Positions 1-64,000 of a DNA stretch of 64,000 nt are shown here, in pieces (position 1 is the first letter of the stretch; each line of letters starts with the position of its first letter). Under the pieces are notes generated by a model. The model was not told where the DNA came from. It saw nothing but the letters and a program-made list of their open reading frames with translations, and did no database searches. This DNA is from Pseudomonadota bacterium. GTDB taxonomy: Bacteria > Bdellovibrionota_B > Oligoflexia > Oligoflexales > CAIYRB01. The position numbers and the translations under genes were made by a program. The stretch covers positions 1 through 64,000 of the forward strand of contig JAPLFY010000027.1 of the NCBI GenBank assembly GCA_026390435.1, written 5' to 3'.

Positions 1-86
1 CAATCAGTATGCGAGCCGATGCTTTGGGTAGCGAGCGGCACGGCGGCAACTAGGCCAAATGGGATTAGGTATAGTAATTTACGCAT
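1..86 (-). CDS. Secreted protein, N-terminal fragment cut by window edge
   Basis: Read on the minus strand, an ATG at 84-86 opens a frame that stays open to the window edge. It starts MRKLLYLIPFGLVAAVPLAT, a short basic n-region followed by a hydrophobic core and a small-residue stretch, which is a typical Sec signal peptide. Only about 28 residues are visible, so no family can be named. It lies downstream of the SDR gene on the same strand, about 65 bases away. No strong Shine-Dalgarno sequence is visible, so the exact start is uncertain. Confidence 0.5.
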   Translation of the reverse strand, partial: MRKLLYLIPFGLVAAVPLATQSIGSHTD

Positions 87-151
87 ACCATGATGATAAC
101 ACAGCACCCTACCCACTAAACCAGTCGGTAAAATTTGCCGACCTCGTCACG

Positions 152-853
152 CTACCAATCGACATTTGCGCCAAGGAAGTCGATAAATCGACCGCTATCT
201 ACAGGCTTCAGTTTAGTGATGACGTCAAAAATACCGCTTGCTGATTCCTCGACTGTGGTCGGTGCTGCTGCCCCACCCATGTCGGTCTTCACCCATCCTG
301 GATGCAGAGTCACCGAAGTGATATCTGGATAATCGATGGCAAAAGACCGAACGAACATATTCAAGGCCGTTTTAGACATACGGTAAGCGTAGTAGCCACC
401 ACTACTATTATCTGCAATGGATCCCATCTTACTACTGATCGCTACCATAATCGGCTCAGCTGCTGCCTGTAGATTGGTTAGGAGACTTTGCGTCACTAAT
501 AGCGGCCCAGTCGCATTGATCGCAAAAGATTTATGCAACTCGTCCGGTGTCAGCTCAACAAATCCAGACCCTGGGTTTGATAGATAGCCGGCGTTATTAA
601 TCAAAACATCGATAGCTTGCCCCGCCAGGGCGGTCCTAAGATGCTGCAAACCAGTAGCGCCAGTTACGTCTAATCCGAGTATGCGAAAACTTTCCGGATA
701 AGCATGCTCCAGTGCCCACAAATCACGGGCACCGTCAGGATTCCGTGCTGTAGCAATAACGCTATGACCATGCGCGAGGAATTTATTTGCTAAGCCGAGG
801 CCAATGCCGCGATTGGCACCAGTGATGAGTATAGTTTTACGTCGTGGTTGCAT
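152..853 (-). CDS. SDR family NAD(P)-dependent oxidoreductase
   Basis: A classical short-chain dehydrogenase/reductase of 233 residues, the usual length for the family. The cofactor-binding TGANRGIG motif is at residues 11-18, the structural NNAG at 86-89, the catalytic serine near 140-141, and the YRMSK (YxxxK) active site at 157-161. The C-terminal half resembles the C-factor/sniffer-type carbonyl reductases (PGWVKTDMGG), but the substrate cannot be told from sequence. The start ATG has a GAGGTG ribosome binding site four bases upstream. It is probably a cytoplasmic, NADPH-linked reductase. No pathway partners are adjacent: a cut-off secreted protein lies downstream, and upstream is a gap of about 390 bases with no gene except a candidate RNA. 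Confidence 0.9.
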   Translation of the reverse strand: MQPRRKTILITGANRGIGLGLANKFLAHGHSVIATARNPDGARDLWALEHAYPESFRILGLDVTGATGLQHLRTALAGQAIDVLINNAGYLSNPGSGFVELTPDELHKSFAINATGPLLVTQSLLTNLQAAAEPIMVAISSKMGSIADNSSGGYYAYRMSKTALNMFVRSFAIDYPDITSVTLHPGWVKTDMGGAAAPTTVEESASGIFDVITKLKPVDSGRFIDFLGANVDW

Positions 854-1068
854 CGTTCACCTCACAAAAGTTGTAGCTAATATTCAGCATTAAGCCGAAG
901 TCGACAACTTGTCTAACTTCTTTACAGTCGATAACTAGCAGCGCACCAGTTCGTCTGATAAGGCCGCGAATTTACTTATCACAAACCCAGAGCAAATCAT
1001 TAACCAGTTAATAAATCTGGCAAAATATGCAGCCTTCGGATTTGGCACAGCACCTGCAATAGACAAGA

Positions 1069-1260
1069 TGTTCGGACGATCAAGCATTATCCGAACAAGT
1101 TGTGTGCAAGCTGATTGGTCGTCTAAGTGCCCGCTCTATGCTCCCGCTCCAGTTGCCAGAACCCGCTGTTTCCCCAGAACACTCCGCCCTTCCCTGAACA
1201 AAAGACGACCAATCAAATTCAAACCTAGGGCAGTCCAATTGACTGCCCTAAGTCTTTTTT
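1069..1260 (+). ncRNA. Candidate structured small RNA
   Basis: The 854-1247 gap has no convincing protein gene. Its plus strand holds three consecutive stems: TGTTCGGA (1069-1076) with TCCGAACA (1090-1097); a perfect 12-bp stem GATTGGTCGTCT (1113-1124) with AGACGACCAATC (1203-1214); and an intrinsic terminator at 1226-1260. The 78-base loop of the long stem is C-rich and G-poor and carries CCCGCT three times (1130-1135, 1143-1148, 1162-1167), as in sRNAs that present C-rich single strands to mRNAs. No known RNA family (6S, SRP, tmRNA, RNase P) was recognised. The 5' end is set at the first stem; no clear promoter was identified. Bases 854-1068 show nothing else I can call. Confidence 0.5.
1226..1260 (+). 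terminator. Rho-independent terminator
   Basis: TAGGGCAGTC (1226-1235) pairs perfectly with GACTGCCCTA (1241-1250) around a 5-base loop, followed by AGTC and a run of six T on the plus strand. It overlaps the stop codon of the convergent MshEN-protein gene (1248). It could also stop that gene's transcript, but the T-run orientation favours a plus-strand RNA. Confidence 0.8.
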
Positions 1261-3035
1261 GCCACCCTTTTAAACAGCTCGAGTGCGGCTCCACCGATGA
1301 CTGAGTTCACGTCTAGAACGCGTGCTGAGGTCATAATCACGATCAACTTGTCGTCTTCGGATACGGGCATCGCCACGGCATAGAGCTCGTGGTTGTTAAC
1401 GTTGGCCAGACTAAATGGCGCTATATTGGATTGGCGGGCGACATCACTAAATCGCACCCAATGCTCTTTCAGACGAGAGATCGCGAGTTCTAGTCCCGGA
1501 GTTAACTGAGCCAGGAGACCATCCTCGGCGATAGCGGTCCCCTCGTCCGTGACACTCCAGTTGATCAGTCCAATTACCGCACCGTCACGTTCACGGAACA
1601 GACTGCCCTGACTCAAACCCGCAGCATGCAGAGCCGAAGCCGCACGTTCTACAGCAGAGCGAAGGTTGGTTGCTATCGACATCGTTAAGACAGCTCGGTT
1701 CAAGCCAGCAGCTAAACTCATGTCCTGCAACGATTCGTTATCCAGTGGACCAAAGAGATCATCTGCTAGGGCATCATCAACTGAAGCAAGAACCGCTGCG
1801 GTTGCCTCGTGATCGGCGCCGATGTCACCTAAATCGTTTAGCGCATCATTTGCGGCCTCATTTACCGCTTCATTTACTAGTTCGTTGCCTAAGTCATGCT
1901 CTATTTCATCAAGCATATCCAAGGTAGTCGTCAGCGGAGCATCTCGATCATCGACGACATTCTGCGCAAATAAGTCTTCAATCTCATCATCGGTAGGCTG
2001 CGTCAGAGGCTCGCTCGGCTCTGTCCCAGTTGTTGCCAATCCCTCCGTATCGAAATCATCGGCTGCCACGGCTGGTTGCGCCTCAACAGGATCCGCAAGC
2101 TCGGCGAATAGAGAAGTCTCATCGTCTGCAACAACGTCATCGAGCTCTGCTAGCGGATCGCTGGCATGATTGCCAACCGCCGCGGCCAATTGCTCGGAAA
2201 CCGCGGGCATATTTTGTGCAGAATTAGCCGCGGAGTTAGCTTCTGCGGAGTCCAAAAGTCCCTCCGCAAACGAACGTTCAGATTCCTCAGAAGGTTCATT
2301 TCGCTCGGCTTGAGATGCAGCCGGGCTGAATTCATCGAAGCGACTGACCATCGGCGATGCCACCACATTGGGCCCTCGCATCGACGTCGGCGCCGTATGC
2401 AGGGGCTCAATAATTGGTGCTCGCTCCACTCCATCAAGCCTCGGCACTTTGACTGGGGCAGGAGCCTGCGCCGCTGGCGGCGGCCAACTGGTAACGGGTC
2501 GACGCTCAACCTTGCGCACCTGACCCTCACCGATCCGAAGTTGGCGACTGGCGGCGACAGCGTGATTTGTCATGAATGCTTCGAGGTGCGTCCGCTCGGG
2601 GCGGTACTCTTGGTCGAGGCCCTTAAGCGCGGCTCTGATGGCACTCAATGTCGCGATCACGGGACGTACCTTACTGCCCGTGAAAAAAGCTAACTGATTG
2701 AGAGTGTCCTCATCGAGAGGATCCACTACCGCTATATGCAAAACCCCGTCTTGAATCCTGAGGGGGATGGCTTCCAACCTTTGCATCAAAATCCGATCGA
2801 CTGCGTCAATCGCCTCTTTTTCCGCGGCAGCGAGGAGATCCATTGGCGCCACTCGCCACTGAGTTTTTTCCGCTAAAAATGCGGCTAGTTCGTCCTCAGC
2901 CAGAAGGCCGATAGCCAAGATGCTCCGGGCAAAGGCGGCGCCTTCGCCACCACAGTTACGTTTTATGGTGCGGCGGTCGGCTTCGGTCAGCAGACCGTCT
3001 TCGACCAGCAGCAAGCCGAGTCTGGAAGTTGCCAT
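1248..3035 (-). CDS. MshEN (GspE/PilB N-terminal) domain protein with acidic linker, no ATPase domain
   Basis: A protein of 595 residues. Residues 1-150 match the N-terminal domain of type II secretion/type IV pilus ATPases (GspE_N/MshEN): LGLLLVEDGLLTEADR, then an alpha/beta segment ending PLDEDTLNQLAFFTGSKVRPVIA. In MshE and PilB this domain binds c-di-GMP or the assembly platform. There is no RecA-like ATPase core. Residues 160-440 are Pro-, Ala- and acid-rich low complexity, including a short Asn-Glu repeat (about residues 390-412). Residues 440-595 form a folded domain I do not recognise, perhaps GAF-like. Similar stand-alone MshEN proteins are known in deltaproteobacterial-type genomes. 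The start has a GAGGTG site. Role inferred: a regulatory or scaffold protein for motility or secretion, possibly nucleotide-responsive. Confidence 0.75.
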   Translation of the reverse strand: MATSRLGLLLVEDGLLTEADRRTIKRNCGGEGAAFARSILAIGLLAEDELAAFLAEKTQWRVAPMDLLAAAEKEAIDAVDRILMQRLEAIPLRIQDGVLHIAVVDPLDEDTLNQLAFFTGSKVRPVIATLSAIRAALKGLDQEYRPERTHLEAFMTNHAVAASRQLRIGEGQVRKVERRPVTSWPPPAAQAPAPVKVPRLDGVERAPIIEPLHTAPTSMRGPNVVASPMVSRFDEFSPAASQAERNEPSEESERSFAEGLLDSAEANSAANSAQNMPAVSEQLAAAVGNHASDPLAELDDVVADDETSLFAELADPVEAQPAVAADDFDTEGLATTGTEPSEPLTQPTDDEIEDLFAQNVVDDRDAPLTTTLDMLDEIEHDLGNELVNEAVNEAANDALNDLGDIGADHEATAAVLASVDDALADDLFGPLDNESLQDMSLAAGLNRAVLTMSIATNLRSAVERAASALHAAGLSQGSLFRERDGAVIGLINWSVTDEGTAIAEDGLLAQLTPGLELAISRLKEHWVRFSDVARQSNIAPFSLANVNNHELYAVAMPVSEDDKLIVIMTSARVLDVNSVIGGAALELFKRVAKKT

Positions 3036-3186
3036 AACTGCACCTCTTATTGGCGAACTCAGGGACGGCCGCGACGTCGGAACATAGGCCGCCGTTAACT
3101 CTAGAGAAATTATTCTTTCAATTATATTATCACAGCTTTATCATCAGCGACGCAACAGCCAGATCTAAGCGCGTGGAAAGGACAAC

Positions 3187-4017
3187 ATGAGCAGCGTTCG
3201 CAAGGAACATATCAAAACCCTGAAGGGTCCGGATCAGTTTCAGGTGAAAGTCATGACGGGAGTGGATTGGGCCGTTAAAAACGTCCGAACCATCCTCATT
3301 GCCGTACTGCCAGTCGCGCTAGTCGTTGCCGGCCTCGCGGGCTACCGCCTGGTCCAGAGCAAGCGCAAGGATGCCAGAATTGAAGAGCTGGGTAAGTCCC
3401 AGGTGATTTATGATACCGAGGCCAGACGCGCTTCGGACCTGCAGAAGCCCATTCTAAAGAAGATGCAAGAAATCGAGGCCAAGGCCGCTCCTAAAGCAGC
3501 CGGCCAAGATGGCAGCAGCCTGACACCTCAGCAAGAACAGGAGGTTACAGCCCTTCGCAAACAGGCCGAGGCCATCAAGCCGGATCATGCGGCATCGACT
3601 GCGGCATTTCTCGCCTTCTATCAGAAGTACGAAAACCACGCCGAGGGCTGGTTAGCAGGGATGATGGCAGCACACAGTATGATCGGCGACAATAAGCTAG
3701 CCAACGCCAGCACCTTGCTCGAAGGGATAGCCAGCAAGTCGAAGGCAGATGCGACCTACCAAGCACTCGCCAATTTGGAACTTGCCGGGATCGCAGAAGA
3801 GCAAGGCGAATACGATCGCGAACTAAGCATTCTGACAAATCTCGAAATATCGACTAACAGTGATCTGAAACCCAAGCTACAACTGATGCGCGGCCGAGCC
3901 CTCTTTCTCAAAGGCGACAAAGCAGGCGCTAAAACTACTTTGAACACACTGATCGAAGGATACAGCAGTAGTACCGAAGCCCAAAAAGCTCGCTCACTGC
4001 TAACTTTGATCAACTAA
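3187..4017 (+). CDS. YfgM-like membrane-anchored TPR protein
   Basis: A protein of 276 residues with a cytoplasmic N-terminus, one transmembrane helix at about residues 35-53, and a helical TPR-like periplasmic region (about 130-276: AHSMIGDNKLANASTLLEGI and later repeats). This layout matches YfgM, the SecYEG/PpiD-associated chaperone, and E. coli yfgM also sits directly before bamB as here. Residues 85-120 are a charged, probably coiled-coil segment (ATALRKQAEAIK-type). The next gene starts 21 bases downstream, suggesting one operon. AAGGA precedes the start. The divergent MshEN gene leaves a 151-base shared promoter region. Assignment rests on architecture and neighbour rather than strong motif identity. 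Confidence 0.75.
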   Translation: MSSVRKEHIKTLKGPDQFQVKVMTGVDWAVKNVRTILIAVLPVALVVAGLAGYRLVQSKRKDARIEELGKSQVIYDTEARRASDLQKPILKKMQEIEAKAAPKAAGQDGSSLTPQQEQEVTALRKQAEAIKPDHAASTAAFLAFYQKYENHAEGWLAGMMAAHSMIGDNKLANASTLLEGIASKSKADATYQALANLELAGIAEEQGEYDRELSILTNLEISTNSDLKPKLQLMRGRALFLKGDKAGAKTTLNTLIEGYSSSTEAQKARSLLTLIN

Positions 4018-4038
4018 CTGATAGACAGGAGTGCGCGC

Positions 4039-5175
4039 ATGCTAGCGCGATGTATTGCGACAGCCTGGCTGGCGACTTTAGTTGCCGTCGGAGCAGATAG
4101 TGCAGCGGCTAGCCCCAGGTCTGACACCCAAGGGCGACCATTTCAGTTAGGCTGTTGGGAGCTGAATAAGCGCCTGGAACGCGAAAAGCCTCTTGCTGCC
4201 TTAGATCCCGCAGGTTTTGTCATCAACTCCGGCGTACTGGTCGGTGCCTTTGATGATCAGTGGGTGGGCGGCATGCCGCTCGCCACCAAGCGTGTTCAAT
4301 GGTGGATCGAGGCTAAGTCCACCCTGACCGCACCTCCTGGCTCCTTTGGTGGGTCAGTCGTGCTGGGTTTTCGCGACGGCAAGCTGATGCGCGTCGATGC
4401 TGTCTCCGGTAAGAAACTTTGGACAACTGACCTAGACTCTTTTACCGAACGACCGTTTATCCTCAACGGAACGACGCTCTATGCCGTGACGGCAGCGCAA
4501 GTACTGTACGCCCTTGATTTTCAGACAGGCAAGACACTTTGGGTCTTTGATGGCGGCTTTCCCGAAGGCTTAAGTATCCGCACAGGTGCCAAGCCCGTAG
4601 CATATGATAACAAAGTCATTTTCGGCACTGCCGCAGGCGAACTCATCGCCGTTGCTGCAGACAGCGGCAAATTAGTTTGGCGTTATAATCCCTCTTACAC
4701 TGATGCTCGCTTTCACGACTATGTAGGCGAAATGGTGGTGCGCGGAGGAAAGCTCATTGTCGCGCGCTACGACGGACTGGTAGCAGCCATAGATCTTACC
4801 GGCAGTATCCGCAACGTGATCTGGCAGGAGAAGCTGCCCGGCCTGACTACCTCAGCTTATCGCGGGGATCGCTACTATGTTGGCGCTCTCAATGGCGATG
4901 TCTATGCTCTGGATCCTGACAGTGCTGGACGCCGAATTTGGCGGCATGTCACGGGTGCTGCAGTGACCAATTTGGCCGTCGGCGAAACTGACGTGTTTGC
5001 CGCGGGAGTTGGGGGACGAATCACAGCCCTAGATGCCGCTACAGGCAACATCCGCTGGTATGATCGACTCGGCTCAGCAGTGGCTGGAGCACCCATGATT
5101 TATGAAGATGCGCTATATTTTACGACGGGTATGAAAGCGCTTTACGCTTACAGGCTGAAATCAGTGAAAAATTGA
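4039..5175 (+). CDS. BamB-like PQQ-type beta-propeller protein
   Basis: A protein of 378 residues, close to BamB (392 in E. coli). The N-terminal signal peptide ends around ADSAAAS. It carries repeated PQQ/propeller blades with the Ala/Gly-x-Asp...G-x-x-x-W signature: KKLWTTDLDS, GKTLWVFDGG, GKLVWRYNPS, RRIWRHVTG and GNIRWYDRLG. BamB is an outer-membrane lipoprotein of the beta-barrel assembly machine, but no lipobox cysteine is seen at the end of this signal peptide, so this copy may be soluble periplasmic or anchored through partners. It follows the YfgM-like gene with a CAGGAG site. It ends head-to-head with the minus-strand PHP gene, only 2 bases apart. Function is inferred from the fold and gene order. 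Confidence 0.75.
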   Translation: MLARCIATAWLATLVAVGADSAAASPRSDTQGRPFQLGCWELNKRLEREKPLAALDPAGFVINSGVLVGAFDDQWVGGMPLATKRVQWWIEAKSTLTAPPGSFGGSVVLGFRDGKLMRVDAVSGKKLWTTDLDSFTERPFILNGTTLYAVTAAQVLYALDFQTGKTLWVFDGGFPEGLSIRTGAKPVAYDNKVIFGTAAGELIAVAADSGKLVWRYNPSYTDARFHDYVGEMVVRGGKLIVARYDGLVAAIDLTGSIRNVIWQEKLPGLTTSAYRGDRYYVGALNGDVYALDPDSAGRRIWRHVTGAAVTNLAVGETDVFAAGVGGRITALDAATGNIRWYDRLGSAVAGAPMIYEDALYFTTGMKALYAYRLKSVKN

Positions 5176-5177
5176 AT

Positions 5178-6533
5178 TCAGCTTCCGCGCAGATCAAAGA
5201 AAAGTGGCGAGCTTTGGGTATAAGTCTGACGGTCTCTGCCCTGGTATAACCGAAAGTACAGCCCAAAGCGCCGCGGCATTAAGTCGCGGTTTAGCGGCAA
5301 TTGTAGAGTAAACTCGCCAGCGAATGGGAATTGATTTTCTCCTGTAGCTGGGAAGTCATAACTGGCAACGACGCGCCCACCCAACACCGCCTCCATACGG
5401 TACGGCTGTTCGGCACAGTCACCATCGTAATACCTAGCTTTGATGGTGATGTTATCCTTCGGCAAGTTCGCCTCGTTGAGGATGTCCCCCATCACAGCCC
5501 AACTTTGGTCACGGAGCTGGGCATTAACGGCAAAATGAATATGGCGATTTGTGGTCGCATAAAAATGGCGTGCCTTGAGCGCTTTTAGCAATTCTGCGCG
5601 AGACAGCTCAGGCATGAGCATGACGACGCGCGTCGGATCACGCGTGCCCCAGTCAGCATAATGCACATCTTGAGAACCCATAGCTCCCAACCACCACCCG
5701 AGTTGATTGGCTTCATCGATATACGGGATGCTACCGAAATAGCCACGAACGTAGCGCAGAAACTCGCTCCAATGGATCGTCTCTACGCCGACAAAACGTT
5801 GCACCAGTTCAGGATCTAGTGCGAACTGATCAAATTCAGTCGCAATCCGATAATCGTGAAATCCGGGATGCGCAAACATCACCAACGCTGACTGCTGCTC
5901 CGGCTGCTTCAGCCAGGCATAAAAATCATGCAGGTTGTAATCTTCAAAAGCATGGTGAACTTTAGGCGCATTCAGGACTGTATAGTGACCATACATTGGG
6001 TGACTGTATTCAAAGCCATATAGCGTGACGAAATCGGGACGCGCGGCAGCCTCTGCAATCTGTATCTGCGCTTCATAACGTCGTTCCTTACTAAACAGCC
6101 AATACTCCGGATGATCCGTGATGGCGAAAAAATCTAGATGCGCTACATCACGGGCAAACCGGTAAGCTTCCGCCACCGTCCCACGACCATCTGACTCACC
6201 TGTATGAGAGTGCAGCGTACCAAAATACGGCTTTAGCCTCGCACCAAGATTAATTGTGGTGACATCGCGATTGAGCATCGGCCTCTGTGCATTACGTATC
6301 TCTGGAGCAGCCAGGACTGGCACTTGGCACGGCGGCGTTAGCGGCGCTTGTGTCTGCAATGCCTGTTGCTGAGTTAACGCCTGAAATTCTAACTTTAACT
6401 CGGGAAGATTTAACATCGCTGGTGCTTGGGTGTCTGCATCGAGGATATGATGAGTCACCAATCGCCCAGAAGGCAGGATCCAAAGGCCGAGCCCCAGCAA
6501 CATTTTAGTATGCAGCCGGATGAGCGCCTCCAC
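5178..6533 (-). CDS. PHP-domain metallohydrolase (CehA/McbA-like)
   Basis: A protein of 451 residues. From about residue 100 it carries PHP metal-binding motifs: TLHSHTGESDGRG, then FAITDHPEY, a mid-domain FAHPGFHDY, and a late GSQDVHYADWG. These His/Asp clusters form the trinuclear metal site in the CehA/DUF3604-type branch, whose members cleave phosphoesters or related bonds. Residues 1-30 look like a weak membrane anchor or signal segment, suggesting an envelope or exported enzyme. The C-terminal 120 residues look like a beta-sandwich. Its start overlaps the end of the GT39 gene by 29 bases, so it is translationally coupled with a glycosyltransferase. A role in trimming or recycling a glycan phosphate is an inference only. 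Confidence 0.75.
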   Translation of the reverse strand: MEALIRLHTKMLLGLGLWILPSGRLVTHHILDADTQAPAMLNLPELKLEFQALTQQQALQTQAPLTPPCQVPVLAAPEIRNAQRPMLNRDVTTINLGARLKPYFGTLHSHTGESDGRGTVAEAYRFARDVAHLDFFAITDHPEYWLFSKERRYEAQIQIAEAAARPDFVTLYGFEYSHPMYGHYTVLNAPKVHHAFEDYNLHDFYAWLKQPEQQSALVMFAHPGFHDYRIATEFDQFALDPELVQRFVGVETIHWSEFLRYVRGYFGSIPYIDEANQLGWWLGAMGSQDVHYADWGTRDPTRVVMLMPELSRAELLKALKARHFYATTNRHIHFAVNAQLRDQSWAVMGDILNEANLPKDNITIKARYYDGDCAEQPYRMEAVLGGRVVASYDFPATGENQFPFAGEFTLQLPLNRDLMPRRFGLYFRLYQGRDRQTYTQSSPLFFDLRGS

Positions 6534-8100
6534 CGTAAGAGTGCATAGCAGATGCTGCTTGTTCCAACTCTGCTAGGGAGCGGAATCGGCCGTACAGTGC
6601 AATAACATCAGTGTCGCGATGAGACGGAACTAAGACGCTCCACTGCTGCCAGTCACCAAGTACTTTGTGCAACTGATCCGCATCCAAATGCCGCGCATCA
6701 GCAATCACCAACACCGGACAATTAGCATAATCAGGCAAATAATCGCGGTAGTTATAGTAGGAGCGATGATTTTGGTCCAATGACACCACGCGGGGCTGTC
6801 CAGGCAGATGAAAAGCCAACTGCGCCGACCAAAACCAACGTAGAGATGCCACCGTGATAGTCTGCGGACAGTTACCTTGCTCAACGGCCTTCCCGTCCGC
6901 TTTTAGATACGAGGCAACTCTAGCATCTTGCATTAGTGATTCACTAAGAGGCTGCCAAAGCGTTAGTTCCGAAAGTGGCCCGGGCTTGCCATCAAACGAA
7001 TTTACCAGGGCCTCGCGCAGCGGCTTTAGCGTCAACACCCAGGGCAGGCCCCATGCGATGATTACCGCCAAGACAAAATTGGCACGGAAAGCCCAGCGCG
7101 GCCAGCTCGTGAGCGCCAGCAGAGGCAAGACCATCCAGCATGCTGGAGCGAGCCAATGGGGCAACATCTGTTTACCAAAGGCCAATATCTCAAGTAGTGC
7201 GAATAGCGGTGCCGCTGCAGCCACCGGCAGTAGAGTTAGGCTTAAATCGCGCTGGCGCCAAATCCCCTGGATCGTCCCGATCACCACCAGCGGCGACAAA
7301 ATGAGAAGCTGACCGAGGTAAACCCGAGCTGCGGCCAGGGGAGTAAAACTTAACCCGGCAAAACCATGCGCACTTTGGAAGCGAAACGAGGCCCAGTCGT
7401 GAGACGCATTCCAAATCAACACGGGCGACGTCACTAACAAAGCCAGCAACGCAGTAACTATGAGAAATCCAACAAACTCACCGAGACGTTGACGACGGCT
7501 ACCATAAATCAGCAGACCAATCCCCAGACCGCACGCAACCGGTGCTGCATGATACTTACAGAGACCGGCAGCACCCACAGCGAGCCCCGCTGGTAACACC
7601 CACCGCCAGGCGCGTCCGTGCTCACTGCTGGCTGCTCGCAAGAAAGTATAAAGACTTAATGCTAGTGCTAGCAGTAGTCCGGAGTCAGGGAGAAGTAACA
7701 CGCCCTCTAGGGAAAAAGCAGGAACGACTTCGGTAAATACTAAAAGCGTCCAGACCTGAGCCCTGGTTAAACGTTCACCCTTTAAAACCCCGGCGCAAGC
7801 CAACAGAACCAGAGTCGCGGCAAGGTGCAAAAACGGCAGCAAGAATCGTGGCCCCAAAGCAGTCTGGGAGCCCATGATGGCATCCCCAAGTGCTGCCACC
7901 CATGCCACTGCCGGCGGATGATCGATGAAACTAAGCTGCAGCGCCCGTGACCAATCCCAATAATAAGCTTCATCATTGGCAAGCGGCGCAGCATAAGCCC
8001 AGTAAAGCCGCACGGCCAAAGTAAGTAGTAGAAAAATTAAAGTACCGCGCTGCTGCCGACCGGTCACAGCAGCTCCCGACGACCTTTTTCCGTCAGCCAA
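6505..8100 (-). CDS. GT39-family membrane glycosyltransferase (PMT_2 type)
   Basis: A polytopic membrane protein of 531 residues. Near residue 40 it has the acidic motif of GT-C enzymes (NDEAYYWDWSRALQLSFIDHP), followed by about ten hydrophobic helices to residue 380 and a soluble C-terminal domain. The family (ArnT, protein-mannosyltransferase-like) transfers a sugar from a polyprenyl phosphate carrier on the periplasmic face. The preceding gene makes GDP-mannose, and a polyprenyl-phosphate-mannose synthase lies at 32512-33327, so mannosyl transfer is a reasonable guess. The start codon lies 37 bases inside manC. That is a long overlap, and a slightly later start is possible, though no better one with a ribosome site was seen. 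Confidence 0.85.
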   Translation of the reverse strand: MADGKRSSGAAVTGRQQRGTLIFLLLTLAVRLYWAYAAPLANDEAYYWDWSRALQLSFIDHPPAVAWVAALGDAIMGSQTALGPRFLLPFLHLAATLVLLACAGVLKGERLTRAQVWTLLVFTEVVPAFSLEGVLLLPDSGLLLALALSLYTFLRAASSEHGRAWRWVLPAGLAVGAAGLCKYHAAPVACGLGIGLLIYGSRRQRLGEFVGFLIVTALLALLVTSPVLIWNASHDWASFRFQSAHGFAGLSFTPLAAARVYLGQLLILSPLVVIGTIQGIWRQRDLSLTLLPVAAAAPLFALLEILAFGKQMLPHWLAPACWMVLPLLALTSWPRWAFRANFVLAVIIAWGLPWVLTLKPLREALVNSFDGKPGPLSELTLWQPLSESLMQDARVASYLKADGKAVEQGNCPQTITVASLRWFWSAQLAFHLPGQPRVVSLDQNHRSYYNYRDYLPDYANCPVLVIADARHLDADQLHKVLGDWQQWSVLVPSHRDTDVIALYGRFRSLAELEQAASAMHSYGGGAHPAAY

Positions 8101-9173
8101 TCGACAATGCGCTTAACTTCTTGAGAACGCTCTTTTGGACACACCAGGATCGCACCACCGCTTGAAACGACCACATGGTTGTTAAGCCCTAACACTGCGA
8201 CAAATGGGCCATCGGTATCCACCGTGGTGTTGACGGAGTCTATTAACAAACCATCGCCAAAGAGCAGATTACCATGCTGATCGGGAGTGAAGCTGCGGCT
8301 TAGCGCATCCCAACTACCTATATCCTGCCAACCGATATTGGCCGGAATCACTCCAATATTAGTGCTGGTCTCGAGCACCGCGTGATCGATGGAGATTTTC
8401 GGCAATTTTTTGTAGGCCGCAGCGAGCGGAGCCAGATCTGCCTCAGAAAAACGGCCGCCGACTTCAACCTGCGCGGCGATTAGCTTAGCTAAGGACGGCG
8501 CCAAAGTACGCTGCAACTCTTCCAGTATCACATCGACACGCCAGACAAACATGCCTGCGTTCCAATAAAAATTCTTTGATTCGACATACTCACGAGCTGT
8601 GGCCAGATCTGGCTTTTCCCGAAAGCTCGCAACCTCATAAGCACCAATCAGATCAGAGAAACCAGCGCCGCGCTCGATATAGCCGAAGCCGGTTTCGGCG
8701 TATTCAGGGACTACGCCTAGCAGCATCAACTTGCCTTTGCGAGCAGCTGATACGGCCGTCATCAAGGAAGCACGGAATGCCTCCTCGTCTTTAATAAGAT
8801 GGTCCGAATGGAGTGAGATCATCACTGGTTGTTTTGCTTTGTGATCGATCGCGGCGATCTCCAGCGCTGCCATAGCCAAGGCATTAGCAGTGTTGCGAGC
8901 ATCTGGCTCGGCGATGAAGATGCCAGCTCTGGCCCCTACTATAGAGCGCGTCAGATCGAGCTGACGGACGTGAGTCACGACAATGCGGCGTTCGGGCGGA
9001 ATAAATCCATCAAGCCGGGCCAGAGTGATCTCGATCATGGTTCGGCTATCAGTCCCAAGAGCGCACAACTGCTTGGGACGCAGCTCACGCGACTTTGGCC
9101 AGAAACGGGTGCCACTTCCTCCGGCAAGAATTACCGCATAAACATCATCACCGGGGGTACCGTGCTTGAACAT
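8064..9173 (-). CDS. manC: Mannose-1-phosphate guanylyltransferase
   Basis: Converts mannose-1-phosphate and GTP to GDP-mannose. The nucleotidyltransferase signature AGGSGTRFWPKSR is at residues 17-29, with PKQL shortly after. Other family motifs follow: EPDARNTANALAMAAL, HSDHLIKDEEAFR, GYIERG, FREKPD and WNAGMFVW. At 369 residues it contains the transferase and left-handed helix regions but lacks the C-terminal cupin isomerase domain of long bifunctional ManC/AlgA proteins. It is the first gene of a minus-strand operon with the GT39 glycosyltransferase and the PHP hydrolase, and supplies activated mannose for an envelope glycan or glycoprotein. Confidence 0.93.
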   Translation of the reverse strand: MFKHGTPGDDVYAVILAGGSGTRFWPKSRELRPKQLCALGTDSRTMIEITLARLDGFIPPERRIVVTHVRQLDLTRSIVGARAGIFIAEPDARNTANALAMAALEIAAIDHKAKQPVMISLHSDHLIKDEEAFRASLMTAVSAARKGKLMLLGVVPEYAETGFGYIERGAGFSDLIGAYEVASFREKPDLATAREYVESKNFYWNAGMFVWRVDVILEELQRTLAPSLAKLIAAQVEVGGRFSEADLAPLAAAYKKLPKISIDHAVLETSTNIGVIPANIGWQDIGSWDALSRSFTPDQHGNLLFGDGLLIDSVNTTVDTDGPFVAVLGLNNHVVVSSGGAILVCPKERSQEVKRIVDWLTEKGRRELL

Positions 9174-9205
9174 GAACGAACTCCTGAAGCATAGAAGCGA
9201 GCTGA

Positions 9206-10645
9206 TTAGTTACCGTTATCACGATCTCCGTCAGGTGACGCCAACTTTGAGTTAAATCTAGCAAACCGGTATGGCAGCACTCGACCGCCCATCAGTTCCT
9301 CATAATTGAATAATGCTAGCCCCTTAAGATAAGACGGAGCTAAAGGATAATTCAACAAAGCTCTCGCCACCTCGGTGCCGTAGGAGCGCAGCACCTCTTG
9401 CTCTTTCGTACTTCCAGCCAAGGGACTGGCAGCACTTTCCCCGTAAAAAGTAGAGAGTAGCCAAAGACTGTAGGGATAAAGCGGGGTCCCAATTGCCTGT
9501 TCGGAAATATCGTGCCACGCAACGAGCAGGCGTTCTAGTTCCTGCGCCGTGGGCAGCTGTAGCCACTGCCTCTGAATCGCAATGCCCTGGCCTTGTAGAT
9601 GGGCGCGCACCGCGTATGGATGTCCCACCACGGAGACCTCGTCACTAGCAGGAAACTCTTCGTAAGTGGCCAAACGCGGCCGCCCCTTTTCCGGGACAGC
9701 GATTGCCACCATATTCTTGCGCTGGAAAAACTCAACCGGTGAAAGACCGCCAGCGTGGCGTGGCTGCAAATAAAAATACACTACCGGCCCACGACTGCTT
9801 AGCCCTGCCAACGCCAACCAGTATGTGTCCGCTTCTTGATTCAGTGCCTTGAGTGCTGTCGTACGAACCTTTTCCAGCAGGTTGACGCTGGTATCTGTCT
9901 GCAAGTTCCAGAGATACACGCCGTCGCGGTAGCGCGAGCTGCCTGTCGCGGTGTAAATGATGCGATCACCTGTCGGTAGCCAAAAAAACTCCTCTACCCC
10001 GTCGTGCGGCGCCACCATAAATAGCCCGTCTCGCTTCAGGTGGCGAATCACAAGTCTCCGCGTCGAAGAGACAGGGTCGCCATATAGTCGAGCAAGCCAT
10101 TGATGGTTCGGGGAATCAGCTCCAGACAGTAAAGCCGCCGGATAAAAGCTCGGCACGGGCAGTTGCGGGTAATTATAGGTAAGCGGCTCGTTGGCACGCT
10201 CACCCCAGCTCACGATCGCGAGGTCGAGCGGGGATGTGAGGGTATTTTGAAACTGGTCTGCACCAAAGGAGCGCAGCAAAAAATGCCGATCATCCAACCG
10301 TAGATAATCTATCCGCTCGCCGAATGGGTCGTAGGCATCAAATGGCAAGCTATAGCTATAAGCAAAGGCACGCAGGACATTTAGGTTATCTGGATTTTTT
10401 TTGTATTTACTAAAAAACAACTGAACTGCAGCGACGTCTTCTTTGAGTTGCTGCCGCGTCCGCTGCAGAGCCTGAACCGGCAGTATTGAGGGAAGCGTTA
10501 GCACAACCCACAATGCCGGTATCAAAATACCAATAAATACGAAAACATACGCCAATCCAGAGGAACGCTCCGGTGACGGCGACGACTCGCCCTGGGCGGC
10601 TGTCGTAGTTGTCTGTACCTCAGGTATACTATTAGTAGGTTCCAC
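9206..10645 (-). CDS. Membrane-anchored protein with pseudopilin-like segment and propeller-like region
   Basis: Not assigned to a named family. This 479-residue protein starts at a GTG. Residues 1-30 are Ser/Thr/Pro-rich and residues 31-52 form a single membrane helix. Residues 60-140 read like the globular part of a GspG-type major pseudopilin: a helix, then AYDPFGERIDYLRLDDRHF and LLRSFGADQ, which parallels the DPWG...Y...SLGADG pattern. The remainder has blocks such as EEFFWLPTGDRIIYTATGS and GVYLWNLQTDTS that resemble WD40/TolB-type blades. No prepilin-peptidase (G-FTLIE) motif is present. It is divergent from the next gene across 65 bases. It follows the manC gene strand but is separated from it by 32 bases and may be upstream in the same transcript. 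Confidence 0.6.
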   Translation of the reverse strand: MEPTNSIPEVQTTTTAAQGESSPSPERSSGLAYVFVFIGILIPALWVVLTLPSILPVQALQRTRQQLKEDVAAVQLFFSKYKKNPDNLNVLRAFAYSYSLPFDAYDPFGERIDYLRLDDRHFLLRSFGADQFQNTLTSPLDLAIVSWGERANEPLTYNYPQLPVPSFYPAALLSGADSPNHQWLARLYGDPVSSTRRLVIRHLKRDGLFMVAPHDGVEEFFWLPTGDRIIYTATGSSRYRDGVYLWNLQTDTSVNLLEKVRTTALKALNQEADTYWLALAGLSSRGPVVYFYLQPRHAGGLSPVEFFQRKNMVAIAVPEKGRPRLATYEEFPASDEVSVVGHPYAVRAHLQGQGIAIQRQWLQLPTAQELERLLVAWHDISEQAIGTPLYPYSLWLLSTFYGESAASPLAGSTKEQEVLRSYGTEVARALLNYPLAPSYLKGLALFNYEELMGGRVLPYRFARFNSKLASPDGDRDNGN

Positions 10646-10710
10646 TCACCGTCCGTCCCACCTAATTCCCAGCCGGCTCTAGCTAGCCCCGGCAATATAC
10701 AAGGCTACCC

Positions 10711-11355
10711 ATGATGAATCGTCTGGTATGGATCAGATTGGCTTTGATCTTAATAGCCTTCACTAGTGCTCGGCAAGTCCGAGCCGAGACAAGTGGGCTA
10801 ATCGGCCCTCCAATCAGCAAAAGTAATACTCATTGGATTGCCTCCGAGCCGCTGAACATCAAGGCCGCAAACCCTGCCGGTGACCAACCTAGACGCGTCC
10901 GGATCGGGCTACGACTCACTCCGTTCAAAAAGATCATAACACGGCAGCAGGGCGGCCATGTTGAGAGTCGCTTTATCCAAAGCGAGGCTTTGCGCCATAC
11001 TTTGCGCGCACGCATTAATGAGACCAATCATTTTTACGTCGGCAACTGGCACATCGAGACGGTGCCGCAGAAGTGGGTTCGAAAAATAAAACGCTATGAA
11101 GTGGAACTCCGAATCTTCGAACGCTACGGCGACTATGGTCAGTTAGAAGAAAGCATCGGCAAAGTTCGCATTGCCGGGACCCTAGAAGAACAAGATCGCA
11201 ACACCGATGTGCTCGTCGGTGTCGCCAAGCAAAGACTCCGTGATCGCTCAGGTAATCCGCTTTTAGACGTAGTAGCCGGCTATCAACCCGGAGAGCCGAT
11301 GCAGCCAAATTTATCGCTTGGTCAGCCCGAAGACTCTAGAGCAGCACGGCGCTGA
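10711..11355 (+). CDS. Secreted protein of unknown function
   Basis: A protein of 214 residues with a clear signal peptide (hydrophobic core at residues 7-18, cleavage near VRAETSG). The mature part is basic and beta-rich, with no cysteine and no motif I recognise. It has two Arg/Lys-rich stretches (RRVRIGLRLTPFKKI and WVRKIKRYEVELRI). AAGG six bases before ATGATG supports the start. It is transcribed divergently from the pseudopilin-like gene and sits 112 bases before a lipoprotein gene on the same strand. The intervening leader has strong secondary structure, so the two may not form a simple operon. Confidence 0.65.
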   Translation: MMNRLVWIRLALILIAFTSARQVRAETSGLIGPPISKSNTHWIASEPLNIKAANPAGDQPRRVRIGLRLTPFKKIITRQQGGHVESRFIQSEALRHTLRARINETNHFYVGNWHIETVPQKWVRKIKRYEVELRIFERYGDYGQLEESIGKVRIAGTLEEQDRNTDVLVGVAKQRLRDRSGNPLLDVVAGYQPGEPMQPNLSLGQPEDSRAARR

Positions 11356-11398
11356 AATTCCTCACAAGATAAACCCACAGCGCATATTTATTGCTTAT

Positions 11399-11461
11399 CC
11401 CCAGTAACGCTGCTTAAGTAATTAGCAGTGTAGCGTTACGAATTTTGCATTTTACTGGGGG
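11399..11461 (+). promoter_or_regulatory. Hairpin leader that can mask a Shine-Dalgarno site
   Basis: CCCCAGTA (11399-11406) is perfectly complementary to TACTGGGG (11453-11460), which includes most of the GGGGG ribosome site (11457-11461) of the lipoprotein gene at 11468. Inside this lies a second perfect stem, GTAACGCT (11404-11411) with AGCGTTAC (11432-11439). The two stems share GTA, so they either nest with a shortened outer stem or compete. Translational control (thermosensor or switch) is inferred, not shown. Confidence 0.5.
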
Positions 11462-11467
11462 TGCGGC

Positions 11468-12265
11468 ATGAAGGCACAAAGCATCTTGGTCGCTAAAGTC
11501 GCGACTTTAGCCGTATTAACTGGGTGTTCCGTATTAACTGGTTGTTCTGTCGATGTCAGCAAAGACGGTGAAACCACGGGAAAACGTCTGTCTATTTCAA
11601 GCGATGATCGATCTTCTTCACTGGACTCTGCCAGCTGCCGCTTCGTCTCCGGACGCGGCTGCCTAAACGGCCACGCTGGTGCGATGCAGGGATTTTTTGT
11701 TGATGGCAAAGAATTTTTTAACGCAGATGACTTGGCGAGTCGCATGCATGAGCTAATGCAGGTAGAAAGTGACGGCAAGTTAGTTGCACAAGGCGAGGAT
11801 GGCTACCGCTTGGCACTCACCACCCCCATTGATAACGACAGCTTCATTTCCGGCTTTAGATACGACCTATCAGGCCAAGTCGCACGGTCTGGCGACCTCC
11901 ACCGCGACGGCTCCTTCAGCACCAATGATCTACCGGCCGGTGACTACCAACTGCGTATTCAGCGAGCAGTTCGGTTTCAGCTAATCACCACTTTAAGGTC
12001 ATCTGACAAGACTCCAAGCGATCAGGACCCAACAGCGCCAAAAGACGCGGGCGCATCGATACCCGCTAATATCCACATGATATCTGCACCGGCAACTGCC
12101 GCCACCAGATCTGAGCCGAAACTATATTGTGCGACGCTATATTCAGACAACACGATCTCGGTACACGAGAATCAGCCTGCTTGGATCAATATCAATAACT
12201 TTCGCCTACACGTCACAACGCAGGAATGTGCTCAGGGCGAGACCCAAACAACTCTGCACCTCTGA
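11468..12265 (+). CDS. Lipoprotein with duplicated lipobox and Ca-loop-like motif
   Basis: A protein of 265 residues. The N-terminal segment carries two consecutive lipobox-like hexapeptides (VLTGCSVLTGCS) encoded by an 18-bp tandem repeat at 11513-11548 (16 of 18 identical), so either cysteine could be lipidated. Residues 40-110 contain a Cys pair (CRFVSGRGC). Residues 125-160 have a DLSGQVARSGDLHRDGSF block: D-x-D-x-S-x-S-x-x-D resembles a dockerin or EF-hand loop, followed by LPAGDYQLRI, typical of Cna-B/carboxypeptidase-regulatory-like folds. The region 175-205 is a low-complexity linker. The ribosome site GGGGG lies six bases before ATG, inside a potential hairpin. It is predicted to be an outer-membrane or surface lipoprotein. 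No family name is supported. Confidence 0.7.
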   Translation: MKAQSILVAKVATLAVLTGCSVLTGCSVDVSKDGETTGKRLSISSDDRSSSLDSASCRFVSGRGCLNGHAGAMQGFFVDGKEFFNADDLASRMHELMQVESDGKLVAQGEDGYRLALTTPIDNDSFISGFRYDLSGQVARSGDLHRDGSFSTNDLPAGDYQLRIQRAVRFQLITTLRSSDKTPSDQDPTAPKDAGASIPANIHMISAPATAATRSEPKLYCATLYSDNTISVHENQPAWININNFRLHVTTQECAQGETQTTLHL

Positions 12266-12284
12266 GTTATCTAGGTGGGGCAAA

Positions 12285-13091
12285 TCATAAGCTCCAGCGC
12301 TTGCCAAATAGGTCTTGGTAATTTGACCAGACCTGTTTGGCGGCCTGCTCGTGACTCCATCCACGCTGATGTGCCAGAATATCTATAGTCCCCACGACAT
12401 TTGCCGGCTCGTTCCGCTCCCCTTTACGTGGCGGCAGATATGGAGCGTCTGTTTCGGTCAGAATCCGCTCTACTGGCAACGTCGTCAGCATTTTCCGAAA
12501 AGCTTCGTTAACGGTAGCGTTCGCTGGAATAGAAAAATACCAGCCATCTGATTCAGCACATACCTGAGCCAGCTTAGTCCGACCACCGAAGCAATGAAAA
12601 TTAACTTTCTTCACTCTCCGCTCGCGCAAAATATCGATCGCGCGTTGCTCTAACTTACGCGTGTGAATGATCAGTGGCAGATCGTAAGTTTGCGCTACAT
12701 CAATCAGTCGACCGAATACACGCTCTTGTTCAGCAAAAGTATCTGCCGTAAGCCAGTGGCCATCCAAGCCACACTCGCCAATCGCGGCTAAACGTCCGGC
12801 CTGAGCATTACTAGCAATGAAATCGATCTCTGCATCGACATCAAAAACTTCAACTTTTAGAGGGAAATCTGTAGGCAACAAGCCACAGACAGCATCTACA
12901 GGATAAATACCAAGGGCAGGCTTTACCGCCGAAAAACGTTCTGCCATGGCGAGAATTTGACGGTTAGATACGGGATCTAAGCCATTCACAACGATCGCGG
13001 ACACGCCGGCCAAGATCGCACGCTCAATCACCGCACTTTGATCCGCTGCAAATGCTTCGTGAGTTAGATGAGTATGCACATCAACGTACAT
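12285..13091 (-). CDS. tatD: TatD family metal-dependent hydrolase
   Basis: A TIM-barrel amidohydrolase-superfamily deoxyribonuclease of 268 residues (TatD/YcfH/YjjV are about 260). The metal-ligand motifs occur in the expected order: VDVHTHL near the N-terminus, GECGLD at about 117-122, IHTR near 152, the NFHCFGG histidine near 176, and TETDAPYLPPR near 224-234. Members are Mg-dependent 3'-5' exonucleases or D-aminoacyl-tRNA deacylase-like enzymes in the cytoplasm. It is the last gene of a minus-strand run after the exported protein at 13146 (54-base gap). The gene ends 19 bases from the convergent lipoprotein gene. Confidence 0.9.
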   Translation of the reverse strand: MYVDVHTHLTHEAFAADQSAVIERAILAGVSAIVVNGLDPVSNRQILAMAERFSAVKPALGIYPVDAVCGLLPTDFPLKVEVFDVDAEIDFIASNAQAGRLAAIGECGLDGHWLTADTFAEQERVFGRLIDVAQTYDLPLIIHTRKLEQRAIDILRERRVKKVNFHCFGGRTKLAQVCAESDGWYFSIPANATVNEAFRKMLTTLPVERILTETDAPYLPPRKGERNEPANVVGTIDILAHQRGWSHEQAAKQVWSNYQDLFGKRWSL

Positions 13092-13145
13092 GGTGGCCTC
13101 GCTTGATCATCTGCTGCGCCTGCATAACCAAACCAGAATGGCAGG

Positions 13146-14354
13146 TCAATGCGCCACAGGTATAGCAGAATTTATTGGTGCCACCGGAGCAGACTTCGGA
13201 GCTGGCTGTTCTTGCTGAGGTTTCTTAATATCTACGTCCCAAGGGGGCGGGACTGATTCGGGAAGCCTCATAGTCGCCAACTGCACATGCTCGAGGGCCG
13301 CGGCAGCAAATATCTTTTGCAGTGAAGCCGACAGTATCGGGACAGTCGTCATGGCTGTTTCCTGATGCAAGACCAGAGGAAAGACCAGATCGCGATTAGG
13401 AGTCTTTTGCAGGTGTTGCAAATATTCCCGGAAAATTGAATCCACTTCCTTACTAGTCAGATAATCCATGGTGGCCAGACTCAGTGGAATTTCGGTAATA
13501 CTACCGGCGTCCGTGATTACCTTAAAGGGCTGACTGTGTGGCGTGAGATCTGGCCACAGGGCGCGCGCCCAAGCATAGATCGGATAGTATTTGAGCCGCT
13601 TGGTAAGTAAATCAGGAGCCACCGCCGAAAGATCGTACTTCAGACCCGCACGGACGGCTGCCTCGTGCAGCTGAGGTGATGCCATCCAGCCCTGCACGGA
13701 AACTCCAATTGGTCGCTCAAAACCGTTAGCGGCTAGCGTACTCAGTCCCTTCGCGAGAATCTTGGTGATATCTGAATCGGGATAAATATGCAGTGGTACA
13801 TCACTACCACAGTCGATCGCGCAATCACCAGGCGTAGCAGCAGAACTCCAGAAAGTCGGGGCTTGCCGATAAATCACACCGGCTGCGGCTACCAGCGATT
13901 TCCATCCACCTAGTAGCACCACAATCTGATCCTGCGGCTGAATTAATGAACGCAGCGTCGCCGTCACGGCGGCCTTATCTGCCTTAGCCTTGGTGAAATA
14001 CGCCGGACTGACCAAATGGACTATGGACAGATCGCGATGTTGCTCTCTGAATTCTGCTAGGGCTGATAAATTATGTTCCAAAAGATCCTGCCCATCCCAC
14101 ACTATGGCGAGCAGCAACTGGATTTTCCCAACAGTGGCTTCGCTTTGGGACATGGTAATTGGCGGGGCTACAGTTGGAGCCGGAGCGATAGCTGGAGTTG
14201 CAGTTACAGCTACAGCTACAGCTGGAGTTGCAGTCGGCGAGTCAGTCTCGCTGGTCATGGCTCCACCCAAACTGCACATCACCACCAATACAGCGGTGCT
14301 GGCGTATCGCAGCCATAGCGATCTGAGTCGCACTAGGTTTTTTGCTGGCTCCAT
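13146..14354 (-). CDS. Exported or membrane-anchored protein of unknown function
   Basis: The reading frame can extend to a TTG at 14459. I prefer the ATG at 14352-14354, because GGGA lies about eight bases upstream and the protein then starts with a signal/anchor sequence (basic MEPAKNLVRLRSLWLR, then STAVLVVMCSLGG). It has 402 residues. A Pro/Ala/Thr/Val linker at about 40-66, encoded by imprecise GCTACAGCTAC-type repeats, leads to an alpha/beta domain with Rossmann-like blocks (IQLLLAIVWDGQDL, QDQIVVLLGGWKSL) and one local Cys pair (DCAIDCG). The end is Pro/Gln-rich. Parts recall divergent polysaccharide-deacetylase-type barrels, but no catalytic triad is evident. It lies between modC and tatD, probably co-transcribed. 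Confidence 0.6.
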   Translation of the reverse strand: MEPAKNLVRLRSLWLRYASTAVLVVMCSLGGAMTSETDSPTATPAVAVAVTATPAIAPAPTVAPPITMSQSEATVGKIQLLLAIVWDGQDLLEHNLSALAEFREQHRDLSIVHLVSPAYFTKAKADKAAVTATLRSLIQPQDQIVVLLGGWKSLVAAAGVIYRQAPTFWSSAATPGDCAIDCGSDVPLHIYPDSDITKILAKGLSTLAANGFERPIGVSVQGWMASPQLHEAAVRAGLKYDLSAVAPDLLTKRLKYYPIYAWARALWPDLTPHSQPFKVITDAGSITEIPLSLATMDYLTSKEVDSIFREYLQHLQKTPNRDLVFPLVLHQETAMTTVPILSASLQKIFAAAALEHVQLATMRLPESVPPPWDVDIKKPQQEQPAPKSAPVAPINSAIPVAH

Positions 14355-14477
14355 AGACTTTTCCCAAGCAGCATTTGCAACTAACAAATGCGCTTCGGCA
14401 TCAGCGACCCCAGACCTTAAAAGTTTCACCCAGCTTTCAGCAGCCCACCCAAGACCCAACCTAAAAAGCCAATGCTT

Positions 14478-15170
14478 TTATTGGCCATTGTTCCCCGTTT
14501 TGGCCTCAACCCAAAGTCTAGGTGGACCATGCCAACGCAGCCTCCCCTCTTCGATCACCATGGCATGATCGCAGATTGTCACGATCTCATCCCACCGGTG
14601 GCTCACATACCACATCGGGGTATGCTCGACGGCCACGCGACGGCGCAGAAACTCGAGCGTTGCCAAACGCTGAGCCGAGTCAAGAGCCGCAAGAGGCTCA
14701 TCAAGCACAAGCATGTCGTGAGGTGCAAGCAATGCCCGCGCTAATGCCACACGCTGACGCTCGCCTCCCGATAGTTGTCTCGGCTTTTTGCTAAGTAAGC
14801 CCTCTAATTGCAATGCAGTGATCACTGCGTCAAGGTCTGCACCAGCCTTAGCCGTTAACTTTATGTTACTCAGAGAAGTTAAATGCGGAAGCAATGCCGC
14901 TTCCTGCGGAACCCACGCACAACGTCTCTCGCGCGTTGATAGCCACACGCCGTCTGCCGTTGCGAAAAGTAGGGCGCTGCCAACGCGACAGTGACCGCGC
15001 ACTAAGGCTCTTGATTTAAGGCCAAGCAGCACCTCCACCAGCGAACTCTTGCCACCTCCAGAATGACCGTAAATCCCTGTAACCTTGGCATCCCACTGAT
15101 GATTGAGTTCTAACTTGAACGGCAGTTGCGAGTCATGAGTAGCGAAGGCAAAATTTAAGTCAAATCGCAT
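14478..15170 (-). CDS. modC: Molybdate ABC transporter ATP-binding protein
   Basis: The cytoplasmic ATPase that drives molybdate/tungstate import. Walker A is GHSGGGKSS (about 35-43), the Q-loop region is AWVPQEAALLPHLT, the ABC signature is LSGGERQRVALARAL, Walker B is MLVLDEPLAALD, and the switch histidine lies in YVSHRWDE. At 230 residues it has only the nucleotide-binding domain. The C-terminal MOP/TOBE regulatory domain of E. coli ModC (352 residues) is absent, so allosteric molybdate inhibition is unlikely. It follows modB by four bases in an operon with modA and modB. Confidence 0.88.
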   Translation of the reverse strand: MRFDLNFAFATHDSQLPFKLELNHQWDAKVTGIYGHSGGGKSSLVEVLLGLKSRALVRGHCRVGSALLFATADGVWLSTRERRCAWVPQEAALLPHLTSLSNIKLTAKAGADLDAVITALQLEGLLSKKPRQLSGGERQRVALARALLAPHDMLVLDEPLAALDSAQRLATLEFLRRRVAVEHTPMWYVSHRWDEIVTICDHAMVIEEGRLRWHGPPRLWVEAKTGNNGQ

Positions 15171-15174
15171 GTAG

Positions 15175-15870
15175 CTATCCTCGCCGTTCTACACTGGGAA
15201 AACGCGTGCTCAGATAGCGACTGGCAACCGTAGCCAACACAGCTAATGCCGCAGACCATAAGGCTAGCATCCAAGCCTGATCTTCATTGCCATTATTGAT
15301 ACTGTTATAAATGGCAACGGCCAGAGTTTCTGTGCGCCCAGCAATCGCACCGGCGACCAAGCTAGTGGCACCAAACTCGCCCAGTGCCCGAGCAAATGCC
15401 AATAATCCTCCAGCAGCGAGACCTGGAGCAGCGAGCGGCAAACTCACCTGAAACCACAACCGCCAGGGCCCTAACCCTAGACTTTCGGCAACACCCTCAA
15501 GACGGGGTGACACTGCAGTAAAAGCCTCCTGAGCAGCCCTTACATATAGCGGAAATGCCACCGTGAAGGCGGCAATCGCAGCAGCCTGCCAAGTCAGTAA
15601 TAGGCGTTCGCCAGTCAGTAGCTGCCAAAATGTTCCTAAGGGTCCCCCAGGTGCCATTAAATTTAACAGCACGAGTCCAACCGCAACCGGGGGCATGGTC
15701 ATCGGTAAAAGCAGTAAGGCTTCGACCAATAGTTGCGCCGGCACCTTGCCACGGGCCAATGCCCAACCAACTGCCGTACCAATCACCACAATCATCAAGG
15801 TTGCCACGCCAGCAACCCTGATGGTGAGCAGCACGCAATCTAATACAGCATCATTCATATACAGCATCAT
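15175..15870 (-). CDS. modB: Molybdate ABC transporter permease
   Basis: An inner-membrane channel of 231 residues (E. coli ModB 229) with five to six hydrophobic helices. The cytoplasmic coupling loop carries the EAA-type sequence EGVAESLGLGPWRLWFQVSL (about 140-160), which contacts ModC, and helices follow with LAFARALGEFGA. The start lies in a 16-bp tandem duplication, so ATG codons occur at residues 1, 2 and 5. The first overlaps the modA stop region, indicating translational coupling; the downstream one would shorten the protein by four residues. Confidence 0.9.
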   Translation of the reverse strand: MMLYMNDAVLDCVLLTIRVAGVATLMIVVIGTAVGWALARGKVPAQLLVEALLLLPMTMPPVAVGLVLLNLMAPGGPLGTFWQLLTGERLLLTWQAAAIAAFTVAFPLYVRAAQEAFTAVSPRLEGVAESLGLGPWRLWFQVSLPLAAPGLAAGGLLAFARALGEFGATSLVAGAIAGRTETLAVAIYNSINNGNEDQAWMLALWSAALAVLATVASRYLSTRFPSVERRG

Positions 15871-16644
15871 TCATAGGCGCAGAAATCCATGGCGCTCAAA
15901 GACAGCCAGAGCTTGCTGCGATTTTAAATAAGTTAAAAAAGATAGAGCCGATGCTTGCTTCGCACTGCTCCGAATAATCGCTGCGGGATAACGAATATTT
16001 AAACCCGTCTCTGCACCAGCAGTATAAATTATATTAACGCGTTGTTTGGCAATAGCTACGTCAGTGCGATAGACAAAACCAACATCAGCAGCGCCACTCG
16101 CCACTAGTGCGAGAGCCGCGCGAACATTTACCGCGAATACGAACTTTGATCTTAGCAGCTTGACTAGGCCAAGACGCGTCAGTAATTCCTGCGCATAATG
16201 CCCAGCTGGTACGACCGGGTCACAGAGCACGATCCTTTTGACTACGTCCTTACGAAGGTCAGTTGGCGACTTCAAAGAGGCTTTAGCCGCAGGGCTATTG
16301 ACCGCCACAACCAGCACCAACTCATTACCAACTAACTCGATGCGGCTTTGACGGGTTAATAAACTTTCTCTCTCCAGAAGGTCCATAGTCACGGTATCTG
16401 CGGTGATTATAGCGTCGAAAGGCGCGCCATGCTTCGTTTGATTGACCAATTCTGAAGACGCGGCAAAGCTAAATTTCACCGGCACATGACTACTGGCACT
16501 AAAACCTGCCGCAACTTCCTGCAAAACTTCATGCATACTCGCGGCAGCTCCAACCAGGAGCTCCTCCGCGTGAGCTTTAGGAGCGAAGTAAAGGCTTACA
16601 CCGCAGAGCAAAATCAGCGTGTGCAGGTGCCTAAGCAGACTCAT
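15871..16644 (-). CDS. modA: Molybdate-binding periplasmic protein
   Basis: A substrate-binding protein that delivers molybdate/tungstate to ModBC. I chose the ATG at 16642-16644: GGAG lies seven bases upstream, the product then begins MSLLRHLHTLILLCG with a standard signal peptide (cleavage near APKAHAEELL), and its 257 residues equal E. coli ModA. Upstream starts at 16662 and 16683 are also in frame. Family blocks are LVGAAASMHEVLQEVA, KFSFAASSELVNQTKHGAPFDAI and a hinge near GAADVGFVYRTD. The serines and Ala/Val backbone in these blocks form the oxyanion site. It ends directly against modB. Confidence 0.9.
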   Translation of the reverse strand: MSLLRHLHTLILLCGVSLYFAPKAHAEELLVGAAASMHEVLQEVAAGFSASSHVPVKFSFAASSELVNQTKHGAPFDAIITADTVTMDLLERESLLTRQSRIELVGNELVLVVAVNSPAAKASLKSPTDLRKDVVKRIVLCDPVVPAGHYAQELLTRLGLVKLLRSKFVFAVNVRAALALVASGAADVGFVYRTDVAIAKQRVNIIYTAGAETGLNIRYPAAIIRSSAKQASALSFLTYLKSQQALAVFERHGFLRL

Positions 16645-16679
16645 AATCACGCTCCGAGACATATCTAAGACCTTTTGCA

Positions 16680-17798
16680 TCAATGACTTACTGTAAGATA
16701 AGCCGGCGCAATAAAGGTCGGAGCTACAGGATAGTAATAGCTCTTAAAGTCTTTAAGATCTGGACTACCGCCTTGTTTGTAAGCAGCAACCCATAAGTGC
16801 GCCAAAGTTTGTGCGCCCAGGCTGAGACGCTGCACGATAAATGGCCGAAACGATGTAGCTACCTTCGCAGGAAGCTCACGGACAGCCGGAATCTTCATGC
16901 CGTGTTCGCCACTGCTCGCTCGCTTCAACGCCGTCTTTTTATCCATCGCGCGCAGTCGCTCTAAATTAGCGTGGCTGTCGAGTGCTTCCGCATAGGCTAA
17001 CTCCATCGGCAAAGTCTCGGCGCGTTCGCGATCAACTTTTGCTATCGAGCTCAGAAGAACTTTTAGTTCTCGCCGCGGCAATGCCGCACGGTACACGCTA
17101 TCTAGCAAACTGAGATCTTGAGCCTGCACCAGGTCGCTCTCGAAATAAGCATGAAGACCACCATGACCTGTTTCAAAACCATCGTAATCGCGCGTCGTAT
17201 GAAGAGGCTGCGCCAAGTCGCCAATAAAATGCGCTAAAATGCCGCCTGCAATCAATGCATCATTGACTGCCTCAATCTTCGTCTTTGTATCTTTAGCCTG
17301 ACCGGCGCGAAGAAAAGCTGCTGCCATCATTTGCTGAAGCTGCTGCACACGCAAAGGAGCTGTACCAGTTTTTGCAATGGCATCGCTGCCATTGGCAGCT
17401 ATATCGCTGCATATTGTGTCATTAGCCAGGGTGGTCAATTTACAGCGCTCACGAACCGCAGTTTGAGTGGCTGAAAACGTACGCGGCAGCAAAACTAAGG
17501 TGGGTGAAGCGGCGACATATTCGATGTCAATGAAATGCGTCGATACGTTTAAGTCTGTCGTTGCTTGATCGATACTACGCCAAACAATATCAGGCACATT
17601 AGCCAAGTGGGCTAGCATGAACTCTTTATCAATTAAAATGCGCGACAGAGATACATCGGGGCCCAACTCCTGAGCGCTGAGTCGAGCAGCAACTATCGCT
17701 ACAGAATGATGTCCGCGCTCGCCCCAAGCATAAGCATGTGTACTCAGACACAGTACCGCTATAAAAATAGACCTTAGAGCGCTCATTCCATGAAACAT
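16680..17798 (-). CDS. Secreted S1/P1-type zinc nuclease
   Basis: A phospholipase C/P1 nuclease superfamily protein of 372 residues. The signal peptide (about 1-24) is cleaved before Trp-25, which fits the family: the mature N-terminal Trp of WGERGHHSV is itself a zinc ligand, followed by the His. Further zinc ligands lie in STHFIDIEY, in HFIGDLAQPLHTTRDYDG (His/Asp HxxxD pair) and in GGLHAYFESDLV. Members degrade single-stranded DNA/RNA and 3'-nucleotides, so a periplasmic or extracellular scavenging nuclease is likely. Its end lies 36 bases before the chosen modA start (and overlaps the longer modA frame), placing it at the head of the mod operon, an unusual context. Confidence 0.88.
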   Translation of the reverse strand: MFHGMSALRSIFIAVLCLSTHAYAWGERGHHSVAIVAARLSAQELGPDVSLSRILIDKEFMLAHLANVPDIVWRSIDQATTDLNVSTHFIDIEYVAASPTLVLLPRTFSATQTAVRERCKLTTLANDTICSDIAANGSDAIAKTGTAPLRVQQLQQMMAAAFLRAGQAKDTKTKIEAVNDALIAGGILAHFIGDLAQPLHTTRDYDGFETGHGGLHAYFESDLVQAQDLSLLDSVYRAALPRRELKVLLSSIAKVDRERAETLPMELAYAEALDSHANLERLRAMDKKTALKRASSGEHGMKIPAVRELPAKVATSFRPFIVQRLSLGAQTLAHLWVAAYKQGGSPDLKDFKSYYYPVAPTFIAPAYLTVSH

Positions 17799-18001
17799 AA
17801 CGTCAAACCTTACTCAGATACCGCGGGGACGACGGGTTACCTTAGAGAACCGCACTTCAAAAGGCTACCGTTTTATTTAAATTTTTTTCCGCTTCAACCG
17901 CAATGTTTCCCTCCCATCGAAATACCTTAAAAATCTCGCGATTACTGACGGCTCGGGCCGCTTATTAGATGCACACACCCAAAACACTTAGACCTTTAGA
18001 G

Positions 18002-18024
18002 TTATCCACAGCATGTGTTGATAA
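18002..18024. promoter_or_regulatory. Inverted pair of DnaA-box-like sites
   Basis: Within the 373-base gap between the nuclease and MBL genes, TTATCCACA (18002-18010, a perfect DnaA-box consensus) faces TGTTGATAA (18016-18024, reverse of TTATCAACA) across five bases, making a near-perfect palindrome GTTATC...GATAAC. An AT-rich tract (Tn/An runs at about 17870-17890) lies 110 bases away. Two boxes alone do not define an origin. It could equally be an operator for either divergent gene. Nothing else was recognised in 17799-18171. Confidence 0.4.
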
Positions 18025-18171
18025 CTACCCCTGAGACCGCCGGAAGTCCCTCGTACATAAGCGTTTTCGCCGAATCGCCTAAAGAATAATCACTTGTCCG
18101 CTGATGCCCTTTTTGCGACAGTGAATTCGCCATTGATTGATGCCTCAAATTTTATTTCTAGGATGAATCCC

Positions 18172-19047
18172 ATGGTCCCAAAACTATCTGCAATTGAAGG
18201 CAATACTCAATGGCTGGACGGTGGCGCCATGTTTGGCAATGTCCCGCGCGCAGTGTGGGAAAGCTGGATTCCGTCGGATGAACGCGGCCGAGTCCACTTA
18301 TCGTGCCGCGGCATGCTCATCGAATATCAAAATAAACGCATACTCTGTGAAACGGGAATCGGCGTTTTTTTTCCACCGAAGCTGGCCGAGCGTTACGGTG
18401 TAACAGAATCAGAACACAAATTACTTGCCAGCCTCGAAACATTAGGATTGACGGAAAAAGATATTGACGTGGTCATTCTGTCCCATCTGCATTTCGATCA
18501 CGCCGGTGGCTTGCTACCTAGCTATGCAGAAATCACCGCTGGTAACGATCGACTGCTCTTTCCCAATGCCCGTTACGTCGTCAGCAGGACCGCCTTTGAA
18601 CGAGCCGTAAATCCGCACTTTAGGGACCGCGCATCCTTCATCCCTGGTTTGACCGACAAACTGCAGGCGAGCGGTCGCCTGCTTTTGATCGATGGCACCA
18701 GCACCCCCGAGCTATTTCCGGACCGACTATCGTTCCGCTTCAGCAACGGACATACACCGGGACATATGCACACGGTATTTCGCGGTGACCAGCACACAGT
18801 CATTTTCTGCGGTGATCTAGTCCCTGGCGTGCCTTGGCTACACTTGCCTGTAACTATGGGCTACGATCGCTATGCAGAACTAGTGATCGACGAGAAGAAA
18901 GATCTCTACGAGACCGCAGTTCGTGACCACTGGATGCTATTCTTTACCCACGACATGCGTAATCACGCAGCTACCATCAAAGTAGATAGCCAGGGCAAAT
19001 ACTCGGTGGACCAGTGCTGGCCGCAGATCCACCGCCTGAGTATTTAA
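18172..19047 (+). CDS. MBL-fold metallo-hydrolase
   Basis: A metallo-beta-lactamase-fold hydrolase of 291 residues. The dinuclear zinc motif is LSHLHFDHAGG (HxHxDH), with later ligands in NGHTPGHMHTVF and FCGDLVPG, and a terminal histidine in FFTHDMRNHA. The overall pattern is that of the lactonase-like subgroup (AHL lactonases and related enzymes), but substrate cannot be assigned. The frame extends to a TTG at 18094. I use the ATG at 18172 because AGGA lies eight bases upstream; the ATG at 18163 is the alternative. No signal peptide is seen, so it is likely cytoplasmic. A GCCTCA/TGAGGC hairpin follows the stop without a T-run. Confidence 0.88.
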   Translation: MVPKLSAIEGNTQWLDGGAMFGNVPRAVWESWIPSDERGRVHLSCRGMLIEYQNKRILCETGIGVFFPPKLAERYGVTESEHKLLASLETLGLTEKDIDVVILSHLHFDHAGGLLPSYAEITAGNDRLLFPNARYVVSRTAFERAVNPHFRDRASFIPGLTDKLQASGRLLLIDGTSTPELFPDRLSFRFSNGHTPGHMHTVFRGDQHTVIFCGDLVPGVPWLHLPVTMGYDRYAELVIDEKKDLYETAVRDHWMLFFTHDMRNHAATIKVDSQGKYSVDQCWPQIHRLSI

Positions 19048-19106
19048 GCTGCCTCATCCCTGAGGCGGCAAAAATCATGCGGAGTTGCCTTTAAGGCCGT
19101 GACTGC

Positions 19107-19463
19107 TTATTGACCGACGGACTGCAAACAGCCTTCGGTGCAACGGAACTTGCCGCTGCCTGAACCCCATGGGGTGCCTTCTTGGCCTTCCGAGTAGCCA
19201 ACGAAGGAGCAATCTCTGCCATCGCGGTTGTACGCGTAGCATTTGTTGGAAGAGTCATTATTGTTGTTGTCGCCTCTCCAACCTGGATCGACGTTGCCGT
19301 TACCGTAGTCAACGGCGGAGACACAAGGGACGTAAGCCGAGTCCCAGCTACCTGGCCAAAGACATTCTTCCGACCACTCTTGGGCGGATGCTGCACCCGA
19401 AATGAGCATCATAGCCAGTACTGCAGCTTTAGCGCCGATACTTAAAGATTTCTTTGCGATCAT
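19107..19463 (-). CDS. Small secreted Cys-rich protein (six cysteines)
   Basis: A protein of 118 residues. The signal peptide spans about residues 1-27 (MIAKKSLSIGAKAAVLAMML, cleavage near GAASAQEW). The mature 90 residues are rich in Gly, Asn, Ser and Trp, with six cysteines (ECLW, PCVS, KCYA, DCSF and the pair RCTEGC), an even number suiting three disulfides. A five-residue Asn run (DNNNND) is encoded by near-repeat AAY codons. No family was recognised. The 220 bases upstream contain an AT-rich stretch (19530-19560) that may hold the promoter. A second small Cys-rich secreted gene lies at 20496-20897. Confidence 0.7.
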   Translation of the reverse strand: MIAKKSLSIGAKAAVLAMMLISGAASAQEWSEECLWPGSWDSAYVPCVSAVDYGNGNVDPGWRGDNNNNDSSNKCYAYNRDGRDCSFVGYSEGQEGTPWGSGSGKFRCTEGCLQSVGQ

Positions 19464-19681
19464 GATTTAACCCTCAGAATATAGTTTGTTAACTGAAGAG
19501 GCGGCTTTTTAACACGCCCATTTTAAAAACAAAATATATTTATTTAATATTAATAAATCAGAGGCTCATAGTGAGTGGCCGCCGTGCGACATCACCTCTG
19601 GTTGCGAGATCAGGGCAGTTAGTCAGGGCAGGTAAGGGCTGGCACCCTCACATTCTGCTAAAGAGTCGCATATAAAAAGAA

Positions 19682-20338
19682 CTACTTCTTCCGGCAAAGA
19701 TAAAGGCCGTCAGATACGTTAAGCATCACCCGGTCAACCCGGTCATCCTTGGCGATGAAATCGTTGAAAGTGCGCAGCACATTTGTATCGGCCTCTTGGT
19801 TGGCTTCATCTGCAACTGTGCCACTCCACAGCGCATTATCGCACATGATCAAGCCACCGCTGCGCAGCAGCTGCAGGCCACATTCATAATAGTTCATGCT
19901 GTTAGCTTTATCGGCATCGATGAACATGATGTCGAAACTGCCAACGCCGAACTCCGCAATCATCGAGTGCAGAGACTGCAAGGCTGGACCAATGCGGAGC
20001 TCAATTTTGTCTTCTAACCCTGCCGCAGCGAAGTAACGCTTCGCCATAAGTGTGGTATCCGCATCAATATCGAGGGTAAATAATTTACCACCCTCGGATA
20101 GACCACTAGCCATCGAGATCGCGCTATAGCCCGTGTAGCAGCCGATTTCAACGATGCGGCGCGCTCCGGTCAGTTTCACCAGTAGGTTCATGAGCGCGCC
20201 CTGCTCAGGAGCAATGAGCATTCCTGATCCAGGTATCGTGAGCGTCTCCTGCACCAAAGCTGCCAGGACCTGGCTCGGTGGTGGCGTATGCGCCAGGATA
20301 TAGCTGTATAACGACTCAGTTAACGGAATGGCTTTCAT
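19682..20338 (-). CDS. Class I SAM-dependent O-methyltransferase (COMT family)
   Basis: A protein of 218 residues, standard for the caffeoyl-CoA/catechol O-methyltransferase-type bacterial family. The SAM motif I is VEIGCYTGYSAISMA (about 68-82), the acidic ribose-binding residue lies in KLFTLDIDAD, and the family signature FIDADKANSMNYYECG carries the metal-binding Asp/Asn. LIMCDNALWSGTVAD contains the second metal site. Bacterial members methylate catechol-like hydroxyls with Mg/Ca dependence. The physiological substrate is unknown. The gene lies just downstream (in transcription) of a duplicated 3' fragment of the GT51 gene. Confidence 0.88.
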   Translation of the reverse strand: MKAIPLTESLYSYILAHTPPPSQVLAALVQETLTIPGSGMLIAPEQGALMNLLVKLTGARRIVEIGCYTGYSAISMASGLSEGGKLFTLDIDADTTLMAKRYFAAAGLEDKIELRIGPALQSLHSMIAEFGVGSFDIMFIDADKANSMNYYECGLQLLRSGGLIMCDNALWSGTVADEANQEADTNVLRTFNDFIAKDDRVDRVMLNVSDGLYLCRKK

Positions 20339-20381
20339 GATGGACCCTCTCTCATGCCTGCTTCAGGCCGGTGAGGACTTT

Positions 20382-20418
20382 ATCATGGGATTCGGCTAGC
20401 GGCATCCACCGTCTTCAC
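20382..20418 (-). repeat. Duplicated 3' end of the GT51 gene (copy 1)
   Basis: This matches 21032-21068 at 35 of 37 positions. On the minus strand it reads V-K-T-V-D-A-A-S-R-I-P-stop, nearly the exact last codons of the GT51 gene (V-K-T-V-N-A-A-S-R-I-P-stop). The two differences are transitions, one silent and one Asn to Asp. No homology continues on either side. It therefore marks one border of a block of about 613 bp. Confidence 0.8.
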
Positions 20419-20495
20419 CCCAAGATAACGGGAAGGCACGGGGTACCCATTAAAAGGCGTTCGGAGCGTCAAACACCTTCTAATGGTGAATCGCG

Positions 20496-20897
20496 CTATG
20501 GTCTCGTCCAACAGAAGTCGGAAAATTGGGATGTTACAACGCCATTGGCATCAGCCACAAAGCAGCTAACGGAATAATTAAACTCATCCCAGTTACAGGT
20601 AGCACGATGATAAATATCGCCAGCCCTCGACCAACAACTCACCGTGCTGCCGTTGCCACAGGTAAAGGTGGGAGTATCACAGTAATTGTTGCCCCCTGGC
20701 ATCGCGGCTGGACCGGATGGCGGCTGCCCCTCCTGAACACGGCACGAATGCGAGCCGTTAGGATCGGTCACCGCAGGATCCCAGCCATATCCATTACCGG
20801 TATTGCTGCCGTTGGTGCAGTAAGGGTAGTCAGCGCCGAATGCTGTCAGGGACAGAGCGGCTACCGCGGAAAGTAAAATTACGCGCAAAAAACTCAT
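20496..20897 (-). CDS. Small secreted Cys-rich protein (eight cysteines)
   Basis: A protein of 133 residues. The signal peptide spans about residues 1-21 (MSFLRVILLSAVAALSLTAF, cleavage near GADYPYC). The mature part has eight cysteines, many Gly/Asn/Ser/Trp residues and a Pro-rich segment (EGQPPSGPAAMPGG), suggesting a disulfide-stabilised extracellular or surface protein. No domain was recognised. The gene is the only one inside a block bordered by 37-bp direct repeats derived from the 3' end of the neighbouring GT51 gene, with a 13-bp minisatellite directly upstream, so it may be an acquired cargo gene. Its composition resembles the secreted protein at 19107-19463, although the cysteine spacing differs. 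Confidence 0.7.
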   Translation of the reverse strand: MSFLRVILLSAVAALSLTAFGADYPYCTNGSNTGNGYGWDPAVTDPNGSHSCRVQEGQPPSGPAAMPGGNNYCDTPTFTCGNGSTVSCWSRAGDIYHRATCNWDEFNYSVSCFVADANGVVTSQFSDFCWTRP

Positions 20898-20973
20898 AAA
20901 GTGAAGCCTCAGAGGGAATAGGGTTAGTACACAGTGGCATGAGCTCTTATCATCTCACTGGCTCACTGGCAAG

Positions 20974-21032
20974 GAGTCCAGCAGACGAGTCCAGCAGACG
21001 AGCCCAGCAGACGAGCCCAGCAGACGAGTCCA
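20974..21032. repeat. 13-bp tandem repeat (four and a half copies)
   Basis: The unit GAGTCCAGCAGAC begins at 20974, 20987, 21000 (variant GAGCCC), 21013 (variant GAGCCC) and partly at 21026. The array runs directly into the second 37-bp repeat and the GT51 stop codon. It lies outside any reading frame I accept. It is too short-spaced for CRISPR and probably formed by slippage. Confidence 0.9.
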
Positions 21033-21068
21033 TCATGGGATTCGGCTAGCGGCATTCACTGTCTTCAC
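21032..21068 (-). repeat. 3' end of GT51 gene forming the second direct-repeat copy
   Basis: This is the partner of 20382-20418. It contains the real stop codon and last eleven codons of the GT51 gene. Together the two copies border the block carrying the eight-cysteine secreted protein, a layout like attachment sites that recreate a gene's 3' end. No integrase gene lies inside. Confidence 0.8.
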
Positions 21069-23135
21069 ATTACAGTCTGGAGCTAGTAACCTAGCGTCTT
21101 CATTGAACTGTATGGGGGCTGATAGAGCCTCCACGAATCGCTCACTCGTGATATGGCGTAGATTAACCATGCGTTTGAGCAGGCCGTTGACTAGTTCACG
21201 GAAATTAGCGGTCACGCGTCCCTGGCAAAAATAGCGATAACGAATCTTGGGGCTCGGCAACAAGTTCGCCAGATAAGCCGCCTCGACCAAGTTTAAACCA
21301 TCGGGACTTTTACCAAAAAAGCGCTGCGATGCCGTAGTTATGCCGTAAATACCGGGGCCTAGCTCGACAATATTCACATAGATTTCGAGAATGCGGTCCT
21401 TACTTAGAATTTGCTCCAAGTGCCAGGCCAGGAAGATCTCCTGCGCCTTTCGGGTCATCGTTCGCTCGGGCGTCAGAAACAAGTTCTTTACCGTTTGCAT
21501 CGTGATCGTCGAGCCACCCAGGGCGATACGCTGCTCGCTTAGGTCTCGGCGCAATGCACTTGCAATGGCATTAACATCGACGCCCTTGTGTAGATAAAAT
21601 CCAGCATCCTCAGAGGCAACGAAGGTTGAATTCACGTTATGCGAAACTTTATCTAGTGAGGCATAAGTCGGAGAACTGGGACTGACCTCGATATCAATCG
21701 GTAGTGCATTTTTAGTGACTTGCCGGCGGATCGAGAAGGGACCGTTGAGCCTCTCGGCTGAGTAAGCATAAGGCGCTTCATCAACTTTGCAGTTAAATAA
21801 CGCGTCATGCAGCGAGACATAAGCATCTCCGAGACTGCGCGTCTTCATACTGATATCTAAAGTAGCAGCTACGTCACCACTGAGGCGAAAACCATTCAGT
21901 GCTGGCAGCAATCCTTGGGGCGCCGCATTCAAGGCGGTTTGGCATGGCGTAGACGGCAGACTCAAATGCGCGTTTACCACCTGACCGCCTAAGGACGGTG
22001 GCTCCATCTGCCAGCTACCGTTGAGCGCAAAACGCGCTGCGCGATCCCCGTACTCACGGTTCACATTATTCGGCAGACTGACGGTGCCACTGTCGATGGT
22101 TAAGAGGCGCGAGGTGGGCTGATAGGATCCCGACGCCTTGAGGTCGAAGTAGACCGGTCCAAGTGGCTGTGAACTCACGAGCGGCAGCTGAACGATGCTA
22201 CCTTGACTCTGAACCTGCGTATTAAACTGCCAGAGATTTTCCCCTCGGGTCAGCTCTAAAATCACTCGCCCACGAAGTTGCTTAAGACCTATCGGCAGAT
22301 CTTTGAAGATCGGTGTTATGAAAGATGGCATTGAGTGCATATCTGCAGTCAGCTGAATATTTCGTAGGTCCTTCTGCAGGATCCCAGTCACCCCCCAAGC
22401 ATTTTTATTGCGATTGGAGCCATCTTTACGCCGCAGAAAAAAGCGGTAATCTTTCGCGCTAGGGCTGAGCTCAAATCGCGCCAACAGATCACGCTCGCGA
22501 ATACCACTACGAGTCTTCAACTCACCAAGTCGCAACAATACTCGACTGGCTTCGCGCTCGACCGAAAGCTTAAGTCCCTGCACGCTAAGCGCAGCTTCAC
22601 CATCGGAATCTAGCAAAGTGATACCCACACTACCCATCGACAGCTCAGGACTGGGTAGTGAGGCAAAAAGTTTTTCAATGGTACGCTGTGCCTCTTGGCT
22701 GCGATCAGAAAGATCGCTCATAGTATTCTCGCCACCGAGCAGCGGAGCGCGTACCTGCTTTTCCGTCGCCTTTATCCGCATATCTGCGATGGCGATGCTG
22801 CTGATTTCACCAAAACTAGAGTCAAGCGGATTGATATTCAAATCAGCCCGCATGGAGCTGATGACCACCTGAGCCTCACTACCGATCCGCACATCGAAAA
22901 AGCGAGCGCCACCCAAGCCAATATCCACGCGCCCAATTACGATGGGCGCCCCGATTTTTTTGCTCGCGCGCTCAACGGAACTATCGATCTTTGAAAGAGC
23001 ATAACCTTCAAACTGCGACCACGAGTAGGCAAACAAACATAAAGCCACGGAAGCGCTGATCAGCGCCACCGCAGTGCTCTGCAGAACTAAGAAATGCTGT
23101 CGCCGGAGTCTCCGGTAGCGTCGTTTAAAAAGCAA
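21033..23135 (-). CDS. AsmA-like domain fused to monofunctional peptidoglycan glycosyltransferase (GT51)
   Basis: A protein of 700 residues. One N-terminal membrane helix (about 19-38) is followed by a periplasmic, beta-rich region (about 45-470) with AsmA/DUF3971-like character: repeated short strands, IAIADMRIKA, LTADMHSMPS and LNGFRLSGDVAATLDI. The C-terminal 195 residues are a complete GT51 domain. It has catalytic Glu-509 in ASEDAGFYLHKG, GGSTITMQTVKNLFL, RTMTRKAQEI and the second Glu-591 in YVNIVELGPGIYG. There is no transpeptidase domain. GT51 enzymes polymerise lipid II into glycan strands. The large AsmA-like part could contact the outer membrane or lipids; that is inference. Its 3' end is duplicated downstream. 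Confidence 0.85.
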   Translation of the reverse strand: MLFKRRYRRLRRQHFLVLQSTAVALISASVALCLFAYSWSQFEGYALSKIDSSVERASKKIGAPIVIGRVDIGLGGARFFDVRIGSEAQVVISSMRADLNINPLDSSFGEISSIAIADMRIKATEKQVRAPLLGGENTMSDLSDRSQEAQRTIEKLFASLPSPELSMGSVGITLLDSDGEAALSVQGLKLSVEREASRVLLRLGELKTRSGIRERDLLARFELSPSAKDYRFFLRRKDGSNRNKNAWGVTGILQKDLRNIQLTADMHSMPSFITPIFKDLPIGLKQLRGRVILELTRGENLWQFNTQVQSQGSIVQLPLVSSQPLGPVYFDLKASGSYQPTSRLLTIDSGTVSLPNNVNREYGDRAARFALNGSWQMEPPSLGGQVVNAHLSLPSTPCQTALNAAPQGLLPALNGFRLSGDVAATLDISMKTRSLGDAYVSLHDALFNCKVDEAPYAYSAERLNGPFSIRRQVTKNALPIDIEVSPSSPTYASLDKVSHNVNSTFVASEDAGFYLHKGVDVNAIASALRRDLSEQRIALGGSTITMQTVKNLFLTPERTMTRKAQEIFLAWHLEQILSKDRILEIYVNIVELGPGIYGITTASQRFFGKSPDGLNLVEAAYLANLLPSPKIRYRYFCQGRVTANFRELVNGLLKRMVNLRHITSERFVEALSAPIQFNEDARLLAPDCNVKTVNAASRIP

Positions 23136-23205
23136 TATTGGTTCAGTGTGTGAAAGGGGGTCAATTAGCGTGGTTACCCCTTTATAATACCATCTTTAAT
23201 CGTTT

Positions 23206-23286
23206 GGGGTCAGGCACTGGCTGCAACATGTTGAAATCCATTATAGTCAATTGATTTCAGATAGTTACGGAGAGTGCCTGACCCCA
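23206..23286. repeat. REP-like palindromic element, full copy A
   Basis: Starts GGGGTCAGGCACT and ends AGTGCCTGACCCC (13-bp perfect inverted termini), with an inner TGAAATC/GATTTCA stem. The right 37 bp (23250-23286) recur exactly at 24584-24620 beyond the next gene. This termini type is common in dispersed palindromic repeats mobilised by REP-associated tyrosine transposases. No such transposase is in the window. Confidence 0.8.
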
Positions 23287-23401
23287 CCCAAAAAACATTA
23301 AAGTTTTTTCAGCTTTTTACCGATAAAGCCAAATATCAACAATGATTCTTTTTTTATGTGTTTTTAACGAGACAACCAATTTAGAGACCGTGGAGAAAAG
23401 C

Positions 23402-24514
23402 ATGAGAAAGAGCTGCCAATCGGCTTTGTCGCTGAACACACGCGTTCGCTTCGTTTTGCAAAGAGCAACTATCGGGGTGATGGCAGGCACCACTGTGCTA
23501 GCACTAAGCTGCTCTAACCAGAATTCCAATAGTAGTTTAGAAAGTACTATTTCGGAGAGTGCCCGCGCACTGTTTGACGTGTACTCGCTCGCAAGCACCT
23601 CCAAGGAGTTCTTAAGTTCCCTAGATGCGGCACTCAATAACGAGACAACTAGTCTCAGCGAGACTTTGCCAAAAGTGGGCAAGGTCGGGGACTTTGTGTT
23701 TAACGACTTCGATCAGCGAGTCAAAAGCCTAGCCACCAAGCAGCCTTACAAATTTAAAGGTAATTTGCGCAAACTTTTGTCTCTAGGAAATCAAACATCA
23801 GCAAGGATAACGGTGCAAGACTTCCAGCTAGCTGAGAATTATATAGCTGATAATCTTAAGGCCGTGGAAAACTCGGCGGCAAAGCAAACGCTTGCTAAGA
23901 AATACACTCCGCAGGAAATCTTGCGTGCAACCCACGCAGCGGCCGTGATCAGCGCCCTTCCGCAATCGTCGTCAGCACGCGTAAACGCGGCATTAAATTT
24001 AACGCCGGGTAAAGACGTAGGTGCTGCCGCTAAAGGCATTGGGGAAGGAGTAGGTGCAGCAGGTTCCGGCGTTCAAAAAGCTGCAAAAGGTGTAGGCGCA
24101 GCCACTGTTTGCGGCAATTTAGTCGGTTATGGATGCGGCAAGGCAGGCCAGGGTTTTGCTGACAGAATTAACGATTTTAACAACCAAAACGGCCAACAAA
24201 ATCAGTGCAAAGACAACTCCAAACCGAGCGAAGCATGCACCTATGAAGTTGCTAGAAGAGCTGGCAACGGAGAGATAATCGGTGAAGCTCCATGTGGTTG
24301 GGTGAAATATAAATGCGAATGCAATGAGACTTATACGAAGGTGGGCGAGGGAGCCGATGAAACATGGAAACATAAGGATAAGGAGACAAGCGGTTGTCAT
24401 GCCCAAAAAGATCCTAGTTCGCAACCTGCCACACTTCAAGAGCCCAACAGCACTGCTGTAATCAATCTATGCAAAGAGATGAACAACATTATGAGTAATT
24501 GCACGGGTGGGTAA
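23402..24514 (+). CDS. Lipoprotein with Cys-rich C-terminus, flanked by repeats
   Basis: The longest frame starts at 23342, but ATG 23402 has GGAG eight bases upstream and gives a proper lipoprotein signal: basic start, hydrophobic GVMAGTTVLALSC, lipid-accepting Cys-37. The product has 370 residues. The middle is helical (about 50-200), followed by a Gly/Ala-rich hinge (GKDVGAAAKGIGEGVGAAG) and a C-terminal 140 residues with about twelve cysteines, probably disulfide-bonded. No family was recognised. The gene lies alone between palindromic element A and its isolated right half at 24584-24620. A TATCCCT/AGGGATA hairpin (24526-24553) follows the stop. It may be acquired. Confidence 0.7.
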   Translation: MRKSCQSALSLNTRVRFVLQRATIGVMAGTTVLALSCSNQNSNSSLESTISESARALFDVYSLASTSKEFLSSLDAALNNETTSLSETLPKVGKVGDFVFNDFDQRVKSLATKQPYKFKGNLRKLLSLGNQTSARITVQDFQLAENYIADNLKAVENSAAKQTLAKKYTPQEILRATHAAAVISALPQSSSARVNAALNLTPGKDVGAAAKGIGEGVGAAGSGVQKAAKGVGAATVCGNLVGYGCGKAGQGFADRINDFNNQNGQQNQCKDNSKPSEACTYEVARRAGNGEIIGEAPCGWVKYKCECNETYTKVGEGADETWKHKDKETSGCHAQKDPSSQPATLQEPNSTAVINLCKEMNNIMSNCTGG

Positions 24515-24583
24515 TAAGCAAGATGTATCCCTAGCGCATAACCGCCAGGGATAGCGCATATCTTACACGCGCAGTGGTCTAGG

Positions 24584-24620
24584 ATTGATTTCAGATAGTT
24601 ACGGAGAGTGCCTGACCCCA
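24584..24620. repeat. REP-like element, isolated right half (copy B)
   Basis: Identical over 37 bp to the right half of copy A (23250-23286), ending GTGCCTGACCCCA. The left half is missing. With copy A it forms direct repeats around the lipoprotein gene. Confidence 0.8.
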
Positions 24621-24624
24621 TAGC

Positions 24625-25053
24625 TCAGAACGGCTTGAACAGCACCAACCACACGATGACCAGCATAAGTACGGTCGGCACTTCGTTCAAAACTCGCAAA
24701 CGTTTAGAACTAGGCAAATTATCCGCACCTTTTTCAAAGCGGCCGATCAGCAGCCCAGCTTTGACGGTATAGTGTGTTAGAGCCAGGACCAAAATAAACT
24801 TGGCGCCAAACCAATGGCCCTTGGCAATCGCTGGCACCACGGCAACCATGCCGAGGCCTGCGACATAGCTGACCGCCGCCGCCGGTACTGTGATGTATTT
24901 AAACAGCCGCCGCGACATCAGTACCAAAAGGCCTTTGATGTCTGCGTTTGCGCCACGCTCAGATAGGTAAATCAGCAGGCGGTAAAGATAGAGTATTCCA
25001 GCCATCCAGCTGATGACACTGACTACATGTAACCATTTCAACCACAAATACAC
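24625..25053 (-). CDS. hemJ: Protoporphyrinogen oxidase HemJ-like membrane protein
   Basis: A protein of 142 residues with four hydrophobic helices, the length and layout of HemJ (UPF0093). Conserved features are WLKWLHVVSVISWMAGILYL at the N-terminus (heme-ligand His in helix 1), MSRRLFKYITVPA before helix 2, FGAKFILVLALTHYTVKAG, and the terminal LNEVPTVLMLVIVWLVLFKP, which is highly characteristic. HemJ oxidises protoporphyrinogen IX to protoporphyrin IX in heme synthesis, using an unknown electron acceptor, in the inner membrane. It follows leuS by four bases, implying co-transcription. Confidence 0.88.
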   Translation of the reverse strand: MYLWLKWLHVVSVISWMAGILYLYRLLIYLSERGANADIKGLLVLMSRRLFKYITVPAAAVSYVAGLGMVAVVPAIAKGHWFGAKFILVLALTHYTVKAGLLIGRFEKGADNLPSSKRLRVLNEVPTVLMLVIVWLVLFKPF

Positions 25054-25057
25054 GCCT

Positions 25058-27505
25058 TCACCTCACTACGAAGTTGATGATTTTGCCCGGTACAAAAATC
25101 TCTTTGACTAAGGTTTTACCTTCCAAATGACGCTGCACTGACTCTAGCTCTTTAGCCGCAGCGATGATTTGGTCCTTGGTGCTAGCTGCTGCCACTTGAA
25201 GCGTACCGCGCAACTTACCGCTGACTTGGACCGAGATGGTGATCTGATCATCTTCGGTCAAAGCCAGATCGAAGCTAGGCCACGGCGCATAGGCTAAAGT
25301 GCCTTTGTGTCCCAATTGCTCCCAAAGCTCTTCCGCTAAATGAGGCGCATAAGGCGCCAGCAAAAGCACTAAAGTTTCTGCTGCCTGACGACTGACTGCT
25401 GGCTCTTTATAGGCAGCGTTTACCAGCTCCATCATTGCAGAAATTCCAGTATTAAACTGCATGATAGCGGAGTCTTCACCCACCTTCTTGATGGTCTTGT
25501 GCAGGGTGCGCTGAAAACTTTCGCTCATCGGTGCATCCGTCAACTTTTCACTCAATGCCCCGTTCTCTTGCAGCACTAAGCGCTGCACCCGCTTTAAAAA
25601 GCGGTATACGCCGTTGATACCTGCTGTCTGCCAAGGCTTAGCTGCGGTCAGCGGCCCCATGAACATCTCATAGAGCCTCAGGGAGTCGGCACCCCATTCA
25701 CGTACGATGTCATCTGGGTTAACGACGTTACCCTTACTCTTCGACATCTTCTCGTTATTTTCACCGAGGACAATACCGGGATGTAAGAGCCTTTTAAACG
25801 GCTCCTTTGTCGACACCAAGCCGCAGTCGTAAAGCACTTTATGCCAGAATCGAGCGTAAAGTAGATGCAGCACGGCATGTTCCGCGCCGCCAACATAAAG
25901 GTCTACTGGCATCCAGTAGCTCTCTTTTGCGGCACTCCAAGGCTCAGCATGATTATCAGGATCGATGTAACGCAGGTAATACCAACAAGAGCCTGCCCAC
26001 TGCGGCATGGTGTTGGTCTCACGACGGAATGTCTCGCCGTCTTTTTTGTATTCGAGCCAGTCTTGCGCTCGCGCTAACGGAGACTCTCCGTCGCCCGCTG
26101 GCTTAAAATTATCCAACTCAGGCAGAGTCACTGGTAGATCGGAATCGTCTAGCAGATGCGGCTTACCATCTTTATCGTGAACCAAAGGAAAAGGCTCACC
26201 CCAATAGCGCTGACGCGAGAACAGCCAGTCACGCAACTTGTAGGTGACAGCTCCGCGTCCAAGTTCCTTCGCTCCGAGCCACTCAACCATGTTAGCAATC
26301 GCAGCGGACTTATCTAAACCATTCAGAAACTCAGAGTTCATCAACTCGCCGTCGCCGGTGTGTGCGGCCACAGTAATGTCAGCCTCAGCTCCACCAGAGA
26401 GCACGCGCTTGATCGGCAATTCATACTTACGCGCAAATTCGTGGTCACGCTCATCATGACCAGGCACCGCCATGATGGCGCCGCTGCCATAGGAAATCAG
26501 CACGTAATCGGCGACGTAAATCGGCAATTTCTCCTGATTCACCGGATTAACCGCATAGGCGCCCGTAAAGACGCCGGTTTTTTCTTTACCGAGAGCGCTG
26601 CGCTCAATATCGGATTTTACTTTAGCAGTCTCGACGTAGTCTTGGACCGCCGCTTTTTGCGCCGGCGTAGTAATCTCGCTGACTAGTTTATGTTCCGGAG
26701 CCAAGACACAAAACGTGGCACCAAACAGTGTATCCGGACGTGTCGTAAAGACTTCAAAGTCACCGTCGTGACCAGCGACCTTAAAACGCACATGTGCGCC
26801 GGTGCTCTTACCAATCCAGTTACGCTGCATTTCCTTGAGGCTATCTGGCCAATCCAAATCATCAAGGTCCGCAAGCAACCTTTCTGCATAGGCAGTAATC
26901 TTCAGTACCCACTGCCGAATGGGTCTTTTAATGACTGGAAAACCACCGACCTCAGACTTGCCGTCGATGACTTCCTCATTCGCCAAAACCGTCCCCAGCT
27001 CTGGACACCAATTGACCGGCTCAAAAGATTCATAAGCCAGGCCCCTCTCGTACAACTTGCGAAAGATCCACTGAGTCCACTTATAATAGCGTGGATCCGT
27101 AGTATCGATCTCGCGCGACCAATCGTAGGACATCCCAAGGCGTTTTATCTGGCCCCGAAAACGCTCGGTATTGGCCTTGGTAGTGAGGCGTGGATGCTGA
27201 CCAGTTTTTACCGCATATTGTTCAGCTGGCAGTCCAAACGCATCCCAGCCCATAGGGTGCAACACGTTGAATCCACGCATACGCTGAAAGCGGGCGTAAA
27301 TATCAGTCGCCGTATAGCCCTCGACGTGTCCAACATGCAGGCCATCCCCAGATGGATACGGAAACATGTCGAGGATATAGCACTTAGGCTTACCGGGTAC
27401 TTCGACCGTCTTAAACGTTTGGTGAAGGTCCCAGTAGTCCTGCCACTTTTTCTCAATACTGCGGAAATCGTAATCTTGCCGGCCGTCACTGGTGCCCGTG
27501 CTCAT
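25058..27505 (-). CDS. leuS: Leucyl-tRNA synthetase
   Basis: A class I aminoacyl-tRNA synthetase of 815 residues (E. coli 860). The HIGH-type motif is HVGH at residues 57-60 ([15 protein letters not shown]), the KMSKS motif lies in [16 protein letters not shown], and the CP1 editing domain keeps [19 protein letters not shown] with its Asp that discriminates leucine. ATP-dependent attachment of leucine to tRNA(Leu), with editing of isoleucine and norvaline. The C-terminal anticodon-binding domain is present and ends KIINFVVR. No T-box or other leader was seen upstream. hemJ follows immediately. Confidence 0.97.
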
Positions 27506-27580
27506 GCAATCCCTTCCCTCATGTTAAAGCCACGGGGACCCTATCACAAAAGTCGGGATTTTCTGAAGGCCTAGTGCGGG

Positions 27581-28141
27581 TTAATGCGCTGGCGGCATCC
27601 ACTCAGATGGACGTCTCTTTGCCGCTACGGGCTTGGCAGCCGTATCGCTCAGCTTGATATAAATGCCGTCACCGATTCGCCCCCAACCTTTTTCCAAGTC
27701 TACAAGTATCCGATCGCCGCGCACAAGGCGGCCAACCGATTTAGCTGAAGCCGAAGGCTCTGCTCTAAGCTGCGCTAGTTTTACTTTAACATGGCGCACA
27801 ACCCGCGATTTTTCCGCAGGAGCCGACGCAACTTGACCGGCAATGGGCGCCGCAGCTCCCGCCTGGCCATCCGCAGCGGCATCAACCGGAGCTGCGACAT
27901 TGGCAGCAGCAGCTGAAGCCACCTGCTCGGCTGAGGCACCAGCAACGCCAGTAGCCGGGGCCGCCTGTGCCTGATCGTCCGCAGCGGCTTCAGACGCCAC
28001 TGGGGCTTCCCCCTCACCCTCCGCACTAGGCGCTAGGGCATCTTCATCCGTATTATTGCTTGAACAGGCGGTCATCCCGCCAAAGCTAACTGCGAAAACT
28101 AACGCAGCTTTCCAGCATATAACCAGTTTTTGCATAGCCAT
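27581..28141 (-). CDS. SH3-domain lipoprotein with Ala/Pro-rich linker
   Basis: A longer frame exists, but the ATG at 28139-28141 has AGAGG eight bases upstream and begins a lipoprotein signal ending MTAC (Cys-26). The product has 186 residues. Residues 27-115 are an acidic then Ala/Gly-rich, probably unstructured, linker. Residues 118-170 fit a bacterial SH3-like fold (VKVKLAQLRAEPSASAKSVGRLVRGDRILV and GWGRIGDGIYIKLSD). Such domains often bind peptidoglycan or mediate envelope contacts. The C-terminal tail is basic and Pro-rich. Divergent from the gene at 28334, leaving about 190 bases. Confidence 0.75.
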   Translation of the reverse strand: MAMQKLVICWKAALVFAVSFGGMTACSSNNTDEDALAPSAEGEGEAPVASEAAADDQAQAAPATGVAGASAEQVASAAAANVAAPVDAAADGQAGAAAPIAGQVASAPAEKSRVVRHVKVKLAQLRAEPSASAKSVGRLVRGDRILVDLEKGWGRIGDGIYIKLSDTAAKPVAAKRRPSEWMPPAH

Positions 28142-28333
28142 GACGTGATCCTCTCCCTGACTAGTCGTGCCGAGTTGCGCAAGCCATCTCGGGACACGTG
28201 GACATATCGTTTCAAGCATCCATCGGTGCAAGGTCGGCAATCTTTAATCACTGGGCCAAGCTTTGACTTTGGCCGCTATTCTATTAATATGGGAAAAGCT
28301 TCAATAATTTTTAAGATTTATCGGAGAGCCGAG

Positions 28334-29332
28334 ATGCCTATACTGCGGACGAAAACAGGTGTCCGAAGCATCCTGCAGACCACCATGGCCGTTCTGTTGG
28401 GCGGATCTTCCCTCCCGCATAGAGCTAACGCCGAGTGCATGAGCCTGATCAGCGGACCAGTGGTCGTCGAAATCAATGGCTGCAAAACGATCGAACCGGA
28501 ATCAACGTTCGACACCAAGAAAGACAAGTATTCCTGGGTAGCTGGGCTCGACCGCGCTGGTCGCACGCAGTTTTTCGATAGCTACCGCGGACTTTATGTA
28601 AAAACCAAAGTCATCATGTCCAAAGCAGTCGCCAAGGGCCTTAACCCTGAAGAGGGAGGGCTGGCAGGGCAGACTGTATTTATGATGATTGCTCCACCAA
28701 CTACGTTGACGTGTCCCGCCATCAACTTCAAGCGCCTAACCGCAAATGTAAAACAGATTTGCTGCGACGGCAGCGGCAACGTGCCCTGCCTCCTGGACAC
28801 TCCTTATCTGCTCCAGCAGCCACAACTTGCGACCAAGGGCACCATGAGTGCCGGCAAAAGCAAAGCTAAACAATCAGCTGATTACATGGCCGCCACGTCC
28901 GCTTACAATAGCCGGAAATTCAAGGCTGCCGCTAAAGGCTTCGAAAAAGCCAGAGTCAACGGCGAGCTTGATATCGTAGGCTTTTATCATCTCGGTGATT
29001 CCTATCGCCAGCTCGACCAATGTCGTGACGCACTAGCGCCCCTCAAATATGTCCAAGACCAGGTGCAACAGCGCCAGGTATGGGCTGATGAAGAAAACAG
29101 CGCCAGACAAGCCATATTTCTGCTCGCGCGCTGCTACGCTAAAATGAACGATCCAGAAGCAGCCACGCAAATTTTGAGCAGCTACCTTTTAGAGCCAACG
29201 AAATATCAAACTGAATTGAAAGAGTCGCTGATTCACAAGGACTTTGGCTGGATCCACACCAGTCGCGAGTTCCTCGATTACGAGAAGCTAGCTCGCCAAA
29301 AACTAAAGACAGCTGGACCGGCGACGCCCTAA
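28334..29332 (+). CDS. Secreted protein with TPR-like C-terminal half
   Basis: The frame is open from 28130, but ATG 28334 follows GGAG by eight bases and begins a signal peptide (TTMAVLLGGSS, cleavage near HRANAECM). The product has 332 residues. The first half (about 35-175) has paired cysteines (GCKTIEPE, TCPAINF, ICCDG, PCLLD) and no known fold. The second half (about 190-330) is helical with TPR-like repeats: AYNSRKFKAAAKGFEKARVNGEL, YHLGDSYRQLDQCRDALAPL and FLLARCYAKMNDPEAATQIL. The role may be as a periplasmic scaffold; this is inference. It ends 20 bases from the convergent rdgB. Confidence 0.7.
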   Translation: MPILRTKTGVRSILQTTMAVLLGGSSLPHRANAECMSLISGPVVVEINGCKTIEPESTFDTKKDKYSWVAGLDRAGRTQFFDSYRGLYVKTKVIMSKAVAKGLNPEEGGLAGQTVFMMIAPPTTLTCPAINFKRLTANVKQICCDGSGNVPCLLDTPYLLQQPQLATKGTMSAGKSKAKQSADYMAATSAYNSRKFKAAAKGFEKARVNGELDIVGFYHLGDSYRQLDQCRDALAPLKYVQDQVQQRQVWADEENSARQAIFLLARCYAKMNDPEAATQILSSYLLEPTKYQTELKESLIHKDFGWIHTSREFLDYEKLARQKLKTAGPATP

Positions 29333-29352
29333 ACTTTGCCCGTTGGAATGAT

Positions 29353-29964
29353 TCATCGCTTGGACAACCATTGCCCCAAAGCGGCAAAGGCCAGTGCTCT
29401 GTGACTAATTTGGTTCTTAACGGGACCCGGTATTTCGGCGAGGGTCCGCCCCTGCCAAGCTGGGTCAGATAACTTCGGCACAAATAACGGATCGTAGCCA
29501 AACCCATGGCTACCTCGTGCTGAGTGGGTCAGCTGCCCCTCGAGCACCCCAGTGAACTCATGGCCCTGCCCTGATTCGTCGATAAAATAGAGCGTACAGA
29601 CAAATCGAGCCGCCAGATCTTGCTCTGCATAGCTTTTAATAGCAGCGGCCAACTTTGCATTGTTAGCTAGATCATCGCCATCGACACCGGCGTATCGACT
29701 CGAATGCACACCAGGCGCGCCTCCCAAGACGTCGACAACTAGTCCCGAGTCATCTGCCAGCACGCAGGCGCCCGTATGAGCCCTTAAAGCCTCGGCCTTG
29801 ATCTTGGCATTGGCGAGAAAGCTATCGCCCACTTCCTCCCAGGTGATCCCTGGTGCCAGATCGCGCGCTAGCTGAACCTCCCAAGGCGGTGACAAGGCCG
29901 CCAATAGCGCTGTTAACTCGGTCGCCTTGTGGGCATTGTTGCTGGCGAGATAAAGTCGTGGCAT
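29353..29964 (-). CDS. rdgB: Non-canonical purine NTP pyrophosphatase (HAM1/RdgB)
   Basis: Hydrolyses dITP, XTP and ITP to monophosphates, keeping aberrant purines out of DNA and RNA. It has 203 residues (E. coli RdgB 197). Family motifs: YLASNNAHKATELTALL at the N-terminus (substrate loop), LADDSGLVVDVLGGAPGVHSSRYAG with the catalytic/metal Asp pair, FVCTLYFID, GYDPLFVPK and the terminal ISHRALAF. Cytoplasmic, Mg-dependent homodimer in known members. It is divergent from the BolA-family gene across 31 bases. Confidence 0.95.
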   Translation of the reverse strand: MPRLYLASNNAHKATELTALLAALSPPWEVQLARDLAPGITWEEVGDSFLANAKIKAEALRAHTGACVLADDSGLVVDVLGGAPGVHSSRYAGVDGDDLANNAKLAAAIKSYAEQDLAARFVCTLYFIDESGQGHEFTGVLEGQLTHSARGSHGFGYDPLFVPKLSDPAWQGRTLAEIPGPVKNQISHRALAFAALGQWLSKR

Positions 29965-29995
29965 AGTTCAGCTCCTTTGAGCGGAGTGATTAAAC

Positions 29996-30223
29996 ATGAC
30001 TACGGCTGATATCATCATCGCCAAGATTAAAGAACAGCTACCATCGGCGCAAATCAAAGCGACCGATCTCACCGGTGGTGGCGACCACTGGCAGTTGGTC
30101 GTTAGGGCCAGTGAATTCAAAGGCAAAGGCCTGATTGAACAACACCAACTGATCTACAAAGCACTCGGTGACATGATGCGCCAGGAAATCCATGCGCTGT
30201 CACTAGACACCCGGGAAGCCTGA
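29996..30223 (+). CDS. BolA family protein
   Basis: A protein of 75 residues, the size of the short BolA/IbaG-type proteins. It shows the alpha-beta class II KH-like pattern with GGGDHWQLVVRASEFKGKGL and the conserved-His helix IEQHQLIYKALGDMM. BolA proteins pair with monothiol glutaredoxins to bind Fe-S clusters and act in iron homeostasis or as stress regulators. No glutaredoxin gene is adjacent. GAGCGGAG upstream supports the ATG at 29996. Confidence 0.88.
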   Translation: MTTADIIIAKIKEQLPSAQIKATDLTGGGDHWQLVVRASEFKGKGLIEQHQLIYKALGDMMRQEIHALSLDTREA

Positions 30224-30247
30224 GACGGCCCGAACTTGTGCATCAGA

Positions 30248-30532
30248 CTAGTCGGCGTGCCGAGTCTTCGCACGCTTGGCTTCGTCTTGGTCGGACTTTA
30301 TGACCATGCGTACGATCTCCGGGGACGTTCGCATGTAGGTGATCATTGCCTCCTGCAGGAGCTTTCGCTCACTAAATTTCACAGCAAAAATGCCCAATTC
30401 GCGGAAGTGCTCGACGACGTTTTTGATGATCGTATCGGGCTCAATGCGCCAATTTTCCACGAGCATACTTACCGGCTCAGAATCATAGGTCTGCGACACA
30501 AAGAATTCGATGGGAATTGACTCGTATATCAT
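30248..30532 (-). CDS. Small protein of unknown function (94 aa)
   Basis: An excellent ribosome site (GGAGG, seven bases before ATG) supports this 94-residue gene. It contains no cysteine, signal peptide or membrane segment. The pattern is mixed alpha/beta: IPIEFFVSQTYDSEPVSMLVE, IKNVVEHFRELGIFAVKF and a helical basic tail ending KRAKTRHAD. I do not recognise a family. It converges on the BolA-family gene (25 bases between ends) and lies after the alcohol dehydrogenase on the same strand. Confidence 0.65.
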   Translation of the reverse strand: MIYESIPIEFFVSQTYDSEPVSMLVENWRIEPDTIIKNVVEHFRELGIFAVKFSERKLLQEAMITYMRTSPEIVRMVIKSDQDEAKRAKTRHAD

Positions 30533-30595
30533 GTGGCTGCCTCCCCGCCCTTACTGAGCAGGTATCGGCAGCCCTAGCCCGAAACTGAACCGCCC

Positions 30596-31648
30596 TCAGA
30601 CCGGCTTCAGAGTACTCATGTCGATAACAAAGCGGTATTTGACGTCGCTCTTGAGCATGCGTTCGTAAGCCTCATTGATCTGCTGAATAGGTATCAGCTC
30701 AATATCACTCATGATTTCGTGCTTAGAGCAGAAATCGAGCATCTCCTGGGTCTCCGGCAAGCCCCCGATCAAGGACCCAGCCAAGCTCCGGCGACCAAAG
30801 ACCAGGTTGAAAGCGGCGATACTCGGATCTTTGTCCGGAATCCCAACTAAGCACAGGGTGCCGTCTCGCTTCAGCAGGCCCAACATGGCGTTGAGATCGT
30901 GGGGTGCCGACACCGTGTCGAGGATAAAGTCGAAGCTGCCAACATGCTGCTGCATTTCATCGGCATTTTTTGACAAAACCACTTCATGAGCGCCCAACCG
31001 CAAGGCATCGGCCTTCTTTTGTGGGGATGTCGTGAAGCACACGACATGTGCGCCAAATGCACGCGCAAATTTCACTCCCATATGGCCTAGGCCACCGAGA
31101 CCCACGACGCCCACTTTTTGGCCCTTCGTCACGCCCCAATGCCGCATAGGTGAGTAAGTCGTAATCCCTGCGCATAGGAGTGGTGCCACCCGCGCGACGT
31201 CCAGATTCTGCGGCACTTTTAAAGTGAAGGCTTCGTCGACGACGATGTTATTCGAATAGCCGCCGTAGGTAGGTGTTTTGCCATCGCGCTCAAAGCTATT
31301 GTAAGTCCCAATCATGCCGCCTTGGCAGTACTGCTCGAGACCATCTTTGCAGTTTACACAGGTTCGGCATGAATCCACCAAACACCCAACGGCCGCCAAA
31401 TCACCGACCTTGAACTTGCTCACTTTACTGCCAACACGCACAACTTTGCCGACAATCTCGTGTCCCGGCACCATAGGAAACATCGAGTTTCCCCACTCAT
31501 TACGCACCTGATGGATGTCGGAGTGACAAACGCCGCAATGCGTAATCTCAATAACTACATCGAGATCGCGAGGTTCGCGCCGTTCGAATTTGAACGGTAC
31601 TAATGGCACTTTGGCTTCTTTAACTGCGTAACCGTAAGATGCGACCAT
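30596..31648 (-). CDS. Zinc-dependent NAD(P) alcohol dehydrogenase (cinnamyl-alcohol/YahK-like)
   Basis: A medium-chain dehydrogenase of 350 residues. The catalytic zinc site is formed by Cys in THCGVCHSDIHQ and PGHEIVG, structural zinc by CRTCVNCKDGLEQYC, and the Rossmann dinucleotide motif is GLGGLGHMGVKFA. The layout matches the YahK/YjgB/CAD group, which reduces aldehydes to alcohols with NADPH. It is cytoplasmic. Neighbours give no pathway clue. The start ATG follows a CGGAGG-like region (TACGGAGG) within the upstream 30 bases. Confidence 0.93.
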   Translation of the reverse strand: MVASYGYAVKEAKVPLVPFKFERREPRDLDVVIEITHCGVCHSDIHQVRNEWGNSMFPMVPGHEIVGKVVRVGSKVSKFKVGDLAAVGCLVDSCRTCVNCKDGLEQYCQGGMIGTYNSFERDGKTPTYGGYSNNIVVDEAFTLKVPQNLDVARVAPLLCAGITTYSPMRHWGVTKGQKVGVVGLGGLGHMGVKFARAFGAHVVCFTTSPQKKADALRLGAHEVVLSKNADEMQQHVGSFDFILDTVSAPHDLNAMLGLLKRDGTLCLVGIPDKDPSIAAFNLVFGRRSLAGSLIGGLPETQEMLDFCSKHEIMSDIELIPIQQINEAYERMLKSDVKYRFVIDMSTLKPV

Positions 31649-31894
31649 AGTTAAAACCCTTTACGGAGGACTGTTGCATTTATTCTAGAGAGGCGCTCGC
31701 GCTCTCTTAGCTTTTTGATATCACCCTTCAAGCACCTTATGCGCCCTGGCGCCAAATCGAAATTATTACTTTGTAAATATCACGCCTACCCATCTAGACC
31801 AGCCACCATGGCGCGTTTGGCCGCTCCTTAGGCGATGACATAATGACATCAGCTTGTTGCGAAGCCCCAAGCGTTGACACAAGCACTCACCTTG

Positions 31895-32485
31895 ATGAAA
31901 AAAGGGCCGTCCAGAGACGAGAGCAAAAAAGTAAGGACCACTTCCGTGAACGAGCTGTTTCCCATAGAGGAGCTGGCGCGCCGCGCCGCAATGTTCGGTG
32001 TCATCGCCAATCTGATCAAAGACTGGGATGATCCGGCTGCACCCACTCCAATAACCTCCGCCTTCGCCAGAGGCACGAGTGTAAGACACCAGCCCTTACT
32101 TCCGCGGATCAATGTGCGGAAGCATCAAGTAATCTGCAACAATACTAGCCTGGACTTGACCCGAAGGCCGATGACACTGCGACTTTTCGATGTGTTTTGC
32201 AACGCCCCTAATCACGAGAGGTCGCGCGACGATTTGTTGATGGAGGTTTACCGCATCAAAGACCTGAACAGTCATACGGAGCGCTATGTGGAGTCCGTTT
32301 ATAACAACGGCGTCAAATTAATTAGCCGGGCCCGTATACTAGCCACGATGCATTTAAGCTTTGCTGTCAGCCATGGGATAGAGTGGTTCGTGTATGACCA
32401 GGAACGTAAAATCTGGTGTTTATACCGCCTGAGAAATGAATATTTGAGCGATCACCTTGGACGGATGGCCCTAAATTATTCCTGA
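31895..32485 (+). CDS. Putative winged-helix DNA-binding protein
   Basis: A protein of 196 residues from the ATG at 31895 (a TTG at 31874 would add seven). Residues 85-160 resemble the OmpR/PhoB-type effector domain: VICNNTSLDLTRRPMTLRLF, then CNAPNHERSRDDLLMEVYRI in the recognition-helix region, then TERYVESVYNNGVKLISRAR. No receiver domain precedes it; residues 1-80 are basic with a helix (LARRAAMFGVIANLIKDW). The last 35 residues (SHGIEWFVYDQERKIWCLYR) look like an added beta hairpin. It could be an orphan transcription regulator. It is convergent with the DPM1 gene. The upstream 245 bases show only a GATGACAT-type direct repeat (about 31835-31851). Confidence 0.55.
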   Translation: MKKGPSRDESKKVRTTSVNELFPIEELARRAAMFGVIANLIKDWDDPAAPTPITSAFARGTSVRHQPLLPRINVRKHQVICNNTSLDLTRRPMTLRLFDVFCNAPNHERSRDDLLMEVYRIKDLNSHTERYVESVYNNGVKLISRARILATMHLSFAVSHGIEWFVYDQERKIWCLYRLRNEYLSDHLGRMALNYS

Positions 32486-32511
32486 ACTAGTCATCAACTT
32501 ATCGATCGCAA

Positions 32512-33327
32512 TCACCCGCGCGAACCCAACGTCGCAGGTGATTCACTCACCTGTTGCGCTATCTCCCGCCTGATGTTGCCGCGTTGCGCCGCAAGCAACC
32601 AAATTCTATAAATCGCCTCGACGACAATGCTGCCGGCCATTTTTGATTGGCCCGCGCGCCTCTCGACAAACAAGATGGGGACTTCGCGCAGCGAATATCC
32701 GGCTAAATGGGCGCGAAATTTAAGTTCGACCTGAAAGGTGTAACCCTCACTGCGGATGCGGTCGGGATTGATATCTACCAACACTTGCCGATGCCAGGCA
32801 TTAAACCCCCCAGTCAAATCGCGCGCCTTAAGACCCAAAATGGTGCGAGCATAAAGGCTACCACCGATGCTGATAAAGCGGCGAAAGCGACTCCAATTGC
32901 GCGTACCGCCACCAGGGATATACCGGCTACCAATGACTACCGGACTTGCTGGCACAACCTTCAGCAGCGCCGCCAAATCTTCCGGCCTGTGGGAATGATC
33001 GGCATCCATCTCAATCAGCACGTCATATCCACGCGCCAGGCCCCACTTGAAGGCGGCCACGTAGGCTGTACCCAGACCGAGCTTACCGCTGCGACTAATG
33101 AGAAATACCCGGTCGACATGCTCTGCCTGAAGCTCAGCAATCACCTTCGGCGTGCCGTCTTGACTATTATCATCGACGAACAAGATGTCCACGTCGGGAG
33201 CATGCTGACGAATTCCTGCCGTCAAAGTCGCGATATTGTCGACCTCGTTATAAGTAGGAATGACGACCAGAACCTTCAACGCTGATGCACTTTGCAAGCT
33301 GGCTCTCCTGAGGCTCGACGGGGTCAC
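32512..33327 (-). CDS. Polyprenol monophosphomannose synthase-like GT2
   Basis: A glycosyltransferase family 2 protein of 271 residues. GT2 nucleotide-sugar motifs are VVIPTYNEVDNIATL, LFVDDNSQDGTP, the DxD motif in EMDADHSH, and ARDLTGGFNAWHR. This last motif and REVPILFVERRAGQSKM are typical of dolichol/polyprenyl-phosphate mannose synthases (DPM1/Ppm1-like). No C-terminal membrane helices are seen, so it is a catalytic-domain-only enzyme at the inner membrane. It would supply the lipid-linked mannose donor for a GT39-type transferase such as the one at 6505-8100. GDP-mannose would come from ManC. Confidence 0.9.
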   Translation of the reverse strand: MTPSSLRRASLQSASALKVLVVIPTYNEVDNIATLTAGIRQHAPDVDILFVDDNSQDGTPKVIAELQAEHVDRVFLISRSGKLGLGTAYVAAFKWGLARGYDVLIEMDADHSHRPEDLAALLKVVPASPVVIGSRYIPGGGTRNWSRFRRFISIGGSLYARTILGLKARDLTGGFNAWHRQVLVDINPDRIRSEGYTFQVELKFRAHLAGYSLREVPILFVERRAGQSKMAGSIVVEAIYRIWLLAAQRGNIRREIAQQVSESPATLGSRG

Positions 33328-33416
33328 AAAGTACGCCGGCTTAGAAGCGTCACTGTGACAATAAAGTGTAATGTTGTAGTATGATAATGCAACAGCGTAA
33401 AGGGCTAGAAACCTGG

Positions 33417-33623
33417 ATGAGTGACGACGATAACGAAAAAAATGTCGTGAATTTAGCTGATGCTAGGCGCCGCCAGCGCACCGCGCGCGTCACCCCAAAA
33501 GCCGGCAAAAGCAAATCCAGCAAGGGTCCCATCGGCCTGACAGGTAAGGTATGGGTATACGCCCAGGCCCTGGTATTTCTAGCTCTGGTGTCTTATTTTA
33601 TGAGGCTGTGCAAAGGGCCGTAA
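33417..33623 (+). CDS. Small basic membrane protein
   Basis: A protein of 68 residues from ATG 33417 (an upstream in-frame ATG at 33381 would add 12). A charged N-terminus with NVVNLADARRRQ, a Lys/Ser-rich linker, then one hydrophobic helix (about 46-62: KVWVYAQALVFLALVSYF). No family was recognised. The opening resembles small conserved proteins with a VVxLxxARRR segment. The ribosome site is weak. Divergent from the DPM1 gene. The next 107 bases to the Fic gene hold nothing I recognise. Confidence 0.5.
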   Translation: MSDDDNEKNVVNLADARRRQRTARVTPKAGKSKSSKGPIGLTGKVWVYAQALVFLALVSYFMRLCKGP

Positions 33624-33730
33624 TAGCAGGTCGTAACTAGCGCCATCGCCTCAGATCAGCCATTGTGATATCGGCAAAGGCCGCAACTTCCTCGGTAATA
33701 GCGGAGTATCTGGCAAAGCTCACGCCTTAT

Positions 33731-35227
33731 TCAGAAGAGAAGAACGTCCTCTGGGTCGTCAGAGAACGCCTTGGCTCGGGCCAGCGTCCGCTGTGCAGAT
33801 TCGAAGGTCGTATAGTCGATGGATGCGGTGAAGCACTGGGCGCGCTTCAACATCTTTATATAGACGGCCGGATTGTCGCTGCGCGTTAGCTTCTTCACGC
33901 CGCCAAGGTAGTCCAAGCGGTAGACCGTCGGGATGATGATGGGTACCTCGGACGCCGCGTACAGCTCACGGTTCATGGCGATTCGGCTCAATCGGCCGTT
34001 GCCGTCCGTAAAGGGGTGTACCTCGGCCACCAGGAATTTGACGAAGGCAGCGCGAGCGAAACCGGGCTCAAGCGCCTGGAGGAACTCGAAGCCCTTATGT
34101 AGTGTCCCTTCCACCAGCTCTGGTTCGACGAAGGCAGTGGAGCCAGCAAAATTGCGGACACTCTTGAACTGGCCAGGAAGCTTGTCCGGGTGTGCCTTCA
34201 TGATCGACGCGTGGTAACGCATTAGGTCAGCCGCCATCGTTCCGTATGACGCCCAAGTCTCGGGACGAGTCGAGGCTATCCCCATCAGCGTACGGAAGGT
34301 GCCGAGCATGTCGTGTCCGTCCGGACGCCGGTCGGGAATCTTGCCCTCAAAGGCGATGGCGCGTGCTTCGTCAATCTCGAATCGGGTTCCCTCGATGTAG
34401 TTCGAGAAGTAAGCGTCGAAGAAGCACAATGTCGATGGAGCGCTACCCGAGTGGAGAACCGCATCTAGGGGTAGCTTCGTGGGCAGGCTCGCCGGTTGGC
34501 GAAGCGCCTGAAATAGTCGCTCGAAGCGAACGACCCTCTCCGGATCATAGGGAAAGCCGGTCGCCCTCTGTTGCGCGCGGTCCGATTTGAGGGTCCCATC
34601 GGTGCGAGTCTTTAACATGGTCCCGACCAGTTTTTGGAATCTCTCCGCCTCCTGGGTGAATCCGTTAGCCTCTGCCAGGCGGTGGAGGGCATTTATCCTC
34701 TCCCGAAAGGCGTTCTCGCCGCTGACGCGGATATAGTCGTCGAGATGCTCCTCTAGCTTCTCCTGTGAGAGCACTTTGCTGAACCCGCCGTGAGCCTTGA
34801 CGTGGCGCAGATTCTCCAACCAGGCCCGTTCAGGAGACGCGAGATGCAGCCCCCCAGCGAATGGCATGTCGCCCGGGAGCGCCTCCGGCCCCTTGACCAA
34901 ATGCACGGTCAGGCCCGGGAGTCGCACTTTCTTGTCGTACTTGTAGGAGAGAACGATGTGCCAGTCGTCACTCAGCTTGGCTGGGCCTGCCTCCAGGGCG
35001 CTACGGTGGCTGATAATCGCACCTGCATAGAGCGCGCCCAGGACCTGGTATAGGTTACGCCGGAGAACATCAGCCGGCTCTTCCGCAATTGCGGTTGTAT
35101 AGATGCCGGGGGCGAGGCGGCGAAGCCCCCCTACCTTGACGGCCTCCGAGATAGCATTTGCGAGAGTCCCAGCGCCTGTCGAAAGGACCAACTCGCCCAT
35201 GAGGTTTTGACGGATGACAGGTCGCAT
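33731..35227 (-). CDS. AbiEi-like winged-helix/antitoxin domain fused to Fic AMPylase
   Basis: A protein of 498 residues with two parts. Residues 1-165 resemble AbiEi-type type IV antitoxin/transcription-factor N-termini: a winged-helix stretch with GGLRRLAPGIYTT (34-45), then AGAIISHRSALEAGP and the beta-rich DDWHIVLSYKYDKKVRLPGL. Residues 225-498 are a Fic domain. It keeps the inhibitory motif SNYIEG at 275-280 (S/T-x-x-x-E-G/N, class II position) and the complete catalytic HPFTDGNGRLSR at 404-415. Fic enzymes transfer AMP from ATP to a target protein hydroxyl. Base composition looks more G+C-rich than neighbours, suggesting transfer. A palindrome at 35276-35291 upstream suits self-regulation. 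Confidence 0.85.
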   Translation of the reverse strand: MRPVIRQNLMGELVLSTGAGTLANAISEAVKVGGLRRLAPGIYTTAIAEEPADVLRRNLYQVLGALYAGAIISHRSALEAGPAKLSDDWHIVLSYKYDKKVRLPGLTVHLVKGPEALPGDMPFAGGLHLASPERAWLENLRHVKAHGGFSKVLSQEKLEEHLDDYIRVSGENAFRERINALHRLAEANGFTQEAERFQKLVGTMLKTRTDGTLKSDRAQQRATGFPYDPERVVRFERLFQALRQPASLPTKLPLDAVLHSGSAPSTLCFFDAYFSNYIEGTRFEIDEARAIAFEGKIPDRRPDGHDMLGTFRTLMGIASTRPETWASYGTMAADLMRYHASIMKAHPDKLPGQFKSVRNFAGSTAFVEPELVEGTLHKGFEFLQALEPGFARAAFVKFLVAEVHPFTDGNGRLSRIAMNRELYAASEVPIIIPTVYRLDYLGGVKKLTRSDNPAVYIKMLKRAQCFTASIDYTTFESAQRTLARAKAFSDDPEDVLLF

Positions 35228-35275
35228 AAGCCCCCCGGCGGGCGTGAAATTCTGTCCGAGGAGTGGCCCGCGTGC

Positions 35276-35291
35276 ATTACCTATCGGTAAT
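35276..35291. promoter_or_regulatory. Palindromic operator candidate upstream of the Fic gene
   Basis: ATTACC (35276-35281) and GGTAAT (35286-35291) form a perfect inverted repeat with a 4-base spacer, about 50 bases upstream of the Fic start. Next to it (35300-35350) is a very AT-rich stretch containing TATATT on the minus strand, a likely promoter region. The fusion protein's winged-helix domain is the obvious candidate binder; this is inference. Confidence 0.45.
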
Positions 35292-35485
35292 TTTCATCCA
35301 AAAAAACCCTTTTGTCGTGAATTTTTTTCTAATATATAAATATTCTGTGAAATCATTTACTTATGGAATATAGGAGTCGCTCGAGCCCGCATAGTAGGAA
35401 AATTTTCACACTAAATCATGAATCCTGGATGAATCTTCACATCATTCCGGAGTCAGCCACCTTTGGCGTGACAACAACAAAATTT

Positions 35486-35779
35486 TTATGGCTGACGCGC
35501 CTGCTCGAGATAGAGCAGCCATGCTGCAGCGGTCAAATCGCGCTTCTGATTGTTGCAAGGCTTGCAGGCCGGCACGATGTTGCCAGGGGTGGATCTTCCG
35601 CCCTGCGCGATCGGCACCACGTGATCCATGGTGACCTCCGATTTCTCCAATGATTTCGAGCAATAGTAGCAGGTCGCCTTGGTGATCAGCGTCTGCCACC
35701 ACCTAGACTTACGCAAAAGCCGCGCCTCTTCACGCTCGCGCCGCAGATGCTTATCTGAAGAAAAGTCGCCGAAATCCAC
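35486..35779 (-). CDS. HNH endonuclease
   Basis: A small HNH nuclease of 97 residues from the GTG at 35777-35779 (GAGGG seven bases upstream; a TTG six bases earlier is less likely). It has zinc-finger-flanked HNH motifs: CYYCSKSLEKSEVTMDHVVP with CxxC and the DH pair, GGRSTPGNIVPAC, and CKPCNNQKRDL with the second CxxC and the Asn/Lys. This McrA-like domain cuts DNA in a metal-dependent way. It stands alone, 259 bases from the Fic gene start and on the same strand, upstream. Those bases are AT-rich with the operator candidate. Role unclear: defence, mobile-element remnant or repair. Confidence 0.85.
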   Translation of the reverse strand: MDFGDFSSDKHLRREREEARLLRKSRWWQTLITKATCYYCSKSLEKSEVTMDHVVPIAQGGRSTPGNIVPACKPCNNQKRDLTAAAWLLYLEQARQP

Positions 35780-35840
35780 TATCAAGCCCTCAATCTATTG
35801 CGGACCGTATAGCATTTTAATAAAAGCTTGATAAGCCTTA

Positions 35841-36611
35841 CTAAGCGATATCGCCGCGTTGGCTAGCGAGAGCCGCGACAGTCAGAAATATAGCAATTAA
35901 TACAAGGCCATAGCCGACGTGATTGAGGAGTGATGCGGGGCTGATCCCAGGTGCCTCGAGCACTCGGTCCACCAAGTTGAATGCCTGTAAGTCCCAAGCA
36001 CGCGCCAACACCCTGACTATGGCTTGCGCCTCGGGCGGAGTTTCCGGCGTTAGCGCAGCCGCAACTGCAGCGCTCGTCAACCCGACCAACCACCCCCCAA
36101 CACCGGCAAACAATGCCAGGGAAAAGCGCATCGAGACAGAAAACAACAAGGACAGTGCAAGCAGCACGAGCCAGCCGAGGAGCATGAGCAGGTACACGGC
36201 TAGCTGCCCCATACTCAAAATTCCATAGTCACCAAGAATCATCCCTAATTGCCAAATAATTAAAAGCAGCGCACCAAGGAGCAACGTGCTCACTGCCAGA
36301 CCAAGATATTTGCCAAGCAACCAGGACGTGCGACTTATAGGGGCCGCGAGTTGCCACTCAATGGCACCATCCTGACGCGAGTCTCCGACACTTTTGCTGC
36401 CCCAGAAAATAGCCATGATGCTGCCCACAAGCTGGAAGCAAAAGAAGCCGACATCAAACAAAATTTTGATCTGGTCCTCAATACTCCAAGTACTTGCCAA
36501 AAGCGCCAGCACGGTGGTCAAAAAGCCCGCAATCACTGCGGCTCGCACCATTTTATCACGACGCAACAGAGTGAATGTCTGCCAGGCAACCAGTCCTATC
36601 GCTCTGAGCAT
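35841..36611 (-). CDS. ABC-2 type transporter permease
   Basis: A polytopic membrane protein of 256 residues with six predicted helices. The opening MLRAIGLVAWQTFTLLRRDKM and the conserved short-helix segment QDGAIEWQLAAPISRTSWLLGKYLG are characteristic of ABC-2/NosY-type permeases. It starts directly after the ATPase stop codon (36612-36614), forming an ATPase/permease exporter pair. Substrate unknown. Such pairs act in export of lipids, peptides or toxins, or in NosY-like maturation; no nos genes are near. Confidence 0.85.
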   Translation of the reverse strand: MLRAIGLVAWQTFTLLRRDKMVRAAVIAGFLTTVLALLASTWSIEDQIKILFDVGFFCFQLVGSIMAIFWGSKSVGDSRQDGAIEWQLAAPISRTSWLLGKYLGLAVSTLLLGALLLIIWQLGMILGDYGILSMGQLAVYLLMLLGWLVLLALSLLFSVSMRFSLALFAGVGGWLVGLTSAAVAAALTPETPPEAQAIVRVLARAWDLQAFNLVDRVLEAPGISPASLLNHVGYGLVLIAIFLTVAALASQRGDIA

Positions 36612-37580
36612 CTAGGTACCCCCCGCAAAATGTTGCAGCAGATTTTCTTCAAAGGCCAGTGCATCCACCCCAAAGTGAGTGACGACATATCCGTGCGCTA
36701 ATAAAGTTTGCAGCCAATGCGCACTGTGCTCATAGCCGACAAAGCTCAATTCAGCCAGGACACCCTCCTGACGCAATTGGCGCCAGGGCGGCAAGCCCTC
36801 GCGCTCTGCCAGACGCTCCAAACCATCCGCGCGCAGACCAGATACGTGCACTATATATTGCTGTGCAGAGTTTGGCCCTAAACTCCCGGAGACCACCAAT
36901 TTGCCGCGTCTTAGGATGTGGTACTGGTGACACAAGGTCACCAACTGCGCGAGTTCATGAGTGCAGAGGATGATCGTTGTGCCGCGCAATTTCTCCGCCC
37001 GAATCCAATCGAGCATTTGGCGGCAAGCTAAAGGATCTAGACCAGAGGCCGGCTCATCCAAAATCAAAACGCGAGGCTGATGAATCGTGGCTTGGGCCCA
37101 GGCCAATCGCCGCGCCATGCCCTTTGACAGGTTACCAACCAACTTGTCCGCATGTTCGCCCAGCTCGACAGCAGCAAGCGCAGCTTCAACCGCGTCCCGT
37201 TTTGCCGCGGCTTTCGCAGCAAATTCCGGCGCAAACATCCGCAGCTGAAATAACAATACTTCCCGTGCAGTCAATGCCGCCGGAAGCTTGTTCACTTCTG
37301 GCATGTAACCAATCAGGCGCTTTTGTTCGAGGCTGATTTGCGAGCCGCCAATAGTAATATTGCCAGCATCTGGCTTTAGCAGACCAAGGATCAATTTAAT
37401 CGTCGTTGTTTTGCCGGCACCATTGTGTCCCAGGAGCCCCGTGCAGCGCCCCGCAGGAAATCGGCAGGTCAGCTTCTCAAGCGCGACCTGCGGACCACGC
37501 AGCAAGTCGCTGCGAAAAACCTTGCGAACATCAACCAAGGCAACGTCTTCAGCAATTTTACTTGTTGCTTCAGTTTGCAC
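36612..37580 (-). CDS. ABC transporter ATP-binding protein
   Basis: The frame begins with a TTG at 37604, but a GTG at 37578-37580 has AGGGGGG eight bases upstream and is preferred, giving 322 residues. Motifs: Walker A GLLGHNGAGKTTTIKLILGLL, Q-loop GYMPEVNKLP, signature NLSKGMARRLAWAQA, Walker B RVLILDEPASGLDPL, and switch His in LCTHELAQL. The C-terminal 90 residues form the extra domain typical of DrrA/NosF-type ATPases. It overlaps the end of the upstream TPR-like gene by eleven bases and abuts its permease. Exporter ATPase. Confidence 0.92.
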   Translation of the reverse strand: MQTEATSKIAEDVALVDVRKVFRSDLLRGPQVALEKLTCRFPAGRCTGLLGHNGAGKTTTIKLILGLLKPDAGNITIGGSQISLEQKRLIGYMPEVNKLPAALTAREVLLFQLRMFAPEFAAKAAAKRDAVEAALAAVELGEHADKLVGNLSKGMARRLAWAQATIHQPRVLILDEPASGLDPLACRQMLDWIRAEKLRGTTIILCTHELAQLVTLCHQYHILRRGKLVVSGSLGPNSAQQYIVHVSGLRADGLERLAEREGLPPWRQLRQEGVLAELSFVGYEHSAHWLQTLLAHGYVVTHFGVDALAFEENLLQHFAGGT

Positions 37581-38277
37581 CCGCGGCGCCCCCCTGAGTC
37601 TCAACTTTAGGTTCTATCACGCTGGTGCTCGGAGCATCTCGTTCCGCTATTCCAAGAGTACGGAAAAACTGCTCCTTCGCTACTTGGCGTTCTTCCGGAG
37701 TTAATTCCACGCGGGCTGACAGTTTGGTGGCAAATCCCCGTAGGTACGGGGGAGCTCCTGGCCGCGATGATGCTAGTTCATAATAGAGGGCCGCAGATGC
37801 GGGATCGTTCAGGAGAAAAGCATCCACATAACCCTGAGTCATTGGCACGCGCCAACTCAAAGGCAACGCTTTGATCCCATCAATCGTGATGCCAAGGCAT
37901 TCATTGGGCTGCTGTAGTTCAAAGGCTAAAACGAAGCAACTTAGCAGGTATAGAGATTCCAATTTAGGCCCATGTCGGGTCACCATTTTAATGGTATCGA
38001 CCAGAGCCTTTGGATCCAGCTGTTTTACTTTTTGATCACCTAGCGTCTGCAGCAACCAAATGTCGGCGAAGTCGTCGTAAAGACCACGGTGACCAAGCGT
38101 CACGACATTCAACATCGAAGTCGATAAACGGCTCAGTGGTGGCGGCGAGAGGCGATCTGCGCTTAAATATGCCTCTGACCGCAAGCGGTCCGTGACGTGA
38201 TAAAAGGCGACACCCAGCACCGCCGACCAAATGATGGTCAGTAAGACCTTTAAAAGCGCCTTAGGTTTAGGGACCAA
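37570..38277 (-). CDS. Membrane-anchored helical (TPR-like) protein
   Basis: A longer frame exists, but it overlaps yggT heavily. I prefer the TTG at 38275-38277 with GGAAGGA immediately upstream, giving 235 residues starting LVPKPKALLKVLL (initiator Met). One N-terminal helix (about 8-28: VLLTIIWSAVLGVAFYHV) anchors a helical domain with pairs such as DDFADIWLLQTLGDQ, YLLSCFVLAFELQQPNECL and TQGYVDAFLLNDPASAALYYELASS, like TPR hairpins. The tail is acidic and Pro/Ala-rich. It lies between yggT and the ABC ATPase in one operon, overlapping both. Function unknown. Confidence 0.65.
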   Translation of the reverse strand: MVPKPKALLKVLLTIIWSAVLGVAFYHVTDRLRSEAYLSADRLSPPPLSRLSTSMLNVVTLGHRGLYDDFADIWLLQTLGDQKVKQLDPKALVDTIKMVTRHGPKLESLYLLSCFVLAFELQQPNECLGITIDGIKALPLSWRVPMTQGYVDAFLLNDPASAALYYELASSRPGAPPYLRGFATKLSARVELTPEERQVAKEQFFRTLGIAERDAPSTSVIEPKVETQGGAAGAN

Positions 38278-38560
38278 CTCGTCCTTCCATCCGGATATAA
38301 GGAATGATGCCGTACTGCACGAACATGACCAGTAACAGCACAATCATCGGTGCCCAGTCGATGGGCCCCGGTAGATTACGTGTTAAGCGTCGCAATGGGC
38401 GGTAGAGAGGTTCTGTCAGGTTGCGAATTACGCCAACCATCTGATTTCCCGGATCACCACCAACCCAGCTGATTAATACCGACGCTATCACCAGCACCTG
38501 AATCAGGTTGAGTATGACTTCTAAAATGCGGGCAATGGCATCGGCTATCGGCCCAAACAT
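38267..38560 (-). CDS. yggT: YggT family membrane protein
   Basis: A protein of 97 residues from ATG 38558-38560, which has AAGGGG six bases upstream (a start at 38593 adds 11). Two hydrophobic segments (about 4-30 and 64-88) bracket the family-typical ISWVGGDPGNQMVGVIRNLTEPLYRPLRRL. The YGGT family is found next to yggS in Proteobacteria, cell-division and cyanobacterial genes, and is implicated in osmotic or K+ tolerance. Here it lies 99 bases downstream of yggS on the same strand, the usual order. Confidence 0.88.
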   Translation of the reverse strand: MFGPIADAIARILEVILNLIQVLVIASVLISWVGGDPGNQMVGVIRNLTEPLYRPLRRLTRNLPGPIDWAPMIVLLLVMFVQYGIIPYIRMEGRVGP

Positions 38561-38659
38561 GTCTATCCCCTTCGTGCCACGAGATTGCGACATCTAATTT
38601 GTTCGGTGATTCATCTCTACGGGATGATAACGAACACCCAAAGAAAATAAAAGCCTTAC

Positions 38660-39358
38660 TCACGAGTTCCGCCGTGGGCCAAACAACGCGGTGCCAATGC
38701 GCACGCAGTTAGTTCCAGCGGCAATCGCTGGCCGTAAATCCCCAGACATACCAAGCGAAAGGTCTCCGGCACCGACCTGGTCTGCCAGAGCCCGCAACTG
38801 GAGGTAAAGCTCCGGTGCGTCAGTTTGATTAACATCCAAGAGTGGAGGGGGAATCGCCATGATGCCGCGCAACGCTAATTCAGGTAACTCGCGCTCGATC
38901 ACACGAGCAAGTGTTAGAACGTCCGCCACCCCGACGCCGTCCTTACTGGTCTCATCACCTGCATTTACCAGAATATGAACGGGCAGTGGCAAGCGTGGCG
39001 CATGGACTTTGGCAGCTTGCGCGAGAAGGCGTGCGTGACGCTCACCACTCAAACTCTGAACGGCCGCGGCAACCCGCACAATTGCGGCCATTTTATTGCT
39101 CTGGATACGGCCGATAAAAATCCAGCGCAGGTCGGCCAAGTCGCTAAGCTCGGCAGCTTTAGCGACCATCTCCTGCACGTAATTTTCGCCAAAATCTCGC
39201 TGGCCAAGCTCATATAAAGTGCGGATCGATACCGCCGGATGAGTTTTACTCACCGCTAACAGCCGTACGTGCTGCGGTGCATTAGCCACGCGTACGGCGG
39301 CCTCAATATCAGCTATCACCTGACGATAACGGTTCTTCAAATCATCCATAGTCTTCAT
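38660..39358 (-). CDS. yggS: Pyridoxal phosphate homeostasis protein (YggS/PLPBP)
   Basis: A PLP-binding alanine-racemase-fold protein of 232 residues (E. coli 234). The PLP lysine lies in LLAVSKTHPAVSIRTL (Lys-37 region), followed by FGENYVQEMVAK, LRWIFIGRIQSNK (family hallmark) and a phosphate-binding GMSGDLRPAIAAGTNCVRIGTALFG at the end. It keeps free PLP balanced and affects amino-acid and keto-acid pools. Leads a minus-strand run with yggT. Confidence 0.95.
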   Translation of the reverse strand: MKTMDDLKNRYRQVIADIEAAVRVANAPQHVRLLAVSKTHPAVSIRTLYELGQRDFGENYVQEMVAKAAELSDLADLRWIFIGRIQSNKMAAIVRVAAAVQSLSGERHARLLAQAAKVHAPRLPLPVHILVNAGDETSKDGVGVADVLTLARVIERELPELALRGIMAIPPPLLDVNQTDAPELYLQLRALADQVGAGDLSLGMSGDLRPAIAAGTNCVRIGTALFGPRRNS

Positions 39359-39406
39359 CCATAGCCCATGGATGTAATCGCTAAATCGGTAGGTGTCTAG
39401 AGCTGC

Positions 39407-40024
39407 TTACTTTGGAGTAGCTGCACTGTCTCCGACAGGCCCAGCAGCACTTTCGTTACCGACATCCTGCCCACCGGGACTTGAGGGAGGCGGTGACGCT
39501 GGGACTGCCGACGGAGCCCCAGCAGCTAATGCTCCTGGTTTTCCAGCACCATTGGGAGCAACGGGCGATCCGGCCTTCGGCAGTAGGCCGTTCTTGGACG
39601 GCGGCGTGACCTCTGGAGCTGGACTAGATGCAGGCGTAACGGCCGACTCTGCGGCACCATTATCGGTCGGCGCCGCAGTCACAGCTGCAGACATGGGATT
39701 TGCCGCTGGAGCAGCCGGACCAGGTTGTGCCTGGACTGTTGATTCCATTTTTTGCGCCGGCTGATGGGTGGGCTGGCTTAGACCTTGAACGTAGCGACTG
39801 AGAGGGACGAAGCTATCTTCTTCGTTCACCTGATAGTGAGGCGCCACCAGAAAGATATCCCCTGACTCGCTGATGTGAACATCGACATGCTTCAGGTCCT
39901 GGCTTTTGGCACTCGAAATATCGATTCCATTTAGGAAAATATTTCGCAGTCCAGTGGTGCTTGCAAGAGCAAGTGTGGGCATGCCAACTAAGACGGCGAC
40001 GATGGCAACGCGGAGTCGTTGCAT
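39407..40024 (-). CDS. Secreted Pro/Ala-rich protein
   Basis: A protein of 205 residues. The signal peptide spans about residues 1-22 (RVAIVAVLVGMPTLALA). Residues 23-82 form a small beta-rich domain (LRNIFLNGIDISSAKSQDLK, HVDVHISESGDIFLVAPHYQV). The rest is low complexity in Pro, Ala, Ser and Gly, likely disordered, without cysteines. GGAGG sits five bases before ATG. No family was recognised. It lies between yggS (plus-ward) and the divergent LpoB-like gene. It may be a periplasmic spacer or surface-linked protein. Confidence 0.65.
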   Translation of the reverse strand: MQRLRVAIVAVLVGMPTLALASTTGLRNIFLNGIDISSAKSQDLKHVDVHISESGDIFLVAPHYQVNEEDSFVPLSRYVQGLSQPTHQPAQKMESTVQAQPGPAAPAANPMSAAVTAAPTDNGAAESAVTPASSPAPEVTPPSKNGLLPKAGSPVAPNGAGKPGALAAGAPSAVPASPPPSSPGGQDVGNESAAGPVGDSAATPK

Positions 40025-40157
40025 GAGGGCCTCCAGAACTATATGATTGTTCAGTTATATTTTAGCACGAGCTGGTAAGGGTCGGCCTAACTAGGACGAT
40101 ACCTAGTTGTTCGTTCGTATCCGAAACACTTTGATCTTATGGGAGTAATCACTGCTT

Positions 40158-40793
40158 ATGAAGGACTCGACCATATATAGCCTGGGCATGTTCGGACGGC
40201 GTTTTGGCGGAGCTTTGGCAGTAGTTGCGGCGAGCCATGCCTGTACCCCCTCGTTCCAAGGCGAGTACTCTGACCCGGCCAAAGCTGAGATTGTCGACGA
40301 CCGTTGGAACGAAACCGATGCCCGTAAGACAGCTGAGCACATGATTAAGGGCATGCTCGAAAAACCTTGGCTCGATGGTTTCAAAACGTCTAATAAAGGA
40401 CTCAAGCCAGTCGTGATCGTGATGGACGTGGAAAACCGCACCGACGAGCACCTAGACGTTAAACAACTCACTGACTATGTCCAAGATGAGCTCATTAATT
40501 CGGGCAAAGTTCGCTTTGTGAATAAAGATGCTCGGCAAAAAATCTTGGACGAGATCAAGTATCAGCAAAGTGGTGCCGTAAGTAAAGCCACGGCAAAAAG
40601 CAGTGGTAAGGCCATTGGCGCTGACTTTGTCCTTAGCGGCAACATCAGCAGCAGCGTCCACCAAATGGACGGTTTAAAGACGGTCAACTATCAGACCAAC
40701 CTCATCCTAACCAGCATCGAAACTCAAGAAATTGAATGGTCGACTAAGTATGAAGTGAAGAAACGCTTCAAACGCTCCGGCAGCGGCTGGTGA
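40158..40793 (+). CDS. LpoB-like penicillin-binding-protein activator lipoprotein
   Basis: A protein of 211 residues. The N-terminal hydrophobic stretch (GGALAVVAASHAC) ends with lipobox Cys-29. The mature part follows the LpoB/DUF4852-like pattern: DARKTAEHMIKGMLEKPWL, VVIVMDVENRTDEHLDVKQLTDYVQDEL, FVNKDARQKILDEIKYQQSG, AIGADFVLSGNISS and LILTSIETQEIEWSTKYEVKK. LpoB lipoproteins reach from the outer membrane to activate PBP1b. Two glycosyltransferases in this window (21033-23135 and 53911-56952) are possible clients, but this is inference. It forms an operon with the COG3014 gene; their ends meet within a few bases, as in other Proteobacteria. Confidence 0.82.
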   Translation: MKDSTIYSLGMFGRRFGGALAVVAASHACTPSFQGEYSDPAKAEIVDDRWNETDARKTAEHMIKGMLEKPWLDGFKTSNKGLKPVVIVMDVENRTDEHLDVKQLTDYVQDELINSGKVRFVNKDARQKILDEIKYQQSGAVSKATAKSSGKAIGADFVLSGNISSSVHQMDGLKTVNYQTNLILTSIETQEIEWSTKYEVKKRFKRSGSGW

Positions 40794-40804
40794 GCCCACT
40801 GACC

Positions 40805-42118
40805 ATGCGTAAGCGATCACGATCAGCTTGGAAGTGCCGGCGAGTTGGGTTCGCCGCCGGCCTTTTCTCCCTACTCTCGGCTTGTGCGTCTTATACCGAT
40901 GAGACTCGCGAGATCCGGTCCGATTATCGCGGCAGCAGTTATGCCGACGCTCTAAAAAAGCTAGATACTTCGACGTTAAAAACTGAAGACAAGAACCGGC
41001 TGCTGTATCGACTTGAAAAAGCGATGATTCTCGACCGCATGGGCGAATATGCTAAGTCGCGGACTTTGCTTATCGAGGCCGACAAGATTGCGGATGAATT
41101 GTACACCACCAGTATTACGCGCACGGCAGCCTCCTTCGTCGTCAACGATTCATCGACGGATTACGCTGGTGAAGACTATGAAAAGGTCGCCATCCACACC
41201 GAACTAGCACTTTCGTATATCGCGACCAGAGATCTGGATGCAGCTCGTGTTGAAGCCCGCAAGATCAACAACAAGCTGGCACAGATAAACGGCAATTATG
41301 AAGAGCAAAAAGACCGCTACAGCGAGGACGCCTTTGCTCGCTACCTCTCCGGGATCATTTACGAAGCTCGCGGCGAAGTAGACGATGCCATCATCGATTA
41401 CACCAAAGCGGTGAGTCTATACCGCGGCAACTTCGCCCAGTTTGTCACCGGTGGTGTCCCCGACAATCTTGTCCGAGCTTTATATCGCCTACTGGTCAAA
41501 CGAGGCCGCACAGATCGCCTGGCACAACTCGAACACGATTATCCACGCGAAGTAGCTCTCGCCAAACAGGACCTCGCTGATGATGATATGGCCGAGGTCA
41601 TTGTGGTGCATGAACTAGGCCACATCGCGGTGAAAACAGCGCAGGAATTTGCACTGCCTATTGGCCGGCAGATCGTTCGTTTTTCCTTTCCCGTCATCAA
41701 CGCAGGGCCTCGCTCATATTTTGGCAACACTGGAATCACTGATATGGCGACCCATACAACAGTGACTGCCGACAACGCGGAAGACTTGAATGCGATTGCT
41801 CGCGCCAGCCTCGAAGACCGCCGTGGGCGCATGATTGCAAAGGGTGCCGCTAGGCTCCTTGCTAAAGGTCAAATCACCGAACAAGCCTACAAGAATTTCG
41901 GCCCGCTCGGCGGTCTGCTTGCCAACGTCTACTCTGTTGTCACAGAAACTGCAGACACTCGCAGTTGGACTCTTCTGCCGGAATCTTTTGCCGTCACTCG
42001 CATGCGCTTAAAAGCAGGCAAGCACATCTTAAAAATACAAAGTGGTGGCCGTACCGGCAAAATCGAAGACATTGCCCTCCGCAAGGGCCAGATCTTCGTC
42101 TTACGGGACGCCGGTTAA
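40805..42118 (+). CDS. COG3014 family lipoprotein
   Basis: A protein of 437 residues. I use ATG 40805 (GGTGAG about ten bases upstream); a GTG at 40790, overlapping the LpoB-like stop, would add five residues. The signal ends FSLLSAC, lipobox Cys. Helical repeats (LLIEADKIADELY, EKVAIHTELALSYIATRDLDAARVEARKI) are followed by the distinctive FARYLSGIIYEARGEVDDAIIDYTKAV, then MAEVIVVHELGHIA, which resembles an HExxH-like His motif (VHELGHIAVK) but is not established as a protease. COG3014 proteins are usually partners of LpoB-type lipoproteins. Their exact role in peptidoglycan synthesis is not known. Confidence 0.82.
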   Translation: MRKRSRSAWKCRRVGFAAGLFSLLSACASYTDETREIRSDYRGSSYADALKKLDTSTLKTEDKNRLLYRLEKAMILDRMGEYAKSRTLLIEADKIADELYTTSITRTAASFVVNDSSTDYAGEDYEKVAIHTELALSYIATRDLDAARVEARKINNKLAQINGNYEEQKDRYSEDAFARYLSGIIYEARGEVDDAIIDYTKAVSLYRGNFAQFVTGGVPDNLVRALYRLLVKRGRTDRLAQLEHDYPREVALAKQDLADDDMAEVIVVHELGHIAVKTAQEFALPIGRQIVRFSFPVINAGPRSYFGNTGITDMATHTTVTADNAEDLNAIARASLEDRRGRMIAKGAARLLAKGQITEQAYKNFGPLGGLLANVYSVVTETADTRSWTLLPESFAVTRMRLKAGKHILKIQSGGRTGKIEDIALRKGQIFVLRDAG

Positions 42119-42153
42119 CGACAGCCGGATCCGTAGTGATTAGTAGTGCCGCA

Positions 42154-42714
42154 TTAGTGCGGCACTCGCCACTTGATGTTACAGCCAATACTGGGAATCT
42201 GCGGTTCAGCAACTTTTTTGCCGTTCAGCATCGCATCCACAGCTTGGCGTAGGTCATGCCCTGTGACTGGCACGTCATTGCTGGGCCGCGATGAATCAAG
42301 CTGCCCTCTGTAGAATAACTGCAACGTAGCATCATAGAGGAAAAAGTCCGGTGTGCATGCTGCCTGGTAGGCACGCGCCACCTCCTGGCTCTGATCGAAT
42401 AAATACGGGAACGCGTAGCCTCGGGTCTTGCTTTCGACAGCCATCAGTTCGGGGCGATCATCTGGGTAATTATCCACGTCATTCGAATTGATCGCGACGA
42501 CACCAACGCCTCGCTGCGGCAAATCTCGGCCGAGTCGCGCCAACTCTCCAGCCACATGCTTAACAAATGGGCAGTGGTTGCAGATGAACGTCACCAATAG
42601 ACCAGATGGACCTCGCAGTTGCTCCAGGGTCCATACCTTGCCTGAGGGATCAGGCAAGGAAATTTTTTCAGCCTGACCACCCAGAGGGGGCATGGTCGAA
42701 GGTGTTCTTGCCAT
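42154..42714 (-). CDS. Thioredoxin-like/AhpC-TSA family protein
   Basis: A protein of 186 residues from ATG 42712-42714, which has GGAG about eight bases upstream (GTG 42723 is the longer alternative). A thioredoxin-fold domain with FICNHCPFVKHVAGEL (single redox Cys in NHCPFV, typical of this peroxiredoxin-like group), INSNDVDNYPDD, GYAFPYLFDQSQEVARAYQAACTPDFFLYD with a cis-Pro/Cys region, and RGQLDSSRPSN. Cytoplasmic; probably a thiol peroxidase or disulfide-linked redox protein. It follows the small Cys-containing gene at 42726 whose stop codon overlaps its ribosome site, and ends in a hairpin (42145-42166). Confidence 0.85.
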   Translation of the reverse strand: MARTPSTMPPLGGQAEKISLPDPSGKVWTLEQLRGPSGLLVTFICNHCPFVKHVAGELARLGRDLPQRGVGVVAINSNDVDNYPDDRPELMAVESKTRGYAFPYLFDQSQEVARAYQAACTPDFFLYDATLQLFYRGQLDSSRPSNDVPVTGHDLRQAVDAMLNGKKVAEPQIPSIGCNIKWRVPH

Positions 42715-42725
42715 AATGCACACTC

Positions 42726-42929
42726 CTACGGCTTAAAGTCCCGGCGACCTAATCGCACAAGTCCCCGAGATAACATGGAAAGATTCATAATCCACAACCA
42801 CATGGCGCGGCAGTATTGCCAATCATCAGCGTCGGCAATGAGCCTTTCCTTGATAATCCCACACGAGCGACAGTGCAATGCCCAGCAGGCACTTAAGCAT
42901 GGCTTAGCGATGATGTTAGTAATTTGCAA
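42726..42929 (-). CDS. Small Cys-containing protein, probably coupled to the redoxin
   Basis: A TTG-started frame of 67 residues, with G-rich sequence upstream. It contains CLSACWALHCRSCGIIKE, four cysteines including a CxxC, then a hydrophobic/Trp-rich tail (DDWQYCRAMWLWIMN). The TAG stop lies inside the TAGGAG ribosome site of the redoxin gene at 42714, which suggests translational coupling. The spacing recalls zinc-finger or metal-binding small proteins. I do not recognise a family, and the non-ATG start lowers confidence. The rest of 42930-43044 shows nothing certain apart from the M23 gene's strong AAGGAGG site. Confidence 0.4.
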   Translation of the reverse strand: MQITNIIAKPCLSACWALHCRSCGIIKERLIADADDWQYCRAMWLWIMNLSMLSRGLVRLGRRDFKP

Positions 42930-43044
42930 TTGTCCCCCACCCCCCCTTCCGCTATGATCAGCCTTCCATTGGTTATTTGCATGCCGATCCGTGCTTTGCG
43001 CGAGGCTGCCACCAGCATTAATTTGACTCTAAGGAGGACGCATT

Positions 43045-44394
43045 ATGCGCCATCCCAGAATTACTTCTCCGATTATTATGGCGAGCTTTACTGCCGCTGC
43101 AATTTCGGTGGGTGTATTGACTGTTCGACAGGTGACTAAGTTCTTTGATGGCTTGCCTCCACCCGGCACATTCCAAGAGGGCGCTGGAGATCCTGCAGCT
43201 GCAGGCCCACCGCGCACCGCAATGAACCCGCTCATTCCTCTCGCTCCGCCGCCTCATTCGATCAGTGAACATGTCATCGCCAAGAACTCTACTCTCGCCC
43301 GCACGCTACAGAATCTAGGCTTTCTCGCCCCCGAACGTGCCACCATACTATCGGCACTTAAACCATGGGCATCTCCAACCAGGCTCATCGCCGGGACCCA
43401 ACTCAAAGCCTATATTTTAAATACCGAGGACAACTACCCGAAACGCTTCGATCTACACCTCGACAAGAATACAATCGTCCGTTTCTCCAAACAAAGCAGC
43501 GGGAACTGGACGGCATCTAACTACGAACCACCGCTTGAGCGACGCATTGCCTCCTACAGCGGCGTCGTCAACGGCTCCTTATGGAACTCTGCGGCTGGCG
43601 CAGGGATGGACCCGCAAATCATTAGCAGACTCACTGAGATTTTTGGTTGGCAGGTTGATTTCCACCGCGAAGTGCAGCGTGGGGATCGCTGGCGTTTAAC
43701 AGTGGAACGATTCTATAGCGAAGGCAAACCCGTCCGGCTCGGCGAGATCATCGCCGCTGAATACGACAACGATGGCAATATTAACACAGCGGTCCTTGCT
43801 CCTGATGAAGGGCAATATTACACGCCTGAAGGCAATAGCCTGCGTCGCATGTTTCTACGGTCCCCGTTGCGCTTTGCCCGCATTACTTCTGGTTTTAACG
43901 CGCATCGTTTTCATCCAATCTTGCACATAGCTAAGCCACACCTTGGCATAGATTACGGCGCCGCCACCGGCACGCCTATCATGGCGGTAGGTGCTGGCAC
44001 TGTCGCATTTGCAGCCTATCACGGTGCCTCCGGCAATACCGTGACTCTGAGGCATAATTCCGTTTATTCCACTCACTACAAACATCTCTCACGCTTTGCC
44101 GCAGACGTTCACCCCGGCTCGCGCGTCAAAATGGGCCAAATCATCGGCTACGTAGGGCGGACAGGCCTTGCCACGGGCCCACATCTGCATTTTGAATTAC
44201 ATGCTAATGGCAGATACGTGGACCCAAGCGGTATCCGCCTGCCCACCGCTGACCCGCTGCCGGCAAAACAATTGGCCAGTTTTAAAGCTGTAGCCAGCAA
44301 AGCACTGTCCGAATTGCCACCGTGGAGTGCTGGTATGCTCACCGATGCTCGTCGCGCTTCAAGGGATAGCGATGACGAGGAAAAAACTCAGTGA
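43045..44394 (+). CDS. M23 family metallopeptidase (LytM-like endopeptidase)
   Basis: A protein of 449 residues. An AAGGAGG ribosome site lies seven bases before ATG. N-terminal anchor helix (about 6-28), Pro-rich linker, a LysM/OapA-like middle region (about 75-250), and a C-terminal M23 domain with RITSGFNAHRFHPIL, HLGIDYGAATGTPIMAVG (HxxxD zinc ligands) and GPHLHFEL (HxH). These enzymes cleave peptidoglycan cross-links in the periplasm, or regulate amidases when inactive. Here all four zinc-site motifs are intact, so catalysis is likely. It ends two bases from the convergent VOC gene. Confidence 0.92.
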   Translation: MRHPRITSPIIMASFTAAAISVGVLTVRQVTKFFDGLPPPGTFQEGAGDPAAAGPPRTAMNPLIPLAPPPHSISEHVIAKNSTLARTLQNLGFLAPERATILSALKPWASPTRLIAGTQLKAYILNTEDNYPKRFDLHLDKNTIVRFSKQSSGNWTASNYEPPLERRIASYSGVVNGSLWNSAAGAGMDPQIISRLTEIFGWQVDFHREVQRGDRWRLTVERFYSEGKPVRLGEIIAAEYDNDGNINTAVLAPDEGQYYTPEGNSLRRMFLRSPLRFARITSGFNAHRFHPILHIAKPHLGIDYGAATGTPIMAVGAGTVAFAAYHGASGNTVTLRHNSVYSTHYKHLSRFAADVHPGSRVKMGQIIGYVGRTGLATGPHLHFELHANGRYVDPSGIRLPTADPLPAKQLASFKAVASKALSELPPWSAGMLTDARRASRDSDDEEKTQ

Positions 44395-44395
44395 G

Positions 44396-45166
44396 CTAGT
44401 GAGCCGTTGACGTCATAACTCCAAATACAGCGCCCTGCGGATCTTGAGCCACGGCCTGTGCACCCCAAATATGGGACACGGGCGCGGCCAAGAGGCGACC
44501 ACCGCCTGCCTTAATAGCAGCTACGGTCAGCTCCATATCTTCGACTTGAAAGTAAGGCAACCAATGGGCCGGCACTGCTTGGAAGCGAGTGCTCAACGTG
44601 ATCATCGCAGCTACCGGGCGCGCACCCACGGTAAACATTTTTATATTTATAGGCCCTTGCCCTTCACTTTCAGCCTGCCAATCAAACATTTGCTGATAAA
44701 ACTGAGTAGCTACCTCAGCATTGTGGGTGGACAGCTCATGCCAGGCCAGAGACGCGGGACTAGTTGTCGATGCATGAGCGTCCTGCCAAAGACCAAGAGG
44801 AGCACCAGTAGGGTCCTGAATCAGAGCCATGTGCCCCAAATCGGCGAAGCCAAAAGACTCGGCAGTCACTTTCGCCCCTTGTCCCTTAGCTGCCGCGAGA
44901 GCCGTATCGACATCAGCTACACCCACATAAGGCAACCAATGCGCTGCCGCTGGCCTTGCTGCGAGCTCTACCGACATTGGATAAAGCCCACCAAAACGCC
45001 TGTGGGAATGCCTTAGATGCGTATAAATCACGCCGTCGGCCAGTTCCTCGTCGTCCATCTGCCAGGCAAATAAACGCTGGTAAAACTCCTTAGCCGCAGG
45101 CGCCGTTGTCGTCATAAGCTCCCACCTAACGAAAGTTCCTGCTGATTTGACCGGGACCTTTGACAT
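44396..45166 (-). CDS. VOC family protein, two glyoxalase-like domains
   Basis: A protein of 256 residues from ATG 45164-45166, with GGAG eight bases upstream (the longer frame to 45217 lacks one). Two tandem vicinal-oxygen-chelate modules: residues 1-120 (TFVRWELMTTTAPAAKEFYQ, GGLYPMSVEL, ALIQDPTGAPLGLWQ) and 130-256 (LAWHELSTHNAEVATQFYQQ, VAQDPQGAVFGVM). This pattern is usual for small bacterial VOC proteins annotated as glyoxalase/bleomycin-resistance-like. Metal ligands are not all obvious, so enzyme function is unassigned. Divergent from the GAF gene across 74 bases. Confidence 0.85.
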   Translation of the reverse strand: MSKVPVKSAGTFVRWELMTTTAPAAKEFYQRLFAWQMDDEELADGVIYTHLRHSHRRFGGLYPMSVELAARPAAAHWLPYVGVADVDTALAAAKGQGAKVTAESFGFADLGHMALIQDPTGAPLGLWQDAHASTTSPASLAWHELSTHNAEVATQFYQQMFDWQAESEGQGPINIKMFTVGARPVAAMITLSTRFQAVPAHWLPYFQVEDMELTVAAIKAGGGRLLAAPVSHIWGAQAVAQDPQGAVFGVMTSTAH

Positions 45167-45240
45167 GACAGGTGCTCCTACGATAAGGGATCGACAACGC
45201 CCTCCGAGGCGTACCACAAGAAAATTGCCGAGGAAAGCCC

Positions 45241-45735
45241 ATGACTACAAGTCAGCCGTCAACATCTGCTTCCCTGCGAGAAATTCAACACATAGTCGAC
45301 ACAGCGCCGGATGCGACAGCAGCATTAGACCGCGCGATGGCCTATCTGCATGCAACCCGGAAAGATTATCACTGGGTGGGGATTTACCGCCTGGTCGGCG
45401 ATGTCCTCGAGCTAGGGCCCTACCGCGGTCCGACCACCGATCATGCACGCATACCAGTCGGCCGCGGCGTCTGTGGCACTGCCGTCGCCGAGAACCGCAA
45501 TCAGGTCGTGGGCGACGTCCGCGCCTTGAGCAACTACCTTGCCTGTAATTTAGAAACGCGCAGTGAGATGGTTATACTTATTCGGCACCCAGAGACCGCC
45601 GCAATATTGGGTCAAATCGACATCGACGGCACCCAGTTGAACCAATTTAGTAGCGAAGAAGAGCGATTTATCAATGAGGTCGCAGCAGCACTGGCGCGGC
45701 CACTCATGGCACTCAGTCACGCTCATCAGACCTGA
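45241..45735 (+). CDS. GAF-domain protein, free-methionine-R-sulfoxide reductase-like
   Basis: A protein of 164 residues, a single GAF fold, matching the YebR/fRMsr size. Diagnostic stretches: WVGIYRLVGDVLELGPYRGP, RIPVGRGVCGTAV and DVRALSNYLACNLETRSEMVI. In fRMsr three cysteines act in catalysis and recycling; here two are present (RGVC and LACN), and the first, which precedes RIP in E. coli, is replaced (HARIP). The enzyme reduces free methionine-R-sulfoxide with thioredoxin. The loss of one Cys does not rule this out, as the LAC cysteine is the catalytic one in known members. GAGG lies seven bases before ATG. Confidence 0.8.
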   Translation: MTTSQPSTSASLREIQHIVDTAPDATAALDRAMAYLHATRKDYHWVGIYRLVGDVLELGPYRGPTTDHARIPVGRGVCGTAVAENRNQVVGDVRALSNYLACNLETRSEMVILIRHPETAAILGQIDIDGTQLNQFSSEEERFINEVAAALARPLMALSHAHQT

Positions 45736-45799
45736 AACCTATTTGCAACGGTCCCCCTTTGGATTAACCTTGTAGAACCGAGCACATAGGGGACCAACC

Positions 45800-47230
45800 A
45801 TCCAACCAAACGCGCACCGACGCCGGCTGTCTCTGACGCTAATCACTGGCGCTGTTAGCGAGAGCATCAACAAGATTGCTCCGCTCCTGGTTCTTTACAT
45901 TGGGCAATCTGTACTGACAGTGTCTGGCTTTGGCTCAGTGCAATTCGCGCTGTCATTCATCGATCTTTTCCTGCCCTTCATTGCTTTTGGCTACGGCGGT
46001 TTCGGCTCCATCGCTATTGGCAGACCCGAGAGCAGCCCGATACCGATAAACAAAGTAGCTCCAGCGATCGCAGTGCTAAAACTTGCACAAAGCATGGTGG
46101 CACTTTCGATTGCCGCTCTTTTTTTGCTACTACCGAGATACGTTGAATACCGCACGTTAGTGTGCGCACTTAGCTTTCTCTTCATCTCGTCGGCGTTAGA
46201 CACAGAATATGTACACTCAGGAACACAAACTCTAACGGTCCGAAATTTATTTAGCATGCTGAGTAAAGGCATTTGCCTTGTCGGCGTCATCTTGCTGGTA
46301 AAACATCCAGAAGACAGCCTTCGGTATGGCGTCCTGACAGCATTACCTAATGCATTAGTCGTATTTATGTCGCTATTTTATACCGTTCGCAGGTTGCCAT
46401 GGCATAAACCGTCGATGGCAGATCTAAAGACAGTATTCCTGCAAGCCACCCCCTTCGGCATCACCACCATACTTTGTTTATTAGTGGAGCGCTTTGACGT
46501 CTTCTTTGTTGAAGCGATCGGTGGAAGTACAGCAGTAGGACTTTATGCCGGACCATTACGTGTCGTTCAAAGTATCGCCACAGCTGCCACTATGGTCAGT
46601 GCGATCTACTTCTCTGAACTAGTTCGCATCAAAGATCCGCGATCTTTCAGCCGGCATGTTGAGTTCAGTATCTTGACGGCCGCTCTTGTGTTGGCACCGG
46701 TGGCCGTGGGCGCATGGTTCGTCGGTGACGACCTACTGGCAACGGTATTTGCCGCCACTTACTCGGGGCGCGGCCCGATCCCAGGTTATGTACTCGGCAT
46801 TTTGTCGTGTGGCGTAGTCGCTACTGTTGGCATCAACGCCTTTGGTTTGCAGGTGCTCTGGCTGAAAAACAACTTAAAGCCTCTAAATTGGATTTATTTC
46901 TTCGGTCTTTTAGGTGGCTGCTCAATGGCCACCCTCTTAGGTTGGACGTTCGGCGTACTTGGTGTCGCAGCCGCAGTCCTCATTGCAAAGTTAGGCATCG
47001 CCATTGGCTGCTACCTAGTTGCGAAACGCTTTCTTCCCGGCTTCTCATGGGCTTTCGCAGTGCGCATTAGTGTGGCCTGTATTGCCATGGGTGGCGTCTT
47101 AGCAGCCGTCGGTGCCAATTACTCGGTATGGGCACGCATCGCCGCTGGTGCCGTCACTTACGGCGTGGCTACGGGTTTATTATTTCGCCATGAATGGCCA
47201 AGGGTGATCAAATCTCTGCGACGGTCATGA
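45800..47230 (+). CDS. Polysaccharide flippase (Wzx/MATE-like), probably with an ATC start
   Basis: A protein of 476 residues if started at ATC 45800, which has AGGGGA upstream at proper distance. The first canonical start in frame is GTG 45920, but the in-frame stretch before it (RLSLTLITGAVSESINKIAP, then LLVLYIGQSVLTV) is a typical first helix of flippases, continuing into GFGSVQFALSFIDLFLPFIAFGYGG. About 12-14 helices follow, with the MurJ/Wzx-like pattern. Flippases move polyprenyl-linked sugars across the inner membrane. No other polysaccharide genes are adjacent. The noncanonical start or a mutated ATG needs checking. Ends 63 bases before the DUF4143 gene's stop. Confidence 0.75.
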   Translation: MQPNAHRRRLSLTLITGAVSESINKIAPLLVLYIGQSVLTVSGFGSVQFALSFIDLFLPFIAFGYGGFGSIAIGRPESSPIPINKVAPAIAVLKLAQSMVALSIAALFLLLPRYVEYRTLVCALSFLFISSALDTEYVHSGTQTLTVRNLFSMLSKGICLVGVILLVKHPEDSLRYGVLTALPNALVVFMSLFYTVRRLPWHKPSMADLKTVFLQATPFGITTILCLLVERFDVFFVEAIGGSTAVGLYAGPLRVVQSIATAATMVSAIYFSELVRIKDPRSFSRHVEFSILTAALVLAPVAVGAWFVGDDLLATVFAATYSGRGPIPGYVLGILSCGVVATVGINAFGLQVLWLKNNLKPLNWIYFFGLLGGCSMATLLGWTFGVLGVAAAVLIAKLGIAIGCYLVAKRFLPGFSWAFAVRISVACIAMGGVLAAVGANYSVWARIAAGAVTYGVATGLLFRHEWPRVIKSLRRS

Positions 47231-47293
47231 AGTAACATCGGTCACTGCTTTGGAGTTAGAGTCGCATTGACCAGGGTATTTATAGCATTTGAG

Positions 47294-48541
47294 CTAGGGG
47301 GCCGGATGCTCGAGCAGCCACTGGCGCACCGGCTGGATCACCAACTTGACGTCGCCGATGCGGATCTCGTCAGCGTGATCCCAGGTTAATATGCGTATTT
47401 TCTTAACCCGTAGTTCGGCCGAGGCCTGTGCTAGAGCGCGCAGCTCGCGGTCACGTGTCTTTTGTTCGTGCATCGTCCAAGCCACTTGGATCAGCTCATC
47501 GTTCTGTACCCCAATGCGAGTCAGAAAATCGACCTCATAGCCACCAGCGGTGACGTAATAAAACAGATTCATGTTTGGTTCAAACCCGCGCCGCACCAGC
47601 TCGATGAAGACAGCATTTTCGAGCAAATGCCCATAGTCCGGACTGTTCGAGATTTTCTTGGCCGTCAGGAATCCGTTGTCATAGACATAGGCCTTACGGT
47701 CGAACTTCAGGCGCTTTCTTGCCCCGAAATGGAAGCGAGGCAGCTCGGCAAACAGATAAGCCTGCTGGCCATACAGTAGAAACTTCTTAACAGTTGGCGA
47801 GCTGATCGCGGCGTCTAGTCCGCGCACAAGACTGTCGTTACTAAAGCGCGATGCCACACTGTGAAGCACAAGCGTATAAAGATCGTGAAGCTCTTGAACA
47901 TTACGAATCTTAAAGCGGCGCACGACATCTTTGAGGACAATAGAATCCCAAAGTGCGCCGAGGTAGCTGCTGACATCGGCCTTGCCAATAACGACTTCTG
48001 GGAACCCGCCGTGAGTCAGATAGCGCATCAGCGCATCGTCGCCTTCGGCAGACCCAGCGGCCGAACATTCGCGGTAAGAAAACGGCAGCAGCTTTAAGGC
48101 AAAATGGCGGCCGGTCAGAGCCGTGGCCAGCTCGCGACTGAGAAGGTGGGCATTCGATCCGGTAACCAGGCAATTGTAGCCTTCACGATGCAGCCGGTGG
48201 AGGAACGATTCCCAGCGCGGGAAGTTTTGGATCTCATCGAAAAAATAATACTTGGCTGTGGGGTAGACCTGCTTAAGCGCCGAAATGATGTCGTCACCAG
48301 TGGCTTGCTGGGGAAAACCTTCGTCCTCGAAGTTGAGGTAGGCACAGGCTTTGCCACGCATGACGAGTTTGGCCAGTGTCGATTTTCCGCACCGGCGTGG
48401 TCCGATAATGACCTTGACCAGTGGTGACTCAAGGGCATCCAATAACGTTGTTAGGCTTTCACGGCCGACTATGGGCTCACTAAGAGGCCGTCGGAGTTCG
48501 GCCTTTTGACGCAGCACCAATTGGTAAAGTGAGTTGCTCAT
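47294..48541 (-). CDS. AAA ATPase with DUF4143 C-terminal domain
   Basis: A protein of 415 residues, typical of the stand-alone AAA_14/DUF4143 family. Walker A KVIIGPRRCGKSTLAKLV, Walker B YYFFDEIQNF, sensor LVTGSNAHLLSRELATALTGRH, a linker helix region, then the DUF4143 part with a PD-(D/E)XK-like pattern (GHLLENAVFIELVRRGF, YYVTAGGYEVDFLTRIG and LIQVAW). The catalytic acids of the nuclease fold appear to be present (EVDF, Gln/Val/Trp motif). These genes are scattered by horizontal transfer and of unknown function, possibly defence or regulation. A palindromic element lies 59 bases upstream. Confidence 0.88.
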   Translation of the reverse strand: MSNSLYQLVLRQKAELRRPLSEPIVGRESLTTLLDALESPLVKVIIGPRRCGKSTLAKLVMRGKACAYLNFEDEGFPQQATGDDIISALKQVYPTAKYYFFDEIQNFPRWESFLHRLHREGYNCLVTGSNAHLLSRELATALTGRHFALKLLPFSYRECSAAGSAEGDDALMRYLTHGGFPEVVIGKADVSSYLGALWDSIVLKDVVRRFKIRNVQELHDLYTLVLHSVASRFSNDSLVRGLDAAISSPTVKKFLLYGQQAYLFAELPRFHFGARKRLKFDRKAYVYDNGFLTAKKISNSPDYGHLLENAVFIELVRRGFEPNMNLFYYVTAGGYEVDFLTRIGVQNDELIQVAWTMHEQKTRDRELRALAQASAELRVKKIRILTWDHADEIRIGDVKLVIQPVRQWLLEHPAP

Positions 48542-48599
48542 ACTTTATAATAATTCCATTTATTCTAAAGTACAAGATTTCTATTTCTTGACGGTTGAC

Positions 48600-48678
48600 G
48601 GGGTCAGTCACTCTCAGCAAGCAACGGTTATTGCTGCAAACAAAACATTTCAGTAGCTTGGCGGAAGTGACTGACCCC
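48600..48678. repeat. REP-like palindromic element, copy C
   Basis: Starts GGGGTCAGTCACT and ends AGTGACTGACCCC, 13-bp perfect inverted termini, with a 53-base centre. It is a variant (TCAGTCAC) of copy A (TCAGGCAC). It sits between the DUF4143 gene start and the dienelactone hydrolase gene. Confidence 0.8.
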
Positions 48679-48700
48679 ACATAACTCCAAGGAGCCCCTC

Positions 48701-49492
48701 ATGAATCTAACTTTCATCAAGTCATTTCTTGCCGGTAGTATAATGATGTCAACCGCAGCATTTGGCGCCGCAAAGATAGACCCGGTGGAATACAAACAGG
48801 GCAACGACACCTTGGAAGGGTTTATCGTTTATCCCGAGAAAGCTAAAGGACCTGTTCCCGCAATCCTTATGGTCCACAATTGGCTTGGCAATTCAGAAGA
48901 GACTAAACATCAGGCCGAGCGCATCGCAGCACTTGGTTATGCTGTATTTGCCGCCGATATTTACGGCAAAGGTATTCGCCCTAAGGATCAAAAAGAAGCG
49001 GCACAGCTTGCTACTGTTTACAAAAATGACCGTAAAAAATTCCGCGACCGATTACAAGCGGGCCTGGCGACCTTACGCCAGCAAAAAGGGATCGATCCGA
49101 CGCGCATCATCGCTGTCGGCTACTGTTTTGGCGGCACCGGAGTTTTAGAGCTGGCGCGCAGCGGCTCTGACATCAAAGGTGTGGTCAGCTTCCATGGTGG
49201 GTTAGATAGCCCTACCCCGGCAGATGGCCAAAAGATCAAAACCCAGGTTCTCGTCTTGGCTGGAGCTGACGACCCCATGCAAAAGTCAGATGATCTTCAT
49301 GCATTCGAAAAAGAGATGAGGGACCATCATGTCTCTTGGCAAATGGTGATGTACGGCGGCGCTGTGCATAGCTTCACCGACCCCACAGCCGGGAGTGATA
49401 ACAGCAAAGGAGCTGCCTACAATGCTAGTGCTGATCGACGCTCATTTGAGGCGTTTAAGCAATTTGCTAACGAACTGTTTGGTGCAACGTAG
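48701..49492 (+). CDS. Dienelactone hydrolase family protein, exported
   Basis: An alpha/beta hydrolase of 263 residues. A short N-terminal signal (FIKSFLAGSIMMSTAAFGAA) suggests export. The nucleophile elbow is GYCFGGTG with Cys, as in dienelactone hydrolases, then the acid in LAGADDP and the base His in GGAVHSF. VHNWLGNSEETKHQAERIAALGY and ADIYGKGIRPK are family hallmarks. Canonical DLH opens dienelactones in catechol degradation, but exported DLH-like proteins have mostly unknown substrates. AAGGAG lies six bases before ATG. A terminator follows. Confidence 0.9.
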   Translation: MNLTFIKSFLAGSIMMSTAAFGAAKIDPVEYKQGNDTLEGFIVYPEKAKGPVPAILMVHNWLGNSEETKHQAERIAALGYAVFAADIYGKGIRPKDQKEAAQLATVYKNDRKKFRDRLQAGLATLRQQKGIDPTRIIAVGYCFGGTGVLELARSGSDIKGVVSFHGGLDSPTPADGQKIKTQVLVLAGADDPMQKSDDLHAFEKEMRDHHVSWQMVMYGGAVHSFTDPTAGSDNSKGAAYNASADRRSFEAFKQFANELFGAT

Positions 49493-49519
49493 GTAGGATA
49501 ATCAAAGCCTACGGAGGCA

Positions 49520-49543
49520 AACCTCTCGCGAGGTTGTTTTGTT
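49520..49543 (+). terminator. Hairpin terminator after the dienelactone hydrolase
   Basis: AACCTC (49520-49525) pairs with GAGGTT (49530-49535) around TCGC, followed by a T-rich GTTTTGTT. A small GCCT/AGGC hairpin precedes it (49507-49518). The layout suits rho-independent termination, though the T tract is interrupted. Confidence 0.6.
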
Positions 49544-49700
49544 AGAGCTACAAGATCCATAAATAGATTATTTAATATCAGATGGTTGAAAATAATATTC
49601 GCGCGGAGCTCATACCACACGAGTCCAAGCCGATAGCTCGGATGGGTGGGTGTTTAGAACTACCCACGACCGGCTAGCAAGAATTGCGCGAGGACTAGTT

Positions 49701-50999
49701 ATGAGCAAAGCAGCAAAAGTTTTCTCACAACCGTCAATTCCGACGACCAAGACAGCTAACAGCCAGGGGTTTACCGGATACCAAAAATTCGTCGTCGCTC
49801 TTCTGGCGTTTCTTCAATTCACGATCATCTTAGACTTCATGATTTTGTCACCACTCGGCGCCATGCTTATGCCGGCGTTGGCGATCACCCCTTCTCAGTT
49901 CGGTCTGGTTGTATCGGTTTATGCCTTCAGCGCCGGAGCTTCCGGAATTTTGGCCGCAGGCTTTGCCGATCGCTTTGATCGCAAGCGTATGCTGCTATTC
50001 TTCTACATCGGATTTCTAGGCGGTACGTGTCTATGTGCCTTGGCCACGTCCTATCCGGCTCTTATCTTCGCCCGCATAGTTACCGGCATCTTTGGCGGTG
50101 TCATCGGATCGATAGTCTTCGCCATCACGACCGATTTATTCCCATTCAGTATGCGTGGGCGCGTCATGGGCTTCGTGCAAACGGCGTTTGCCGCCAGCCA
50201 AGTGCTGGGTATCCCACTGGGGATATATCTATCTAATGCCTGGGGATGGCACGCGCCATTCGTGATGATCGTCGCCATCGGCGCGGTTGTTGGGCTGATC
50301 ATTTTCCGTTATCTCAAACCAATCGATGGCCATCTCGCGACAAAAGTCGATCGCAATGCGTTCCACCATCTTTGGACGACAGCCCGATCGCCCAGGTACC
50401 TCCAGGGGTTTGCCACCACGGCACTCATGGCTGTCGGTGGCTTCATGTTGATGCCCTTTGGCAGTGCCTATAGCATCCACAATCTTGGCGTCGACATCAA
50501 CGATCTGCCCCATGTGTACATGGTAACGGGACTATGTGCGATCGCAGCCGGACCGCTAGTCGGTAGACTTTCCGACGCCGTGGGAAAATTTCGAATGTTT
50601 TTGTTCGGGACACTTTTGACGATCATTATGGTAGCGATCTATACCAACCTTGGCGTCACACCGTTGCCTTTAGTCATGCTTGTCAATGCACTTCTATTTG
50701 TCGGCATCACGGCACGCATGATTCCGTCGCAAGCCTTGATGTCGGCAATTCCTGAACAGTCTAGCCGCGGCTCATATATGGCTATCAGTGCCTCCATCCA
50801 ACAGATGGCGGGTGGCGTCGCCTCCGTACTGGCTGGACATATAGTTGAAGCCCATGTAGATGGCTCGATCGGGTACTTTAACCGCATCGGCTATGTGGTT
50901 ACGCTGGCTTCACTGTTCACACTCTTCATGATGTCACGCATCCATCGGCTCATACCTGAGCAAAGGCGAAGTAATGTAAGCATTGGAGTGGGTCACTAG
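49701..50999 (+). CDS. MFS transporter (DHA1-type)
   Basis: A 12-helix major facilitator superfamily protein of 432 residues from ATG 49701 (GAGG seven bases upstream; longer frame from 49650 unneeded). The cytoplasmic loop between helices 2 and 3 has the motif-A-like GFADRFDRKRMLLFFYIGF. Later: GFVQTAFAASQVLGIPLGIYL (motif C-like region of drug antiporters), GRLSDAVGKFRMF. Proton-coupled export of small molecules is the usual role; substrate unknown. Downstream is an acyltransferase-like gene (203-base gap), not clearly co-regulated. The gap 49544-49700 shows nothing beyond the terminator. Confidence 0.88.
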   Translation: MSKAAKVFSQPSIPTTKTANSQGFTGYQKFVVALLAFLQFTIILDFMILSPLGAMLMPALAITPSQFGLVVSVYAFSAGASGILAAGFADRFDRKRMLLFFYIGFLGGTCLCALATSYPALIFARIVTGIFGGVIGSIVFAITTDLFPFSMRGRVMGFVQTAFAASQVLGIPLGIYLSNAWGWHAPFVMIVAIGAVVGLIIFRYLKPIDGHLATKVDRNAFHHLWTTARSPRYLQGFATTALMAVGGFMLMPFGSAYSIHNLGVDINDLPHVYMVTGLCAIAAGPLVGRLSDAVGKFRMFLFGTLLTIIMVAIYTNLGVTPLPLVMLVNALLFVGITARMIPSQALMSAIPEQSSRGSYMAISASIQQMAGGVASVLAGHIVEAHVDGSIGYFNRIGYVVTLASLFTLFMMSRIHRLIPEQRRSNVSIGVGH

Positions 51000-51201
51000 T
51001 CGGCATTGATATATCAATAACCTCTTCGCGCCTTAAATCCATCGATGATCTAAAGTCAGGTCGATTGTCTCCGTAAGGTTTATTAGAGAAGCGATTGGTG
51101 ATGGAATTCGGGATGCGTCAACATTCTTAATTTTATCAAAAAAATTCTTATTTGCTTCTTTTGTGCTCATCCTGCTATCGTTCCCGCACGGAGAAAACAC
51201 A

Positions 51202-52665
51202 ATGAATGCTCCTGAAATCCTGTCGTCAGGTGTTTCAGCCTTTGAACATTATATGGCTGTCGATGACCGTCCAAAATATCCTATGGTTTTTTGGCTAGTT
51301 TTGACGCTTCAGGGTCAGGCTGATCAGGGTCGATTGAGCACAGCCTTGAATACAGCTGTTAGCCATCATCCATTACTGTCTAGTCACTTAGTGGGTGATC
51401 CCCGGGGGCGTCGCGCTCAACTACTCTGGCGACACGTAAAAAACGCCACAGTCTACTTGGATAGCGGATCTCAGGGGGCTCCTTTTAGGTTTCCAAATGT
51501 GCAGAGTTCTGGGGCTACACCTTTTGGTAAAGAAAATCATACAAACTCGCTAGCAATCGATCTGAGCCGTGAAATTGGGGTGCGCGCATTTTTACGTCAG
51601 GGTAGCGAGCAGTGTACTGTTCACCTTCAGTTTCATCATAGTGCTACCGATGGTCTTGGTGCTGTTAGATTTATGGAAGATGTATTGAGGTATTATGATG
51701 GCTCGGGCACCAAGGCCGTGATGCCGCTGCGCCAGCCGGCACCATTAAAAAGACGAAGCTTTTGCGGTTTAAATTCATGGTTGATCTTTACCGCGATACC
51801 ACTCTTTTTGGTGCGAGCGTATCGGTTTTATCTTTCGAATCCGGAGCCTTTAACCTTCGGTTCGTCGGAGGGGCTAACTGGCGAGGCTGTGTTGCAATGT
51901 CCTGCGCGAGAATGTGGACAGCTTTCGGCACCAGAACTGGCAAACTTAAAAGCAGCATCGCGCAGTGCCGGAGGCACAATCAATGATGCGCTTCTAGCAC
52001 ATGTTTTTTCCTCGGTTGATAGTTGGCAGCGCGCAAAGCAACAGATCACCAACGAACATAGAAAGCGAAGAGTACGCATTCTCGTGCCAGTCAATATGCG
52101 TCAGGTGCAAGATCATTTCATGTCCGCAGCAAACATGATCGGAATGGTTTTTGTAGATCGCCGCGGCTCACTGCTGGCTCGTCCAAGTCAGTTATTGCAG
52201 AGTATTGTCAGAGAGATGGGAGCGGTCAAACGCCATAGACTGGGATTTGCATTAAACTTCGCCACTAGTTTAGCCGGATACATCCGGGGTGGCGTCGGGG
52301 CTGTTGCATCCCAATGTTTAACATGGCGATGCGCGGCGACGGTTGTTTTGAGCAACCTGGGTGATCCGTTAGCGCATTGTAATTTGCCGCGCAATAAGTC
52401 TGGCCAAATCAAGACAGGCGGACTGACTCTTTCTTGTTTAGAACTACTGCCGCCACTTCGCCTATATACAAGCATGGCTATTGGCGTGGTCACATACGCA
52501 GGTCGTTTGACCATGACTGCGCACTACGATCATACGATCCTCGCTAAACATGATGTGCGCTTCCTGCTAAATGGAGTTTTGGCTAGTGCACGGGCAGCGA
52601 ACGCTGTTGCAGTGTCTGCGCCGCTTGAAATCCAGGGTGCAGAGCAACTCGCGTCTGATTTTTAA
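51202..52665 (+). CDS. WS/DGAT- or condensation-type acyltransferase-like protein
   Basis: A protein of 487 residues from ATG 51202 (GGAG eight bases upstream). The HHxxxDG acyltransferase motif is LQFHHSATDGLGAVRFMED, the hallmark of the condensation/WS-DGAT superfamily, and the C-terminal half keeps ARECGQLSAPELANLKAASR, NDALLAHVFSSV, RILVPVNMRQ and CAATVVLSNLGDPL. Members join acyl groups to alcohols, amines or thioester-bound partners. It might make wax esters, triacylglycerol or an acylated metabolite; no carrier protein is adjacent. The preceding 202 bases are AT-rich and include no second gene. Confidence 0.75.
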   Translation: MNAPEILSSGVSAFEHYMAVDDRPKYPMVFWLVLTLQGQADQGRLSTALNTAVSHHPLLSSHLVGDPRGRRAQLLWRHVKNATVYLDSGSQGAPFRFPNVQSSGATPFGKENHTNSLAIDLSREIGVRAFLRQGSEQCTVHLQFHHSATDGLGAVRFMEDVLRYYDGSGTKAVMPLRQPAPLKRRSFCGLNSWLIFTAIPLFLVRAYRFYLSNPEPLTFGSSEGLTGEAVLQCPARECGQLSAPELANLKAASRSAGGTINDALLAHVFSSVDSWQRAKQQITNEHRKRRVRILVPVNMRQVQDHFMSAANMIGMVFVDRRGSLLARPSQLLQSIVREMGAVKRHRLGFALNFATSLAGYIRGGVGAVASQCLTWRCAATVVLSNLGDPLAHCNLPRNKSGQIKTGGLTLSCLELLPPLRLYTSMAIGVVTYAGRLTMTAHYDHTILAKHDVRFLLNGVLASARAANAVAVSAPLEIQGAEQLASDF

Positions 52666-52784
52666 GTCAATGAATTGATTGAGTTAAATACCATCCAAAA
52701 ATTCTCAGCCACCAGCCTTGCCTACCAGCTTCCCTAAGCCCCTCGCATAGCTGCTGGTCCTAGAGACATAGCTACAGACTTAGT

Positions 52785-52867
52785 GGGGTCAGGCACTGGC
52801 GCTAAACTAGCCAAATCAATGGAATTCACATGAATACATTGGCATTCGGTGACGTCCGACTGACCCC
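52785..52867. repeat. REP-like palindromic element, degenerate copy D
   Basis: Left end GGGGTCAGGCACTGGC as in copy A; right end GTGACGTCCGACTGACCCC shows only GGGGTCAG symmetry plus extra bases. The centre carries inverted AATGGAATTCA/TGAATACATT segments. It precedes the broken Rpn gene. Confidence 0.7.
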
Positions 52868-52991
52868 GTATTCACACATCTCATCGCGCTCTTTCTTGAT
52901 TTGCTACGTCTGACGCTCATGTCCAACGATGTCTTTGGCTTTTTACTCGCCACCATCTCATCCTGCGTTTGCATACGCCAGGAGGTATAAG

Positions 52992-53879
52992 GTGGAGCTA
53001 CTCGACCCAAAGAACGATGCAGTCTTTAAACTCATGCTTGTTGACGATGATGCTGCTGAGGCGCGCATCAGCTTACTCTCGGCCATACTGAGGCCCGAGT
53101 CCCCGATTACCTCAGCTACGGTCAAAAATCCCAATATGCCCAAGAAACACATACGGGACAAAGATACTATCCTCGATATCTTGTTAGAGCTGGATGACGG
53201 TAGACGCATCGACCTCGAAATGCAGATGGCCTGGCGATCGTATATCCCGGAGCGAGCATATTTTTACGGCGGCAAATTAATGACCTCGCAGCTTAGCCGC
53301 GGCCAGAAATAGCAGACGCTAAAACCGGTCTCGATCATTTTTCTACTTAATGCCATAGGCTTTCCCGACGCTCCACCTGACCACGCTCACTACATATTCA
53401 GCATGAAAGAACGGGCGAATCTCACCCGAATCCCACCTTATTTCACTATGCATTTTGTCGAGATTCCCAAGCTAATTAGCAAATTAGGACAGGACTTGCG
53501 ACCACCGGAAGACTTGCCTTTGCTCAACTGGTGCAAGTTTTTGTACAATCCAAACCAACCCGGTTTGGATGAGGTCATTGCCACCATGCCCGCACTCAAA
53601 AAAGCCAAAAAGAAACTCGAAGAAATCTCCGCTGACGAAGAGAAACGCGAGATTGCCCGTATGCGCGAGCGGGGACGTCGGGATTACGAGAGCGATCTGG
53701 AGGATGCCCTAGTCCGAGGTAGAGCCGAAGGAGAGGCTAAGGGTAAGGCCGAGGGTAAGTTAGAGGTCCTAGTCGCGTTGCTGGCTAATCCTTTAACAGC
53801 AAAGTTGCCAAGCAAAGAGATCGCGAAAGTGTGCGGCCTCTGTATTGCTGAGGTTGAAAAGATGCGGGCTACATCGTGA
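52992..53879 (+). pseudogene. Rpn-family PD-(D/E)XK nuclease gene with one amber stop
   Basis: The GTG at 52992 follows a perfect AGGAGG site. The frame reads VELLDPKNDAVFKLML, typical of Rpn/PDDEXK transposase-like nucleases, with DTILDILLELDDGRRIDLEMQ (nuclease acids) and SYIPERAYFYGGKLMTSQLSRGQK, then TAG at 53310-53312. The same frame continues QTLKPVSIIFLLNAIGF and a coiled C-terminal region (EGEAKGKAEGKLEVL). Family members have a Tyr here (GxxYxxLxPV), so one base change TAC/TAT to TAG explains the break. Without it the product would be about 295 residues, the usual length. Rpn proteins promote RecA-independent recombination. Confidence 0.85.
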
Positions 53880-53910
53880 CCGCGAATCGCGACCTCTACC
53901 GCGCGAGCTA

Positions 53911-56900
53911 TTATGGCTCTGGAGTCAAAGTCGCATTGATCAACGGCATTAATTTCGGTGCCAAAACTTTAAGTATTTGTACCGGAAGTGCGCTAGTAAA
54001 GCTGAATTTAGACGCTGCAGCATCGGGTACATACGCCGTGATCGTTCCGTAAAAACGTTCACCGATATAAAAGACAAAAGTGGCCGTTCGACTGACGGCA
54101 CGCGATTCGATAACGCGCCCGCCTGGTGCAAAGATAGAATAACGATTATCACCAGTACCAGTCTTGCCACCAACTTGTAATGGCTTATGGTCAGGTCCGA
54201 GAAAGGCACCTTTCACGCGCACAGCAGTCCCGCTATCGACCACTTGCCGGATAGCATCACGCACGGCGTTAGCTATGTCAGTAGACAACACGCGCGTACC
54301 GAAGCTGGGCTTGGTGCGAAATTGCGTTTCAAAAGGTGTACCCACGCCAAAGTCCATGCCAGTTACTCGCGTGTTTGCATACTGCACACCACCGCTTAAT
54401 ACGATGCCCATTAGATCTGCGAGCGCTGTCGGTTTATCACCGGAGCTGCCTAGTGCCGTGGCATAAGTAGGCACCAACGTCGCAAAAGGATAACCAACTT
54501 TGGCCCAATGCTCCCGAATCTGACGGAAGGCCTCTTCCTCAAGCATAATTCTGATGCGGCTGTCCTGGCGATTTTTACCCTTAACGTTAAAGAGCCACTT
54601 ATAAGCGTCCTGGCGAGCGCCCGTACTAGCCTGCACAATCTGGGTGAAGCTGACTTTGGGAGCCCTAAAAAGATAGGCTACCAACCAAAGTTCCAGTGGA
54701 TGAAGTCCAGAGATATATCCTCTATCTTGCAGAGTTAATTTTGGATCTCGCATATCAGCATAAAGCTTTTTAAGCTGGCGATCCTTGAGACCCGCGCCAG
54801 GGAGATGACGATTCAAGAATGTTTGGAAATCCTGAATTTGTGCCTCTGGATATAGCATCGAATGTATCACGGCCAAACGCTTGGGAGTTTTTCTCCCCTG
54901 TTTCAGCAATGTCAGCAGCATGTCATCAGAACTGAGACCTCGGTAGCGCAAGAAAAAACGCCCCAAGAACTCACGCCCTTCTTTATTGGCAAAGCGTACT
55001 AAATACTGCTGACGCTCGGGATTATTGATGTCCGTCAACATGGCATTCCCATTCGGGATTTGCCCCATAAAGTAAGACACCACATCGCGCATGATGCGCA
55101 CAAAAGGAAGATTGATAGATCTGCGCACGGCTTCATGCACAGTCACAGTGCGCGAGTTGTCAGCTTTATCGAAATTATTGAAATGGTGAATGCCACCACT
55201 GGTCAAAAAGCGCTCACCAGGATTGGCCGAATAGGTGCGATTCAGCGCGGCCTCTAACATCTCACTAAGCGTTGCTTTACCATCTGCGTGACCACGCTGA
55301 AACCATTCGATAGCCCATGCACTAAGATGATCTGAACGACCAATCTTTGATTCCTGCTGCCGCAGCTCCGCCACACTCAAACGCCGGTAGCGGACCCACA
55401 ACTCCTCAATGATCTCGAGATAAGTAACCAAGGTACGCAGTTTAGCCGTTGAGCCGAGCTCCAGTTTACCGCCCTCACTGACGTTGAAAGGCCCATCCAC
55501 GTTGTCTGCCTGCACACGCAGCAGATTGGCGTTTTGGCGCCATTCTCTGAGCGTAAAACTATAAATCACGTCCGCTGGGTCACCTTGAGCCAACAAGCGG
55601 GTATCGACCAAACCATTAGCCTGAGCGACGTCTTTGTTTTTAAGTTTAACCAATAATTCCTGCACCGCTTTTTGCGTGTCATAATCGATGGTCGAATTGA
55701 CACGTAAATCAAGCCGATCGAGCGTGTAGAGGCGATCGAAGCCAAAATAATTCATCAAATGCACACGCACAGCATTCGCTGCTTTTCGCTCGACAAAATT
55801 TAGGCGCTCAGGCTGAAAAATGACGTTGTTATTACGAAATGTCAGTTCAGCTTTCGTGACAGCGCGCCGCAAACGCTTAGGGATAACTTTGCCCTTAATC
55901 ATCACGTCGACATGCTTATCAACCAGAACTTTTAAGGCCTCATGATCCTGCACCAAATAATACGCTGGGCGCCGCTGCGCTAAGAAAAGGCTAAGCACCT
56001 GTTTGTAAGCGAGAGCCTTTGCCTTCAGCCTTTCAGGATTAGACTCTTTGGCTTTTATATCTCTGAGCAGCTCGTTTACTTCACTAAAGCTAGCCCCGTG
56101 CCACGCGGCCAGTGCATGACCAATGCCGCGAATTTCTCCGGCACCTGGAATGGCTCCGAGGGGCACGGAATTGATATAGTCCGTGATAATCCTTCGCCGC
56201 GCTTCCGTCGTATTGCGACCGTCCTGATAAGCACGAAAACTTGCAGAAATCATCTGAACTAACTTCTGTTTGGCCGAAACCGTGCGCCCCTCAGGCGAGT
56301 GGCGATACTTCTCCAACTGGGTCGCCAACGTACTACCGCCTGGACTCTCGTGACTGGCAACAAAGCGGTTAACGATGTTGTCAAATATGGCGACGAAAAG
56401 CCTGCTCCAATCTAGAGTCGGGTTCTTATACGGATATTTTGCTGCCAGTAGTTCACGATTCTCGATCATCAACAAAGTGCCAACGATCGCGGGCGGGATC
56501 TCATCAAAGTCACGATAAATAAGTTGTGGGTATTGGGCAGAAAACAAAGGCTGCGACTTAGTATCCAGAATACTCAGGCCGGCCTGCGATTTCTCCTTGT
56601 AGATTGGATAAATCAGACCTTTTTTGACCAAGCTCAGATGCTCTGGCGACAGCCGCGACTGCGCTTTGACCTCGTAGCCTCGTTTTGTAACGCGCTCTGT
56701 AATAGACGGAATCAGCGAGTAACCAAGGCGCTGATCAAAAGGCCCATTTTCGGGGAACATAATTTTGTCGCTAGGTCCACGTTCGACTTCAAACTTAAGC
56801 TTCTCAGCCACGCCGGCAAAATACAGCGACTGAATCTGACTGGTGTAAAACTCGCGCAGGATAAGGCCTGCCAGCAGAATCGCCATAGCCAGCAAGCCGC

Positions 56901-56952
56901 CAATAGCGACACGCTTACCTGTGGGCAGACGCAGCGGCACCTCAGAAGTCAC
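53911..56952 (-). CDS. Large bifunctional penicillin-binding protein (GT51 + transpeptidase)
   Basis: A protein of 1013 residues with one anchor helix at about 14-32. The N-terminal part has a GT51 domain of the less common ENRELL type: catalytic Glu-164 in IENRELLAAKYPYKNPTLDW, and GGSTLATQLEKYRHSPEG at 206-223. The C-terminal transpeptidase has the three active-site motifs: STAK at 501-504, SIN in RRSINLPFVR, and KTGTGDN. Two inserted regions (about 300-400 and 640-800) lengthen it past classic PBP1A. It builds and cross-links glycan strands in the periplasm. The LpoB-like lipoprotein at 40158 could be an activator. It lies downstream of (convergent with) the broken Rpn gene; the two ends are 31 bases apart. 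Confidence 0.88.
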   Translation of the reverse strand: MTSEVPLRLPTGKRVAIGGLLAMAILLAGLILREFYTSQIQSLYFAGVAEKLKFEVERGPSDKIMFPENGPFDQRLGYSLIPSITERVTKRGYEVKAQSRLSPEHLSLVKKGLIYPIYKEKSQAGLSILDTKSQPLFSAQYPQLIYRDFDEIPPAIVGTLLMIENRELLAAKYPYKNPTLDWSRLFVAIFDNIVNRFVASHESPGGSTLATQLEKYRHSPEGRTVSAKQKLVQMISASFRAYQDGRNTTEARRRIITDYINSVPLGAIPGAGEIRGIGHALAAWHGASFSEVNELLRDIKAKESNPERLKAKALAYKQVLSLFLAQRRPAYYLVQDHEALKVLVDKHVDVMIKGKVIPKRLRRAVTKAELTFRNNNVIFQPERLNFVERKAANAVRVHLMNYFGFDRLYTLDRLDLRVNSTIDYDTQKAVQELLVKLKNKDVAQANGLVDTRLLAQGDPADVIYSFTLREWRQNANLLRVQADNVDGPFNVSEGGKLELGSTAKLRTLVTYLEIIEELWVRYRRLSVAELRQQESKIGRSDHLSAWAIEWFQRGHADGKATLSEMLEAALNRTYSANPGERFLTSGGIHHFNNFDKADNSRTVTVHEAVRRSINLPFVRIMRDVVSYFMGQIPNGNAMLTDINNPERQQYLVRFANKEGREFLGRFFLRYRGLSSDDMLLTLLKQGRKTPKRLAVIHSMLYPEAQIQDFQTFLNRHLPGAGLKDRQLKKLYADMRDPKLTLQDRGYISGLHPLELWLVAYLFRAPKVSFTQIVQASTGARQDAYKWLFNVKGKNRQDSRIRIMLEEEAFRQIREHWAKVGYPFATLVPTYATALGSSGDKPTALADLMGIVLSGGVQYANTRVTGMDFGVGTPFETQFRTKPSFGTRVLSTDIANAVRDAIRQVVDSGTAVRVKGAFLGPDHKPLQVGGKTGTGDNRYSIFAPGGRVIESRAVSRTATFVFYIGERFYGTITAYVPDAAASKFSFTSALPVQILKVLAPKLMPLINATLTPEP

Positions 56953-57078
56953 AATTCTGGTCCCCTCGACTAGCGCTCGTTAGATGGATTGCTGAAGGAT
57001 AATGATTGGTATTGGTTAATTTTAGCACTTCTAGACGGGGACGACGAGGCGGCGGACTAAACAACAATCCGAATGAAC

Positions 57079-57432
57079 CTAGTGATTTACCAAGCGACTA
57101 CAAAGAGGACTGCAGTCTTCGCAATATAGCAGTTGGCCTTGGGCGGCAAGACAGGCGGCGGCAAGAGGATCCGGGCGGCGAAGGCAACTACGGTCAGCTG
57201 CTAATGGAAAGCAGGTCGCAGGGCCTTTGAAATTGAATCCAGATATGGGCTCCGGCTGCACAGCCGCCGGCTCCCTTACTGGCGCTGGTGGACCAGCAAG
57301 CTCGATCAGCGCGGGCGCCTCTACCTGGGTCGGCGGGAAGCGCGGCGTCTCGTCCATGTGCGACGAGATCTTGCCGCGGCATCCACCCACAACCAGTATC
57401 AGAGCCAAGATCTGGAGCCGCCAGTCATACAC
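57079..57432 (-). CDS. Small Cys-rich lipoprotein in the pyruvate dehydrogenase operon
   Basis: A protein of 117 residues from a GTG. The lipoprotein signal is MYDWRLQILALILVVGGC (Cys-18), then a Pro-rich linker. The tail has six cysteines (TCFPLAADRSC, ACLAAQ, LYCEDCSPLC). It begins three bases after the pdhC stop, so it is read with the pdh genes. No family was recognised, and a link to pyruvate dehydrogenase function is not evident. The start codon is GTG, so the actual start may differ. Confidence 0.6.
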   Translation of the reverse strand: MYDWRLQILALILVVGGCRGKISSHMDETPRFPPTQVEAPALIELAGPPAPVREPAAVQPEPISGFNFKGPATCFPLAADRSCLRRPDPLAAACLAAQGQLLYCEDCSPLCSRLVNH

Positions 57433-57435
57433 TGG

Positions 57436-58734
57436 TTAAACCAACATCTGCATGGGTTCTTCTAGATAAGAGACCAATGTTTGGAGGAATTTAGCGCCAG
57501 TTGCGCCATCGACCACTCGGTGGTCACAGGACAGCGTCATCTTCATGCGCTGCTGGACTACCAGAGCCCCATGCTCATCGACCCATGGCGTTGGCAAGGC
57601 TGCGCCCACGGCAAGAATTGCCGCCTGCGGAGGATTGATAATCGCCGTGAATTCCTCGATTCCAAACATACCGAGATTCGAGATCGTGAAGGTACCGCCG
57701 GCGTATGCATCGTTGCTGAGCTTACCGTCTTTAGCCTTACCTGCAAGATCGCGAACAGATGCAGCGATATCACGCAAACCTAAGGCATCCGCACGACGAA
57801 TGACTGGGGTCACGAGTCCCTCTGGCAGAGCCACTGCGATAGCTACATGCGCTTCGGCATGCTGCAGAATAGTGTCCCCTTGCCACGAGGAGTTAACCTC
57901 AGGATGTACTTTAAGTGCCCGCGACGCAGCGAGAATAACGACGTCGTTCAAACTCACTTTCGTTGCTGCGACGCCAGCTTTTGCTGCCTTTGCGGCGGCT
58001 CCGTTAAGTTGCTGACGCCATGCTTCGAGTTTGGTGACATCGGCAGAAATCGTCAGATAGAAATGAGGAGCGTCATTCTTCGCCGCAAGTAACCGCTTAG
58101 CGATCGTCTTGCGCATCATGGTTACAGGAATAGTCGTAGAGGCCGCGCCTGCAACCCCTGGCTGCACTAGAGCCGACTGAGCAGCTGCCGCGCCGGATCC
58201 TGAACGGTGCTCAATATCGCGAAGTACGACCCGGCCAGCCGGACCAGAACCGCTAATCTGCGACACATCAACGCCTAGCTCAGCCGCAACTTTGCGTGCT
58301 AGCGGGGACGCTTTCACGCGTCCAACGCCGACGGGTGCAGCTTGCGCCGATGTCACTGTCACAGTACCAACCGGAGCACCAACCGGCTTAGCGGTCGGCT
58401 TTGGGGGCACTGCACTAGTCGTTGGCGCAGCAGCAGGAGTAGTTGCAGCAGTTTTAGTGCCGCCACCCGTCAGTGCTGCCAAATCGAATTTCTCACCAGC
58501 TGCCCCGATGATAGCGATCGGAGTACGAAGAGCTACCGCCTTGCCGGGCTGCACCAAAATCTTGAGCAGTACGCCTTCTTCTGGGGATTCGTACTCTTGC
58601 GTTGCCTTATCGGTCTCAATCTCGACTAAGGGTTCACCCTCGCCGATCTTTTCGCCTTCTTTCTTCAACCAGTTGGCGATTCCGCCTTCTTCCATCGTAT
58701 CGCTTAACTTCGGCATCTCAATGACTAGAGCCAT
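57436..58734 (-). CDS. pdhC: Dihydrolipoamide acetyltransferase, pyruvate dehydrogenase E2
   Basis: A protein of 432 residues. Domains in order: one lipoyl domain (1-76; lipoyl-Lys in EIETDKATQEYES), an Ala/Pro/Thr linker, a peripheral subunit-binding domain (VKASPLARKVAAELGVDVSQ, GPAGRVVLRDIE), and the catalytic core (about 200-432) with the active-site SCDHRVVDGATGAKFLQTL (HxxxDG). E2 receives the acetyl group from E1 and transfers it to CoA. It follows pdhB by 47 bases. E3 (lipoamide dehydrogenase) is not in the window. Confidence 0.96.
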   Translation of the reverse strand: MALVIEMPKLSDTMEEGGIANWLKKEGEKIGEGEPLVEIETDKATQEYESPEEGVLLKILVQPGKAVALRTPIAIIGAAGEKFDLAALTGGGTKTAATTPAAAPTTSAVPPKPTAKPVGAPVGTVTVTSAQAAPVGVGRVKASPLARKVAAELGVDVSQISGSGPAGRVVLRDIEHRSGSGAAAAQSALVQPGVAGAASTTIPVTMMRKTIAKRLLAAKNDAPHFYLTISADVTKLEAWRQQLNGAAAKAAKAGVAATKVSLNDVVILAASRALKVHPEVNSSWQGDTILQHAEAHVAIAVALPEGLVTPVIRRADALGLRDIAASVRDLAGKAKDGKLSNDAYAGGTFTISNLGMFGIEEFTAIINPPQAAILAVGAALPTPWVDEHGALVVQQRMKMTLSCDHRVVDGATGAKFLQTLVSYLEEPMQMLV

Positions 58735-58781
58735 GATCCGTTAGCCTCCAAGCTGCTGCACTTCTGCCAGGTAAATTGCGG

Positions 58782-59762
58782 TTAACCGACGTAAAGGACT
58801 TCCTTCACTGCCTCTACAACCCGCTCTGCTGTCGGCAGTACTGCGTGTTCGAGATCCTCAGCATAGGGCATCGGCACAAATAGGGAGTTGACCCTCACGA
58901 CCGGTGCATCGAGATCATCGAAACACTCTCTCTGTACCCGGTCAGAAATCTGCGCGCTAGTCGCGGCAAAATCCCAACCTTCGTCGACTATGACTAAACG
59001 ATGCGTTTTACGCACGGAACTAAAAATTAGTTCCTCATCTAGCGGTTGCAAGGTACGTGGGTCTAGTACCTCAGCACTGACTCCGATTGATGCTAGTTGC
59101 TCTGCTGCAGCCATCGCTACGTGGAGCATTTTATTCCAGGCGATGATCGTGACATGCTCGCCTGCGCGCTTGATATCACCGACGCCAATCGGGATTAAAT
59201 ATTCACCCTCGGGCACTTCACCCTTCAATCCATACATCATCTCGCTTTCCAAGAAGATGACGGGATTATTGTCGCGAATAGCGGACTTCAGCAGTCCCTT
59301 CGTGTCGTACGGAGTCGACGGCGAAATCACTTTCATCCCTGGGACGTTAGTGAGCATCGCGTCAAAACTCTGCGAATGCTGCGAGCCAAGCATGTGAGCC
59401 GCACCGTTTGGCCCCCTAAACACGATCGGCACATTGAACTGACCACCTGACATGTAGCACATCTTAGCTGCATGATTGACGATCTGGTCGAAGCCTTGAA
59501 TACCAAAGTTCCACGTCATCATCTCGATGATCGGGCGCAGACCAACCATCGCGGCGCCGACGCCAAGTCCAGCAAAGCCAGCTTCAGAGATGGGAGAGTC
59601 CCAAACTCTGCTCGCGCCGAATTGATCCAGTAGTCCTTTGGACGCTTTGTAAGCGCCGTTATATTGAGCCACTTCCTCACCCAGGAGGAAGACGCGGTCA
59701 TCGCGGGCCATCTCTTCGGCCATCGCCTGAGCGATGGCTTCGCGAAATTGAATCAGTGCCAT
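58782..59762 (-). CDS. pdhB: Pyruvate dehydrogenase E1 component, beta subunit
   Basis: A protein of 326 residues, the usual size. Starts MALIQFREAIAQAMAEEMAR, with FLLGEEVAQYNGAYKASKGLL, FAGLGVGAAMVGLRPIIEMM, RGPNGAAHMLGSQHSQSFDA and VVRVNSLFVPMPYAEDLEHA. These are conserved in the alpha2beta2 E1 of alpha-proteobacterial/Gram-positive-type PDH. Together with PdhA it decarboxylates pyruvate using thiamine diphosphate. It starts 21 bases after pdhA ends. Confidence 0.96.
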   Translation of the reverse strand: MALIQFREAIAQAMAEEMARDDRVFLLGEEVAQYNGAYKASKGLLDQFGASRVWDSPISEAGFAGLGVGAAMVGLRPIIEMMTWNFGIQGFDQIVNHAAKMCYMSGGQFNVPIVFRGPNGAAHMLGSQHSQSFDAMLTNVPGMKVISPSTPYDTKGLLKSAIRDNNPVIFLESEMMYGLKGEVPEGEYLIPIGVGDIKRAGEHVTIIAWNKMLHVAMAAAEQLASIGVSAEVLDPRTLQPLDEELIFSSVRKTHRLVIVDEGWDFAATSAQISDRVQRECFDDLDAPVVRVNSLFVPMPYAEDLEHAVLPTAERVVEAVKEVLYVG

Positions 59763-59783
59763 AAGTAGTTAACCCTCGTCGTC

Positions 59784-60764
59784 TTAGTCAGCAAATACGT
59801 TATCCCAGAGCTCCGACAGTGCTGGCTTCGGCGATGCGTCCGCAAAAGCTTCAATCTCGGTGAGCCGGTCTTTAATTTCTTTGTCCCAGGTTTTTAGATC
59901 TTCTTCAGTCGCGACTTTAGACTTCTTCAGATACTCGCCCAAAGTGGCGATTGGATCCCGCGCTTGAAATTGCGCAACTTCGTCTTTAGTCCTATATGCC
60001 GCTGGATCGGACACTGAGTGTCCGCGGTAGCGGTATGTGTGAACCTCTAACAGATAGGGCTTCGGCTTCTTGCGCATTTTCGCAACGATTGGGCCCACAT
60101 GCTCGTAGACCTTGAGAAAGTCCATGCCATCGACTTCAGAGTTGTCGATATCAAAAGCAAGTGCCCGCTTAGACAAGCGATCAACGCTAGTGACGCGACG
60201 GAAATCAGTGCCCATGCCGTATTGATTATTTTCAATGATATAGAGGACCGGTAGGTTCCAGGTAGCCGCCATGTTCAAAGCTTCAAAGAACTGACCCTGA
60301 TTACACGCACCGTCGCCCAAATAACAGACGATGATGTCGTCCTTCTTGTCGTACTTAATGGCGAAACCAACTCCAGCTGCGATGGGCGTTTGGCCACCAA
60401 CTATGCCGTGTCCGCCAAGGAACCGATATTCCTTGCTAAACATGTGCATGGAGCCACCCTTGCCGCGGACGCAGCCATCCACCTTGCCAAACAACTCAGA
60501 CAATACCGATTTAGGGTCCATGCCCTTGGAGATCGCCTGGGTGTGAGAGCGATAACCGGAAATCATGTAGTCCGTAGGACGAAGCGCCCGCTGCACCCCG
60601 ACGCACACCGCCTCTTGCCCAATATGTAAGTGGCAGAAGCCGGCAAATTTGCCTTTTTGGTAAGCTTGGTTGACGCGTTCCTCAAAGCGTCGGCCGAAGG
60701 CCATTTCTTTGTAAACTGAGGTAAGAAAATCGCGATCGTATTTTGTTTTTGCCTCTGCAGCCAT
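59784..60764 (-). CDS. pdhA: Pyruvate dehydrogenase E1 component, alpha subunit
   Basis: A protein of 326 residues. The thiamine diphosphate motif is GDGACNQGQFFEALNMAATW through IENNQYGMGT (GDG...NN). Other features: RGKGGSMHMFSKEYRFLGGHGIVGGQ and the regulatory-loop YRYRGHSVSDPAAYR. First gene of pdhA-pdhB-pdhC and a lipoprotein. The operon links glycolysis to the citric acid cycle. The heterotetrameric E1 type, rather than the single-chain AceE, is used here. In the 90 bases upstream, CCAGGG/CCCTGG (60789-60804) could form a small leader hairpin. No clear operator was identified. Confidence 0.96.
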   Translation of the reverse strand: MAAEAKTKYDRDFLTSVYKEMAFGRRFEERVNQAYQKGKFAGFCHLHIGQEAVCVGVQRALRPTDYMISGYRSHTQAISKGMDPKSVLSELFGKVDGCVRGKGGSMHMFSKEYRFLGGHGIVGGQTPIAAGVGFAIKYDKKDDIIVCYLGDGACNQGQFFEALNMAATWNLPVLYIIENNQYGMGTDFRRVTSVDRLSKRALAFDIDNSEVDGMDFLKVYEHVGPIVAKMRKKPKPYLLEVHTYRYRGHSVSDPAAYRTKDEVAQFQARDPIATLGEYLKKSKVATEEDLKTWDKEIKDRLTEIEAFADASPKPALSELWDNVFAD

Positions 60765-61031
60765 TACCAGCCCATTGCAATGTGTGACCCAGGGAAACCC
60801 CTGGAAGAATTGTTTGCGACGTGTCCGTTATAGCAGCCGAAAGCCCTCGGCAACAGCTTAAATTCCTCGGCGATTCAGCCAATTAAGCGAGGGAGGGCAG
60901 CTACGTCTGAGAGGGGATAGGCTGGGCTTGTTTCGCCCCAAGCTTCACCCCTCCACTAATCGACTTACATCTTTAATCTTGGGATGTTGCCTGGCCCCGA
61001 GAGCCCCAGCCGAAGATCCGTTAAAGCTACG

Positions 61032-61847
61032 TTAAGGGCGGGGACCAAGGATACCTTCGAAGTAACTGGCTACCTCCAACACCTCCGGAACTGGCGGTGC
61101 CACTGAACCAGAGTGCTCGTAGTAATAGCCCTTAGCCAAGACCTTTAGGGTATCGACAAGCCCGTCTAACATCATGCGAAAATCCGAGCGAAAGGTGCTC
61201 AACTTAAGCGCAAATTCGGCAGAACCTGTCGTACCACCCATGGATTTAAAGTTAATCTTCACGTTGCCCGTGGTGAGGTCTATTTCGTAGTCTTGTTCGT
61301 TAATATGGTAGGTATCGTCAGAATGTACCTTCAAAATTGCGTGACCATCGACAGTCTGCATTTTCATCGACTTTTGATTGTAGTGATTGCCACCAGAAAA
61401 CCAGTAATAATCACCACCGTCGATCCAGGGAGCCGCACCAAACGGTGTGTCGACCGTTCCAGTCACCTTACGGCAGCGATAAGAGGCCACCTTTTCAAAG
61501 GCCATGGACGACAAGTTAACGCTAACTCCGTCGCCAACCAGCGAGGACCCTTCGGCGCCGCGGCCAAAAAAAGCCGATGTACCAGCAAAATACGGCTCGC
61601 TATAAACTTCCAGAACAAAGCCATCGCGCACATAAACGCTTGTTGCCCGCTGATTCCACAGGTCGCCCAAAAGCGCCGAAAACGCATCTTTACCGCCTAC
61701 ATGCGCCGTCCAATGAAGCCCTGTCATGTTGACGTCTGAGAACAAGATGCAGTCATCCTGATCAGCTGTAGCATCTGCTCGCGCCATACTGGGAAATATT
61801 GTGACTAAGCTGTAAAACATGACTACTAAAAAATATTTTTTATTCAT
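61032..61847 (-). CDS. Secreted beta/gamma-crystallin-like protein
   Basis: A protein of 271 residues from ATG 61845-61847 with a perfect TGGAGG site seven bases upstream; the longer frame to 61928 has none. The signal peptide is MNKKYFLVVMFYSLVTIFPS (cleavage near ARADA). Residues 30-135 fit a crystallin/peptidase-inhibitor I36-like beta sandwich: CILFSDVNMTGLHWTAHVGG, SVYVRDGFVLEVYSEPYFAGTSA and VNLSSMAFEKVASYRC. The last 120 residues are beta-rich, then helical, without known motif. Possible Ca-binding or structural exoprotein. In 60765-61031 a nested GAGGGG/CCCCTC hairpin (60911-60953) lies downstream. Confidence 0.75.
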   Translation of the reverse strand: MNKKYFLVVMFYSLVTIFPSMARADATADQDDCILFSDVNMTGLHWTAHVGGKDAFSALLGDLWNQRATSVYVRDGFVLEVYSEPYFAGTSAFFGRGAEGSSLVGDGVSVNLSSMAFEKVASYRCRKVTGTVDTPFGAAPWIDGGDYYWFSGGNHYNQKSMKMQTVDGHAILKVHSDDTYHINEQDYEIDLTTGNVKINFKSMGGTTGSAEFALKLSTFRSDFRMMLDGLVDTLKVLAKGYYYEHSGSVAPPVPEVLEVASYFEGILGPRP

Positions 61848-62118
61848 GATGAAACCTCCAGAGGTTGCTGGCAGCGCTGCTAATACAGCGTCATAAATGG
61901 AGTTACTCTTTACAGTGGGAGAACTCAACGGGAAGAATTGATGCAGGGAAGCTTATCTAACCGCAGCTTTTTAACAACGTTTCATTAACATGCTTATTAC
62001 CGCCCCGCAATACCTTCAATGAGCATAATTTCTAGCACTCAAATGTTGGACGACTTACGACAAGCGAGTACAACAGTAGTGACAGGTGAGGTGACTTGAC
62101 CAGATTGGCTAAAGATCT

Positions 62119-63159
62119 ATGGTCCATCAAGACACACAAGAAACCGCCTCTGAGAGCACAACGCTCCATGCCAAAGTTGCTGCACTCTGCAACACAGAGG
62201 TTTATCAAAACCGCTGCCAGCGTGTGGATACCATCGAAACGCACATGTCCTGGATTTTCCTCACAGAAAATCTGGTTTATAAACTCAAAAAACCTCTGCT
62301 GCGTTCGTTCATCAACCTATCTCATTGCGCAGACCGACGACTAAACAGCTGGCAGGAACTGGTCCTTAACCAGAGACTCGCCCCGCATGTTTATCTAGCC
62401 GTATTGCCTTTGACCCAGGACCCTCGAGGCACCCTGAAACTAAACGGCGCCGGACCAGCCGTAGATTGGCTGGTGAAGATGCGGCGCCTTCCCGCCGATT
62501 TAATGTTCGATAGACTTATTAAGGAACAAAAGCTCTCCGAGTCGGATCTCCGCCGCTTCGCGTCAACTATGGTTGATTTTTACTCTCGCTGTGCCCGGTC
62601 AACAATCACTCCGGAGGCGTACCTTCAACGACTGAAAACGCAAATCAAGTCCGAGCAACAACAACTACTTGACCCTAATCTGTCGTTACCGAAAAGCAGC
62701 ATCGATCATATGGCCGATGAGTTACTTAAATTTGTTGATAGCGATGCGGCAGCCTTCGAAGCACGCGTTAACTCTGGACTAATCGTCGAGGGTCACGGCG
62801 ATTTACGTCCCGAGCATATCTGCCTCACTGAGCCCGTCGTAGTTTTTGATTGCCTTGAGTTCTCGCAAGATCTGCGCATCTTAGACACGGCCGATGAATT
62901 AGCATTTCTGTTTCTTGAATGCACAAAGCTATCCGGTGGTGACGCCGTTGCGCATGCCATCAAATCTGTCTATGCGGACATGACCGCTGACAATCTACCC
63001 TGGCATGTGCTCCAGTTTTATATGGCTAAGCGCGCCATGCTCCGCGCTAAACTAGCGATATGGCATATTTACGATTGCCCACCCCAAGATCATCCACGGT
63101 GGCGATCTCAAGCCTTAGCTTACCTGCGGACTGTGGCAGATCACCTAGGTCGGATGTGA
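62119..63159 (+). CDS. COG2187-type phosphotransferase-like protein, short form
   Basis: A protein of 346 residues. The pattern matches the phosphotransferase-like half of COG2187 (as in Rv2004c): RVDTIETHMSWIFLTENLVYKLKKP at the start (P-loop-free ATP site), then EGHGDLRPEHICL (catalytic HGDLxxEHI, Brenner-type motif) and VVFDCLEFSQDLRILDTADELAFL (Mg-binding DCLEF). In full-length relatives a P-loop kinase domain follows; here the gene stops after the first half. It probably phosphorylates a small molecule; substrate unknown. It overlaps the convergent PRPP synthetase by fifteen bases. Confidence 0.85.
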   Translation: MVHQDTQETASESTTLHAKVAALCNTEVYQNRCQRVDTIETHMSWIFLTENLVYKLKKPLLRSFINLSHCADRRLNSWQELVLNQRLAPHVYLAVLPLTQDPRGTLKLNGAGPAVDWLVKMRRLPADLMFDRLIKEQKLSESDLRRFASTMVDFYSRCARSTITPEAYLQRLKTQIKSEQQQLLDPNLSLPKSSIDHMADELLKFVDSDAAAFEARVNSGLIVEGHGDLRPEHICLTEPVVVFDCLEFSQDLRILDTADELAFLFLECTKLSGGDAVAHAIKSVYADMTADNLPWHVLQFYMAKRAMLRAKLAIWHIYDCPPQDHPRWRSQALAYLRTVADHLGRM

Positions 63160-64000
63160 GTGTTCTGCGATTGTCTCCAGCGAATGAATCGCCTCAATAG
63201 CCTTAGCGCAAATCCGCGAAGAATCTAGCACCGTGATTTTATACCTTAGCCGCTGCTGGATTGTGTCCTCTGTTTGCACCGTATTGGTAATAAAAATCGC
63301 GTCTATTGCATCTGAACTCAAATGTTCCGCAGATTTGCTGGTGAATACAGCATGGGTCGCCGCTACTAGCACTTTCTTGGCACCGGCCGCCTTACACGCC
63401 TTCGCCGCGTTAGCCACAGTCTCACCTGAGCTGATCAAGTCATCGACGATGACAACTGTTTGCTCCTTCGCAACACCCACAATTTTACCCGTCGTCAACT
63501 TTCCTTCACTGCGTTCTTTTTCCAAAAAACCAAGAGTGGATGCCTCACTTTGGCGGAGCTTATCCAACATTTTACGAAAGCTCTCCGCACGTTTGACTCC
63601 ACCTAGATCTGGAGACAACACTAATAATGGCTGCTTACCCACTTGCTCTGCGAGGCAAGAGCAAAGCAACTCTCGCGCAGATATATGAGCGGTCGGGATC
63701 CTGAAGGCAGATTCAAAAGCAGCCCTATTGTGGACGTCTACTGCCACAATTTGGCTAACTCCAACCGCCTCCAGTAAGGTGGCTAAATATTTAAGGGTGA
63801 CCGGATCCCGCGTCTTTGTGCGCTGATCCTTACGGGCGTAGCATAAATAGGGCGTCACAACGGTCACCGATTTAGCCATCGCATCACGCAAGGTTCCTAC
63901 AAAAAACAAGAGCAGACACAACTTCTCATGCAAGTTTCGACTAGGCTCATTAGTCAGAGAATTCAATATAAAGACATCCTCGCCATTTACGTTGGTGAGA
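63145..64000 (-). CDS. prs: Ribose-phosphate pyrophosphokinase (PRPP synthetase), 5' end beyond window
   Basis: The frame runs off the right edge: the sequence before residue M of the visible MNSLTNEPS continues open as LTNVNGEDVFIL, a known prs stretch, so the visible 285 codons are the C-terminal part. Motifs: YLCYARKDQRTKTRDP (flexible loop/ATP), VDVHNRAAFESAF, the PRPP-binding VVIVDDLISSGETVANAA, and AVFTSKSAEHL. It forms PRPP from ribose-5-phosphate and ATP for nucleotide, histidine and tryptophan synthesis. The VDVHNRAAF block differs from the classic LHADQIQGFF, so it may be a diverged paralog. Confidence 0.85.
   Translation of the reverse strand, partial: LTNVNGEDVFILNSLTNEPSRNLHEKLCLLLFFVGTLRDAMAKSVTVVTPYLCYARKDQRTKTRDPVTLKYLATLLEAVGVSQIVAVDVHNRAAFESAFRIPTAHISARELLCSCLAEQVGKQPLLVLSPDLGGVKRAESFRKMLDKLRQSEASTLGFLEKERSEGKLTTGKIVGVAKEQTVVIVDDLISSGETVANAAKACKAAGAKKVLVAATHAVFTSKSAEHLSSDAIDAIFITNTVQTEDTIQQRLRYKITVLDSSRICAKAIEAIHSLETIAEHSHPT

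Follow-up and report, generated by a model that had tools for sequence, protein, structure and literature searches.

How did the 3' end of a transglycosylase gene come to stand on both sides of a block that holds a single other gene? The window analysed here is a stretch of 64,000 nucleotides from contig C26 of the 4.28-Mb draft genome (G000) of an uncultured lake bacterium. In it the GT51 gene (21033..23135, minus strand; Pfam Transgly) is followed by an inserted block of 613 bp (20419..21031), whose far side is adjoined by an O-methyltransferase (OMT) gene (19682..20338, minus strand). The block is bordered by a 37-bp direct repeat, and its two copies, a distal one (D, 20382..20418, minus strand) and a proximal one (P, 21032..21068, minus strand), are identical at 35 of 37 positions with a spacing of 650 bp. 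The repeat consists of the final 11 codons of the GT51 gene and the stop codon, as the initial annotation had described, and of one additional base. A match as good as 35/37 within 64 kb has a chance expectation of about 7e-10. The annotation had also proposed a genome-wide search for further copies of the GT51 3' end; in the 4.28-Mb assembly, with up to three mismatches allowed, the 37-mer occurs twice, both times at this locus. With two copies in the genome, a dispersed repeat family was rejected.

The only ORF in the block (20496..20897, minus strand) encodes a putatively secreted protein of 133 aa with eight cysteines and a hydrophobic stretch at its N-terminus. The absence of an integrase from the block, noted at the outset, holds, as neither an integrase nor a transposase fragment was found there. 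Between G000 and its sister species G002 the dN/dS of the cargo gene is 0.29, compared with 0.08 for GT51 and 0.03 for OMT, a value which indicates that the gene has been kept under purifying selection. Its GC content is 54% vs 52% in the neighbouring sequence, and paralogues with 46-50% identity are found elsewhere in both genomes. The protein has no match among Pfam models or PDB sequences, and its predicted structure (mean pLDDT 46.5) is of too low confidence for a fold search. Rfam gave no match over the window. No relative was found in a phage collection or among viral contigs, and phage cargo was rejected as an explanation. Many larger, apparently secreted proteins of the genus begin with the N-terminal module of the cargo protein (YPYCTNGSNTGNGYGWDPAVTDPNGSHSC), some of them with tandem copies of it; we would guess, by eye and with no Pfam match, that this module resembles a carbohydrate-binding domain and that some of the larger proteins resemble esterases or expansins. 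A module of about 35 residues, GYPYCTNGSNTGGGYGWDxxVTDPxGSHSCLV, for which there is no Pfam model, is repeated in secreted proteins genus-wide (L051, L052, L053, L060) and is possibly a new binding module. The initial annotation had listed two features between the repeats, a single Cys-rich gene of secreted type and a minisatellite. The former stands, while the latter, a 13-bp unit (GAGTCCAGCAGAC x 4.5; 20974..21032), is not a constant part of the border. It is expanded in G000 and has only about one unit in G002, and is therefore a later product of slippage.

Elsewhere in the window (19107-19463) lies a further small Cys-rich, putatively secreted gene of 118 aa, which is missing between the lactamase-fold gene and the methyltransferase in two more distant species, G004 and G005. 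Relatives with 62-80% identity are present on other contigs of G002, G004 and G005. Conserved mobile flanks around this gene family were considered and rejected, since the DNA similarity is largely limited to the coding sequence. The same part of the window (19060-19680), together with positions 70888-71275 of the G000 contig and 1-499 of G002 contig C105, marks a break of synteny in G002. There the end of the lactamase gene adjoins sequence that G000 has at 71 kb, and an AATCAGG-type minisatellite marks the join; an inversion of some 52 kb would account for this.

The genomes available for comparison are draft assemblies, the named ones being metagenome-assembled genomes (MAGs). The sister species G002 (lake MAG Loclat_bin-10810), in which the GT51 protein is 95% identical to that of G000, has the same block between the same repeats (L031, 798-834 and 1401-1437). 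In the more distant species G004 and G005 (GT51 identity 65 and 64%) there is a single 37-bp copy and no block. This is the empty site whose existence the initial annotation had left to be sought, and it bears out the view that an insertion recreated the GT51 3' end at both borders. The distance from the OMT start to the GT51 end is accordingly about 60 bp in G004 and G005 vs 694 bp in G000 and 647 bp in G002. The block itself measures 613 bp in G000 and about 566 bp in G002, with no remnants of anything larger. The flank to the left of D (GGACTTTATCA) matches the empty site of G005, and P is attached to the body of the GT51 gene. D is therefore the displaced original gene end, still on its ancestral flank before the OMT gene, and P is the copy that the GT51 gene now uses. 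Five differences separate the four copies of the two species, and each of them is found in a single copy, from which it follows that the repeats were still identical at the split of the G000 and G002 lineages. The block is a genuine and fairly recent one-gene insertion with a duplicated gene end, slightly older than the split.

Deletion between direct repeats also leaves a clean single copy, and the gene end could thus have been duplicated long ago, with an ancestral block lost from the other species by recombination between the repeats. This is very unlikely. The block gene is missing at the locus in four species of the genus and in G006 (the block protein has no match in the GT51 contigs of G001, G003 and G006), which makes gain more parsimonious than loss, and the repeats were identical at the time of the sister-species split. 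No distant relative was found that has this arrangement and repeats that have diverged, which would be the sign of an old tandem duplication; the arrangement occurs in one sister species only. A misassembled metagenome bin might also produce such a structure, given drafts and MAGs as the material. The chance of this is negligible, and G002 refutes it for practical purposes: two species, separately assembled and with a DNA divergence of about 6-10%, share both block and repeats.

A second repeat-bounded block, also with one gene, lies about 2 kb from the GT51 site. A REP-like palindrome (23205..23286) forms one of its borders with its right 37 bp (23250-23286), and an exact repeat of these 37 bp (24584..24620) closes the block of 1297 bp (23287..24583). 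The cargo (23342..24514, plus strand) encodes 390 aa, or 370 aa from the ATG at 23402, and has no Pfam or PADLOC match. The block is absent from G002, G004 and G005; in the comparison with G002 contig C75 the palindrome is present once and the gene is missing. Both G000 copies of the repeat read CAGATAG and G002 reads CATATAG. Since the two G000 copies share a base that G002 does not have, the second copy was made locally.

At the third site, about 12 kb from the GT51 block, it is G002 that is filled. The 3' end of a GT2 gene is present once in G000 (32508..32609, minus strand) and three times in G002 (C75 11557-15088; L031 and L187), where the repeats R1 to R3 are 105-111 bp long and 90-92% identical. 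They enclose two toxin-antitoxin modules, an AbiEi/AbiEii pair and a nucleotidyltransferase/HEPN pair, and the site is empty in G000, G004 and G005. Both blocks contain fragments of IS91-family (Y2_Tnp) transposases. Another species has a copy of the AbiE module and its IS91 fragment (G003 C173, L292). The identity between the two is 95.5%, far above the divergence at genus level, and the module has therefore moved between species recently. R1 and R2 share about 17 bp that are missing from G000, which fits a cargo that brought its own repeat and counts against duplication of the target. R1 carries its private differences mostly on one side and R3 on the other, apart from one exception, and a chimera test of the repeats for a site-specific crossover was suggestive, not significant.

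All three sites thus fall within about 12 kb of the window. Our survey covered 1.09 Mb of G000 and 0.585 Mb of G002, and no other convincing repeat-bounded site was found in it. The remaining direct repeats of similar size and spacing are due to repetitive coding genes, REP-like repeats, tandem gene copies and low complexity. The clustering is no more than suggestive, the survey having started from the GT51 locus. With separate events of a like kind about 2 kb and 12 kb away, the stretch looks like a modest local hotspot for single-cargo insertions and not like a classical integrase-driven element. A hotspot at the replication terminus was rejected, as GC skew is uniformly negative across 117 kb and a search for dif-like sites gave nothing convincing. 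Three further G000/G002 indels in the aligned part have no flanking repeats. One is an insertion relative to G002 with a Fic-family gene of 498 aa (33627-35487). In another (47220-48600) an AAA_14/DUF4143 ATPase (PADLOC PDC-S01) directly adjoins a REP-like palindrome, and G002 has 7 bp in its place. The third, on G002 contig C37, holds small Cys-rich genes. Gene-end cassettes of coding sequence exist on another contig of G000 (C32 142402-147389, L207), where three direct repeats of 370-440 bp (373-438 bp) encode a tail-fibre-like C-terminus with an SDIRLKRDL motif. These are possibly silent C-terminal cassettes, and we regard them as a separate class.

What process duplicates a gene end in this way? 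Rather than a decayed integrase element, we favour an insertion whose target was duplicated in the course of repair or replication, and would put the chance that this mechanism is correct at about even. Some 613 bp of DNA, with the gene for one small Cys-rich, putatively secreted protein, entered the short gap behind GT51 in the common ancestor of the two sister species. The GT51 gene retained its C-terminus and stop codon, and the original copy was pushed to the far border. The 37 bp of the target may have been duplicated while foreign DNA was being captured, either by fill-in at a staggered break or by a replication or template switch with re-entry upstream. Presumably no site-specific integrase was involved, and the location just past the stop codon may simply be what selection permits. 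A target origin of the duplications is suggested by the repeats, which differ between sites in sequence and length (37, 37 and about 105 bp), and by the local origin of the REP copy. What speaks against it is that the repeat length is exactly 37 bp at two of the three sites and that the outer border is 1 and 4 bases beyond a stop codon at two sites. A fixed machinery that targets gene ends would give these features too, although borders near stop codons can be explained by selection for an intact upstream gene.

Of the other explanations, a small circular cassette with its own copy of the gene 3' end is the one that we consider a real, if clearly less probable, possibility. It might have integrated by short homology (Campbell-type) or with a tyrosine recombinase acting in trans. 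The repeats would then be left and right junctions, and it is to the same limited degree plausible that the block can excise. The recreation of the gene end on both borders, the outer border lying 1-4 bases from the stop codon at two sites, the alternation of repeat and cargo (repeat-cargo-repeat-cargo-repeat) at the GT2 end in G002 and the mostly opposite-sided private differences in R1 and R3 are all in its favour, and several tyrosine recombinases are encoded elsewhere in G000. However, the repeats differ from site to site, so that each cassette would have to bring a homology of its own; there is no integrase nearby, the REP-site repeat has the base of G000 and not that of G002, and the differences at GT2 do not segregate cleanly. 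An IS91/ISCR-like rolling-circle capture, in which one-ended transposition takes the cargo with the adjacent gene end and the product recombines back alongside, is unlikely. It would fit the IS91 fragments in both toxin-antitoxin blocks and the AbiE module with its close G003 counterpart, but such fragments are missing from the GT51 and REP-site blocks, so on present evidence it cannot be a general account.

The initial annotation had leaned towards a minimal or remnant form of a site-specific integrative element, and our results speak against it. In such a history a larger island or prophage would have lost its integrase and most genes by deletion, leaving attL, attR and one cargo gene. The geometry of the borders does resemble attL and attR at a gene 3' end. 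Yet the block is bare in both species, it has no trace of an integrase or transposase, the 37-mer is present nowhere else in the genome, and no related element is present in the phage and viral collections. The neighbouring one-cargo blocks would have had to decay equally, and they have other target sequences and lengths. The base in the REP-site repeat that G000 has and G002 lacks points to duplication of local sequence and not to an att site carried by an element. We consider this history improbable, slightly more so than rolling-circle capture.

The GT51 locus offers a polarised example, with a filled site, a sister with the same block and empty outgroups, of the gain of one gene at a gene end with no visible integrase. 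Three sites in 12 kb, which differ in age and whose repeats range from 37 to about 110 bp, allow one to ask what process duplicates so much target. We speculate, and regard it as a long shot, that a host-encoded or trans-acting process of this lake genus, so far undescribed, places single operons at gene ends. That this same process accounts jointly for secreted-protein and toxin-antitoxin operons, with 37 to about 110 bp of target duplicated each time within one 12-kb hotspot, is an equally long shot. If a common process is real, it would be a route for the horizontal acquisition of single genes that leaves no integrase behind.

Insertion sequences and transposons likewise duplicate target sequence upon insertion. 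Their target-site duplications are usually a few to about 14 bp long, whereas those described here, at 37-105 bp, are far longer, and the GT51 block has neither block-spanning terminal inverted repeats nor a transposase ORF. Nor does the region resemble an integron gene cassette array, as no integron integrase was found in the region of the window and the repeats are not common to the sites. Islands and prophages that enter gene 3' ends by means of a tyrosine integrase are alike in that the gene end is recreated at both borders and relatives have an empty site. Unlike them, the block here is 613 bp with one gene, the 133-aa ORF without a Pfam match, and no integrase (PF00589 genes are on other contigs), and the target sequences differ between neighbouring blocks.

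In complex class 1 integrons with ISCR1, duplicated segments have been attributed to rolling-circle transposition together with homologous recombination (PMC8386438). As with the duplicated 3'-conserved segment of those systems, the cargo here is flanked by direct repeats of a gene segment that was already present, and the GT2 blocks of G002 contain IS91 fragments. That array may therefore represent a different route, one resembling ISCR1 and its 3'-conserved segment. The GT51 block differs in having no trace of IS91/ISCR and a repeat of only 37 bp. The additive flexible genomic islands (fGI-2) of freshwater Methylophilaceae can hold 1 to 63 CDS, with repeats of the last 20 nt of tRNA-Lys in front of them (PMC10872708). 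They share with our sites a strain-variable cargo that can be as small as one CDS and direct repeats of a gene end. In contrast to these tRNA-associated islands, the ends duplicated here are those of protein-coding genes and of a REP palindrome, the repeat is not the same from one site to the next, and the window has no tRNA genes. With no tRNA, no integrase and repeats that differ between sites, the GT51 block is not a member of that class, but it behaves as a minimal additive genomic island would.

Follow-up and report, generated by a model that had tools for sequence, protein, structure and literature searches.

A mobile AbiEi-like/Fic fusion gene with spaced direct repeats upstream: a probable self-inhibited and self-repressing AMPylator

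The minus-strand gene at positions 33731–35227 of the window (the whole stretch of 64,000 nucleotides analysed here) starts with an ATG and encodes a protein of 498 residues, in which an AbiEi-like module is fused to a Fic domain. This architecture, referred to below as AbiEi-Fic, is shared with full-length relatives. We consider that AbiEi-Fic is probably cargo of mobile elements and acts as an AMPylator that inhibits itself and represses its own promoter. Computation establishes the architecture, the intact motifs, the conserved array of spaced boxes upstream of the gene, the insertion, and the occurrence on plasmids and in prophages, while we infer its DNA binding, repression, AMPylation and toxicity, as well as a cellular target and a trigger.

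The Fic half and its inhibitory motif

The catalytic motif HPFTDGNGRLSR (residues 404–415; positions 33983–34018, minus strand) conforms to the class II pattern HxFx[DE]GNGRxxR, and HPFxDGNGRxxR is invariant across the relatives. The inhibitory pattern of this class, [ST]xxxE[GN], is found N-terminal to it, as SNYIEG (residues 275–280, with Glu279; positions 34388–34405, minus strand) on a helix modelled at residues 263–278. The motif S-N-[YF]-I-E-G is present in 10 of the 10 members of the family alignment. A complete Fic motif and an inhibitory SNYIEG on one chain, as read in the initial annotation, are confirmed, and their key residues are invariant in this ten-member alignment, in which the members from beyond the genus share 34–44% identity with the window protein. 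Fic (PF02661; 2.6e-12) is the sole domain that Pfam finds in the window protein, and the Fic half of a full-length model (pLDDT 87.8, pTM 0.81) matches FICD and other Fic structures in a fold search. Both halves of the gene are under purifying selection (dN/dS of 0.09–0.16 against two same-genus copies). The sequence supports a Fic domain that is predicted to be self-inhibited and catalytically complete. As a counterpoint to toxicity, wild-type Fic proteins of class II are in many cases non-toxic unless the glutamate is removed.

An AbiEi-like module at the N-terminus

Residues 1–145 (positions 34793–35227, minus strand) form the putative AbiEi-like module, with a winged HTH at about residues 1–46 followed by the AbiEi core. 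A profile of the family N-terminus was aligned with hhalign to a profile of seven AbiEi-family proteins taken from the window's own genome, whose loci also contain AbiEii-like ORFs (as judged by eye). The alignment (E-value of 1.9e-6, probability of 89.6%, 121 columns) extends over the winged HTH as well as the AbiEi core, whereas the Fic half, used as a control, reached a probability of 0.3%. Among the matches listed, the fold search with the full-length model returned Fic structures only, and the N-terminus was therefore modelled alone. The AlphaFold2 model of residues 1–210 (pLDDT 87.8) has a single match below 1e-3 in the PDB, which is the AbiEi of S. agalactiae (PDB entry 6y8q; 8.9e-5, TM-scores of 0.47/0.50).

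We also tried the family libraries Pfam, NCBIfam, PADLOC and PHROGs on the N-terminus. The NCBIfam model TAA_AbiEi scores 12.3 bits (0.099), below its cut-off of 150; Pfam AbiEi_4 scores 12.7 bits, below its cut-off of 25, and gives 0.013 in one of ten relatives; and several PADLOC AbiEi models give sub-threshold values of 2e-3 to 5e-2. No relative emerged when PDB sequences were searched with an N-terminal profile. The AbiEi-like character first proposed for this region is upheld by the profile–profile alignment and by the fold of 6y8q, but not by the Pfam and NCBIfam cut-offs. Taken together, the profiles and the model support an AbiEi-like, presumably DNA-binding, module.

A recent insertion in the genome of the window

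The fusion gene has a GC content of 59.8%, compared with 52% for the window, and a GC3 of 72%, compared with 56–61% in six neighbouring genes. Its composition had already suggested transfer, and this contrast is joined by an empty site in the sister genome G002, in which 23 bp stand in place of 1863 bp of the window (positions 33624–35486). The flanks at 33623 and 35487 align to positions 1603 and 1627 of the sister locus (L083), and the flanking proteins are 97% and 94% identical between the two genomes. The 1.86 kb segment, which contains the fusion gene and its upstream region and nothing else, is a recent insertion.

The ORFs that neighbour the window gene are of the HNH, ABC transporter and glycosyltransferase types, and none of the adjoining ones is an AbiEii-type toxin gene. 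Within the genus of the window, a full copy is found in three genomes (including that of the window) and the copy of a fourth genome is cut by a contig end; in the phylum sample, no genome outside these four carries one. A scan of genome contigs with the single window protein likewise returned a same-genus copy only. The copies occupy different loci: that of G003 adjoins a gene for a PIN-domain protein and a fragment of an IS91-type transposase, that of G001 adjoins a SocA/Panacea-Fic pair and a Fic-MerR gene, and that of G004 lies at yet another locus. No integron-cassette ends were recognized by eye at the insertion boundaries, and an Rfam search of the ortholog contigs gave no match. In three genomes, and at different loci, the homology between copies starts near the same point (GATGTGAAGATTCATCC; position 35450 of the window, 1178 of L088 and 6145 of L090). 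This common start may mark the boundary of a mobile unit; no mobilization gene was recognized.

Three further observations concern these genomes. In G001 (L090, contig C77, positions 3423–6703) three Fic-type genes follow one another, namely the SocA/Panacea-Fic pair, the Fic-MerR fusion and AbiEi-Fic at the contig end. In G003 (L088, contig C166, positions 3596–4936), a reverse-transcriptase gene (Pfam RVT_1) next to the AbiEi-Fic copy precedes a short ORF whose end resembles a variable region (RGGDWNNGANDG...GFRCAYW), and the two may, as judged by eye, form a diversity-generating retroelement. The window's own genome carries some seven genes of the AbiEi family, on contigs C7, C54, C132, C107, C140 and C123 (L061–L067), each locus set also containing AbiEii-like ORFs, and is unusually rich in probable type IV toxin–antitoxin loci.

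Relatives on plasmids and in prophages

How common the fusion is, a question raised at the outset, can now be answered in part: among 72,556 plasmid records, 19 carry this architecture, and so do at least 20 contigs of IMG/VR. Full-length relatives, with 34–45% identity, are found on plasmids of Pseudomonadota and Bacteroidota and in prophages. The plasmid hosts of relatives that contain the N-terminus are Novosphingobium (pNL1), Sphingorhabdus, Hymenobacter, Bacteroides/Phocaeicola, Rhizobium/Neorhizobium, Alteromonas and Variovorax, and the relatives, where annotated at all, are labelled as Fic proteins only. Three further queries recovered the same 19 plasmid records, so that the plasmid set looks complete at the given sensitivity. 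The viral contigs gave twenty near-full-length family members, to which scans of these contigs with single proteins added none. One copy lies within a phage tail module (L030), another within a head module (L042) and a third between a repressor-like and an integrase-like ORF (L029, by eye). A Bacteroidota-like member (L035, positions 4001–5444) has a frameshifted reading frame, which reflects either decay or an assembly error.

Copies in prophage head and tail modules would be compatible with a role in anti-phage abortive infection, in which the phage frees the inhibited Fic domain and the cell halts, as proposed for Sofic, which is known to protect against phage (PMC12249575). The PADLOC models SoFic and PDC-S04 do match the Fic half of AbiEi-Fic, but these models match any Fic domain. 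Moreover, the window gene has ordinary chromosomal neighbours rather than a defence island, and maintenance or competition would suit plasmid and prophage cargo equally well. We regard an anti-phage function as possible but rather unlikely.

Direct repeats upstream of the gene

The palindrome ATTACCtatcGGTAAT at positions 35276–35291 was initially taken for an operator. A palindrome of equal quality is contained in 21% of shuffled 150 bp stretches, and the same-genus orthologs keep its left half and have lost its right half (ATTACCGATAGTCCAT and ATTACCGATAAGCTAC). It overlaps box 2 (see below), and we rejected it as an operator by itself; an array of direct-repeat boxes, a much stronger element, was found instead. 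No consistent inverted-repeat signal was seen across the family, and a simple scan upstream of the gene detected no σ70-like promoter or terminator.

Three boxes in direct orientation precede the start codon on the minus strand. Box 1, TTAGAAAAAAATTCACGACA (positions 35313–35332; −105 to −86 from the ATG), is kept in the same-genus copies. Box 2, TTGGATGAAAATTACCGATA (positions 35282–35301; −74 to −55), follows it at 31 bp, and nowhere else in the window's genome is the consensus of these two boxes matched with fewer than three mismatches. The weaker box 3, TCGGACAGAATTTCACGCCC (positions 35240–35259; −32 to −13; shuffle P = 0.001), lies 42 bp after box 2, a spacing retained in 4 of 4 members of the genus.

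The spacing recurs throughout the family. The best ungapped direct repeat upstream of the gene is spaced by 30–32 bp in 20 of 27 relatives, compared with 29 of 459 control windows (counted over 30–33 bp) and 6.5% of shuffles. Over 16 clusters, drawn by eye on protein similarity to limit relatedness and not fully independent, the combined z at 31 bp is 19.3, with z above 2 in 12 clusters; the next-ranked spacings are 32, 72, 41 and 30 bp, and in 4 of the 16 clusters the best spacing lies outside 30–32 bp. The 31 bp signal is absent from two control regions. It should be noted that the spacing test was conceived only after the repeats had been noticed, and that the start codons of the relatives are either those annotated or the plausible first ATG; the effect is nevertheless large enough that these statistical caveats should not remove it.

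The sequence of the boxes varies by lineage while their spacing is constant, and the copies within one locus are alike, which would fit a protein that maintains its own set of sites in each case. The number of boxes differs between loci: there are five in L034, at successive distances of 31, 41, 31 and 31 bp, four in L057 and three in L029. These distances are close to three (about 31 bp) and four (41–42 bp) turns of B-DNA. The presence of such boxes across distant bacteria suggests, at the level of sequence, that the protein controls its own gene in a manner not described before.

Could the repeats be unrelated to the protein, for instance remnants of tandem duplications, iterons or sites of another regulator? 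Intergenic DNA that is rich in AT often contains direct repeats; however, the 31 bp spacing is found again in distant hosts whose boxes differ in sequence, the boxes travel together with the gene, and neither the control regions nor standalone AbiEi loci have such a spacing (no 31 bp peak at 31 standalone AbiEi loci of the relatives). We consider this explanation very improbable. The same 31 standalone loci give a weaker direct-repeat peak at 21 bp (z of 5.2), or about two helical turns, and 21 bp is the best spacing upstream of the AbiEi genes in L091 and L105.

Comparison with known systems and proposed mechanism

Fic and AbiEi are each well known already, and Fic-HTH fusions had been described by 2009 (PMC2686095). 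The closest tested parallel to AbiEi-Fic is CccR of Yersinia pseudotuberculosis, which carries a class II Fic domain, an SxxxEG inhibitory motif and a DNA-binding domain on one chain; it represses its own promoter, AMPylates FtsZ and is toxic in E. coli, its repression and its toxicity being independent (PMC9755527). Its HTH, however, is C-terminal and not of the AbiEi type, whereas the module of the window protein is N-terminal; its operator is described as palindromic 10 bp repeats with a 26 bp spacer, and it is secreted via a type VI system (PMC9755527). Sofic/SO_4266 and CbFic2 of Coxiella are likewise class II Fic proteins that inhibit themselves and carry a DNA-binding-type domain (PMC2686095, PMC10628234, PMC12249575), but the former has a C-terminal wHTH and the latter a C-terminal DeoR-type HTH and an N-terminal DUF4172, so that both have only the Fic part in common with AbiEi-Fic.

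On the other side, AbiEi-Fic shares the winged HTH and AbiEi core with the AbiEi antitoxins (S. agalactiae AbiEi, PDB entry 6y8q, and M. tuberculosis Rv2827c), which differ in being separate proteins with an AbiEii nucleotidyltransferase as their partner. The known members bind as monomers to sites of about 23 bp, cooperatively in the case of AbiEi, and repress their own gene; their published operators are inverted repeats, unlike the direct repeats 31 bp apart of AbiEi-Fic (PMC3985639, PMC7319586). The AbiEi antitoxins are reported to act as transcriptional repressors and to neutralize AbiEii without interaction (PMC3985639).

We propose that AbiEi-Fic is a single-gene, toxin–antitoxin-like module carried by plasmids and prophages. 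Its C-terminal Fic AMP transferase would be kept off by its own SNYIEG helix, with Glu279 pointing toward the active site, and its N-terminal AbiEi-type module would bind the array of boxes just upstream of the start codon. With boxes about 31 bp (three turns) or 41–42 bp (four turns) apart, several molecules would occupy a single face of the DNA, thereby repressing the gene. Once repression is lost and the inhibitory helix is released, the enzyme would modify a cell protein and growth would stop. The earlier view of a one-protein toxin–antitoxin system agrees with this scheme as regards a DNA-binding module and an inhibited Fic domain on one chain with probable self-regulation, but it went too far in making AbiEi the antitoxin of Fic: the SNYIEG helix is the inhibitor in cis, an AbiEii partner is absent, and homology to AbiEi does not give the N-terminus that role.

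DNA might also control the enzyme of AbiEi-Fic, by analogy with CbFic2, in which DNA-induced dimerization stimulates both AMPylation and deAMPylation (PMC10628234). Taken further, DNA binding would chiefly serve this control, with neighbours on the spaced boxes dimerizing or separating to switch between AMPylation and deAMPylation and any promoter effect being secondary. A box spacing of whole helical turns does favour contacts between neighbours. However, the boxes are confined to the promoter of this gene, as in a classic self-repression site, and CccR keeps repression independent of toxicity (PMC9755527), and we find such a primary role in enzyme control unlikely. It is similarly improbable, if slightly more so, that the array combines the two functions, being a repressor site and also a switch on which aligned AbiEi-Fic molecules are held inactive or deAMPylating. 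If it did, stripping or titrating the array would both raise expression and start AMPylation, which would make AbiEi-Fic a one-protein DNA-sensing toxin, with replication, phage takeover or competing boxes on an incoming element as possible triggers.

Open-licence full texts yielded no account of a fusion between AbiEi and Fic, nor of operators made of spaced direct repeats in either family. It has been stated that about 80% of Fic proteins belong to class II and that hardly anything is known of what they do (PMC9755527). The AbiEi-Fic family offers a concrete, mobile and testable class II example whose sequence is enough to name every part: inhibitor, enzyme, DNA-binding module and boxes. In this family, an AbiEi-type domain would have left its two-gene type IV setting for another toxin chemistry, and the upstream arrays suggest that such domains can recognize spaced direct repeats in addition to inverted repeats.
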